Virus record (IMG/VR): IMGVR_UViG_3300043436_000790
Coordinates: 1 to 35,644 of that record
Length of the DNA: 35,644 bases
Strand: one strand, 5' to 3'
Source of the DNA: a virus
Positions 1-35,644 of the stretch are shown piece after piece. The notes under the pieces are model-generated. The model was not told the origin of the DNA. It saw only the letters and a program-made list of their open reading frames with translations, and searched no databases. The translations under genes and the position numbers were made by a program. Positions within the stretch are counted from its first letter, which is position 1. Every line of letters begins with the position of its first letter.

Positions 1-490
1 TGCTTATTAATTCGCTGAATAATTGACAAAAAAAAAGCATACAACTATATACTTCTATGAATTTTGCCCCTAGCAAATCATCCGCTACCACATCATGAGG
101 CACTACCCCATAGCCTTGATACTTGTCACCTAGCATAGGCAGAAAGAAACAGGCAGCTATCTTGTTCAACTGCATGATCTCACCGCTAAAGGCTAGTATA
201 TCAATGTACTGCCCTGCCGTGATCTCGTGTAGTTCAAAGCAGAATTTATACCTATTCTCCCCTACCTGCAAATAGTCTACAGGCTTGGTCTCTGGGATGT
301 TATCAAAGAAAGCCAACTTCTCAGCGTACTCATGCATTAGATCCCTGTACTTGAAATCATCATAGTACTCTTCATCCTTCCCATCCACGATAGCAAGCAT
401 CTTCTGCTGCTTCTCAATGATGTTCAGATTAGCGTTTGCTTCGATATCGTAAAGGCTGATGAACTGCCCTACTGTAAGTTTGTCCCACAT
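1..490 (-). CDS. Tail assembly chaperone-like protein, copy A (3' end cut by window)
   Basis: The ATG at 490 opens a frame that runs off the left edge of the window after about 163 codons. It matches the complete 202-residue protein at 32602-33210, starting with MWDKLTVGQF. The protein is soluble and mixed-charge with no signal peptide. The run of nine A on the plus strand (28-36) is the same slippery T run as in the complete copy, where a second frame overlaps in -1. That arrangement is typical of siphovirus gpG/gpGT tail chaperones. It lies 32 bp after TerL. The function comes from the frameshift architecture, not from a recognised sequence family. Confidence 0.7.
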   Translation of the reverse strand, partial: MWDKLTVGQFISLYDIEANANLNIIEKQQKMLAIVDGKDEEYYDDFKYRDLMHEYAEKLAFFDNIPETKPVDYLQVGENRYKFCFELHEITAGQYIDILAFSGEIMQLNKIAACFFLPMLGDKYQGYGVVPHDVVADDLLGAKFIEVYSCMLFFCQLFSELIS

Positions 491-522
491 GATTCTAAAT
501 ATATTTTTTTGGTTTGATGTAT

Positions 523-1683
523 CTATCGGAAAGAGTACTTCCCTAGGTGACTATTGGAGATCTTATTCACCACTGAGTAGCGAAGCGCATCTAATGCGTG
601 ATTGAAATTATCTACAGGCTTATTTGTCATCTGCCCGTTCTTATCTTCTATGTACTTGTAGTTCCTGAGTTCCTTGATCAGGTTGTAGCTGCTTTCTGTG
701 GCATGAAGGTTGTATCTCCTGATGATGTCAATGCCCAGGTTGATAGACCCCTTGATAGTAGGCTTGACATTCCATCCCATCCGGTAAATCTCTTCAATGC
801 TTTTAGGTTCGGCACTATCCGCAAATATTTCATTCTGCTTCTCAAGTCCAAGGTTCTGCATCTCTTTGGCTATGTCTTGGTTGGTCATCCCTGTCCGATA
901 GATCAATTCATCTACATACATAGCATCATCTAGGATGTAAGTTCTCACCAAGGCAGTAGGATCATTGCTAAATCCAAAGTCAAGACCATAGGCTACTAGC
1001 TTCGCCTCCTTTGGGATTTGTTTGGTAGTACTGAAAGTATATACCAAGGCTCTGCTCTGTCCCCGTTCTCCTAGCCCATAGACCCTCCAATAGTTCTCAT
1101 CTATCTCCTTGAGCCTTTCGATCTCTGCTTTGATCTCAGCCCCTAAAAATGGGTTATCCTTGTAAGTAGTTTGATAAAACTCGACATCCTTCCTAGGTAG
1201 CACCTGATCGTAGATCCAATGGAATTCTTCCGAAGGGTTGAAATCAATGATAACCTTTTCATTTGTACGGAAGAGCAACTGCTGCCAATCTTCGAAATTA
1301 AGTTCGTTCGCCTCATTAGCGAAAAGTAGATCCCTCTTTCTACCCCTGATCTTTTGAGGCATATCAAGGGATATGAATTCAATCGTGTTGCCGTTTAGCT
1401 TGTATTCAGATGCTGTCTTTGAGTGATCATCTTCTGAGTAGATCTCATGATCCTTCAGGATGGTTAGGAAGTCACGCATGACAGTACCCCTTAAAGCAGG
1501 GTAGGTCTTCCGGCAGATTGTTATGATCTTACCCGTGTTCTTTTCGCAGTATGAAAAAATTATCCAGAGAAGGATATTATAGGTCTTCCCCGATCTTGTG
1601 CCACCTTGCTGTACTACTATCTTTGATTTGCTAGTCTCAAGGTGACGGAATACCTTATTTGTTTTGATGCTAGATACTGTCAT
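523..1683 (-). CDS. terL: Terminase large subunit, copy A
   Basis: This 386-residue protein is the ATP-driven DNA packaging motor and headful nuclease. The Walker A motif GGTRSGKT is at residues 27-34 and a Walker B-like DLLFANEANE at 118-127. The C-terminal RNase H-like nuclease carries the expected acidic residues: D235 in YGLDFGFS, D289 in FADSAEP and D365 in HALDALRY. The length is slightly short for the PBSX/Terminase_3 type, but all motifs are present. The start overlaps the end of terS by 14 bp, so the two are likely translationally coupled. A second copy at 33243-34403 differs at only seven residues (2, 220, 309, 310, 313, 327, 331), five of them within 23 residues. Confidence 0.96.
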   Translation of the reverse strand: MTVSSIKTNKVFRHLETSKSKIVVQQGGTRSGKTYNILLWIIFSYCEKNTGKIITICRKTYPALRGTVMRDFLTILKDHEIYSEDDHSKTASEYKLNGNTIEFISLDMPQKIRGRKRDLLFANEANELNFEDWQQLLFRTNEKVIIDFNPSEEFHWIYDQVLPRKDVEFYQTTYKDNPFLGAEIKAEIERLKEIDENYWRVYGLGERGQSRALVYTFSTTKQIPKEAKLVAYGLDFGFSNDPTALVRTYILDDAMYVDELIYRTGMTNQDIAKEMQNLGLEKQNEIFADSAEPKSIEEIYRMGWNVKPTIKGSINLGIDIIRRYNLHATESSYNLIKELRNYKYIEDKNGQMTNKPVDNFNHALDALRYSVVNKISNSHLGKYSFR

Positions 1684-2005
1684 CCACTATCTTGACTTCA
1701 AAAAGTTTCTTCCCATCTGCACCGGTTAACTCCTGCCTTTCTACATATCCTCTGGATTTGCCTTGAGTTTTTAAGAAGAAGATAGTAGCAGTCATGTTCC
1801 CCTCTTGCATCCCTTTGTCAAGCATAGATTCTGCAAAGTCAAGCCTTCTATTTCTGCCTTCCTGTACAGCCTCTTCTAAGCCCTCCTGTTCAATCCATTT
1901 GTAAAGGGTAGCCCTTTCTACCCCCAAAGACTTTGAGGCTGTAGAAAGGTTGCCAAATGCCTTCACGATGGCTTTCTCTATCACGGATCTATCAGGCTTT
2001 TTCAT
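1670..2005 (-). CDS. terS: Terminase small subunit, copy A
   Basis: This 111-residue protein sits directly before terL and should recognise the packaging site. The N-terminal part (about residues 8-40) is a helix-turn-helix with the pattern AFGNLSTASKSLG...TLYKWI, a Fis-like form frequent in TerS proteins. The rest is helical and charged. Compared with the copy at 34390-34725 it has 19 substitutions, 18 of them between residues 29 and 74, whereas the first 28 residues are identical and residues 75-111 differ once. The recognition helix end and the middle domain therefore differ while both ends are conserved. Confidence 0.88.
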   Translation of the reverse strand: MKKPDRSVIEKAIVKAFGNLSTASKSLGVERATLYKWIEQEGLEEAVQEGRNRRLDFAESMLDKGMQEGNMTATIFFLKTQGKSRGYVERQELTGADGKKLFEVKIVDDSI

Positions 2006-2010
2006 ATTGT

Positions 2011-3183
2011 TTAATTTTGTGCAATACCGTTCTTTTTAATCACTAGGCTAGGATCTAGTTTCTTCATCCTGTCCACTATCACTTGGCAGTACTTTGGATC
2101 TAGTTCCATTCCGTAGCACTTACGCTTGAGTTGGTGCGCTGCTACCATTGTAGAAGCCGATCCTAGAAAAAGATCTGCAACTAATTTGGTATCATCTCCC
2201 CAATTATTCAAAAAGAACTCAACTAATTTCAAAGGCTTTTGAGTTGGATGCACTCTGTCTCTTGCGTCTGCTGATCCAAAAGCACCCATCCACTTCACTC
2301 TTGCTATTAGTCTTTTATGCTTTTGCTTACTCCAACAAAGCTCAAATGAAGAACCTACTATTTTGTCAGCATCCTCTCCTCCTCTCTTATCCCATACAAT
2401 CCAGCTTCCTTCATTCTTATTTGGTATTAATTCCGCAAAATAATCTGCTCCCCAAATAAAAATTTCATTACAATAATCAAAACAAGCAAAAATTGTATTT
2501 ATTAATTCAGGGGTAAAATCGTTGTGGTCTCCAATTACTTTACTATATTTTTTACCACCTCCTTGAATCTTTGCGTTCTTTGATCCTTTTATATTTGAAT
2601 AGTCAGTATCTAAAAACATACCATAAGGAGGATCAGTAAAAACCATATCAGCCTTTTCTCCATTCATCAACTTTGCAACCGTGTCCGAGCAGGTACTATC
2701 TCCACAAAGCAAACGATGTTCTCCTATCTCAAATAAATCACCTAGGACAATATCCGTTTGAACTTCATCGGGCATCTCATAGTCATCCTCCTCCGCTTCT
2801 AGTTCTTCCTTGATACTAAACTCTGGAATATCAAGTCCCCATTCTTCTACCTCTTCCGCATCCCATTCATTGGCAATCATATCCCAATCCCACTCACCGA
2901 AGCCTACATTATCCTTGATGATAAACTGCTTCTGTTCTTCATCTGTTAGATCATGAGCAAAGATCACCGGAACTTCCTTGAGACCTGCTTCCTTACAGGC
3001 TTTCAATCTCATGTTACCACCTAGGACTATCATATCAGCATTAACTACCACAGGTCTGATCTCGAGCATCTTTGGAAACTCTTGAATAGACTTGACTAGC
3101 TTTCTGAACTTATCATCCTTGATAATCCTAGGGTTGTTCGGATTGCTTTTTATCTCTGAAAGTTTGACTACTTTGATATCCAT
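2011..3183 (-). CDS. ParB-like domain fused to DNA methyltransferase
   Basis: A 390-residue fusion. Residues 1-90 form a ParB/Srx-type N-terminal domain with the GGNMRLKA signature at 55-62. After an acidic linker (about 122-142) comes an amino-methyltransferase domain with TDPPY at 183-187 (catalytic motif IV), HPTQKP at 312-317, and the SAM-binding loop DLFLGSAST at 337-345 followed by GMELDPKYC at 358-366. Catalytic motif before SAM motif indicates the beta class (N6-adenine or N4-cytosine). The SAM loop reads GSAS where GSGS or GSGT is usual. Phages use such enzymes to mask their DNA from host restriction. The gene is absent between the same neighbours in the other copy, so it behaves as an optional cassette. 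The recognition sequence cannot be predicted. Confidence 0.92.
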   Translation of the reverse strand: MDIKVVKLSEIKSNPNNPRIIKDDKFRKLVKSIQEFPKMLEIRPVVVNADMIVLGGNMRLKACKEAGLKEVPVIFAHDLTDEEQKQFIIKDNVGFGEWDWDMIANEWDAEEVEEWGLDIPEFSIKEELEAEEDDYEMPDEVQTDIVLGDLFEIGEHRLLCGDSTCSDTVAKLMNGEKADMVFTDPPYGMFLDTDYSNIKGSKNAKIQGGGKKYSKVIGDHNDFTPELINTIFACFDYCNEIFIWGADYFAELIPNKNEGSWIVWDKRGGEDADKIVGSSFELCWSKQKHKRLIARVKWMGAFGSADARDRVHPTQKPLKLVEFFLNNWGDDTKLVADLFLGSASTMVAAHQLKRKCYGMELDPKYCQVIVDRMKKLDPSLVIKKNGIAQN

Positions 3184-3374
3184 TAATCTAGTTTTTCGTT
3201 TCCTACTACTTCAGGTTCTTCTATTTCTTTTTCCTCTAGTTTGTTGGGAATGCCTGCATCATCTAGCAACTTCTTAAACAAGTAAGCGAGATCAAAGATT
3301 CCTTGCTCTTCATCTTCAAGCGTTACGCTGATCACCTTTTTTGCACTATTGAAATTCAATTGAAATTTTGACAT
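3183..3374 (-). CDS. Small acidic protein, copy A
   Basis: A 63-residue protein starting MSKFQLNFNS. An in-frame extension further upstream has no conserved start, and the second copy (34748-34945) starts at the same methionine, so the ATG at 3374 is chosen. It has a beta-rich N-terminus, then an amphipathic helix (DLAYLFKKLLDDAGI), then a Glu-rich tail. The tail varies between copies (63 versus 65 residues) while the first 50 residues are the same. The stop codon touches the methyltransferase start here; in copy B it is followed directly by terS. No family is recognised. Confidence 0.75.
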   Translation of the reverse strand: MSKFQLNFNSAKKVISVTLEDEEQGIFDLAYLFKKLLDDAGIPNKLEEKEIEEPEVVGNEKLD

Positions 3375-3390
3375 GGTTGGTGGTTTTTTT

Positions 3391-3672
3391 TTAAAATGGT
3401 AGATCGTATTCTTCGGCTTGATAAGGTGCAGCAGGCATCTTGTTCTCTTGTGGCTTTGCACCTTCCTCCTTCTTGTAATCGTTCAAAGTGATTGCCACAT
3501 CCTTCCCGTATTCGTTTGGCTTATCGTATATGTTAATGTTTAGGTTGACATACTTCTTCCCGTTGTAGGTGTAAGCGTGTGCCTCTGCATCGGATAGGCA
3601 GATAGCTGCCGTGATCCAAGAATCACTTCTCTTCTTGCCGTTTCCTAGTCTTGTTTTTGGTTTGTTGTCCAT
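3391..3672 (-). CDS. Putative single-stranded DNA-binding protein, copy A
   Basis: A 93-residue protein whose C-terminus, EEYDLPF, looks like the acidic D-x-PF tip by which bacterial and phage SSBs recruit partners. The body (about residues 15-65, SWITAAICLSD... YVNLNINIYDKP) is beta-strand-rich, as expected for a small OB fold. An in-frame start 48 bp upstream would overlap the previous gene's tail; the ATG at 3672, five bases after the upstream stop, gives a cleaner start and is conserved in copy B. SSB function is inferred from the tip and the replication context. No classic SSB core motif is seen. Confidence 0.6.
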   Translation of the reverse strand: MDNKPKTRLGNGKKRSDSWITAAICLSDAEAHAYTYNGKKYVNLNINIYDKPNEYGKDVAITLNDYKKEEGAKPQENKMPAAPYQAEEYDLPF

Positions 3673-3676
3673 CTGT

Positions 3677-4012
3677 TTATTTATTTGATTTTCTTCTTCT
3701 CTTGATCGGCTTATTTTCAATCACCCTTTCTTCTGTGTTAAAAGGCAACTTGGTTACATCCTCCACCTTTTCCTCTTTGTACCAGGTAGTGTTTGCTTCG
3801 TTCGTGTACCAATTATATACAGCAGTAACTAGTTCTGCCCTACAGCTACTGCACCAATGTGAGAAGGTGTGCTTCGTGCTGATGTAGGTAGTGTATAGGT
3901 GGATCAATTCCGTGTATACTGTCTTGGAATAATTGCGAATAAAGGAGTGCTTCTTATAGCACTCGTATAGTTCGAAGTGCTTCTTGAATAGTTCTAAATC
4001 TTCTGCTGTCAT
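3677..4012 (-). CDS. Conserved hypothetical protein with CxxC motif, copy A
   Basis: A 111-residue protein rich in Tyr, His and Lys, with a single HWCSSC motif near residues 52-57 and a strongly basic C-terminus (KPIKRRRKSNK). The N-terminal half is predicted helical. With only two Cys and nearby His it could bind a metal, but this is uncertain. It overlaps the upstream membrane-protein gene by 4 bp. A second copy runs off the right window edge (35342-35644) and keeps the CxxC motif and basic tail. No family is recognised. Confidence 0.72.
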   Translation of the reverse strand: MTAEDLELFKKHFELYECYKKHSFIRNYSKTVYTELIHLYTTYISTKHTFSHWCSSCRAELVTAVYNWYTNEANTTWYKEEKVEDVTKLPFNTEERVIENKPIKRRRKSNK

Positions 4013-4275
4013 AGTTCAAATTTGTTAGTGATGTGTTCCTCTACGATCATGTAAATGAATGGAGTAGCACTACCTAGAAATATTGCCTCATCTAATTCTG
4101 TATTTAAAATGAAGTAAATCATAGAAGTCCAGAAGCACATACAGAAAGAGCAGTTGAATGGCTTTCCTAATTTCTTTCTTGTTAGCCTCATATAGATGGC
4201 AGGTACATTTACAATGTAGAAGTAAATTAGGGTGATCCCGATTGATCCTAGTATACCAATTGTGATTTGATGCAT
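4009..4275 (-). CDS. Small membrane protein with CSFCMCFW motif
   Basis: An 88-residue membrane protein with about three hydrophobic segments: residues 5-28, 46-62 and 65-80. Between the first two lies PFNCSFCMCFW, resembling the Cys-x-x-Cys-x-x-FW pattern of the DUF1360 type of small phage and bacterial membrane proteins. The role is unknown. It overlaps the sigma-like gene by 28 bp and the following gene by 4 bp, so it belongs to the same transcript. Position between a regulator and an SSB-like protein gives no functional clue. Confidence 0.72.
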   Translation of the reverse strand: MHQITIGILGSIGITLIYFYIVNVPAIYMRLTRKKLGKPFNCSFCMCFWTSMIYFILNTELDEAIFLGSATPFIYMIVEEHITNKFEL

Positions 4276-4733
4276 GATCTTATTTTTTTAATGGTTATGA
4301 AAATTGATGTGTGTGGAATGCCTGTCTGCTTTGATACCTTGCGAACTGATCCTAGTTCCACATACATCTTGAGTATTTCTTGATCGTACCAATATAGCCC
4401 CTCTATGATCTTTGAAATCGAGTCTGCTACCCCTTGGCTATTATCTATTTCCTCTTCCTCTTTGATGAACTTGACTATATCCTCCACCGGAACAAGGGCT
4501 GCATACATCCTGCCGAACTTCCCGTATTTGCTATTGGTTTGATTGCAGCAGATCCTAACTATCCAGAACTTGAAGACCTGCTTTCCCTTCGCTTCTAGTT
4601 CCTTCAGTTTGCCTTGATCGTAGTCTAATACTATCACCGCCACCTCTTGCCGTAGATCTTCCCATAGGTCTTTCCCTATGTTCTGAAATACATATTTGAA
4701 CTCATTGTCATATAGCCATTCGATAGCTTTCAT
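4248..4733 (-). CDS. Sigma-70-like transcription factor
   Basis: A 161-residue protein with the layout of a minimal sigma factor. The N-terminal half resembles region 2 (DLRQEVAVIVLDYDQGK..., then FKFWIVRICCNQ, like the usual wl-riarN pattern). The C-terminal half ends in a helix-turn-helix like region 4 (VRKVSKQTGIPHTSIFITIKKI, residues about 130-152). It sits after the replication genes and before terminase and structural genes, the usual place for a late-gene activator. It overlaps its upstream neighbour by 4 bp. Late-promoter specificity is inferred; a non-sigma DNA-binding protein of similar shape is the alternative. Confidence 0.65.
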   Translation of the reverse strand: MKAIEWLYDNEFKYVFQNIGKDLWEDLRQEVAVIVLDYDQGKLKELEAKGKQVFKFWIVRICCNQTNSKYGKFGRMYAALVPVEDIVKFIKEEEEIDNSQGVADSISKIIEGLYWYDQEILKMYVELGSVRKVSKQTGIPHTSIFITIKKIRSCIKSQLVY

Positions 4734-4981
4734 TTAAGGCTAATTACTTCGCCTGTGGGCAGTCCTGAATAGTCGCATAACCATCCATTCCATTCAAAGC
4801 GTACCTCCTTCTCTCTGCCCTTATATGATGCTGCTAGAAGCCTGATCTGATGCTGTACTAGTTCTATAGTTTGAAAGCTACCCTTACCCTTATTCATCCA
4901 CTTAGACCACTCCCCATTTGAAAGCCTATAGCGGATCTCAAGTGAATAATCTAATTTCGATTTTGGGAGCATTCTAGGCAT
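4730..4981 (-). CDS. Hypothetical protein
   Basis: An 83-residue basic protein rich in Trp (WSKWMNKG, FEWNGWLCDY) with alternating polar and hydrophobic residues suggesting a small beta-sheet domain. The start is one base after the XRE regulator stop and the end overlaps the sigma-like gene by 4 bp, so the three genes form a tight regulatory unit. No family is recognised and no motif suggests a function. Confidence 0.65.
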   Translation of the reverse strand: MPRMLPKSKLDYSLEIRYRLSNGEWSKWMNKGKGSFQTIELVQHQIRLLAASYKGREKEVRFEWNGWLCDYSGLPTGEVISLK

Positions 4982-4982
4982 T

Positions 4983-5183
4983 CTACTTCTTCTCTCTAAT
5001 TACAACTTCCAATCCTACCGCTTCACAGATCATCCTAAGATTGAACAGGCTTATGCTTTCCCATCCGTTCTCCACTTGGTTGATAGGTGCATGGCTTAGT
5101 CCTAGCTTCTTGCAAAGTTCTAGCTGTGTGAATCCGCTTTTCTTTCTTGATCTTCTGATTAGCAATCCTTCTTCTACGCTCAT
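4983..5183 (-). CDS. XRE-family helix-turn-helix regulator
   Basis: A 66-residue Cro/C1-type DNA-binding protein. The helix-turn-helix is clear: SGFTQLELCKKLGLSHAPINQVENG at about residues 16-40, followed by two short helices that complete the five-helix fold. No dimerisation or protease domain follows, so this is a Cro-like minimal regulator. It is preceded by 67 bp of A/T-rich non-coding DNA with a promoter-like pair of boxes and a small dyad (5203-5232), which suggests a separate promoter and possible self-regulation. Confidence 0.85.
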   Translation of the reverse strand: MSVEEGLLIRRSRKKSGFTQLELCKKLGLSHAPINQVENGWESISLFNLRMICEAVGLEVVIREKK

Positions 5184-5202
5184 TTTGGTTTGTTATTTTC
5201 TA

Positions 5203-5232
5203 CGAATATAGGATAAAAATTAATATCCAATT
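5203..5232 (-). promoter_or_regulatory. Candidate Bacteroidota-type promoter with dyad
   Basis: On the minus strand a TTG (5230-5228) is followed after 17 bases by TATATTCG (5210-5203), one mismatch from the Bacteroidota -7 box TAnnTTTG. The spacer holds an imperfect dyad, GGATA...TATCC (5211-5228), well placed for a repressor. It lies about 20 bp before the XRE regulator gene. Visual match only. Confidence 0.4.
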
Positions 5233-5250
5233 TTAAAGGGTGAATTTTGT

Positions 5251-5592
5251 CTAAAAAGGAAGCATTTTATAGATACCCATCTGTATAAATTCTTCTCCCT
5301 TCTTCACTATGCACTTCCTCACATTCAATTCAAAGACCATTTTATCATTAAACCCGTACTTCTTTTGGGCTAGGTCTAAGGTGACTTTGATCCCGTTGTC
5401 AATATCGGAGGCTTTTGAACTGAATCCGAAAAACAATTCAACCCGAAGCATGACATCAGGATCTACTTTTCCTGCAGGCATCCTGAGAAGCATAGTCTTT
5501 TCATGTTCCCTATAGGCTGCTGATTTTATCTTCCTACCTAAGAATGCCCCATTGACCGAAAGAGGCTTCTCATTGATCTTGAATTGTATCAT
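5251..5592 (-). CDS. rusA: RusA-like Holliday junction resolvase
   Basis: A 113-residue protein of the RusA endonuclease family, which cuts Holliday junctions during phage recombination and before packaging. It has the family's early KPLSVNGAF segment (residues 9-17) and the acidic metal-binding cluster: D63 and D65 in SDIDN, D73 in VTLDLAQ and D83 in FNDK. Length matches the family (about 110-130). The start overlaps the stop of the small membrane protein (ATGA), so translation is coupled. With ERF annealing protein and Gp157-like protein it makes up the recombination set. Confidence 0.85.
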   Translation of the reverse strand: MIQFKINEKPLSVNGAFLGRKIKSAAYREHEKTMLLRMPAGKVDPDVMLRVELFFGFSSKASDIDNGIKVTLDLAQKKYGFNDKMVFELNVRKCIVKKGEEFIQMGIYKMLPF

Positions 5593-5765
5593 TTGCAGAT
5601 CCGATATAGTAAGTCCATGCCGATAGAATACAGGGATACAATGACCATGAACAAAAGCCCGAAGTCATAATCAAAATTAAATAGGACAAAGATCGAAAGT
5701 AGAACGGACTGAATGCTGAATAGATCCTGTTTTGAAGGGATCAATTGTTGAAGTATCTTTTTCAT
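5589..5765 (-). CDS. Small membrane protein
   Basis: A 58-residue protein (MKKILQQLIPSKQDLF...) with two hydrophobic stretches, about residues 18-31 and 35-55. Its ATG directly abuts the helicase stop and its TGA overlaps the RusA start, so it fits a polycistronic unit perfectly. No signal-peptide cleavage site is seen. The function is unknown; small two-pass proteins in phage replication regions may tether or modulate replication, but this is speculation. Confidence 0.65.
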   Translation of the reverse strand: MKKILQQLIPSKQDLFSIQSVLLSIFVLFNFDYDFGLLFMVIVSLYSIGMDLLYRICK

Positions 5766-6830
5766 TTAAAATTGTGTTATAGTTTCTTGATTAAATTGAA
5801 AATCTTCTATTCCGGATCTGTGGAACTTCTCCACCCTTGGTTCTTGAACCGGTTCTGAACCGGTTACTTTTTTTGCATTATCAAAGTAGTCAAAGCCATC
5901 CTTCCCCATGTACCTATTCTTTTTTCTGTTGAAGTCTATGGTGATCTCAAAGGGAATACCTACTAGTTTCTGCTTCTTGATCTTATCCGTTTTGATGATG
6001 ACTGTGGTATCATTCGGATCTGTAGCCCTGTTAGGTCTCCATACTGAAATAGAATTGTCCGTACTATCTGCGAATGTTCCACCACCTTTGATTTGGTACA
6101 GGGAAGGTGGAGGGTAGTTTCCATCCTTTTCTTTCCTAGGTGTTGTCTGGTGCATCACTAGGTGATAGGATACATTGTTTTTCCGTGTGAAGTTTATCCT
6201 GTCCATCATAAACCTAGAAGCGTACAGGTGTTCTGGTTCTCCGGCTGTCATCTCATGCCTGATCTTTATGTATGGATCTACCACTACCGCCTTGACATCC
6301 TTCTCCCACACTAGGTACTCAAATACGCTTTCAATCTGATCTATCGTAAAGTCAGGTACTCCATTCTTTTCAGGGTAGACAAAGTAGAAGTTGTCCTTCA
6401 CCATGTCAAAAGCCTTCAAGTATTCCTGCTCAGATACATCAAAATTCTTGTAGAACCTATCCGTGCTTTTTCCTAGGATAGTGTGAATGATGTCATCAAA
6501 GAATTCATCCGGTGGGTAGTTCTCAGGGCTGAAGAAAGCAAACTTCCATCCTTCATTTATTGCCTTCAATACACAAAGGAAAATCAAGAACTGTGACTTG
6601 CCTTCATTGTTATATCCTGTCCACAAGTTAAATTCTCCTGCCTTCCAAGACCACATTTTATTCTGTATACCTCCACTACTGATTTGATCTAGATCCCTTA
6701 CATAGGTCTTAGATCCTGCCTCCTTACCCTTACGGAAGTTCTGAAGCATTGAATCCCTCTGCCCTGCAAAGGTCTTGATTGATCCTTCACAGAAGTCTAG
6801 GTCAAATATCTTTTCTGATTTCTTTTTCAT
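5766..6830 (-). CDS. Replicative helicase-like RecA-fold ATPase
   Basis: A 354-residue protein with a RecA/DnaB-type ATPase core: Walker A GYNNEGKS at residues 72-79, Walker B AVVVDPY with D185, and a motif-3 glutamine in VMHQTTPRK (Q228). A KGGGTFADSTDNSI segment follows, as in DnaB and gp4/Twinkle C-terminal domains. There is no primase or DnaB N-terminal domain, so it is a helicase core only. It lies two genes after the initiator, the usual order of initiator, loader, helicase. An alternative is a DnaC-like or RepA-like ATPase, but the glutamine and the GGG-D segment favour the DnaB/RepA group. Confidence 0.82.
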   Translation of the reverse strand: MKKKSEKIFDLDFCEGSIKTFAGQRDSMLQNFRKGKEAGSKTYVRDLDQISSGGIQNKMWSWKAGEFNLWTGYNNEGKSQFLIFLCVLKAINEGWKFAFFSPENYPPDEFFDDIIHTILGKSTDRFYKNFDVSEQEYLKAFDMVKDNFYFVYPEKNGVPDFTIDQIESVFEYLVWEKDVKAVVVDPYIKIRHEMTAGEPEHLYASRFMMDRINFTRKNNVSYHLVMHQTTPRKEKDGNYPPPSLYQIKGGGTFADSTDNSISVWRPNRATDPNDTTVIIKTDKIKKQKLVGIPFEITIDFNRKKNRYMGKDGFDYFDNAKKVTGSEPVQEPRVEKFHRSGIEDFQFNQETITQF

Positions 6831-7135
6831 GTAGGGAAGTGTTTATCTATGTTCTCCTTCATCTCTTGGTAGCTTCCTGATCTAGTAGATACATCTTTGA
6901 ACCATTGCTTTTCGAATTGATTCCTGACTCTGATCTCATCTTGAAGCATCAAGGTAGTACCTTTTACCTCATAATCCATGATATTGATGAGATTTATATA
7001 CTTTTTTTGTAATGAATAAAGCCTCTTTAAGTTTACTTCAATCAAAGCCCAATTCTTTGTTTGCTGTGCTTGTACTATCATTCCCCAAATATCCCTATTC
7101 AAGTCATTCATTTTCCGTAGATCTTCCGCTTTCAT
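6827..7135 (-). CDS. Helical hypothetical protein between initiator and helicase
   Basis: A 102-residue, mostly helical, charged protein with no transmembrane segment. It starts one base after the initiator stop and overlaps the helicase start by 4 bp. In many phages the gene in this slot encodes a helicase loader or primosome adaptor, and an adaptor role is a reasonable guess from position. No loader motif such as a Walker A is present, so it would have to be an ATP-independent adaptor. Confidence 0.65.
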   Translation of the reverse strand: MKAEDLRKMNDLNRDIWGMIVQAQQTKNWALIEVNLKRLYSLQKKYINLINIMDYEVKGTTLMLQDEIRVRNQFEKQWFKDVSTRSGSYQEMKENIDKHFPT

Positions 7136-7136
7136 C

Positions 7137-7850
7137 TTACCACCAATTATCTTCTATCGTAGACTTAGGATACTTAGGTGGTTCTATACCTTTGCTTTCA
7201 TTGTATCCTGTACTTGCATTATTCTTCAGGTACAGATTGAAGGAGTTCTGCGCTTTGCTTATAGTCATTGCTTCTCCTTCCTTTAGTATCTTCCAATTCT
7301 TAAATGATTCCTTTATATTCTTTTCATCTAGGTTGTATATCTCTTGCATTCTAGTAAAGTATGGTCTATGCATTGGCTTTTCCTTTGCCATCTCTACCTC
7401 TACTTCATCCAAAGAAATCAAAGAGTCTTTATTTATTTCCTTCTCTAATTCTTTTACTTCTTTAGTTGGTTTCACTTGCGTTTCACTTGCGTTTCGTGTG
7501 CGTTTCACTTGCGTTTCACTATCGTTTCGCTCACCTTGGTAAGTATCATATTTACAGATAGTTAGCCGTGTCGTTATCGTTTCGCTTTTTAACACAATCA
7601 TTGAATCTTTTTCAAGCATTTTTAAAAACCTTAAAACCTTAGATTTGTTGATTTTCCATCTATTTGCCCAAGTTTCATAGGAGTATATGACCTCACCCCT
7701 ATTGACTTCTAGAAGTTGACCCTTGATCAAAACCTTTTTTGGTTCTATGTTAGCCGACATCAAAATGTCAAGCCACCATTTTAGATACTCCGGCTTAGAC
7801 CATACCCAATGATCTTGAAGTTGCCTGTGTACTTTAATCCATCCGCTCAT
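7137..7850 (-). CDS. Replication initiator (O-/DnaD-like)
   Basis: A 237-residue protein. The N-terminal part holds a winged helix-turn-helix (SYETWANRWKINKSKVLRFLK, residues about 57-77) of the type found in phage replisome organisers. A charged linker follows (about 104-150) with the repeated peptide SETQVK at 111-116 and 122-127. The C-terminal part resembles a conserved DnaD-like helical segment (about 160-210). The linker is encoded by six tandem 11-bp iterons, so the gene probably contains its own origin, as lambda O does. The gene is preceded by a strong terminator within a three-hairpin RNA (7862-7943), implying attenuation. Helicase gene downstream supports the role. Confidence 0.82.
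   Translation of the reverse strand: MSGWIKVHRQLQDHWVWSKPEYLKWWLDILMSANIEPKKVLIKGQLLEVNRGEVIYSYETWANRWKINKSKVLRFLKMLEKDSMIVLKSETITTRLTICKYDTYQGERNDSETQVKRTRNASETQVKPTKEVKELEKEINKDSLISLDEVEVEMAKEKPMHRPYFTRMQEIYNLDEKNIKESFKNWKILKEGEAMTISKAQNSFNLYLKNNASTGYNESKGIEPPKYPKSTIEDNWW
7469..7534. repeat. Six contiguous 11-bp iterons (candidate origin)
   Basis: Six head-to-tail 11-bp units with no spacing start at 7469, 7480, 7491, 7502, 7513 and 7524. Three read GTTTCACTTGC exactly; the others keep GTTTC and vary after it (GTTTCGTGTGC, GTTTCACTATC, GTTTCGCTCAC). A further lone unit starting GTTTCGCTTT lies near 7578. The period is close to one helical turn and is not a multiple of three, so it is not explained by simple codon repetition. 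Their place inside the initiator gene matches the lambda O and lactococcal phage arrangement of origin iterons. Confidence 0.85.
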
Positions 7851-7861
7851 TTTTTGTAAAT

Positions 7862-7894
7862 AAAAAAGCCTGCCAGGTAGGAGTCTGACAGGCT
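7862..7894 (-). terminator. Strong intrinsic terminator before the initiator gene
   Basis: Read on the minus strand, AGCCTGTCAG (7894-7885) pairs with CTGGCAGGCT (7876-7867) in a 10-bp stem with one G-U, loop ACTCCTAC, followed by TTTTTTA (7867-7861). It ends only 11-12 bases before the initiator ATG, so upstream transcription would stop here unless the hairpin is disrupted. Confidence 0.85.
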
Positions 7895-7943
7895 AGGTTT
7901 AGTAAACCTATGGAATCATTTTTGGCTCCTACCTCAAAAATGA
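7867..7943 (-). ncRNA. Three-hairpin leader with kissing loops (attenuator candidate)
   Basis: On the minus strand the transcript would fold into three hairpins. Hairpin 1 pairs TCATTTTTG with CAAAAATGA (7943-7916, perfect 9 bp, 10-base loop). Hairpin 2 is AGGTTT-ACT-AAACCT (7909-7895). Hairpin 3 is the terminator (7894-7867). The loop of hairpin 1 contains AGGTAGGAG (7934-7926 read on minus), which is exactly complementary to CTCCTACCT (7883-7875) in the loop and top of the terminator. The 9-bp pairing could form a loop-loop complex or an antiterminator that opens both stems. This resembles rep-leader attenuators of RNA-controlled plasmids; no known riboswitch class is recognised. Confidence 0.7.
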
Positions 7944-7975
7944 CTCGTGATGAACAAATATAATAAATTTTCCAA

Positions 7976-8128
7976 TTATCCTACTAAATAGCGTTTTTTT
8001 AGTTGGTTATAAATGCACATATAACTAACACCCATTTCTAAAGCTATGACCTTGGTAGGCACACGATCCTGCCATTTTTCAAAGATGACTATCTTCTCGT
8101 ATTCAGTTAGATTTCTCCTTCTTTTCAT
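7976..8128 (-). CDS. Short helix-turn-helix protein
   Basis: A 50-residue basic protein beginning MKRRRNLTEYEK. Residues about 20-47 (DRVPTKVIALEMGVSYMCIY and NQLKKR) form a plausible helix-turn-helix of the kind found in homeodomain-like and resolvase-like DNA-binding proteins. It overlaps the end of the upstream gene by 26 bp and ends 32 bp before the three-hairpin leader. As the last gene before the terminator-attenuator, it could bind that region, though nothing shows this directly. Confidence 0.68.
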   Translation of the reverse strand: MKRRRNLTEYEKIVIFEKWQDRVPTKVIALEMGVSYMCIYNQLKKRYLVG

Positions 8129-8471
8129 GATTATCTAGTATTTCTTCTACTGCATTAATACAATTATGGAAGATACTTCCTCCTTCATCTATAGCCGTGT
8201 GAAGCCTTTCAAATAGGGTTACGAACTCGTGAAACTGCTTGATAGTAGCTTCTCCATTATCGTACCCTTCAAGGTATCTGAATGCCTGCGTAGACTTCCG
8301 CTTCAAAGCGTTGATCATGTTCTTGTGTTTTGTCTGTAGATCCAGATCAAAGAACTTCAACATGGATACATCTTCATAGTAGTCTAGCATGATCTCCTGA
8401 AGGGCTAGGTATACCAAGTATTTCTGTGTAGACCTGTGATTCAATTCGGTTATTATTTCTTCTCGTGTCAT
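8103..8471 (-). CDS. Hypothetical helical protein
   Basis: A 122-residue protein predicted to be nearly all helix, with acidic and basic residues mixed and no transmembrane segment. The start overlaps the previous gene by 4 bp. The C-terminus (EILDNHEKKEKSN) is charged. No family is recognised. It sits among several small helix-turn-helix genes in the early region and may be an accessory replication or host-takeover protein. Confidence 0.65.
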   Translation of the reverse strand: MTREEIITELNHRSTQKYLVYLALQEIMLDYYEDVSMLKFFDLDLQTKHKNMINALKRKSTQAFRYLEGYDNGEATIKQFHEFVTLFERLHTAIDEGGSIFHNCINAVEEILDNHEKKEKSN

Positions 8472-8674
8472 CTGTTCAAATAGTATTTAGCGATTCTTTT
8501 ATCATTTACATTCACCATGTCTGTGACAATATCAAGCCCTTCTTCCCGTAGGTTGGCTATCCTTGCGGATAACCGGAAGCAACCAAACATATTCAAGGCA
8601 TCTAGCTGAGTGATCGAGTAGCCATTCAATAGCCATCCTTTGATCAGCGCAGTTTGTGAGTCGGTGGATTTCAT
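8468..8674 (-). CDS. Small helix-turn-helix domain protein
   Basis: A 68-residue protein that is essentially one winged helix domain. The pattern LIKGWLLNGYSITQLDALNMFG, then RLSARIANLREEGLDIVT, matches the short phage helix-turn-helix family that senses DNA or works with replication proteins (PF14090-like). The residues RLSARIANLREEG form the recognition helix and wing entry. It overlaps both neighbours by 4 bp. A regulatory or origin-accessory role is inferred. Confidence 0.75.
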   Translation of the reverse strand: MKSTDSQTALIKGWLLNGYSITQLDALNMFGCFRLSARIANLREEGLDIVTDMVNVNDKRIAKYYLNR

Positions 8675-8976
8675 GCTGATAGAATTAATTTTTTAGCTTC
8701 ATTGAAATAGGTCAAGAATTCTTTTTCCGTGATAGGATCTATGTTCTCAGGCTTTGCTATATATTGGACATACCTGATATTTTCCATCCTGATAGATGAG
8801 AAGATCTCTAGTGCCTTAATACTTTCTAAGCTACTAGGGTAGTAGGTCACGGAAACTACACAAGTAGGATCTACTAGCTTGTAGTGATTGTACTTGTTTA
8901 TTGTGAAGTACTTTGGTAGAGTGATCTCTGAATCAATCTCTACTGTCTGCTTGATTTTGATTGATAGATTTTCCAT
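8671..8976 (-). CDS. Hypothetical protein
   Basis: A 101-residue protein with a beta-strand-rich N-terminus (IKIKQTVEIDSEITLPKYFT) that resembles the start of small phage proteins with a short beta domain, and a helical C-terminus. There is no signal peptide or transmembrane helix. It starts 14 bp after the stop of a tiny membrane protein and overlaps the next gene by 4 bp. Function unknown. Confidence 0.65.
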   Translation of the reverse strand: MENLSIKIKQTVEIDSEITLPKYFTINKYNHYKLVDPTCVVSVTYYPSSLESIKALEIFSSIRMENIRYVQYIAKPENIDPITEKEFLTYFNEAKKLILSA

Positions 8977-8990
8977 AGGTGAATTTGGTT

Positions 8991-9098
8991 TTATTGTTGC
9001 ATTAATTTAAGCCCTAGCATATAGCCAAGCGCAAAGATGGGAGACATGGCTACGATGAAGTAGATGATTTTGCCTGTGATTTTAAGTGCTTTTTTCAT
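8991..9098 (-). CDS. Tiny single-pass membrane protein
   Basis: A 35-residue protein (MKKALKITGKIIYFIVAMSP...) with a basic N-terminus and one hydrophobic helix spanning about residues 10-31. It is the first gene after the best promoter in the window (9132-9161). The A/T-rich leader and close spacing to the next gene support translation. Function unknown; candidates include a small host-membrane effector. Confidence 0.55.
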   Translation of the reverse strand: MKKALKITGKIIYFIVAMSPIFALGYMLGLKLMQQ

Positions 9099-9131
9099 GG
9101 TGATTTTGGTCTGTTGATGTAATTGAATAGC

Positions 9132-9161
9132 CAAAACTAATAAATAGTTTAGAATGTACAA
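9132..9161 (-). promoter_or_regulatory. Bacteroidota-type promoter
   Basis: On the minus strand TTG (9161-9159) is followed by 19 bases and then TAGTTTTG (9139-9132), a perfect match to the Bacteroidota -7 consensus TAnnTTTG. Expected transcription start is near 9125, about 27 bp before the tiny membrane protein gene. It lies in the 69-bp gap after the gene at 9168-9497. Confidence 0.6.
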
Positions 9162-9167
9162 TACCTT

Positions 9168-9497
9168 TCAAGAAAATTTTTGAATTAATTTTTTATCCGT
9201 AGCCTCCTTGACTATATCCGCTACTAGTTTGAACTTCACTTGTAGATCTTCGGCTATCTCTTTTTTAGTGTATCCCCAACAGGATAGGGTTATGACCCTG
9301 TTCACTAATTCCTTCGGCATCTCATTTACTAGATTCCCTCTAGGGTTATTTGAGGACACCTCAAGGATCACATAAAGGATGTAGTTGACAGTTGTCAATC
9401 GTATGCCCATCATCTCAGCTATCTGATTTTTCGTGTGACCTAGGGTGTAAAGATCCTTTACAAGAGGCACTAGGCTTTCGTGTTTGCAAGTTGCCAT
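9168..9497 (-). CDS. Double helix-turn-helix DNA-binding protein
   Basis: A 109-residue protein with two similar helix-turn-helix motifs: HTKNQIAEMMGIRLTTVNYI at about residues 21-40 and YTKKEIAEDLQVKFKLVADI at about 76-95. The internal duplication suggests it binds a dyad as a monomer or bridges sites. It overlaps the previous small gene by 28 bp. It is followed by a non-coding gap carrying a promoter, so it closes one transcript segment. A regulator of early transcription is the likely role. Confidence 0.75.
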   Translation of the reverse strand: MATCKHESLVPLVKDLYTLGHTKNQIAEMMGIRLTTVNYILYVILEVSSNNPRGNLVNEMPKELVNRVITLSCWGYTKKEIAEDLQVKFKLVADIVKEATDKKLIQKFS

Positions 9498-9616
9498 AGT
9501 CTTTCGAATGTTTCGTTGAATGGTAGCTTTTCGTTTTGGTAGGTAGACTTCACCCCCTTAGGGGCTAGGTCTCCAGGTCTCTTGATGAATTTTCCTAGGT
9601 ATAGATATGCTTTCAT
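9470..9616 (-). CDS. Small hypothetical protein
   Basis: A 48-residue protein starting MKAYLYLGKFIKRPGDLAPK. Its ATG overlaps the upstream stop (ATGA) and its end overlaps the double helix-turn-helix gene by 28 bp. Without it the 115 bases between the neighbours would be non-coding in an otherwise gapless operon, which is the main support. No family is recognised. Confidence 0.55.
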   Translation of the reverse strand: MKAYLYLGKFIKRPGDLAPKGVKSTYQNEKLPFNETFERLWQLANTKA

Positions 9617-9831
9617 TTTTCTCCGTATGTTTCGTTATAGTATTCTTCTGCTAATTTTTTATTTATGTCTGCTAATCCTTTTATATCCCACTCAGACTGT
9701 CCGTTTAAATGTGCAATTTTAATCTGCTGCTTTTCCATCTCTTCGGCTACTACAAATCTCATATCCAAATATGAATTAGTGCCTTGTTCAGTAATCTTTT
9801 CAAATAACCATTGAACTGCTGTCTGTTTCAT
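9613..9831 (-). CDS. Conserved small phage protein
   Basis: A 72-residue protein starting MKQTAVQWLFEKI and ending EEYYNETYGEK. This layout (MKQTAVEWL..., a middle EEMEKQQI helix and an AEEYYNETF-like end) is recognisable from many phages and prophages of Bacteroidota, where it is carried as a small conserved gene of unknown function. It overlaps both neighbours by 4 bp in the recombination operon. Confidence 0.75.
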   Translation of the reverse strand: MKQTAVQWLFEKITEQGTNSYLDMRFVVAEEMEKQQIKIAHLNGQSEWDIKGLADINKKLAEEYYNETYGEK

Positions 9832-10310
9832 TTTATCTGTAGGTTAAAATTTTCTACTAGTCTAGCACCCGTGATTGAGTACCCTTCCTTGATTGCTTTC
9901 TTGATTGCTACTTTGTCCGCTGTGATCGTGATCTTCTTTACCTGCCAATCTACCGGTAAAGCCTCTGGTATTTCCACCTCCACAGCCTCTGATCTTCTTA
10001 GTGAGATCTTGAATAGGGGTGATTCTATCTTCTCTATTCCGCTTACTAACATGGCTTTCTTGAGGCTTTCGGTTAACCATGTGACCTTCTTATCCCTGCT
10101 TTCTTTCATGGTCTTTAAACGCTTAATTTCGGCATCTATGGCATCGCTCTCACTTTGGTAGTTGCTGATCACCTTGGCATAGTTAATGCCTTTGATCTGT
10201 AGCTGTTCCTGATTGATGAGCAGTTCTTGCTCTAGTTCCGGAGTAAGTTCTTCGGTTTCAAGAAGCGCAGCTAAGTACTGCGCCTCTTGGGTGATTTCGT
10301 ATAAGTTCAT
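9828..10310 (-). CDS. Siphovirus Gp157-like protein
   Basis: A 160-residue protein with the Gp157 layout: MNLYEIT start, an acidic helical N-terminus (about 15-35), a long coiled-coil segment with the KRLKTMKESRDKKVTWLTESLKK-type core (about 60-85; read here in two parts), then a beta-rich C-terminus ending VENFNLQIK. The family is found next to recombination genes in siphoviruses and was first noted in a phage-resistance context in Streptococcus thermophilus. It overlaps the ERF gene by 4 bp, so the two proteins are probably made together. Confidence 0.85.
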   Translation of the reverse strand: MNLYEITQEAQYLAALLETEELTPELEQELLINQEQLQIKGINYAKVISNYQSESDAIDAEIKRLKTMKESRDKKVTWLTESLKKAMLVSGIEKIESPLFKISLRRSEAVEVEIPEALPVDWQVKKITITADKVAIKKAIKEGYSITGARLVENFNLQIK

Positions 10311-10858
10311 AGTAGTCCTTCGATTATTTGTTTTTGATCCTTGGTTAGGTTGTATTTCTTTAGTGCCTCCTTGGCTGTCTTCTGCTGCTCTGGTGTACCA
10401 TTCAAGTACTGAACTATTCCGGAGAACTGTGCTTCTGTAGGTGCTACCTTAGAAGGTGTAGGTGCTTGCCGTACAGGTCTCATTGCTGCCTCTGCATCAT
10501 CATCTGAGATGGCTAGGTTTAGGACTGAAGTCAAGCCGTATCTTCTAGCGTAACTCAATGCACTACCCTGAGCCTGTGGGTCATTCTGCCGTACTACTTG
10601 CAAGGTGTAGGTAGCTGATAAATACTCACCTGTCTCCGCATGGATCAGCATAGTTGTGAGCCCATCCCCATCAGGGAACTGTGCAATAACTAGACCTGCC
10701 TTCTCCATAGGTTCGGATATCTCCGTGATGATGTGCGGAAGGCTTGCGTAGTTACTTTTGAAGAATGGGTTCTTTGCATCCTTAGAGATGCGCCCGACCA
10801 TAGCGTGAAACTTGGCTAGTCCTTGGGTAAGGTTTGTGATACTTGGTGATCTTTCCAT
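10307..10858 (-). CDS. erf: ERF-family single-strand annealing recombinase
   Basis: A 183-residue protein of the ERF superfamily, which anneals complementary single strands in phage recombination. The family signatures are clear: NPFFKSNYASLPHI at residues 30-43, a GLTTMLIHAETGEYL beta region at 66-80, and GSALSYARRYGLTSVLNL at 98-115 followed by DDDAEAA. The C-terminal part (about 130-183) is a linker plus a short helical domain. No exonuclease partner gene is seen nearby; the Gp157-like gene follows instead. Confidence 0.92.
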   Translation of the reverse strand: MERSPSITNLTQGLAKFHAMVGRISKDAKNPFFKSNYASLPHIITEISEPMEKAGLVIAQFPDGDGLTTMLIHAETGEYLSATYTLQVVRQNDPQAQGSALSYARRYGLTSVLNLAISDDDAEAAMRPVRQAPTPSKVAPTEAQFSGIVQYLNGTPEQQKTAKEALKKYNLTKDQKQIIEGLL

Positions 10859-10878
10859 TGGTTTTTTTGTTTGGTTGT

Positions 10879-11133
10879 TTAGTAGTTTCTTTCAATTTCG
10901 ATTTCTAGTTCCATAAGCATAGACCTAGTAGGGATTACTTCATAGCCGTGTTCATATGATGATAGGCTTCTAGTGTACTCGATAGTGATCTCCATCTCCC
11001 CATAGGCAGGAGCAAATTCACTTTCATCTTCCCCTGTGTGTTCTATGGTGTAGTCACCTATCCAAAGGTAGTCTTGACCTTCGTAGGTGAATGTGATCTC
11101 TTGATCGTGATAGTGTTCTGAATTGTAGTTCAT
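10879..11133 (-). CDS. Acidic hypothetical protein
   Basis: An 84-residue, strongly acidic protein rich in Glu and Tyr and predicted to be mostly beta strand (EITFTYEGQDYLWIGDYTI and MEITIEYTRSL). The acidity suggests a DNA-mimic or a protein-binding role, but no motif supports one. It is the second leftward gene after the divergent control region and is separated from the first by a small GC-rich hairpin. Confidence 0.68.
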   Translation of the reverse strand: MNYNSEHYHDQEITFTYEGQDYLWIGDYTIEHTGEDESEFAPAYGEMEITIEYTRSLSSYEHGYEVIPTRSMLMELEIEIERNY

Positions 11134-11148
11134 TTTTTTTAGGGTTTA

Positions 11149-11169
11149 AAGTAAAGCCCCCGAAGGGGT
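11149..11169 (-). terminator. Weak hairpin with TTCG loop
   Basis: On the minus strand CCCC-TTCG-GGGG (11168-11157) is followed by a T-rich but broken tract, CTTTACTTT. It sits 9 bp after the stop of the 58-residue gene and 23 bp before the next ATG. It could be a partial terminator or an RNA-stabilising hairpin. Confidence 0.4.
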
Positions 11170-11176
11170 AAGATTA

Positions 11177-11353
11177 TTAGTTCATTTCGTAAATTCTCAT
11201 TTCAATTTCTGTTCTTGAAATGATTTGAAATCTGCCTCTGAAATATCTGTAATATCTCATTCCGTTTTTTGTAAGTTGGCTATGAATAGACATCACATTT
11301 CCGTTTTCAAATTTGATGTATTCGCCTGTGAAGTTTTTTTCTGAAGTTGTCAT
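11177..11353 (-). CDS. First leftward early gene, small hypothetical protein
   Basis: A 58-residue protein starting MTTSEKNFTGEYIKFENG, predicted beta-rich then helical, with a basic middle (MRYYRYFRGRFQ). It is the first gene left of the divergent control region, so it should be among the earliest transcribed. Apart from it, the 366 bp between 11134 and 11499 hold only control sequence. No family is recognised. Confidence 0.6.
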   Translation of the reverse strand: MTTSEKNFTGEYIKFENGNVMSIHSQLTKNGMRYYRYFRGRFQIISRTEIEMRIYEMN

Positions 11354-11363
11354 GGTGCTTTTG

Positions 11364-11399
11364 GTTAGATGTCCTTGTTTGATGAATCAAATATCTAAC
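11364..11399. promoter_or_regulatory. Nested inverted repeat in the divergent control region
   Basis: An outer repeat GTTAGAT (11364-11370) / ATCTAAC (11393-11399) encloses an inner one TTTGAT-GA-ATCAAA (11378-11391). A further GTTAGAT lies at 11448-11454. The element sits 11 bp before the leftward gene start and is well placed for an operator controlling leftward and perhaps rightward transcription. The bases between it and 11499 are A/T-rich with no clear consensus promoter. Confidence 0.5.
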
Positions 11400-11499
11400 T
11401 TATAAATGAAATAAAAAAATATTTATTAAAAAACTTTCGACAAAATGTTAGATTTTTTTCAAGCGTATCTTTTTATCCCTATAACTTGCAAATAAAACT

Positions 11500-11751
11500 A
11501 TGGAAGAATCAGAGATCATCAACCCCTTTGGATACGGCAAAGCCTCTAAGGTCATGGATGAAAATCGAAAGCCTGCGGAATGGTGGGCAGACTATGTGCA
11601 GTTCAATGAGGTGGTAGCAGAAAATGAATTCTATGTACTTTTTGCGGATGGATTCCTGATCAAGAAGGGAAGGTCAAAGTTTAGATCAAGTCAATACCTG
11701 GTAGGGGATAGGTTTAAATCATTTAAAAAATGCCATGAAGAAGGAAATTAA
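11500..11751 (+). CDS. Hypothetical protein, first rightward gene
   Basis: An 83-residue protein (MEESEIINPFGYGKASKVMD...) opening the only rightward operon. It is Lys/Arg- and aromatic-rich at the C-terminus with no transmembrane segment. It starts after an A/T-rich leader (AAATAAAACT) typical of Bacteroidota. Its end overlaps the start of a tiny membrane protein by 17 bp. No family is recognised; a role in early host takeover is only a guess from position. Confidence 0.7.
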   Translation: MEESEIINPFGYGKASKVMDENRKPAEWWADYVQFNEVVAENEFYVLFADGFLIKKGRSKFRSSQYLVGDRFKSFKKCHEEGN

Positions 11752-11845
11752 ATCTTTCTTCTTTTGGATAGGAGCAGCATTGTTATTTGCTTTGCTTACC
11801 ATTTGGTGGTACTACTTTATAAAAATTCAACCGATCCTTTACTAA
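11735..11845 (+). CDS. Tiny single-pass membrane protein
   Basis: A 36-residue protein (MKKEIKSFFFWIGAALLFAL...) with a basic start and one hydrophobic helix at about residues 8-30. It overlaps the previous gene by 17 bp and shares TAATG with the next start, a classic coupled arrangement that supports real translation. Function unknown. Confidence 0.6.
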   Translation: MKKEIKSFFFWIGAALLFALLTIWWYYFIKIQPILY

Positions 11846-12177
11846 TGCAAAATTTTGTCCAAGAAGTTTCAACTTACCTTTTAGAAATCCGTGAACTGCT
11901 AGTCTCAAAGAATCTCAAGTACGGCAACTCTGCCCTAGAACCCCTAGGTGTATTCTCTCAGTTGTCCGCAAAAGAAGGACTACTTGTACGAATAGATGAT
12001 AAATTGAAGAGGATTAAGAATGGATCACTACAAAAGGATGATGAAGATGTGATCAATGATCTGATCGGATACCTGGTTCTTCTGAAGATAGAAACAAATA
12101 GAGCCAAATTAGAAAGAAAAAAAGACTTAGATATCCTACAGGAAAGGCTTAATAGTAGGATAGCAAATGAAGATTGA
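11845..12177 (+). CDS. DUF1599-like nucleotide-modification associated protein
   Basis: A 110-residue protein. The in-frame start further upstream is rejected in favour of the ATG at 11845, which shares bases with the preceding stop (TAATG). The segment SKNLKYGNSALEPLGVF, then RIDDKLKRIKNG, then EDVINDLIGYLVLL matches the pattern of DUF1599 (nucleotide modification associated domain 1), a helical MazG-like fold found in phages. These proteins are thought to act on nucleotides or their pools. The Asp/Glu residues in the IDDK and EDVINDL segments would be the metal-binding ones. Confidence 0.75.
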   Translation: MQNFVQEVSTYLLEIRELLVSKNLKYGNSALEPLGVFSQLSAKEGLLVRIDDKLKRIKNGSLQKDDEDVINDLIGYLVLLKIETNRAKLERKKDLDILQERLNSRIANED

Positions 12178-12180
12178 TAC

Positions 12181-12372
12181 ATGAGTCCTGATATCACCAT
12201 GTGCAAGGGTGAAGGCTGCCCATTTAAAGAAGGATGCTTCCGCTACACATCAAAGCCTAGTGAATATCAATGGTATTTTAAATCACCACCATTCAAGGAA
12301 GATAGATGTGAGATGTATTGGGGAGATCTTCAAACAGATATATGGCAGCAGCTAAAGGATATCATAAAGTAA
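12181..12372 (+). CDS. Small Cys-rich protein
   Basis: A 63-residue protein with four cysteines in the first 45 residues (CKGEGCPFKEGC, then RCEMYW), a spacing that could bind zinc or an iron-sulfur cluster. The pattern CxxExCPxxxxCxRY is familiar from small uncharacterised phage genes in Bacteroidota. It is the last gene of the rightward operon and is followed by a hairpin terminator. Confidence 0.7.
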   Translation: MSPDITMCKGEGCPFKEGCFRYTSKPSEYQWYFKSPPFKEDRCEMYWGDLQTDIWQQLKDIIK

Positions 12373-12379
12373 AAGGATT

Positions 12380-12409
12380 TTTACAAATCTGCTGTACTTT
12401 GTAAATTTT
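12380..12409 (+). terminator. Terminator at the convergent junction
   Basis: TTTACAAA (12380-12387) and TTTGTAAA (12398-12405) form an 8-bp stem with a 10-base loop, followed by TTTTAT on the plus strand. It lies between the end of the rightward operon (12372) and the end of the leftward late genes (12413). The stem is A/T-rich and so moderate in strength; it may also slow leftward transcription. Confidence 0.55.
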
Positions 12410-12412
12410 ATA

Positions 12413-12658
12413 TTACTCTAAATCTGTTTCTTGATCAAGGTGGAGGATCTCACTCCTGATCTCTTTGTAGTCTCCTTTTATTAAGCAGGTGGTATTGTCA
12501 TAGAACCCCATGATCTGGATGTCATGCATTAACTCCTGCACATATTGGATGTCCCCTACCCGTACCATTCGCCTTGACCATTCATGTTTTACCTCCAAGC
12601 CTAAAGACTTCCAATCAATTGTTTGACCGGAAAGCATTACATCTATTTCGATCCACAT
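12413..12658 (-). CDS. Hypothetical protein, last leftward late gene
   Basis: An 81-residue soluble protein with alternating strands and helices (MWIEIDVMLSGQTIDW..., TTCLIKGDYKEIRSEIL). It shares one base with the stop of the envelope-anchored protein upstream. It ends at the convergent junction and is the last gene of the leftward late transcript. No family is recognised. Confidence 0.65.
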   Translation of the reverse strand: MWIEIDVMLSGQTIDWKSLGLEVKHEWSRRMVRVGDIQYVQELMHDIQIMGFYDNTTCLIKGDYKEIRSEILHLDQETDLE

Positions 12659-13194
12659 TAGAATAGCTTTTTAGATAGACCCAAGGTGTGAACTTTTGTC
12701 ACAGGTTCGTAGCCGTATTCAAATAGATACTTGTTGTCCAAGTAGGAAACTTTTGCCATTGGTTGGATTAATGAATTAACCCCTGCACCTAGGTAGATCC
12801 CCTTTGGCTTTTGGATGATTGTCTTTGTTTCCGTGTTGGTGATCGTGTTGGTTACAACAGGTATTTTGAAATCGTTCGTAGCAGTCATTTTTAGGACTTC
12901 TCCAAGGACTTCACCGCTTACATTGGTACTTCCATACTCAGAAGGAATGGAGGTCTTAAACAGGCTTATTTGTGGCTTAAAATCAACAAGGATAGTATCC
13001 CTTAAAACTTCTGTTTTGATCTTGGTTTTTGGAACATAAATAGTATCTAATACATGAGAGTAAATTGTGTCACTTTCTACCTTCGTTTCAAACTTGTACA
13101 CTGTCTCTACCTCTGGTCTAGGGAATACTACAAAAGCTAGGATCACCCCTGCAAGAAAGGATATAACTGCAATTTGAATTCTTTGATCAATCAT
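12658..13194 (-). CDS. Membrane-anchored periplasmic protein
   Basis: A 178-residue protein with an N-terminal anchor (residues 7-25, IAVISFLAGVILAFVVF) and a long beta-rich periplasmic part with repeated DTIY/DTI segments. The C-terminus (YLGAGVNSLIQPMAKVSYLD, then LFEYGYEPVTKVHTLGLSKKLF-type strands ending in Phe) looks like outer-membrane beta hairpins. One end in the inner membrane and one suited to the outer membrane would fit an envelope-spanning lysis protein (spanin-like). It is four genes downstream of the endolysin. This is inference from layout only. Confidence 0.68.
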   Translation of the reverse strand: MIDQRIQIAVISFLAGVILAFVVFPRPEVETVYKFETKVESDTIYSHVLDTIYVPKTKIKTEVLRDTILVDFKPQISLFKTSIPSEYGSTNVSGEVLGEVLKMTATNDFKIPVVTNTITNTETKTIIQKPKGIYLGAGVNSLIQPMAKVSYLDNKYLFEYGYEPVTKVHTLGLSKKLF

Positions 13195-13412
13195 TTGTCT
13201 AGGTCAATGTTTTCTTCTTGGATTAATTTATGCAATTCCTTACGGCACAATTCAAGGGTGTTTTGCTTTTCTTCATCATAATCTTTGTACTTGATTTCTG
13301 ATCTTAGCCATTCATCGAAATCATGAATTATCCCAATAGCAGCACTTCCATTTACTGCCCTGTAGTATTCATATTTATCCTTTGGAAGTTGGAATTTTAG
13401 AATGGCTATCAT
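13191..13412 (-). CDS. Conserved small phage protein
   Basis: A 73-residue protein with the pattern MIAILKFQLPKDKYEYYRAV...FDEWLRSEIKY, recognisable from many phages where a protein of the form AILEFxLPE...DLDxWLRxxIKY is found among small accessory genes. The family's function is not known. It overlaps both neighbours by 4 bp. Confidence 0.78.
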   Translation of the reverse strand: MIAILKFQLPKDKYEYYRAVNGSAAIGIIHDFDEWLRSEIKYKDYDEEKQNTLELCRKELHKLIQEENIDLDK

Positions 13413-14290
13413 AGTGGAAACTTTTGGGAGTCAATTAAAACATCGTAACTATCTGAGCCATTTATTACAAGTCTTCTACCATTTAAGGTTAGAATTCTAC
13501 CTCCTACAGGTTTGACAGGTGCGCCTCTTTCTACATGCCATCCTTGAGATCCATCTCCGTATTCCTCCTTGTATGTTCCCGTGATAGCAAGGTGAATCTG
13601 CTTCTGCTGTAATTCGTACACCCTTTTCCCTTGATTGTATTGAAGTGTATCCCTTACATCGTTACGGCTTGAGTTTTCGTGAATGTGACCCATCACAAAG
13701 ATGTCCATATTCTCATAGATTTCTAAAGCCCTAGTCAAGTTGATAGCCCCACGGGTAACCACCCCCCCGAGACCTAGACCATGATGGTACTTCAAATTTT
13801 TTGTCATTGCAGTACTATGTCTAACAAGATATTTCAGAACTATCCATCCGCCATATCCACCGGTAAAAACATTGCTTTGATTCTTGTAGTTAAACAGGTC
13901 TACGAACCTTTGAAGGATATCTGTTTCCTGATATTTGATTATAGCAGTCTCGTGATTTCCGTATCCTATCACAGTCAAGATGGAAGCATAAGGTGACCAC
14001 CATTCTACAGCAGTTTCCACAATACTATCCAAGTACTTTGCATTATTATGCTCAGGAAGGATGTCGCTTTTATTACCTCTTCGATCACCCTTCCCCTGCA
14101 TCAAGCAGAAGAAATCCCCATTGATGAAGACAGGTATCTCATTTTCAAGGCAGTAGTCTAGATGTCTTTTTAACATCTCCCTGTCACACTTTGGATTATC
14201 CCAATGTATATCAGACAAAAGGGCTACTCTGTTTTCCTCTTTGCTAAGGGATAGACTATGCACATTCCTTGCAATTTTGGTAAGTTCCAT
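13409..14290 (-). CDS. Calcineurin-like metallophosphoesterase
   Basis: A 293-residue protein when started at the ATG at 14290, which shares TAATG with the endolysin stop; an in-frame extension of 31 residues upstream overlaps the endolysin gene and looks spurious. All signature blocks are present: LLSDIHW (D27, H29), NGDF (57-60), GNHE (111-114), HHG (169-171) and GHIH (201-204). This is a two-metal phosphoesterase of the calcineurin type. The substrate is unknown; nucleases (Mre11/SbcD-like), cyclic-nucleotide and lipid phosphoesterases share the core. Its place in the lysis and late region, not in replication, is unusual. Confidence 0.85.
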   Translation of the reverse strand: MELTKIARNVHSLSLSKEENRVALLSDIHWDNPKCDREMLKRHLDYCLENEIPVFINGDFFCLMQGKGDRRGNKSDILPEHNNAKYLDSIVETAVEWWSPYASILTVIGYGNHETAIIKYQETDILQRFVDLFNYKNQSNVFTGGYGGWIVLKYLVRHSTAMTKNLKYHHGLGLGGVVTRGAINLTRALEIYENMDIFVMGHIHENSSRNDVRDTLQYNQGKRVYELQQKQIHLAITGTYKEEYGDGSQGWHVERGAPVKPVGGRILTLNGRRLVINGSDSYDVLIDSQKFPL

Positions 14291-14751
14291 TATATAGGTA
14301 GATAGGTTGTCTTTCCTCCCGACCGGACAGCCTTGAGTTTTTGCTTTCTGTTTTTCCCTTTCGTGTAAGATACATGAACCCAATCCGGATTTGAATCACT
14401 TCCAAATTCCCATATTAGCTGATCAAAGTCTAGCTTCTCCTTGATAAAGTCATAGATCATCTTGTTGGTCACCCCGTTGCTGCTTCCATCCATGTCGATA
14501 TCAATGGCTTCACCCTTGCAATGCTGAGAGGACAAACTCCCCTTCACGAATTGATTCAAAGCCTTGCTTCTGTACCCGCTCGAAATATGGATAGGAACAC
14601 CAAAGTGCGCCCGAATAGGTTCGAATACTTTCTCTGCTAGTAGCTTAAAGTTCTCCAAGTGTTCTGCCGTTGGAGTGTTGTCTATCCCGTGCCTCTTGGC
14701 TGAATCGCTGCGTGTAACTTCGGATAGTGAAAGATGTGCGCTAATTTTCAT
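14290..14751 (-). CDS. Endolysin, peptidase M15 family
   Basis: A 153-residue enzyme of the M15_3 (D-Ala-D-Ala carboxypeptidase-like) group that cleaves peptidoglycan cross-links at lysis. It has the SSGYRS segment at 57-62, the zinc site SQHCKGEAIDID with H77 and D84, and the third ligand H126 in WVHVSY. Length is typical for a catalytic domain alone, with no signal peptide and no cell-wall-binding domain, so it needs a holin for export. The holin-like and spanin-like genes lie directly upstream. Confidence 0.9.
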   Translation of the reverse strand: MKISAHLSLSEVTRSDSAKRHGIDNTPTAEHLENFKLLAEKVFEPIRAHFGVPIHISSGYRSKALNQFVKGSLSSQHCKGEAIDIDMDGSSNGVTNKMIYDFIKEKLDFDQLIWEFGSDSNPDWVHVSYTKGKNRKQKLKAVRSGGKTTYLPI

Positions 14752-14755
14752 TTAG

Positions 14756-15115
14756 TTAGTTGTTTAGTGAATCAAGTCCTACTGAATCAATAGTGACTTT
14801 CTTTTTACCCCAAAAGTTCTTCTCTTCTTTTATGAAAATTGTATCTCGAATGTAGACTATTGTTTTTTCAGCCTTTGCCAATTCCACAGCTTTCTTGGCT
14901 ACAATTACCTCTGTTTTAAGGGTCTCAATCTTTCTGTCTACTTTCTCGATTAATTTAGTAAACTGCTTGTCTGACTTGGGCAAAGTGACAGTAGCTTGTT
15001 TGAATAAGCTATCACTTTTGATAAATAAACTATCCGTTTCTTGGACTTCTTCCAAAACTTCTTCTTTACCGCAAGATGCGAAAAGGAGTAGGAATACAAT
15101 AGGTAGATGTCTCAT
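14756..15115 (-). CDS. Lipoprotein, possible outer-membrane spanin
   Basis: A 119-residue protein with a lipoprotein signal (MRHLPIVFLLLFASC, lipid-modified C15). The residues after the Cys, GKEEVLEEVQE, are acidic, as in Bacteroidota lipoproteins exported to the outer membrane or surface. A helical coiled-coil part (about 45-95) follows, then a short beta-rich end. Lying between a membrane-coil protein and the endolysin, it fits the outer member of a two-part spanin. A surface-exclusion lipoprotein is the alternative. Confidence 0.7.
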   Translation of the reverse strand: MRHLPIVFLLLFASCGKEEVLEEVQETDSLFIKSDSLFKQATVTLPKSDKQFTKLIEKVDRKIETLKTEVIVAKKAVELAKAEKTIVYIRDTIFIKEEKNFWGKKKVTIDSVGLDSLNN

Positions 15116-15117
15116 CG

Positions 15118-15408
15118 TTATTTGATTTTGCCTAGTTCCTGCAAGGTGGTTAACTTAGCAAGGGATGCAGACAACAAAGAATCCGAACGCTTCAAATTCA
15201 TAGTTGCGTTATCCATCTTCAATTCCAATGCATCAATTTTCAAGCCTTGCTTTTCGATTTGCGAAGTGTAGTTAATCTTGCCGTCAATGTATAAATATCC
15301 GATTGCAATAATCACAAGGAATAGCATCCCTTTTACAGGCTCTTTTGCAAATTCGGCAAAGCTAATAGGTAGAGGATTTGCCTTAATCTCTTTTTTTTCT
15401 TCAGTCAT
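15118..15408 (-). CDS. Membrane protein with coiled coil, possible inner-membrane spanin
   Basis: A 96-residue protein started at the ATG at 15408, which overlaps the upstream stop closely; an in-frame extension of 15 Lys-rich residues inside the previous gene is rejected. It has one transmembrane segment (about 28-44, MLFLVIIAIGYLYIDG) and a following heptad-like region (QGLKIDALELKMDNATMNL) ending in short helices. N-in, C-out topology and the neighbouring lipoprotein fit an i-spanin. Confidence 0.65.
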   Translation of the reverse strand: MTEEKKEIKANPLPISFAEFAKEPVKGMLFLVIIAIGYLYIDGKINYTSQIEKQGLKIDALELKMDNATMNLKRSDSLLSASLAKLTTLQELGKIK

Positions 15409-15646
15409 TTTCTTCTTTTTTAATTGGGTTTTTGAATATTTTTTCCGCTGCACTAATCCCCAAGGCAGCAGCAGACAAAGCAGCTACCGAATAAACTAAA
15501 GCCTCTGAAGGCTCATTCACAGCATCGTGATTTGCGTACAAAGTGTAGGACAAAGCAATCGCTGAGAATACACCTACAAATCTTTTACTAGATGCTTCTC
15601 CATTTTCGCTAAGAAATCCCTTTAGCCAATCGAATAGTTTTTTCAT
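15401..15646 (-). CDS. Holin-like membrane protein
   Basis: An 81-residue protein with two transmembrane helices (about 24-41 and 48-66) joined by a short polar turn, a charged N-terminus and a Lys/Glu-rich C-terminal tail (FKNPIKKEEND). This class II-like holin shape, two genes before a lipoprotein and three before an M15 endolysin, makes it the best holin candidate in the window. The 67-residue protein at 15749-15952 is the second candidate. Confidence 0.65.
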   Translation of the reverse strand: MKKLFDWLKGFLSENGEASSKRFVGVFSAIALSYTLYANHDAVNEPSEALVYSVAALSAAALGISAAEKIFKNPIKKEEND

Positions 15647-15765
15647 CTTCCTTGCCCTCTGTATTTTTTAGGTTTATTTAATGCTTTAGAGTAGGCTTTC
15701 TTTGCCTTCCCATTTCTTCGCTTCCCAAATGAGGAAGCCTTTTGTACGCTAGTTCCCTTCTTCAT
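15643..15765 (-). CDS. Small, very basic protein
   Basis: A 40-residue protein (MKKGTSVQKASSFGKRRNGK...) in which about two in five residues are Lys or Arg and nearly none are acidic. It overlaps its upstream neighbour by 17 bp and its stop overlaps the holin-like start (ATGA). Nucleic-acid binding is the natural guess from charge. No family is recognised, but the tight coupling on both sides supports a real gene. Confidence 0.58.
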   Translation of the reverse strand: MKKGTSVQKASSFGKRRNGKAKKAYSKALNKPKKYRGQGR

Positions 15766-15952
15766 TTTTGTTTGAATCAAATTTGCCTTTTTCGTTTTTG
15801 ATTTTGTAGATCAAGTAGATGATTGATAAGATCGAAATGATCCAAGTAAAAAACATATTTATAAATCCTATCCCAATCACCTGAGATACATTTGCAAAGA
15901 TGGCTACCAATGTAGAAGGAACTCCTAGTCCATCACTTTTCAAGATATTCAT
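15749..15952 (-). CDS. Small membrane protein in lysis region
   Basis: A 67-residue protein with two hydrophobic stretches, about residues 13-30 and 33-50 (FFTWIISILSIIYLIYKI), and a charged C-terminal tail (KGKFDSNKNEEGN). It starts at the base after the preceding stop. It may be a holin, antiholin or pinholin partner of the protein at 15401-15646. Confidence 0.62.
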   Translation of the reverse strand: MNILKSDGLGVPSTLVAIFANVSQVIGIGFINMFFTWIISILSIIYLIYKIKNEKGKFDSNKNEEGN

Positions 15953-16390
15953 TTAGGCTTCGGTTGGAATTACACAAAGGTTTAAAGGCATTGGAGCAGT
16001 AATCTGTATAGCGATTGATACACCGGCTGTAAAGTCATCAAAGCGTTCTTGAAAGAATTCCAGAGTCGCATTAGGTGCAGTATTAAAGGTGTAGTCATTG
16101 TCAAGTTTTAATTTGGCTAATACATCCAAAGCTACAAGCATCTGATCTGATTGAATCTGTAGTCTGTTGCTCTTGTCTTCCGTTAGTAGATCAGCAAAAA
16201 GAAGGACTAGATCATAGCGCATAGTAGTACCACTATACACGGAAGGTCTTACAACTGTCCAAAGTACAGGGTATTGAATCTCTCCGCCATTATCTACATA
16301 ATCGTAGATGTCACCCTCTCCGAAGGTTCGAAGCATTGGGTGCGCTTCCTGTATTGCTTTTAGCTTTTTGACTAGGTCTACTAATGTCAT
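15953..16390 (-). CDS. Neck or tail-terminator-like protein
   Basis: A 145-residue protein of mixed alpha/beta structure, with a helical start (LVDLVKKLKAIQEAHP), a central beta-rich part and a hydrophobic end (IAIQITAPMPLNLCVIP). It lies two genes after the portal, where siphoviruses encode connector and tail-terminator proteins of this size. A DNA-packaging-neck role is inferred from position and fold class. The 54 bp before it contain only a short alternative frame (see rejected items). Confidence 0.6.
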   Translation of the reverse strand: MTLVDLVKKLKAIQEAHPMLRTFGEGDIYDYVDNGGEIQYPVLWTVVRPSVYSGTTMRYDLVLLFADLLTEDKSNRLQIQSDQMLVALDVLAKLKLDNDYTFNTAPNATLEFFQERFDDFTAGVSIAIQITAPMPLNLCVIPTEA

Positions 16391-16444
16391 CTTGTTTTGA
16401 GAGAAATTCTTTTAGCTTTTTTTCGTTTTTGGAATAAGCCATTT

Positions 16445-17038
16445 TTAGAATGGTTTTTTGTATCTGTTGCCTTGGTATCTTTCTGAGTATGGTCTGTGAT
16501 CTTCATAGTCACCCCTGCCTAGATTGATAGCTACCTTGTACTGATTGCTTACAGGTTGGATAGTAGTGACATCACTACCTGGATTCAAGTACTCCGGATA
16601 TTGCTCAGAGTTAGCGCATAGGTAATTGATAGCCCGTTCAGCGTACCATTCTGCATATCCCTTGTAGTATTGGCTTATGCTCTGCAATTCTGCGAAGGTA
16701 GGTTCTGTGATGTTCTCACTTTTGCGCTTCACTACCCCTTTATTTACGAACTTGTACTGCATCGCCATAGGCAATTCACCAAGCACATAGTTGAATAAGG
16801 TATCTGTTAGGTAGCTATCTAGGAAAGTCTTGTAGACTGCATTCCCTCCTTGACCAATAGTTCCTGCTGCAATGAGTTGAAGTATCTTATCATAAAGCGC
16901 AGTCCCACAGATAGGATGTATGTACCTATCCTGTGTCATCTTGATCACCTGAGTGACATTCTTCAGGTCAATATTTGCGGAAGCTACAGTGAAGTCTTTG
17001 AAGGACTGCTCACTGATCATCAATACATTTGCGCTCAT
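16445..17038 (-). CDS. Head-tail connector-like protein
   Basis: A 197-residue protein started at the ATG at 17038, which overlaps the portal stop by 4 bp; a 12-residue upstream extension inside the portal gene is rejected. It is helical (ANIDLKNVTQVIKMTQDRYI, LFNYVLGELPMAMQYKFVNK) with a disordered, Arg/Tyr-rich C-terminus (YSERYQGNRYKKPF). Helical bundle proteins of about this size directly after the portal are adaptor or head-completion proteins in Bacteroidota phages. The family identity is tentative. Confidence 0.68.
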   Translation of the reverse strand: MSANVLMISEQSFKDFTVASANIDLKNVTQVIKMTQDRYIHPICGTALYDKILQLIAAGTIGQGGNAVYKTFLDSYLTDTLFNYVLGELPMAMQYKFVNKGVVKRKSENITEPTFAELQSISQYYKGYAEWYAERAINYLCANSEQYPEYLNPGSDVTTIQPVSNQYKVAINLGRGDYEDHRPYSERYQGNRYKKPF

Positions 17039-19041
17039 CGTGATGTTTTTTCTACTACTACATTTCTTTTCCACTCATGTCTACAGAAAGGAGTTCTTCT
17101 TCCTGTGTTTGGATTGGTGTACCATCCTCCGCACAATTGAAAAACACTATAGCCTAGCTGATTGGATATGTTTTGAATCTCTTCCCGTGTAAAGAATAGA
17201 CCACTTCCGTATAGCCTTTCGCACAAAGGTCTAGATCCGCTCTTTGCATCAGGTACATTTGGTCTCTCTTCGTAGCTATATAGTACCTTGAATGAAGTCA
17301 CAGGTTGAAGCCTTTTGACTGCTGCCTCTCCTGCACGAGTCACGGATCTAGTGATCAACCCTTCACGGCTGATCTTCTCAACTAGTACCTGGTCATCAAT
17401 CAAAGTATTGATTCTTGAGATCACAGATGCTTCATCTATCCCTACTATTTTAGCAAGTTGTGGAATCGTGATGTTTTCATTCCTTTGAATCTGAGTTACG
17501 ATCTTCTTTTGTACTTCATTCAATAGGTACTCAGCGAATAGATCCTGCTTGATAAAGTCATCCATTGAAGAGAAGTGCATCTTTGTGCTTTCAATTACCT
17601 TGAATTTATCCTTTGCTATACCTTTGCCTTCAAACTTTTCAAGGATGGCTGCATCGTATTCTGAGATACTGCATTCAAGGTGGAGGTGATCAGAGAATCC
17701 TTGGGTAGGATCTGTGATTACATCTGTAGGAGTTACGATTTCAGTTCTTACAGGAAGTCCAATTAATTGGCGCAATTCATTTACATCCATAGATTCAACC
17801 ACCTTAGTAGCAATCAAAGGAGAAAGGCTATTCAAATAGTTGATGATGTCCTGTGATCCTTGGCTTTCCTTCTTCTCAATTGGTGCAAGTCCTAGCTTCT
17901 CTCTGATCTCATCCTGAGTCATGTTAGTAGAGATGATCTGCTCTGTGAATTGGAAGGAGATAGGTTCAGTCTTCTTGATTTCAAGTTCAGCGATAATATC
18001 ATTGAACTTCAAAAGGTAGTTGATGACTTCCTCAAGTGCTTGCTGCTTTGAATTCACATAAGTATTCTGAAATAACTCAGAAGCCTCTCTCATTTCTGCT
18101 CTACCACCTAGCTGACCTTCAGTCTTAACTCCAAAAAGCATTGGGCTAGTGACCTTATGACCTGTGAAGATCTCCTGCTGAACTGTCTTATTTAGAAGGT
18201 CAAAATGCTTATCAAGTTCTGTTCCGGATAGATCAATGATTGAAGGTTCGTTCTCCTTTGAATCGTTAAATGCAAGCATGAATTTTCCTGCATTCTTAGA
18301 TCCTGAGAACTTGTCCTTGAATTGTCTTTCAATACGATCCTCTTCCTCTTGGCTTACCTTACCACCATTCAAGTTGATTAGCTTACTTGAGAACATTCCG
18401 TTGTTTATGGTGTTCAAATGGTATTCCCCGATAGAGATATCTAGTTCAATATAGGAGATTGCACCTCTGTAGTCAGGTAGGCTGTAGGTGTTTGCTCCTG
18501 CTCTGTATTCCTTAAAGTAAAGGATCTGTGTGCCTGTAGTATTGTTAGGATCGAATGCAGGATAGGTCTCGAAATCAGGTCTAGGATTGACATTGTCATT
18601 CTTGATCCAATTATCAGAGACATAGAATTCACTATTGTCAGCGTTGGTTCTTACCTTATAATAGTCAACATGGTAAAGTTCTGCAATCTCACCCGTGCCT
18701 TTTGTCCAAATCACCTGAAGGTAGTAGCCTCCAAAGATGGATAGATCAGTCACTAGCTTTTTAGTCAACTCATTCAAGCTTTCCTGCTTGGTGTTGATCC
18801 GATCAATCAAGCCGAATGCCTTTGCCTTCTGCATCTCATCTTCAGACTTGACAGTCCACCCATTGCCACAGATGTAGTCTACCTTACCCGTTATGATAGC
18901 GTTATTCTTTGCGCTATTGTTGTAGATCCGTAGTAGATAATTTGGGTAGTCATTCTTCTCCCCGTAGTAGATGTATTCCTTCCCCTTAACTTCTTTGTAA
19001 ACGGGCAAAGGCACTTGATCAAACTTGAATAATTTTATCAT
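17035..19041 (-). CDS. Portal protein with C-terminal extra domains
   Basis: A 668-residue protein. The first 450 or so residues have the portal layout: N-terminal strand-rich clip region (KEVKGKEYIYYGEKNDYPN), then wing and stem helices (NNAIITGKVDYICGNGW; KLVTDLSIFGGYYLQVI; a SPMLFGVKTEGQLGG segment; AEMREASELFQNTYV). Beyond this a winged helix-like stretch (about 519-575, ITIPQLAKIVGIDEASVISR) and a Cys/His-containing end (GGWYTNP at 638-644, CRHEW at 653-657) are unlike a plain portal of 450-520 residues. The tail resembles minor-head-protein fusions. It forms the packaging vertex. Confidence 0.82.
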   Translation of the reverse strand: MIKLFKFDQVPLPVYKEVKGKEYIYYGEKNDYPNYLLRIYNNSAKNNAIITGKVDYICGNGWTVKSEDEMQKAKAFGLIDRINTKQESLNELTKKLVTDLSIFGGYYLQVIWTKGTGEIAELYHVDYYKVRTNADNSEFYVSDNWIKNDNVNPRPDFETYPAFDPNNTTGTQILYFKEYRAGANTYSLPDYRGAISYIELDISIGEYHLNTINNGMFSSKLINLNGGKVSQEEEDRIERQFKDKFSGSKNAGKFMLAFNDSKENEPSIIDLSGTELDKHFDLLNKTVQQEIFTGHKVTSPMLFGVKTEGQLGGRAEMREASELFQNTYVNSKQQALEEVINYLLKFNDIIAELEIKKTEPISFQFTEQIISTNMTQDEIREKLGLAPIEKKESQGSQDIINYLNSLSPLIATKVVESMDVNELRQLIGLPVRTEIVTPTDVITDPTQGFSDHLHLECSISEYDAAILEKFEGKGIAKDKFKVIESTKMHFSSMDDFIKQDLFAEYLLNEVQKKIVTQIQRNENITIPQLAKIVGIDEASVISRINTLIDDQVLVEKISREGLITRSVTRAGEAAVKRLQPVTSFKVLYSYEERPNVPDAKSGSRPLCERLYGSGLFFTREEIQNISNQLGYSVFQLCGGWYTNPNTGRRTPFCRHEWKRNVVVEKTSR

Positions 19042-19400
19042 GCTGTTGTTGTGTAGGTCTTATAAGTACCATTATAGCCTTGATATCTCACCACTCCTGT
19101 AGTAGAAAGATTAGGTGCTGTCAATTCCATTTTTCCTGTAGCGATAATGTCCGCACCGCTTCCCGTTTGGGTTACATAGTACCGCCAAAATCCAACAGTA
19201 GAAGAACTGAAAGAGGCTTCGCTAATTGCAAATTCTGAATACCGATCTTTGAAATCACTCACATCTGTAAGGTTTAAAGTTACTTCCTCCTTTGTTACTT
19301 CATGCTGAAATAAAAAGGTGTAGGCATTGCTGCTTGTTTCTCTTTTATCAAATAGGGCTATGTAGATCACGCTATCCGCCCCCTGCTCGATTATCACCAT
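19038..19400 (-). CDS. Ig-like minor structural protein
   Basis: A 120-residue protein started at the ATG at 19400; an in-frame extension to 19487 would run through the terminator hairpin and is rejected. It is almost entirely beta strands (VTLNLTDVSDF, GFWRYYVTQT, TGKMELTAP), typical of an immunoglobulin-like domain. It ends GTYKTYTTTA and overlaps the portal start by 4 bp. Lying between the tail tube and portal, it may be a head decoration or tail accessory protein. Confidence 0.68.
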   Translation of the reverse strand: MVIIEQGADSVIYIALFDKRETSSNAYTFLFQHEVTKEEVTLNLTDVSDFKDRYSEFAISEASFSSSTVGFWRYYVTQTGSGADIIATGKMELTAPNLSTTGVVRYQGYNGTYKTYTTTA

Positions 19401-19434
19401 ATCTATAAATACAAAATCCTTCAATCGTGTACAC

Positions 19435-19466
19435 AAAAAAAACACCCCCAAAATTGAGGGTGCTTT
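19435..19466 (-). terminator. Intrinsic terminator after the tail tube gene
   Basis: On the minus strand AGCACCCTC is followed by a short AATT-rich loop and GGGGGTGT, then TTTTTTTT (19442-19435). It starts about 25 bp after the stop of the tail tube gene and before the Ig-like gene start. It should limit readthrough from the capsid and tail-tube transcript into the portal. Confidence 0.8.
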
Positions 19467-19490
19467 CACATCTAAACAACAAACCAAATA

Positions 19491-19994
19491 TTAATCCAAA
19501 GGAATAGATCCTGTAAATAGTGGAGCAAGTTCCTTCTCGTTACCTGTAAAGGTCAAGGTGTAGCCATTTCGATCACCGAATGCAGTACCTGATCCTGAAC
19601 CGCCACCGGTTAGATCAAGTCCATTCACCTCACCAAGTGCCCACATCTTATCGTTGTTGTCTTTTACCAAGGCAACAAGTCTATTTTTAGCAAGCAAAAG
19701 GATCTCGTTACGAGTGTTTACTTGCAATTTGTTAAGGATGATCTCCAAAGTTTGAGCGTAGAAAACTGTGCCATTCTGAACATTGGTATTTACTGCCTCT
19801 GCAAAGTTTGAAGACTCTTTTACGAGTTCGTACTTCCAGAAGTATTTACCTGCATCCATAGTCACTCCTGTGTAAGTGCCTGCTGATCCTGTCCAAGATG
19901 CGATATCTTCTACGGCTGCGAAATACACCTCTTTAAGACCTCCAATAGAGTCCTTGCAATCGAGTGTATAGTTCTGAGTTAATGCGCAAGCCAT
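19491..19994 (-). CDS. Major tail tube protein
   Basis: A 167-residue, beta-rich protein starting MACALTQNYTLDCKDSIGGL and ending TLTFTGNEKELAPLFTGSIPLD. Size, position directly after the major capsid gene and the start motif match tail tube proteins of Bacteroidota siphoviruses. A GGGSGSGT linker (about 130-137) separates two beta parts. It is flanked by two terminators (19435-19466 and 20017-20046), consistent with separately tuned high expression. Confidence 0.78.
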   Translation of the reverse strand: MACALTQNYTLDCKDSIGGLKEVYFAAVEDIASWTGSAGTYTGVTMDAGKYFWKYELVKESSNFAEAVNTNVQNGTVFYAQTLEIILNKLQVNTRNEILLLAKNRLVALVKDNNDKMWALGEVNGLDLTGGGSGSGTAFGDRNGYTLTFTGNEKELAPLFTGSIPLD

Positions 19995-20016
19995 ATATTT
20001 TTATTTTTAAGATTAG

Positions 20017-20046
20017 TAAAATAGGGTAGGGGTGAATCCCCTACCC
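20017..20046 (-). terminator. Hairpin between capsid and tail tube genes
   Basis: GGGTAGGGG (20024-20032), loop TGAAT, CCCCTACCC (20038-20046): a perfect 9-bp stem, followed on the minus strand by TATTTTA (20023-20017). The short T tract suggests partial termination or mRNA 3'-end protection, with some readthrough into the tail tube gene. Confidence 0.7.
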
Positions 20047-20057
20047 GTTATTTTGAA

Positions 20058-21014
20058 TTAAGGTGCAACATACTTCTTCCAGAACACTACTTCGTCAGGG
20101 AAGGCAAGTTGTACACCAAGTTTGAATTCAACCACGAATCTCATTTCATCCGCCTCTTTTGCGTAGAACAATTCAAAACGATCTTGCTCATTCAAAAGGT
20201 CAGTACCTAGGTACATATTAGACATTGAAAGACCTACTAGGTAGTCAGTTCCGTTCAATCCGTTAACACCGATCAACTTCACATTTGTACCTGGAACAAT
20301 CAATTCCATGTTGGCAGCATCTACAGGGTAGTGGAAGTAGTTTCCTTCTCTCAAGGCAATCACATACTCTCTGAAGGTATCATTACCGCAGAAGATCACT
20401 ACATCTGTCTTGTCCAAAAGGGCAGCAGGAAGGGCAAGGAATACCGCATCTACAGCAGCGATAACATTGGAAGAAGTCAAGGTAGTAACTTGAGCAGTGT
20501 TTCCGTTGATTGGATCACCTGCACCACCAAAGCCAAGAGCGTTGATGATAGTACCAAAGCCCATGAACTTGTTCAATTGAGCGTTTCCGCTTCCTGTGTC
20601 ACCCTGCCAAATAGCAGTTTCCAAAGCAGCACCAATTCTCTCTACTTTCTGTGCAGAATACTCAGCAGCATAAGCCATGTAGTCATAGGTAGATCCTTCT
20701 CTCAAAGCCTTCTGAGTGTACTTCGCTTCAAATGCCTTAGGGCAGATGCTTTCCTGAATCTTGATCTTACCTACTGTGATAGTACGCTGAGTGATAGTAG
20801 TAGTTCCGCTTGAAGAGAAACCACAAGTTCCACCTGCTTGGAATACCGCATCGGTAGTCATGATGTTGATAGTCTCAGCGGATTTGATACCCACTTGAAC
20901 ATTACCTAGAGCCTCGATCAAAGAGGCAGTTTTTGCAGAGAAGATAGCAGCAGATGTCAACTGCAATTCGTTCTCCTTCACATAGTTAGTTAATCCTGAT
21001 AAATCTAGTGCCAT
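20058..21014 (-). CDS. Major capsid protein
   Basis: A 318-residue protein starting MALDLSGLTNYVKENE, directly after a scaffold-like gene. It has the features of an HK97-like capsid protein: an N-terminal helix (about 5-40), a beta-rich P-domain, a long spine-like region (YMAYAAEYSAQKVERIGAALE), and a conserved C-terminal fold (KEADEMRFVVEFKLGVQLAF). Length fits the family (280-400). The close spacing to the scaffold and protease genes and the terminator after it support abundant expression. No covalent crosslinking Lys/Asn pair can be assigned. Confidence 0.85.
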   Translation of the reverse strand: MALDLSGLTNYVKENELQLTSAAIFSAKTASLIEALGNVQVGIKSAETINIMTTDAVFQAGGTCGFSSSGTTTITQRTITVGKIKIQESICPKAFEAKYTQKALREGSTYDYMAYAAEYSAQKVERIGAALETAIWQGDTGSGNAQLNKFMGFGTIINALGFGGAGDPINGNTAQVTTLTSSNVIAAVDAVFLALPAALLDKTDVVIFCGNDTFREYVIALREGNYFHYPVDAANMELIVPGTNVKLIGVNGLNGTDYLVGLSMSNMYLGTDLLNEQDRFELFYAKEADEMRFVVEFKLGVQLAFPDEVVFWKKYVAP

Positions 21015-21015
21015 T

Positions 21016-21603
21016 TTATTTTTGTTTTAATTTTTGAAATGCGCTTTGAAGGCTATTATACCTGTCTACTTTTTCTACTTTCAATTGTTTTGCAAATTGG
21101 TTAGGTGCTGTGATTGCTTTATCACTTGGCTCTTTTGCCAAAGACTCAAGGACTACTGCGGACATTTTAACCGCTTCCTTAACTTCTTCCGCTTTCTCTT
21201 CCATTGCCTTAACCTTTGCAGTCAATTCTTCTACCTTTTTTTCAAGGTCACCCATTGCTTGCTCTACCTTTGCCATTGCTTCATCCTTCTTAGGCTCTTC
21301 CACAGGCATTTCTTCAGCAGCCTCGATCTCAATTTCGACCTTTGCCTCTGCTTGCTTTACCTCTGCAATTTTACCCTCTTCTAGGACTACCACTACTTCA
21401 CCTGATTCTAGTTGATGCTCTCCAACAGGTGCAGGGATTTGCGCCCCATCTTCACCGATCACGAAAATATCTCCTGCCTCAAGATCGTAGGCTACCATAG
21501 TGCCATCTACTAGCTTACCTTCAACCAATGCGAAGGCAGCCTGCTTTTCTGCTTCTGAGAAAAGTAGTTTTTTGATTTCTACTAGTGCGTCTTTTGCGTT
21601 CAT
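21016..21603 (-). CDS. Capsid scaffolding protein
   Basis: A 195-residue acidic protein. A start at 21636 is possible but overlaps the protease gene; the ATG at 21603 follows the stop by 22 bp and opens MNAKDALVEIKK, so it is preferred. A small beta domain (about 20-80, VEGKLVDGTMVAYDLEAGDI) is followed by a Glu/Ala/Lys-rich coiled coil (about 85-165) and a short C-terminal segment (YNSLQSAFQKLKQK). Scaffolds assemble the procapsid and are removed by the protease encoded just upstream. Sequence is too low in complexity for a firm family call. Confidence 0.78.
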   Translation of the reverse strand: MNAKDALVEIKKLLFSEAEKQAAFALVEGKLVDGTMVAYDLEAGDIFVIGEDGAQIPAPVGEHQLESGEVVVVLEEGKIAEVKQAEAKVEIEIEAAEEMPVEEPKKDEAMAKVEQAMGDLEKKVEELTAKVKAMEEKAEEVKEAVKMSAVVLESLAKEPSDKAITAPNQFAKQLKVEKVDRYNSLQSAFQKLKQK

Positions 21604-21625
21604 AATTGTAAATATAAATTGATTT

Positions 21626-22540
21626 TTAGTGTTCAATTTGGGATAGAATCTTGAAGATCTGCTGCATGATTTGTTCCTCTTGGGTTATCACCTTGTTGGT
21701 CTTCTCATACCGGAAAAGTCCCTCCACAGAAAAGCCTTTGAAAGTACCTGCCTTGACCTCATTCCAGATCTTCTCATTGTCTACTTTGAAAGATCCGAAC
21801 CAAGAGCCATTTGAGATATCTTCAAAACCTTTAGGAGGCATGATGCCTTTCTCCCGATCAATGATAAAAGATTCAAACATATATACCCCATCTACCGGAG
21901 TGCTATGCTCTACATTCACCTTACTTTGATAGCCCTTTTTGAAGAATCGCTGAACTATCTTCTTGATCTCAGCAGCGGAAAAAGAAACATAGTACTCCTC
22001 ATCTTCATCCCTTCTGTAGATCGGAAGATCAGCAATCATTAAAGCCCCTGTGACGATTCTCTGCTCTTGGTTTTCAATATTGAATTTGTTAAAACCTACA
22101 GCCCGAAAATCTTCTTGATTCATCTTACTTTCTGCCCATCTAAGCATTGGTTCTCCACCCCATAGCAAATACGAAATAGTCCCACAGGCTTCAGTATCTT
22201 CAGGGTTGTAGTATTCGGCAGCCCTGCTTAGGTAGGAATATGTTCTTCGGATGGTCTCTCTTGACAGATTTTCGCCTGCCATTATTTGAGTCGCACGAAC
22301 TTTTCCCACCTGAGTAGCGCATCTATTCCCTACTTCCTCATTCAAACGGATTCCCCGTTCTGCATTATCCTTTGCTGATTGAGGGTAGTCATTATATGAA
22401 TCTTCTTGGAAGTCTGCTGAAAATGCTAGGAAGTTTTTTTGAATCGCAGGATATTCTACTAGGGCTATGAAGTCAACTTCTTCTTCGCCTTCGATAGTAT
22501 CACCGATCATCATTTCATACAAGGGTAGTTTCTTTTCCAT
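21626..22540 (-). CDS. Prohead maturation protease, XkdF-like, with inserted module
   Basis: A 304-residue protein. Residues 200-275 match the XkdF-type serine protease pattern: VNVEHSTPVDGVYMFESFII (H212), then NGSWFGSFKVDNEKIW and AGTFKGFSVEG with S271. The N-terminus (residues 20-40, EVDFIALVEYPAIQKNF) is the family's usual beta start. Between them lies a helical module (about 46-140) with TISYLLWGGEPMLRWAESKM-like sequence, resembling the ALWGGDxGxxWA segment seen in other phage capsid genes. The scaffold and capsid genes follow, so it should cut the scaffold and capsid N-terminus during maturation. Confidence 0.8.
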   Translation of the reverse strand: MEKKLPLYEMMIGDTIEGEEEVDFIALVEYPAIQKNFLAFSADFQEDSYNDYPQSAKDNAERGIRLNEEVGNRCATQVGKVRATQIMAGENLSRETIRRTYSYLSRAAEYYNPEDTEACGTISYLLWGGEPMLRWAESKMNQEDFRAVGFNKFNIENQEQRIVTGALMIADLPIYRRDEDEEYYVSFSAAEIKKIVQRFFKKGYQSKVNVEHSTPVDGVYMFESFIIDREKGIMPPKGFEDISNGSWFGSFKVDNEKIWNEVKAGTFKGFSVEGLFRYEKTNKVITQEEQIMQQIFKILSQIEH

Positions 22541-22551
22541 AATTGTAAGTA

Positions 22552-24666
22552 TTAGAATCCTGCTCTGCGTTCAATATCTGCCACCCTCTTCTGAGATGCT
22601 GTGACTTCGCTTTCTACTACATAAGCCCTCAAAGGTTGGGTAGGAGTCATTGCTGCACCAAGTGCCGTGATCGGGCTGTTTCCTATGGTAGGAACTTGCT
22701 GAACCGAAGCAGGAGCAGAAGCATTAATTGAAGGAGCAGATGCTGCACCACCTCCTGGTACTTTTGTTTTTGCGATCTCTCTCACATTCTTGATGCCACC
22801 TGCCACCGCAATAGCAGCAGCAATAGCAGCACGAATAGGGGAAGATGGATCACCTGGAACTAGCTGAGAAACATAGGCTTTCTGCGCACCTAGGTAGGTA
22901 TCTATAGTAGTCGCAGCGATAGCAGTAGCCTTTCCTGCTGCCGTGTTCTTTCCTACTAGGCTAGATACTGTATTCAAGAGACCTGCTGCCATTGCAGCGT
23001 TCTGCATCTTAGCTTCATTCTCCTTCCGATCAATCTCGATTCGTGCATCTGAATAGCCTTTCAATGCTTCATTGTACTGCTGCTCATTGATCAAACCCTT
23101 TTGAAACTGCTCAAGGGATAGGGCTTCTTTTTTGTCAATCAAATCCTTCTGAATCTGAAAGCTAGCATCCGCCTCCTTCATCTGCATATCCAATTCAAGT
23201 AAGGCTTTCTCTGCGTTCTGCTGATCAATAGTCAATTGAAGGGCATCAAGTTGCTGCTTCTCCTGTTGTGCTAGTTCTAGCTGTAGTGCAATCCTTTGTT
23301 CTCCGGTTAGCTTCTCATCTTTTAGGATGTCCTGTCTTCTAGTCTCAAAGTCCAAAAGGATCTGCTGTCTTGCCTTCTCATTTTCATCCTTAATGCCTGC
23401 CAAACGGATCTCTGTCCGGATATCGTTTAGCCTTTTCTGAAAGTCCGCCTCTTGCGATTCCGCCTCTTCTTTGTATTGCTTATCAATCTCAGCAAGTCTA
23501 GCAAGCCGTGCCATTTCTAGGCTACCATCATCCTCTATCCCTGCCTCTTTTAGCTTCTTTCTTTTGGCTTCAAATTCCTTTTCGACCGCTGCCTCTTCCT
23601 GCTGTCTTTGATCTAGCAATTCTAGTTTTGCATCTTCTAGAATGCCTTGAGCTTCCAATTCCAAAGCCCTTCTTTTATCCGCTTCCGCCTTTGCCTTTTC
23701 TCCTGCTGCCTTGCTCTTTTCCGCTGCTGCCTTCTCCTGTTCGGCTGTAAACTTGTAGAAGTTTGCTGCCTCGACAGCGTTCTCTGTTAGTAGTTCCTTC
23801 TGCCTTTTCTGTTCTTCATCCGTTAACTCTCCTTTGACCTTTGAAGTCTCTTGTATCAAGGCTAGTTCATTATCAATCTGCTTTCTTCTTAGATCATAGA
23901 TCTCCTTCTCTTTTCCACCTTGGGCAGATAGTAGCTTGATCTTATTGTTGATGTCATCATTCAACTTCTCATTTGACTTTCCAAGGGCTTCAAGGTTTCT
24001 TTCCGCCTCATTGGTCAATCCGATAAAGTCGGTAAATCCCGTGATCAAGCCACCAATGAATTTGCCTAATTCCTCAAAGACAGGGAATAGCTTCATCATC
24101 ACTTCCTTGACCTTATCAAAGTTTGCAATCAAAAGACCAAGGGCAGCTACCAAAGCACCTACACCGGTAGCTATGATCGCCTTACCGAATCCTTTAGTAC
24201 TTTTGGTCAATCCATCCGTAGAAGATGTGGCAGACTTGGCTGAAGTCCCCAATCCCTTGAATGAGATCTTTAGCTGTTCTGTGACCTTTCCAATGTCCTT
24301 CAATTGGGATAAACCTTGAGACAAAGCCAAAGCCCCTTGCACTTTTAGAAGTGCCTTTTCTACCTCTTCAGATTCACCACCGAATAAAGCCATTGCACCC
24401 TGTACCGCTGCAATCCCTCCTGCTGCCGTACTTGCTGCCGTTGTTAATGCCTCAAACCTTTTACCTGGATCAAATAGTGCTGCTGCCTCATTTGCTGCTT
24501 CTATCTCATCACGAATAACAGCTACCTTTTTAGCAGCGTTAACCGCTTCAGTAGAGAACTCCCCGTACCTCTGTCGTGCAACTTGTAGTTCTTGAGTCGC
24601 TTCCCTTAATTGTTTCTTTAAGGGTTTGACATCTGCATCTAAAATGATCTTATTCTCTTCAGCCAT
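22552..24666 (-). CDS. Tape measure protein
   Basis: A 704-residue protein that sets tail length. It is dominated by coiled-coil and Ala-rich helices, with a hydrophobic stretch at about 165-190 (ATGVGALVAALGLLIANF) followed by a second hydrophobic helical region (about 195-222), typical of tape measures that insert into membranes at DNA entry. A long charged coil (about 230-530) follows, then a Pro/Ala-rich end. At about 0.15 nm per residue the tail would be near 105 nm, a short siphovirus tail. Most of the charged coil has strong Lys/Glu bias. Confidence 0.88.
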   Translation of the reverse strand: MAEENKIILDADVKPLKKQLREATQELQVARQRYGEFSTEAVNAAKKVAVIRDEIEAANEAAALFDPGKRFEALTTAASTAAGGIAAVQGAMALFGGESEEVEKALLKVQGALALSQGLSQLKDIGKVTEQLKISFKGLGTSAKSATSSTDGLTKSTKGFGKAIIATGVGALVAALGLLIANFDKVKEVMMKLFPVFEELGKFIGGLITGFTDFIGLTNEAERNLEALGKSNEKLNDDINNKIKLLSAQGGKEKEIYDLRRKQIDNELALIQETSKVKGELTDEEQKRQKELLTENAVEAANFYKFTAEQEKAAAEKSKAAGEKAKAEADKRRALELEAQGILEDAKLELLDQRQQEEAAVEKEFEAKRKKLKEAGIEDDGSLEMARLARLAEIDKQYKEEAESQEADFQKRLNDIRTEIRLAGIKDENEKARQQILLDFETRRQDILKDEKLTGEQRIALQLELAQQEKQQLDALQLTIDQQNAEKALLELDMQMKEADASFQIQKDLIDKKEALSLEQFQKGLINEQQYNEALKGYSDARIEIDRKENEAKMQNAAMAAGLLNTVSSLVGKNTAAGKATAIAATTIDTYLGAQKAYVSQLVPGDPSSPIRAAIAAAIAVAGGIKNVREIAKTKVPGGGAASAPSINASAPASVQQVPTIGNSPITALGAAMTPTQPLRAYVVESEVTASQKRVADIERRAGF

Positions 24667-24688
24667 TGGGTAGGTGTTTTAAAGGTTA

Positions 24689-24709
24689 GGGGAATCGTTT
24701 TGATTCCCC
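24689..24709 (-). terminator. Hairpin before the tape measure gene
   Basis: GGGGAATC (24689-24696), loop GTTTT, GATTCCCC (24702-24709): a perfect 8-bp stem in the 50-bp gap between the small gene and the tape measure start. The minus-strand downstream sequence, TAACCTTTAAAAC, is only partly T-rich, so it may be a weak terminator or a processing hairpin. Confidence 0.45.
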
Positions 24710-24716
24710 ATGTTTA

Positions 24717-24863
24717 CTATTCTGCTTCTGCTTCTTCCTTCGGATTCTGCTCCTGCACTTGTTGTGCTAGGAATTGGATGAAGGACATCCCGTACTTGGT
24801 AGGCAGTTCATTTGCCCATGATTCTAGCGCTTTGATTTGGTCTTCTGTTAGTGTGATTTTCAT
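24717..24863 (-). CDS. Small acidic protein before the tape measure
   Basis: A 48-residue protein (MKITLTEDQIKALESWANEL...) ending in an acidic tail (NPKEEAEAE). It fills the space between the 100-residue gene and the tape measure. Genes in this slot upstream of a tape measure are often tail assembly chaperones, but it is far shorter than usual and has no overlapping partner frame. Its role is unknown. Confidence 0.55.
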   Translation of the reverse strand: MKITLTEDQIKALESWANELPTKYGMSFIQFLAQQVQEQNPKEEAEAE

Positions 24864-24876
24864 CTGTGTATTTGGT

Positions 24877-25179
24877 TTAAATTGATTCTTCTGTCGCTAC
24901 AGGTGGAACATAGTCACCCGTGATCGTAAGCCCTAGTTCTTCTGCTACCCAATCCCATGCATAGCTATCTACTTCCCAAGCAGCATAAGCCTCTCCTGTC
25001 ATGGTTAGGTTGCCTTGTGCTATGTGTTGACCTGCTGATAGATCAGCATTCTGAGTCAGCAAAGTGTAGTAGAAAGTTGCACTTGTTCCAAGGGTTACAT
25101 TTACCGCATAGGCATTCAATATTTTAGCCTCTTGTACTTTTCCGTTGTCCCAAATTTGGACTGCTTCAATTGTTTTCAT
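24877..25179 (-). CDS. Hypothetical protein after the fibre gene
   Basis: A 100-residue protein starting MKTIEAVQIWDNGKVQEAK with a beta-rich body (VNVTLGTSATFYYTLL) and an acidic C-terminus (WVAEELGLTITGDYVPP). Small proteins of this form are common beside tail-fibre genes in Bacteroidota phages, where they may act as fibre chaperones or tail accessories. Spacing to the fibre gene is 14 bp. Function is not established. Confidence 0.65.
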   Translation of the reverse strand: MKTIEAVQIWDNGKVQEAKILNAYAVNVTLGTSATFYYTLLTQNADLSAGQHIAQGNLTMTGEAYAAWEVDSYAWDWVAEELGLTITGDYVPPVATEESI

Positions 25180-25193
25180 TTTTATTTATTTGT

Positions 25194-28100
25194 TTAAAGT
25201 GATGTTACAGTTTCCCAAACTAGTCCTGTAAAAACTGATAATTTGTTCAATGTATTGTCGTAAACAACAAGTCCTGTCGCTGGGGAAGCAATAGCATTCT
25301 TTTGCGTTGTTGTCATCCGTGGAGGCAAGAACCCTTGAGTAGTTGACTCCATCGTTAGGATTGAACTAGCTGCGTTTGTAGTAGTTCCTAGCAATAGTGA
25401 GCCGTACCATCTGCCGAAGGTTGTAGATGTGTTGCCTAGGACAGTTGTGTTTGAGCCTAAGCCAATGGCAGAGTTACCTATTACAATTTGATTGGTTTGA
25501 TTATTAGCGTTTGCTCTTGTGGCTGCCCCTATAAATACAGAGTCGTTTGCTATTGTGTTAGCTGTTGTTCCGTCAGAAATAAATCTACCTGCATTACGAC
25601 CAAAAAAAGAATTTTGAGAACCCGTTGTATTATTTAATGCTGCGTTTTCACCAAAAAATGAATTACCAACACCAGTCGTGTTTCCTAAACCTGAACTTGT
25701 ACCAAAGAAAGCGTTGTTACCTCCTGTTGTATTGCCTGCACCTGAACTTACACCAAAGAAAGCATTAGAGCCTCCTGTGGTATTTAAGTTTCCTGAACTA
25801 ACTCCAAAAAAACAATTACTTGTCCCTGTTGTGTTATCTCTTCCTGATTCAACACCTATAAATGTATTGCTTCCACCTGTGGTGTTGTTTAGTCCTGCAC
25901 TTCTTCCTATAAAAGTACCATTATTAGCTGTTGTATTATTTTGTCCTGCAAGTGCACCAAAGAAAGAGTTAGAAATTCCTGTTGTATTAGAAAGTCCTGA
26001 CCCTTGACCAAAGAAAGAATTTTGACCTCCTGTTGTATTATTTCTACCTGAGTTTAATCCAATAAAAGTATTTGTTGATATACTGCTAATTCTTATTTGA
26101 TTTGTAACTGCGCCTAAACTATTGTTAAATGTAACAGATGCACTTGAAATAGAAATTACTCGAATCGACAAAACAATCGTTCCGTTAAAATCAGATGTTG
26201 GAGTTATTACTAGCGTTCCTGTTGTAGTCGCTCTTGGGCCTACTGCCCCTGTCGCAGTTAATGCAGAAGATGTAAAGCCACCAAAGTCAATTGTAAAGCT
26301 ACCTGCCGTTCTGCCTGTTACTGTGTAGGTAATTTGATAGAAGGTACTTACCACCCCCGCAAGCGTGCTTGTCAAGGTAGTAGTAGACCCTGCAACGTGC
26401 GTATAGCCTGTCGCAAAGCTAGTACCTGTCCAAGATGCATCGCCTGTGCCTGTAGTTAGCAGTTCAGCACCTAGTTGCCCTGAGTCAGAAGCAGTAGTTC
26501 CTTGGATGGTTGATAAGCCGTTCAGTAAGGATGTGCCTGTGACTTGCAACTGCTGCCCTGAGTTGGTTGATGAGCCTACAAGTAGGTTGCCGAACCACCG
26601 CCCGAAGGTAGTGGAAGAGTTGCCGATTACTGTGGTGTTGCTGCCGAGACCTGTGGTACTTGTACCAATTACAATTTGATTTGTTTCGTTATCTGCATTT
26701 GCTCTTGAACTTGCTCCTAAAAATATTGAGTTAGTAGAAACTGTTAATCCCGTAGTTCCATCTGCAATATATCTTCCTGCATTGTTTCCAATTGCGGTAT
26801 TACCACTTCCTGTAATATTTGAAGACATGACATTTCCACCTATAGCAGTATTACTTCCACCCGTTGTGTTTGATGATAAAGCATTCCTACCAATTGCAGT
26901 ATTTAAATTTGCATTATTACTAGCCAAAGCAAAATAACCAACAGCGGTGCTTGAATTTCCTGTTGTGTTGATACCTAAAGCATCACCACCTAAAGCAGTA
27001 TTAGTTGAACCCGATGTATTAGCGGATAAAGCACCATTTCCTAATCTTGTGTTTGATATTACTGCACCCCCACCCCTACCAATAGCCACGTTATTAACCG
27101 ATGAATCAGCAGTAATTGTAGCCACCCCCTGCACCCTAGCAGTGCCGTTGACATCTAGGCGGAATCCTGCGTCGGTGGTGGTGTTGATTAGGACATTGCC
27201 ACCTGGGGCAATACGCATATTCTCTGAAATATTATCGCTTAACCCTCCAGAATTATTTGTTCCAAAAACTAAAATACCTCTACCAATTTCGCCTCTTATT
27301 GAGCCTATATAACTAGAAAAAACATTTGAGGTAGTTGAATTTGAAAATCTAATTAAAGCCGCATCATTTAATGTTCCGCTTGGTCTTTGTAACTGAAGAA
27401 TGTATTTGGTATTTGAAGATAAAGTAGTTTTTTCTTCAGGAGTTGTAGTTCCAACCCCCAAACGCTTGTTCGTGTTATCCCAAAACAATCCGTTATCCCC
27501 CGTCTGCGAACTTGTCCCATTCCAAAAGGCTACTTGACCCGATGCTCCTGTGCCTCCTACCTTGCCGTTAAAAGTTGTCCAATCGGTAGAAGACAAAGCA
27601 CCTCTATTCGTTCCGCTTGCCGTAGGTAGATTGAATACATGGGTAGTACTTGCACTTTCAATATTGAAGTCCGTGCCATTTGTACCCGTTGCAAAGTTCT
27701 GCACCTGTGCTGTCAAACCATTCAAAGCCGTTAAGCCTGTACTGAATGTGGTTATGATTTGGCAAAGAGTATTGTTCTCCGTGTGCATTGTAATAGTCCT
27801 GCCTGAGTTCGCAACATAGTAACGAAGGGCAAGCCTATCAGTCAAGGCTAGGGTAGTAGTAGGTACTGCAAGCGTAGAGAAGTAAGCATGAATTGTAGTA
27901 CCGAAGGCAATCAGTTCAGGAGTTCCCGAATTAGATGCTATCAAAGTAGCCGTTCCTGTTGGGTAACTTACCTTGTAAAGTTCTACATAGAAGGTAGGGC
28001 TTCCACCTCCTGAAGATGCCTGAAAGTAGGTTTCAAAATTCCAATTCCCTCCTGGTATTTCTAGCAAATTAGGCTCAAATATGTCAGTAATGAAGGAAGC

Positions 28101-28541
28101 TATGTATCCGTTCGCATTGATAGTAAAATCTGTACCCGCTCCCAAGATGGGAACTTTGCTCAATTCTTGATAATCTACACCTCCGATAGTACCCTGAGAT
28201 ACTGATCCATTTAGGTAGTAGCTAACAGATGAACCACCACCTGAAGAAGCAGGAAAATCTGCAAGGCTACCATCACCCCTAATGTATTGGGCTGTAGTAC
28301 CTGCACCCGTTACGCTTATGTTTCCGCTTGTAGTTACAGGGCTATTTGATACGCTGAAAGCCGAAGGCATAGAAAGACCTACAGAAGTAACACCTAGATC
28401 CAAGTTGCCTTGCATGAAGGTTTGAATGCTTGAGATCGTTACCTTATTGGTGGTGGTAGCACCGCTTGCTACTATAGGAAGGACATCGTTGTTAGCAATG
28501 TCTATTCTCTCAACTAATTGACTTATTCTCTTATCTGCCAT
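25194..28541 (-). CDS. Repeat-rich tail fibre / host-recognition protein
   Basis: A 1115-residue fibre. The N-terminus (MADKRISQLVERIDIANNDV) attaches to the tail. Two regions carry 17-residue repeats of the form NTAIGxxALxxNTTGxx (about residues 480-595) and NxFFGxxSGxxNTTGxx (about 823-987), each followed by the same AGR(F/Y)I-DGTT...NQIVIG...GLGSNTTV(I/L)G...GRW(F/Y)G module. The extreme C-terminus, GFLPPRMTTTQKNAI...GLVVYD, is the form common in Bacteroidota phage fibres and likely seeds trimerisation. It resembles YadA-head-like adhesive repeats. It is the main candidate for host-range determination. Confidence 0.88.
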   Translation of the reverse strand: MADKRISQLVERIDIANNDVLPIVASGATTTNKVTISSIQTFMQGNLDLGVTSVGLSMPSAFSVSNSPVTTSGNISVTGAGTTAQYIRGDGSLADFPASSGGGSSVSYYLNGSVSQGTIGGVDYQELSKVPILGAGTDFTINANGYIASFITDIFEPNLLEIPGGNWNFETYFQASSGGGSPTFYVELYKVSYPTGTATLIASNSGTPELIAFGTTIHAYFSTLAVPTTTLALTDRLALRYYVANSGRTITMHTENNTLCQIITTFSTGLTALNGLTAQVQNFATGTNGTDFNIESASTTHVFNLPTASGTNRGALSSTDWTTFNGKVGGTGASGQVAFWNGTSSQTGDNGLFWDNTNKRLGVGTTTPEEKTTLSSNTKYILQLQRPSGTLNDAALIRFSNSTTSNVFSSYIGSIRGEIGRGILVFGTNNSGGLSDNISENMRIAPGGNVLINTTTDAGFRLDVNGTARVQGVATITADSSVNNVAIGRGGGAVISNTRLGNGALSANTSGSTNTALGGDALGINTTGNSSTAVGYFALASNNANLNTAIGRNALSSNTTGGSNTAIGGNVMSSNITGSGNTAIGNNAGRYIADGTTGLTVSTNSIFLGASSRANADNETNQIVIGTSTTGLGSNTTVIGNSSTTFGRWFGNLLVGSSTNSGQQLQVTGTSLLNGLSTIQGTTASDSGQLGAELLTTGTGDASWTGTSFATGYTHVAGSTTTLTSTLAGVVSTFYQITYTVTGRTAGSFTIDFGGFTSSALTATGAVGPRATTTGTLVITPTSDFNGTIVLSIRVISISSASVTFNNSLGAVTNQIRISSISTNTFIGLNSGRNNTTGGQNSFFGQGSGLSNTTGISNSFFGALAGQNNTTANNGTFIGRSAGLNNTTGGSNTFIGVESGRDNTTGTSNCFFGVSSGNLNTTGGSNAFFGVSSGAGNTTGGNNAFFGTSSGLGNTTGVGNSFFGENAALNNTTGSQNSFFGRNAGRFISDGTTANTIANDSVFIGAATRANANNQTNQIVIGNSAIGLGSNTTVLGNTSTTFGRWYGSLLLGTTTNAASSILTMESTTQGFLPPRMTTTQKNAIASPATGLVVYDNTLNKLSVFTGLVWETVTSL
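25580..26072 (-). repeat. 51-bp tandem repeats in the fibre gene (block 2)
   Basis: About ten 51-bp units encode 17-residue repeats, consensus N-x-F-(I/F)-G-x-x-(S/A)-G-x-x-NTTG-x-x, with the last unit running into AGRFISDG. CCTGTTGTATT recurs every 51 bp on the plus strand (for example 25978 and 26029). Such arrays can lose or gain units by slippage or recombination. Confidence 0.85.
26765..27100 (-). repeat. 51-bp repeats in the fibre gene (block 1)
   Basis: Five to six diverged 51-bp units encode 17-residue repeats of the form NTA(I/L)GxxALxxNTTGxx, ending AGRYIADG. Followed by the same downstream module as block 2, so a larger unit (repeat array plus module) has been duplicated within the gene. 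Confidence 0.8.
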
Positions 28542-28546
28542 AATTC

Positions 28547-30718
28547 TTAAATATAAAACTTGCTTACCCCGTTTTCTTGCAACATATAGGAATCATCTTC
28601 TAGTAGGATAAAATCGTATTCCATTGGACTGATGTTTCTAAGGATCTTGAATAGGGATACATAGCTTAATCCGTTTGCAATTGGATTGTATTTATCTACC
28701 TTCTCAAGTTGGAAGTAGTGAACCCCTACTTTGACGATAGTTCGAAAGTCTAGGTTCATGATGTCAGTAGGTGTAAGGTAGAAATAACCTTCCAAAAGCC
28801 TACTATTTCTGTCACCTATCGAAGTGATTAGTCCTTGATAGTATTCAGTATATAGGTTCACACCTGGATAAACACCAATCGAAAAATAGACCTCTCTAGG
28901 GTTAGCGAAAAGCACATCCGTAGAAGGTACTATAGGATCATCCAAGTGACCTGCATATGGATAGTTCGTGTACGGAACATTTCCGGAAGCATAGGTGATA
29001 TTCCATTCAGGACATTCTATCTGTGGCTTCCAATAGGCTATTCTAGGCTTGAAGTTATCAGGCACTTTCACCCCGTTCTCAACCTTGTAAAGGTGGATCA
29101 TGATCTGCCCTAGTACTTGCTCCCTCATTACAGGTGGACTGAAGACTACCTTCACAGTCTTTGTGTCTAGAATAAAATCATTGTCTATAATCGTTCTACT
29201 TTCCCCGTACGCTTGGTTGAATTTTGTCTTGTAGGAATTGCTCCAAAAGTCACTATCATCATCAAAGGTCAATCTGTACTCCTTAGCGGAAAGTTCGGAT
29301 AAAGGAGTTATTGAGATCTCTTGGCTTTGATCTAGCTTGTGAGTCCAATCAATCGCCTGATCTTTAAAGGTTCGGTAAAACTCATTGTACGGAACTATCT
29401 CAAGGACATTTGTCCTAAGCCTGTCCTGTGTCACATACAGGTTGTACATTGAAATGATAGACTTCAAGAAGTCACGCTGCTTCAAAGACTTGGGTAAGGT
29501 ATAGCCTATCTTCATAGTATCCCCTTCCTCTACTTCTACCGCCACAGGGACTGTGTTTCCTATCTTGAAAGATCCTGTAGGTTGGATCACTACCTCTGTC
29601 TGAAGTTGTGTGTTCGTTCCTGATCCTGCAATCTCTCCGGTAAGCCTGATCTCAAAGAAGTTATTAGTAGCTAAATCTACACCGCCTGAGATCTCGACAT
29701 CCCAATTGAATACCTGCCCTGCCGAAATAAACGAAACAAGCCTTGAATCATAGAAGATCTCAGAGCCATTCTTGAGAACTGATAGAGTCCACACATTATC
29801 TGTGTATCCTTGCAATGCTTCAAAAGCTATCTTCAAATTTACATTCAAGCCTGTCTGTAAAGGCTGTATTTTAGTCCAAGTGAATCGAGTACCCCCGTTA
29901 CTAATTGCAAACCCTGAAGCCTCCACATTGGTAAAGACTAGAAGGTGCGAAAAGTCAGCAGGACTAGTCACCTCCTCTAGGAATAGGTTAGGTGTTTGAT
30001 TGAGTAGGGTAGTGCTTTCTCTAGTGATATTCTTCTCTGCCGTGATCAGTAGCAACTTTCTAAAATAGAAGCTATTGAAGAAGGGAGCATTTACCTGGAA
30101 GTTAGCCTCTGCAAAAATCCGCTTTAGGATCTCACTTACAAAAACAGCAGGCTTAAAGTTCTTGATAGGGTAAGAAATAGAGTCTACCGAATAGCCATAA
30201 TCAACCAAAGGATATACATAGTTGTCATCACCATCTACCCACTCAACACGATCCCAAGAATCTTCTATATTGGTTCGGTTGTAGGTATGGTCATAATCCG
30301 AAAAGTTTAGATCCGCTAAAGTCTTATCTCCCAATTCATGAAGGATGTCCCTAAGCCTACCGAACACATTCACCTCGTAGATGATATCCCCTTCTTTTGA
30401 GTTGATCTTCATCATCCTTAGAACCCCATCAAAGATCTTGACATTGTCTAGGAAGATCTGCGCCTGTGCTTGCTTTGCAGGATTGAAGTTCTGCCCAATG
30501 TTTACAGAATTGATGTCTATATCATTGCTTACCGAAATATCAAAGATGTTACCAAATAGCTGCTGATTCTTTGCCGTACTTGGTAGGGTGATAGTCTTTG
30601 AATATGAAGTGTTCCTTCTCTCAATGTCGGTAACATCCGCCACCGAAAAGGTGAAGTCAACATCAATGTCCCCTAGCGTATCCGCTTCAATACCTTCTAC
30701 AAATAGCCTTGCGCTCAT
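28547..30718 (-). CDS. Tail tip / baseplate hub-like protein
   Basis: A 723-residue protein starting MSARLFVEGIEADTLGDIDV. It is beta-rich at the start (FTFSVADVTDIERRNTSYSK) and has a long mixed region, consistent with a gp27-like hub or Tal protein that joins tube to fibre. It is followed by the fibre and preceded by another tail gene, matching a tail-tip slot. It overlaps the upstream gene by 4 bp. No lytic or metal-binding motif is obvious; the hub assignment comes from size, fold class and position. Confidence 0.65.
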   Translation of the reverse strand: MSARLFVEGIEADTLGDIDVDFTFSVADVTDIERRNTSYSKTITLPSTAKNQQLFGNIFDISVSNDIDINSVNIGQNFNPAKQAQAQIFLDNVKIFDGVLRMMKINSKEGDIIYEVNVFGRLRDILHELGDKTLADLNFSDYDHTYNRTNIEDSWDRVEWVDGDDNYVYPLVDYGYSVDSISYPIKNFKPAVFVSEILKRIFAEANFQVNAPFFNSFYFRKLLLITAEKNITRESTTLLNQTPNLFLEEVTSPADFSHLLVFTNVEASGFAISNGGTRFTWTKIQPLQTGLNVNLKIAFEALQGYTDNVWTLSVLKNGSEIFYDSRLVSFISAGQVFNWDVEISGGVDLATNNFFEIRLTGEIAGSGTNTQLQTEVVIQPTGSFKIGNTVPVAVEVEEGDTMKIGYTLPKSLKQRDFLKSIISMYNLYVTQDRLRTNVLEIVPYNEFYRTFKDQAIDWTHKLDQSQEISITPLSELSAKEYRLTFDDDSDFWSNSYKTKFNQAYGESRTIIDNDFILDTKTVKVVFSPPVMREQVLGQIMIHLYKVENGVKVPDNFKPRIAYWKPQIECPEWNITYASGNVPYTNYPYAGHLDDPIVPSTDVLFANPREVYFSIGVYPGVNLYTEYYQGLITSIGDRNSRLLEGYFYLTPTDIMNLDFRTIVKVGVHYFQLEKVDKYNPIANGLSYVSLFKILRNISPMEYDFILLEDDSYMLQENGVSKFYI

Positions 30719-31893
30719 ATTACCTGTCTGGTGTTTATAAGTTGAAATTCCAAATCCAATTCAAGATTGAATAACTTATCCGAAGCCGTTTTCTTGACCT
30801 CGTAGCTAGTCGCATTTGGCTTTACAGGAATCCAAGATGGAGTGATGTAGTTATCATTCACAATGTTAAGATAGACCAAAGGTGAGGAGTATAGCTGCCT
30901 GATTAATTCCGCTTGTTCATCATTCAAATAGTCCGAAATGATTTTCCAATTTTGTGTTTCTTTCGTGTAGTATATCGGATTGATGTTCTTAACAATTATG
31001 CCATCTGCCTCATAGATGTCTTCGCTGTAGTTCTTTTCATAGCCCTTCTTTTCGATTTGAAAGGTAGTCTTATTGACTAGGTCAAAGTTAAAGAAATCAT
31101 ATGTTCCGTACTTGTTTAGGTAGGCTATTCGCATAGGATCATATCTACCGCATGATTGGGTAAACATGGTAGCAAACTTGTACCTCCTTGCAGATCCGTT
31201 ATTCCAATTGACAAACAACTGAATAGATACTACCCCTGATCCGTAGGTCATAGGTGTGATCTTAAAGTAGGTAATTAAAGGACTACCTACGGGAGCATTT
31301 ATGAAGTAGGTAGCCGTAGTACCATTTGAATAGGTGACCAATAGTTCACAATTAGTCAAAAGCCCATTATTGATAAAGCCTATGATCTGTGAATCGCTTT
31401 CCCTTACCTTGATGGTAGTCCAATCTGTCAAAGGCTTATATATGCTGTTACTAGATCCCCAATACTGCGCATGATTTGCGTACCAATTCTTTAACTCTAG
31501 CAAAGGCAAAGCACCTGCAAAAGCGTACTTGGTTTCAGATATCACCTCACTAGCTAGAACGATCACGAAATCACCATCAATTTCATAGTACTCATAGCAC
31601 TTCAGGTAGAATCCCTTAATAGCCTTGTTCGAACTTGAAGCAGTAGCAACTTGATAAAATCCCCTGTCGTATTCAAAGTCCACAGACACATACTTTGATA
31701 CATCAAACTCCACGAATTCATTCGGCACGGCAGGGCTATCGTAGTACGCTGTAGTGATTAATTCATCTGCTGAATTGTACACCTTTACCACATACTTGAA
31801 GCCTGTCTCTTCAGCATTTGTGCTTCTTATGTTGTAGTTAATCCGATTGAATGCCGGAAGGATGTCTATGCTTGGTTCTACTAGGGTTATCAT
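30715..31893 (-). CDS. Tail structural protein (distal-tail candidate)
   Basis: A 392-residue beta-rich protein (MITLVEPSIDILPAFNRINY...) with several Ig-like stretches (FKYVVKVYNSADELITTAYY; KGFYLKCYEYYEIDGDFVIV). Single upstream position to the hub-like gene and its overlap of 4 bp with neighbours suggest a distal tail or minor tail protein. No catalytic motif is seen. The family is not recognised. Confidence 0.65.
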   Translation of the reverse strand: MITLVEPSIDILPAFNRINYNIRSTNAEETGFKYVVKVYNSADELITTAYYDSPAVPNEFVEFDVSKYVSVDFEYDRGFYQVATASSSNKAIKGFYLKCYEYYEIDGDFVIVLASEVISETKYAFAGALPLLELKNWYANHAQYWGSSNSIYKPLTDWTTIKVRESDSQIIGFINNGLLTNCELLVTYSNGTTATYFINAPVGSPLITYFKITPMTYGSGVVSIQLFVNWNNGSARRYKFATMFTQSCGRYDPMRIAYLNKYGTYDFFNFDLVNKTTFQIEKKGYEKNYSEDIYEADGIIVKNINPIYYTKETQNWKIISDYLNDEQAELIRQLYSSPLVYLNIVNDNYITPSWIPVKPNATSYEVKKTASDKLFNLELDLEFQLINTRQVI

Positions 31894-32510
31894 TTGCTTA
31901 TTCTTAAAATGAGTGAATCGCTTCCAATGGTTTGAATGTCGACATTGAATTCTGGAGTAGCTTCATCTATTGACTGCTTGATAAATTGCCTTCCTTCAAT
32001 ACCATATTTTTTAATGTAGTAGGCTAGTCTTTTAGCACTACTTGAGATCTGAGGAAGTACCTGTCTACCTTCTATCAAGTTGGTAGCATCTATCTCCATG
32101 TTCTTTCTTTGCATCCATCCTTCTAACTGCTTCAAGGCTTCGACAGGCATCCCGTAAGTTTTGAATTGGTAAAATCTACCTTCATCATTCTTGTAGGTCT
32201 TCCGCTTGTTTTGGATACCCCTCACACCCTTATCTATGTAGTCGGCATAGTCTACACCTACTTTTATTTCGAGCCTGTAGCCTGTCTTAGTTTCGCTTAC
32301 ACCAAGAACAGAAAAGGAAGATGCTAGCTTCCCTTGATCGGCAGGTGAATACTTGGCTAGATTATCTACTAGATTAATCCCTAGCTTTTCCATAGCGTTC
32401 TTCACATTGGCTACAAGCGTACCTTCAACCTTAGCGATATATTCGCTAGGCTTTAGTCTTCTTCCGCCTATTACTAGGCCTGCTACTTGAGCTTCTGTTG
32501 CAACTGCCAT
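31890..32510 (-). CDS. HK97 gp10-like neck/tail protein
   Basis: A 206-residue protein. The segment LGINLVDNLAKYSPADQGKL followed by ASSF and KVGVDYADYIDKGVRGIQ matches the HK97 gp10-like pattern (helical start, xxPxxTGxLxxSF, then beta strands with VDYAxYIexG). Such proteins act at the head-tail joint. It overlaps the chaperone's -1 extension by 28 bp. The C-terminal part (about 130-206) is helical and extends beyond the usual core. Confidence 0.75.
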   Translation of the reverse strand: MAVATEAQVAGLVIGGRRLKPSEYIAKVEGTLVANVKNAMEKLGINLVDNLAKYSPADQGKLASSFSVLGVSETKTGYRLEIKVGVDYADYIDKGVRGIQNKRKTYKNDEGRFYQFKTYGMPVEALKQLEGWMQRKNMEIDATNLIEGRQVLPQISSSAKRLAYYIKKYGIEGRQFIKQSIDEATPEFNVDIQTIGSDSLILRISK

Positions 32511-32749
32511 TTCTTGTATTGGGCTTCTTTGTCTTTGTTATAATCCTTCAAATATGCTAGGGTGTTTAGGTACTCGATCACCCTTAGATCATAGGCTTCG
32601 TTTACTGTGATGTTCTGGAAGTCTGCAACTTGTTTAGTGCTAAATACCCACCCCCACCTTGCCATAAACGGACTACCTTCTCCGCCATCTCCTTGTTGAC
32701 CATTGAGGAGATTATTGTATTGCTTATTAATTCGCTGAATAATTGACAA
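32483..32749 (-). CDS. -1 frame extension of tail chaperone (GT-like)
   Basis: This frame overlaps the chaperone gene in -1 and continues for 88 codons after the T run to a stop at 32483, giving a fused product of about 242 residues. It has no convincing independent start near the overlap (only TTG at 32764 and an internal ATG at 32665 that would give 60 residues). The extension ends in a helical part (NEAYDLRVIEYLNTLAYLKD, then KDKEAQYKKWQ). This is the classic gpG/gpGT arrangement. Confidence 0.65.
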   Translation of the reverse strand: MSIIQRINKQYNNLLNGQQGDGGEGSPFMARWGWVFSTKQVADFQNITVNEAYDLRVIEYLNTLAYLKDYNKDKEAQYKKWQLQQKLK

Positions 32750-33210
32750 AAAAAAAGCATACAACTATATACTTCTATGAATTTTGCCCCTAGCAAATCA
32801 TCCGCTACCACATCATGAGGCACTACCCCATAGCCTTGATACTTGTCCCCTAGCATAGGCAGAAAGAAACAGGCAGCAATCTTGTTAAGTTGCATGATCT
32901 CACCACTAAAGGCTAGAATGTCAATGTATTGCCCTGCCGTGATCTCGTGTAGTTCAAAGCAGAATTTATACCTATTCTCACCTACCTGCAAATAGTCTAC
33001 AGGCTTGGTCTCTGGGATGTTATCAAAGAAAGCTAACTTCTCAGCGTACTCATGCATTAGATCCCTGTACTTGAAATCATCATAGTACTCTTCATCCTTC
33101 CCGTCTACGATTGCAAGCATCTTCTGCTGCTTCTCGATTATGTTCAGATTAGCGTTTGCCTCGATATCGTACAGACTGATGAACTGCCCTACTGTAAGTT
33201 TATCCCACAT
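32602..33210 (-). CDS. Tail assembly chaperone-like protein, copy B (G-like)
   Basis: A 202-residue soluble helical protein starting MWDKLTVGQFISLY, 32 bp after TerL. The slippery run lies at residues 152-154 and the gene continues in the original frame for 48 more codons. A chaperone of this kind guides tape-measure folding during tail assembly. It is unusual in position: the tape measure is about 8 kb further on. A head-tail protein with a non-functional overlap is the alternative. Confidence 0.68.
   Translation of the reverse strand: MWDKLTVGQFISLYDIEANANLNIIEKQQKMLAIVDGKDEEYYDDFKYRDLMHEYAEKLAFFDNIPETKPVDYLQVGENRYKFCFELHEITAGQYIDILAFSGEIMQLNKIAACFFLPMLGDKYQGYGVVPHDVVADDLLGAKFIEVYSCMLFFCQLFSELISNTIISSMVNKEMAEKVVRLWQGGGGYLALNKLQTSRTSQ
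32746..32760 (-). promoter_or_regulatory. -1 frameshift slippery site
   Basis: Minus strand reads ATG-CTT-TTT-TTT-TGT in the chaperone frame, containing the heptamer T-TTT-TTT. A -1 slip keeps both tRNAs paired and enters the open frame ending at 32483. The same nine-base run occurs in copy A (28-36). No strong downstream pseudoknot was identified by eye. Confidence 0.65.
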
Positions 33211-33242
33211 AGTTTTAAATATATTTTTTTGGTTTGATGTAT

Positions 33243-34403
33243 CTATCGGAAAGAGTACTTCCCTAGGTGACTATTCGAGATCTTGTTCACCACCGAATAG
33301 CGGAGAGCATCCAAGGCATGGTTAAAATTATCCACGGGCTTGTTGGTCATCTGCCCATTCTTGTCTTCGATATACTTGTAGTTCCTGAGTTCCTTAATCA
33401 GGTTGTAGCTTCCCTCTGTTGCATACAGGTTGTATCTTCGGATGATGTCTATCCCTAGATTGATAGCACCCTTCACCACAGGCTTTACATTCCAACCCAT
33501 CCTATAGATCTCCTCTATACTTTTAGGTTCGGCACTATCCGCAAATATCTCATTCTGCTTCTCAAGTCCCAGGTTCTGCATCTCTTTAGCTATGTCTTGG
33601 TTGGTCATCCCTGTCCGGTAGATCAATTCATCTACATACATAGCATCATCTAGGATGTAAGTTCTCACCAAGGCTGTAGGATCATTGCTAAATCCAAAGT
33701 CAAGACCATAGGCTACTAGCTTTGCCTCCTTTGGGATCTGCTTGCAAGTACTGAAAGTATATACCAAGGCTCTGCTTTGCCCCCGTTCTCCTAGCCCATA
33801 GACCCTCCAATAGTTCTCATCTATCTCCTTGAGCCTTTCAATCTCTGCTTTGATCTCTGCCCCTAAAAATGGGTTATCCTTGTAGGTAGTTTGGTAGAAC
33901 TCGACATCCTTCCTAGGTAGAACCTGATCATATATCCAATGGAACTCCTCCGAAGGATTGAAATCAATAATCACCTTCTCATTTGTTCTGAAAAGCAACT
34001 GCTGCCAATCTTCAAAATTCAGTTCGTTCGCCTCATTAGCAAAAAGTAAATCCCTCTTTCTACCCCTGATCTTCTGAGGCATATCAAGGGATATGAATTC
34101 AATCGTGTTGCCGTTTAGCTTGTATTCGCTTGCTGTCTTTGAGTGATCATCTTCTGAGTAGATCTCATGATCCTTCAGGATGGTTAGGAAGTCACGCATT
34201 ACAGTACCCCTCAAAGCAGGGTAGGTCTTTCGACAGATCGTGATGATCTTACCTGTGTTCTTTTCGCAGTAAGAAAAAATAATCCAGAGAAGAATGTTAT
34301 AGGTCTTCCCCGATCTTGTGCCACCTTGCTGTACTACTATCTTACTTTTGCTAGTCTCAAGGTGACGGAATACCTTATTTGTTTTGATGCTAGATACTAT
34401 CAT
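33243..34403 (-). CDS. terL: Terminase large subunit, copy B
   Basis: A 386-residue TerL equal in length to copy A, with all motifs intact: GGTRSGKT (27-34), DLLFANEANE (118-127), and D235, D289 and D365 of the nuclease. Seven substitutions separate it from copy A: 2 (Ile), 220 (Cys), 309 and 310 (Val-Val), 313 (Ala), 327 (Tyr) and 331 (Gly). Most nucleotide differences are silent, so both copies appear to be under selection for function. It overlaps terS by 14 bp. Confidence 0.96.
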   Translation of the reverse strand: MIVSSIKTNKVFRHLETSKSKIVVQQGGTRSGKTYNILLWIIFSYCEKNTGKIITICRKTYPALRGTVMRDFLTILKDHEIYSEDDHSKTASEYKLNGNTIEFISLDMPQKIRGRKRDLLFANEANELNFEDWQQLLFRTNEKVIIDFNPSEEFHWIYDQVLPRKDVEFYQTTYKDNPFLGAEIKAEIERLKEIDENYWRVYGLGERGQSRALVYTFSTCKQIPKEAKLVAYGLDFGFSNDPTALVRTYILDDAMYVDELIYRTGMTNQDIAKEMQNLGLEKQNEIFADSAEPKSIEEIYRMGWNVKPVVKGAINLGIDIIRRYNLYATEGSYNLIKELRNYKYIEDKNGQMTNKPVDNFNHALDALRYSVVNKISNSHLGKYSFR

Positions 34404-34725
34404 CTAGGATCTTCACCTCAAAAAGTTTCTTGCCATCTGCACCGGTTAACTCCTGCCTTTCGACATAGCCTCTGGATTTGCCTTGAGTTTTCAAGAAGAA
34501 AATGATGGCAGTAGTATCACCGCCATCAATCTTCTGATCTAGTTTCCCTTCTACAAAATCAAGCCTAGAATTCCTGCCTTCTATTACAGCCTGTTCTAAG
34601 CCATCCTGTTCAATCCAACTATATAGGGTTGGTCTTTCTATGCCCAATGATTTTGAGGCTGTAGAAAGGTTGCCAAATGCCTTCACAATGGCTTTCTCTA
34701 TAACGGATCTATCAGGCTTTTTCAT
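34390..34725 (-). CDS. terS: Terminase small subunit, copy B
   Basis: A 111-residue TerS. N-terminal residues 1-28 match copy A exactly, and after residue 74 there is one change, but the middle (29-74) carries 18 substitutions, including 32, 36, 41, 45, 48 and a block at 60-71. The centre lies between the helix-turn-helix and the TerL-contacting end, so it may alter packaging-site choice. It follows the small acidic gene directly, since the methyltransferase is absent here. Confidence 0.88.
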   Translation of the reverse strand: MKKPDRSVIEKAIVKAFGNLSTASKSLGIERPTLYSWIEQDGLEQAVIEGRNSRLDFVEGKLDQKIDGGDTTAIIFFLKTQGKSRGYVERQELTGADGKKLFEVKILDDSI

Positions 34726-34747
34726 ATTGTAAAATTTTGTAAAAAGA

Positions 34748-34945
34748 TTAATCTAGTTTTTCGTTTCCTACTTCTGTAGCATCTACTGCTTCTACTTCTT
34801 TTTCTTCTAGTTTGTTCGGAATGCCTGCATCATCTAGCAACTTCTTAAACAAGTAAGCAAGATCAAAGATTCCCTGCTCTTCATCTTCAAGGGTTACGCT
34901 GATCACCTTTTTAGCACTATTGAAATTCAATTGAAATTTTGACAT
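34748..34945 (-). CDS. Small acidic protein, copy B
   Basis: A 65-residue homologue of the protein at 3183-3374, starting at the same MSKFQLNFNS and diverging only in the Glu-rich tail (EVEAVDATEVGNEKLD against EIEEPEVVGNEKLD). It is separated from the upstream SSB-like gene by a 110-bp gap that holds a tRNA-like element, where copy A has a gap of only 16 bp. Function unknown. Confidence 0.75.
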   Translation of the reverse strand: MSKFQLNFNSAKKVISVTLEDEEQGIFDLAYLFKKLLDDAGIPNKLEEKEVEAVDATEVGNEKLD

Positions 34946-34966
34946 GGTTTTTTTGTTTTGGTTTTG

Positions 34967-35047
34967 TAGTGAGGGTAGGATTCGAACCTACAATGTGCTA
35001 CCTCTTACTGAGGACTTGGATCGCCAAACCGCATTACGCTCCTCACT
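34967..35047 (-). other. tRNA-like cloverleaf without a recognisable anticodon
   Basis: On the minus strand AGTGAGG (35047-35041) pairs perfectly with CCTCACT (34974-34968), followed by discriminator A (34967). A canonical T-arm, GTAGG-TTCGAAT-CCTAC, lies at 34991-34975. Between them are two hairpins: TTTGG-CGAT-CCAAG (35028-35015) and CCTC-AGTAA-GAGG (35013-35001). Neither has a seven-base anticodon loop with U33, and no D-arm/anticodon-arm pair of normal geometry could be drawn. Total length is 81 bases. It could be a degraded tRNA, an atypical tRNA or a tRNA mimic. No CCA is encoded. Confidence 0.6.
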
Positions 35048-35055
35048 ATCTTTTT

Positions 35056-35337
35056 TTAGAATGGTAGATCGTATTCTTCGGCTTGGTAAGGTACGGAAGG
35101 CATCTTGTTCTCTTGTGGCTTTGCACCTTCCTCCTTCTTGTAATCGTTCAAAGTGATTGCTACATCCTTGCCGTATTCGTTTGGCTTATCGTAGATGTTG
35201 ATATTCAAGTTCACATACTTCTTACCATTGTAGGTGTAAGCGTGTGCCTCAGAATCGGATATACAGAAAGCAGCTGTGATCCACGAATCACTTCTCTTTT
35301 TGCCGTTTCCTAGTTTGGTTTTTGGTTTGCTGTCCAT
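35056..35337 (-). CDS. Putative single-stranded DNA-binding protein, copy B
   Basis: A 93-residue homologue of the protein at 3391-3672, with the same C-terminal EEYDLPF tip and the same preferred start (MDSKPKTKLG). Substitutions are few and mostly conservative. It ends 9 bp before the tRNA-like acceptor strand. A start 48 bp further upstream would again lie within the preceding gene. Confidence 0.6.
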   Translation of the reverse strand: MDSKPKTKLGNGKKRSDSWITAAFCISDSEAHAYTYNGKKYVNLNINIYDKPNEYGKDVAITLNDYKKEEGAKPQENKMPSVPYQAEEYDLPF

Positions 35338-35341
35338 GTGT

Positions 35342-35644
35342 TTATTTGGTTGGTTTTCTTCTTCTCTTGATCGGCTTATTTTCAATCACCCTTTCTTCTG
35401 TGTTGAAAGGCAACTTGGTTACATCCTCCACCTTTTCCTCTCTGTACCAGGTAGTGTTTGCCTCATTCGTGTACCAATTGTAGACAGCCGTTACTAGTTC
35501 TGCCCTACAGCTACTGCACCAATGTGAGAAGGTGTGCTTCTGACTGATGTAGGTAGTGTATAGGTGTATCAATTCCGTATAGACTGTCTTCGAATAGTTT
35601 CGAATAAAGGAGTGCTTCTTATAGCACTCGTAAAGTTCGAAGTG
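35342..35644 (-). CDS. CxxC protein, copy B (5' end cut by window)
   Basis: The last 100 codons of a homologue of the protein at 3677-4012; the first 11 codons lie beyond the right edge. HWCSSC and the Lys/Arg-rich tail (KPIKRRRKPTK) are kept. The frame is open to the window end. No function is known. Confidence 0.7.
   Translation of the reverse strand, partial: HFELYECYKKHSFIRNYSKTVYTELIHLYTTYISQKHTFSHWCSSCRAELVTAVYNWYTNEANTTWYREEKVEDVTKLPFNTEERVIENKPIKRRRKPTK

Follow-up and report, generated by a model that had tools for sequence, protein, structure and literature searches.

A probable RNA attenuator with complementary hairpin loops precedes replication genes of Bacteroidota phages

Introduction

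The replication operon in a 35,644-nucleotide stretch of viral DNA (IMG/VR record IMGVR_UViG_3300043436_000790, positions 1 to 35,644; hereafter the window) is preceded by three hairpins, and the loops of the first and the last are complementary. Does this arrangement act as an RNA switch on the replication initiator and, if so, do the loops meet within one transcript or between transcripts? A reading made from the sequence alone had proposed a kissing-loop attenuator ahead of a phage replication initiator, switched either by pairing between the first hairpin and the terminator loop or by an antisense RNA copying one of the loops. We followed up this proposal by folding the leader, comparing it with its relatives in IMG/VR and in cultured phages, and weighing the mechanisms compatible with it.

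Results

The leader and its operon

The minus strand from 7962 to 7848 carries, in this order, a promoter -7 box, hairpin H1, two bases, hairpin H2, hairpin T, a run of six T, eleven bases and an ATG. The features of the leader and of the operon downstream are as follows.

7955-7962, minus strand: promoter -7 box TATATTTG of the Bacteroidota TAnnTTTG type, from the sequence; a box of the same type precedes H1 in most relatives
7913-7946, minus strand: hairpin H1, 12-bp stem including one G-U pair, 10-nt loop AGGTAGGAGC (RNAfold; stem pairs covary)
7926-7934, minus strand: L1, the kissing sequence AGGTAGGAG of the H1 loop, exact complement of 7875-7883, covarying in relatives
7894-7910, minus strand: hairpin H2, TAGGTTT-ACT-AAACCTA, within the H1-T linker (RNAfold)
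7868-7893, minus strand: terminator hairpin T, 9-10 bp, 8-nt loop ACTCCTAC (sequence and RNAfold; stem pairs covary)
7875-7883, minus strand: kissing sequence CTCCTACCT of the T loop, its last two bases being the start of the 3' arm
7862-7867, minus strand: T6 tract, where the terminated leader RNA is predicted to end (sequence)
7137-7850, minus strand: DnaD-like helicase loader (replication initiator), 237 aa (phrog_2514, E=7.6e-33)
6827-7135, minus strand: ORF of 102 aa in the same operon, no family matched (ORF list and profile search)
5766-6830, minus strand: DnaB-like helicase in the same operon (phrog_5482, E=9.7e-34)

The three minus-strand hairpins of the earlier proposal, the last a terminator with T6 near the ATG, can be read directly from the sequence between 7946 and 7862. 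The arms of H1 lie at 7946-7935 and 7924-7913 around a loop at 7934-7925, those of H2 at 7910-7904 and 7900-7894, and those of T at 7893-7885 and 7876-7868 around a loop at 7884-7877, with an extra A-U pair in the RNAfold structure bringing the T stem to 10 bp. In other groups of leaders, an unpaired A/U-rich stretch of similar length stands in place of H2. The T6 tract ends 11 bases ahead of the initiator ATG (7850-7848), a placement shared by the relatives. As folded by RNAfold, the 110-nt leader forms the three hairpins at -34.4 kcal/mol (z = -5.0), and none of 200 shuffled sequences folds equally well.

Transcription is expected to start a few bases past the -7 box, near 7950, and the RNA bounded by promoter and terminator is predicted to be about 90 nt long. 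As the promoter box lies just upstream of H1, the segment 7962-7862 would constitute the entire leader of the replication operon, and the 50-aa HTH ORF upstream, which ends at 7976, places this leader at the operon's head. The initiator claim held in that the downstream gene is a replication gene, while its specific identity is corrected to a DnaD-like helicase loader. The product of 5766-6830 also matches a DNA primase/helicase family (phrog_239, E=1.4e-28) and a second DnaB-like family (phrog_19, E=6e-11). A small upstream ORF (ATGATTCCATAG, in H1) was considered and rejected, as it is not conserved in the relatives.

The two loops change together

The H1-loop sequence AGGTAGGAG is the exact complement of CTCCTACCT in T over 9 bases, as had been claimed; seven of the nine T bases belong to the T loop and the final two (CT) open its 3' arm. 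By a rough estimate, two loops of about 10 nt match by chance over 7 nt or more with a probability near 1e-3. A search with the DnaD-like protein retrieved 76 relatives in IMG/VR, whose upstream regions contain the same promoter, H1, H2 and T, with loops that differ yet match each time (GTAGGAG/CTCCTAC, GTGGAAG/CTTCCAC, GTCGGAG/CTCCGAC, GTGAGAG/CTCTCAC, GTGGTAG/CTACCAC). The outcome named beforehand as fatal to the proposal, loops that fail to covary, is absent.

Across 22 distinct leaders, covariation over the whole structure scores 0.260, far more than the 0.132 of shuffles; slid partners give 0.046-0.135. Although MAFFT misaligns one subset of these 22 relatives, 87% pairing is preserved in the loop-loop helix, and two pairs of this helix have changes on both sides. 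In three pattern scans of IMG/VR, every full-length true leader shows a perfect loop complement of 6-9 bases, so at least 6 nt against an average of about 4 nt for mismatched loop pairings. Scan matches with low complementarity were set aside as chance pattern matches or contig-end artefacts (loci L313 and L318).

One fixed scaffold, with H1 stem GAATCATTC/GAATGATTC and T stem CCCGACAG/CTGTTGGG, bears the loops GTGAGAG, GTGGTAG and GTGGAAG, and a nearly identical one with a slightly altered T 3' arm bears GTAGCAG; loop identity therefore varies on a constant scaffold. Divergence at loop positions (0.215) only slightly exceeds that at stem positions (0.11-0.20), a gap too small to establish strong diversifying selection on specificity. 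The H1-T linker measures 15-19 nt in 66 of the 98 distinct leaders. Judged from these sequences, conservation of the loop-loop pairing with compensatory change is well supported, and the leader is very probably a real RNA switch that limits a replication starter protein.

Similar leaders precede unrelated genes

Leaders of this kind occur at about 200 IMG/VR loci, with more than 12 different loop pairs. The scans used an H2/T pattern (85 loci), a pattern for the group 2 variant (120 matches, about 25 of them true leaders and the rest chance) and a pattern for group 3 (63 loci). A strict finder that demands the promoter box, H1, T, a T-run and a loop complement of at least 7 nt recovers the leader of the window, and returns 192 matches over the fetched loci (2.94 Mb), while the reversed control yields 12, a contrast that is not a genome-wide rate because the loci were fetched partly for these leaders. 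The window leader scores 104.5 bits with the covariance model R2, the window being among the sequences from which the model was built.

The genes that follow encode DnaD-like proteins, Lin1244_N (PF14297), DUF6291 (PF19808), O-like proteins and other short initiator-like proteins. Some HNH endonuclease genes are also preceded by a kissing-loop leader of their own (L357:89-190; L318:3624-3732; L155 near 7673, minus strand; L342:1232-1337, minus strand), whose loops differ from those of the other leader in the same phage. Two leaders with different loops thus share one phage at L155 (GTGGAAG and GGTAGCAG) and at L342 (GTGCAG and GTGCCTCAC), while L318 holds a T loop for GTTGCAG together with a second leader carrying GTTACGG. 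The presence of one leader type before unrelated genes argues against autoregulation by a single initiator protein. Because some HNH endonuclease genes have such a leader too, the placement ahead of a phage replication initiator, although correct, described the element too narrowly.

At L334:2908-3009, a group-3-like terminator (loop CTGCAT) and an upstream hairpin with the matching loop ATGCAG stand before a 57-aa ORF; the sequence context differs from that of the other leaders, and the next gene is not replication-related. A pattern scan of bacterial and archaeal genomes gave 11 chance matches and no leader. The covariance model R1 found no group-3 leader in 395 Bacteroidota genomes, which is weak evidence given the strict filters and the lack of a positive control.

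Group 3 repeats the loop sequence at the start codon

In group 3, H1 is short (AGGU-GUUGCAG-ACCU) and the linker is unpaired and A/U-rich. T contains an invariant AGUA/GAA internal loop, which we take to resemble the bulged-G (sarcin-ricin) motif, under a 3-bp stem that presents the loop CUGCAAC. A third copy of the H1-loop sequence lies at the start codon, at most 75 nt after T, in 32 of 38 distinct group-3 leaders. It takes the form of GTTGCAG directly before the ATG, or of GTGCAG or GGCAG a few bases before it, and these versions covary with the T loop. Of 34 copies at other places in the group-3 contigs, one is near a start codon. Leaders of groups 1 and 2, among them that of the window, lack the third copy.

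Cultured phages carry the leader

Clear leaders were found in six cultured phages, reached via DUF6291 and by accession: Flavobacterium phages tooticki6-1, 11b, elemoA and FCL-2, Polaribacter phage P12002L and Olleya phage Harreka_1. The genome of tooticki6-1 (Muminvirus) has two, with loops GTGAGACG and GTCGTCG. In 0.306 Mb from cultured phages the strict finder reports 11 matches, and shuffled sequence totalling 0.917 Mb gives 4; in line with that rate, three or four of the cultured-phage matches look like chance (A/T-rich, with no gene downstream). The gene directly after T is a replication initiator in P12002L and FCL-2 (phrog_678, O-like, and phrog_428), while in tooticki, 11b, Harreka and elemoA at least one short ORF separates T from a DUF6291-type replication gene.

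Cellulophaga phage phi19:3 has a 9-base match (CTCTCACAA/TTGTGAGAG) with an unclear first hairpin, and the strict finder does not report it. No convincing leader was seen in Bacteroides phage BT2 (most of the genome) or in phiST and phi38:1 (first 50 kb each), and no cultured phage proved close to the window by DNA or by the DnaD-like protein. Flavobacterium phage FPSV-S2 has a simple terminator and no kissing-loop leader; its promoter box, short leader and terminator hairpin (L358:28040-28126) are possibly a simpler attenuator or a small RNA.

Other features of the window

The ends of the window hold copies of the terminase region (1-2020 versus 32721-34740, and 3182-3979 versus 34747-35644) that are 91% identical. 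A gene (2011-3183, minus strand) that joins a ParB-like N-terminal domain to an N6/N4 DNA methylase is absent from the right-hand copy. These end copies suggest a unit of about 32.7 kb and either a chimeric assembly or a circularly permuted genome that was closed with a second strain. The portal ORF (17035-19041, minus strand) is unusual in that its portal domain is followed by a winged-helix domain (HTH_24, residues 507-552).

Discussion

A self-limiting attenuator as the favoured mechanism

The architecture, the compensated complementarity of the loops and the place before replication genes are observed. We favour, with moderate confidence, a leader that works as an RNA-only, self-limiting attenuator of the replication operon with negative feedback, for which we infer termination, the sign of the effect, action in trans and control of copy number. 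In the nascent RNA, the H1 loop would capture the T-loop sequence before T closes, giving read-through and synthesis of the initiator. L1 precedes the T loop in the transcript by about 40 nt and can thus seize that loop's sequence while T is incomplete; in the window, this capture would extend two bases into the 3' arm of T. Terminated leader RNA would build up with gene copy number, and the exposed T loop of the released leader would pair in trans with the H1 loops of new transcripts. With L1 occupied in this way, T would form freely and initiator synthesis would drop. In group 3, the T loop may also pair with the start-codon copy of the H1-loop sequence and block translation.

The geometry of groups 1 and 2 bears on this mechanism. 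By hand estimate, the 12 bp of H1, the 7 bp of the loop helix and the 9 bp of T would amount to about 28 bp if stacked, and the linker consists of 2-3 nt plus the H2 hairpin. On this estimate, end-to-end stacking with both stems closed would be impossible unless H2 opens, so that pairing in cis and the closed terminator are likely competitors, which in turn would make the released leader RNA a natural competitor in trans for L1. The high stability of the T hairpin in isolation counts against our mechanism, since efficient read-through is then not obvious.

The loop-loop attenuator of the sequence-only reading is strongly supported by the covarying pairing, by its recurrence before unrelated genes and by the cultured phages. 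Its separate antisense RNA fared worse: inspection of the window by eye, which bears on promoters of the TAnnTTTG type, revealed no such box facing the leader from the plus strand.

Alternative explanations

It is possible, though somewhat unlikely in our judgement, that the loops kiss exclusively within one RNA and set the strength or folding speed of the terminator with no action in trans, any regulation passing through transcription speed, the ribosome or a protein gripping H1. Pairing restricted to cis would account for the covariation equally well, and it agrees with the narrow range of linker lengths and with the invariant AGUA/GAA internal loop beneath the kissing hairpin of group 3, as if geometry counted. 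The narrow range may just as well reflect a rigid structure, formed by kissing in cis, that aids termination. However, in groups 1 and 2 the estimate of about 28 bp against a short linker suggests that the loops could kiss with every stem intact only under strain, and the third copy at the group-3 start codon is left unexplained.

We find it improbable that the terminated leader is a small RNA whose main targets are other messages of phage or host, with the loop match serving to store it in an inactive form. A promoter and a terminator do bound an RNA of about 90 nt, and in group 3 the T loop has a match at the start of the gene that follows, but the loops change freely while staying self-complementary, which a host target would forbid. 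Moreover, start-codon copies elsewhere in group-3 contigs are confined to the single case in 34, and the loop 7-mers have few other copies in the window.

A leader that senses a protein or a ligand, through initiator autoregulation, a ribosomal-protein-like leader or a riboswitch, would suit the attenuator position ahead of the operon and the conserved internal-loop motif of group 3. We nevertheless hold it to be highly improbable, as the same leader type precedes unrelated initiators, nothing except the pairing is conserved in sequence across the groups, and Rfam yields no family at gathering score, with weak matches below threshold. Finally, although a single 9-base match could arise randomly, chance or a DNA-level inverted repeat (an operator) hardly merits belief in view of the compensated changes in many lineages, the placement of the matches in loops and the T-run that always follows, and a protein site would keep its sequence, which the covariation contradicts.

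Lifestyle and possible roles

Neither a tyrosine integrase (PF00589) nor a serine recombinase (PF00239) was detected in 31 leader-bearing records, many of about 30 kb, which, with the low-power scan of 395 Bacteroidota genomes, makes a role in lysogenic immunity like that of P4 unlikely and fits lytic phages. More plausible than lysogenic immunity are copy control, timing or exclusion between co-infecting phages. As a speculative extension of the self-limiting attenuator, which we advance tentatively and consider doubtful, apparently lytic Bacteroidota phages might carry RNA-only replication specificity groups. Leader RNA would throttle the initiator of phages with the same loops, which would act as self/non-self tags in copy-number control and mutual exclusion, and escape would come from switching both loops together.

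If our mechanism is true, Bacteroidota phages widely control their replication through an RNA element in which one short transcript holds both the antisense loop and its target. Isolates in which it could be tested already exist (P12002L, FCL-2, tooticki, elemo and 11b). The more than 12 natural loop pairs on similar scaffolds are candidate orthogonal RNA attenuators for Flavobacteriia, for which few tools exist.

Comparison with known systems

The earlier statement that no phage element of this form had been described agrees with the Rfam and literature searches. For the leaders of the window and 19 relatives, Rfam has no family at gathering score, and relaxed thresholds give weak matches, such as RT-14 at 27.2 bits (gathering score 48.1), which in a group-3 relative extends no further than the AGUA/GAA hairpin. 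The openly searchable literature describes no such element.

In ColE1, RNA I and RNA II have fully complementary hairpin loops of about 7 nt whose sequence sets specificity. What they regulate is an RNA primer instead of a protein-coding leader, and two opposed transcripts are needed. The leaders described here share the complementary hairpin loops and differ in belonging to a protein-coding transcript.

Replication is also tied to a noncoding RNA in extrachromosomal mycobacterial prophages, where such an RNA initiates replication beside parABS and compatibility groups exist; no description of a loop-terminator attenuator was found there (PMC7157519). In pT181, kissing hairpins control termination before rep (PMC5703833; PMC3753616). 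As in pT181 and pIP501, the leaders studied here combine hairpins ahead of a rep gene with an intrinsic-type terminator just before the start codon. These plasmids use a convergent antisense RNA, whereas no opposing TAnnTTTG box was seen by eye on the plus strand of the window. Their pre-emptor pairs with the 5' arm of the terminator, whereas the complementary bases here are those of the apical loop and two more at the start of the 3' arm.

In P4 immunity, the leader gives rise to the CI RNA, which pairs with complementary targets on either side of its own sequence and so causes premature termination (PMC4825925). The present leaders likewise precede phage replication genes and, in all groups, hold an effector (the T loop) complementary to an upstream target (the H1 loop), a trait expected of immunity RNAs of the P4 CI and P1 C4 kind; a sequence relation to P4 was probed by Rfam scans. 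A second target downstream of the effector is seen in group 3 only (32 of 38 distinct leaders), where the order of H1 loop, T loop and start-site copy is that of seqA, CI RNA and seqC in P4 (PMC4825925). Processing of a longer transcript yields the CI RNA of P4 (PMC4825925), whereas the RNA here would end at an intrinsic terminator, whose own loop, unlike in P4, is the element that pairs. The CI RNA serves P4 in lysogeny, whereas no integrase was detected in the 31 leader-bearing records. Taken together, RNA attenuation by kissing loops is a known principle, and the use of a terminator loop as the antisense element within a single leader, with many natural specificities and in Bacteroidota phages, appears to be a new build of it.
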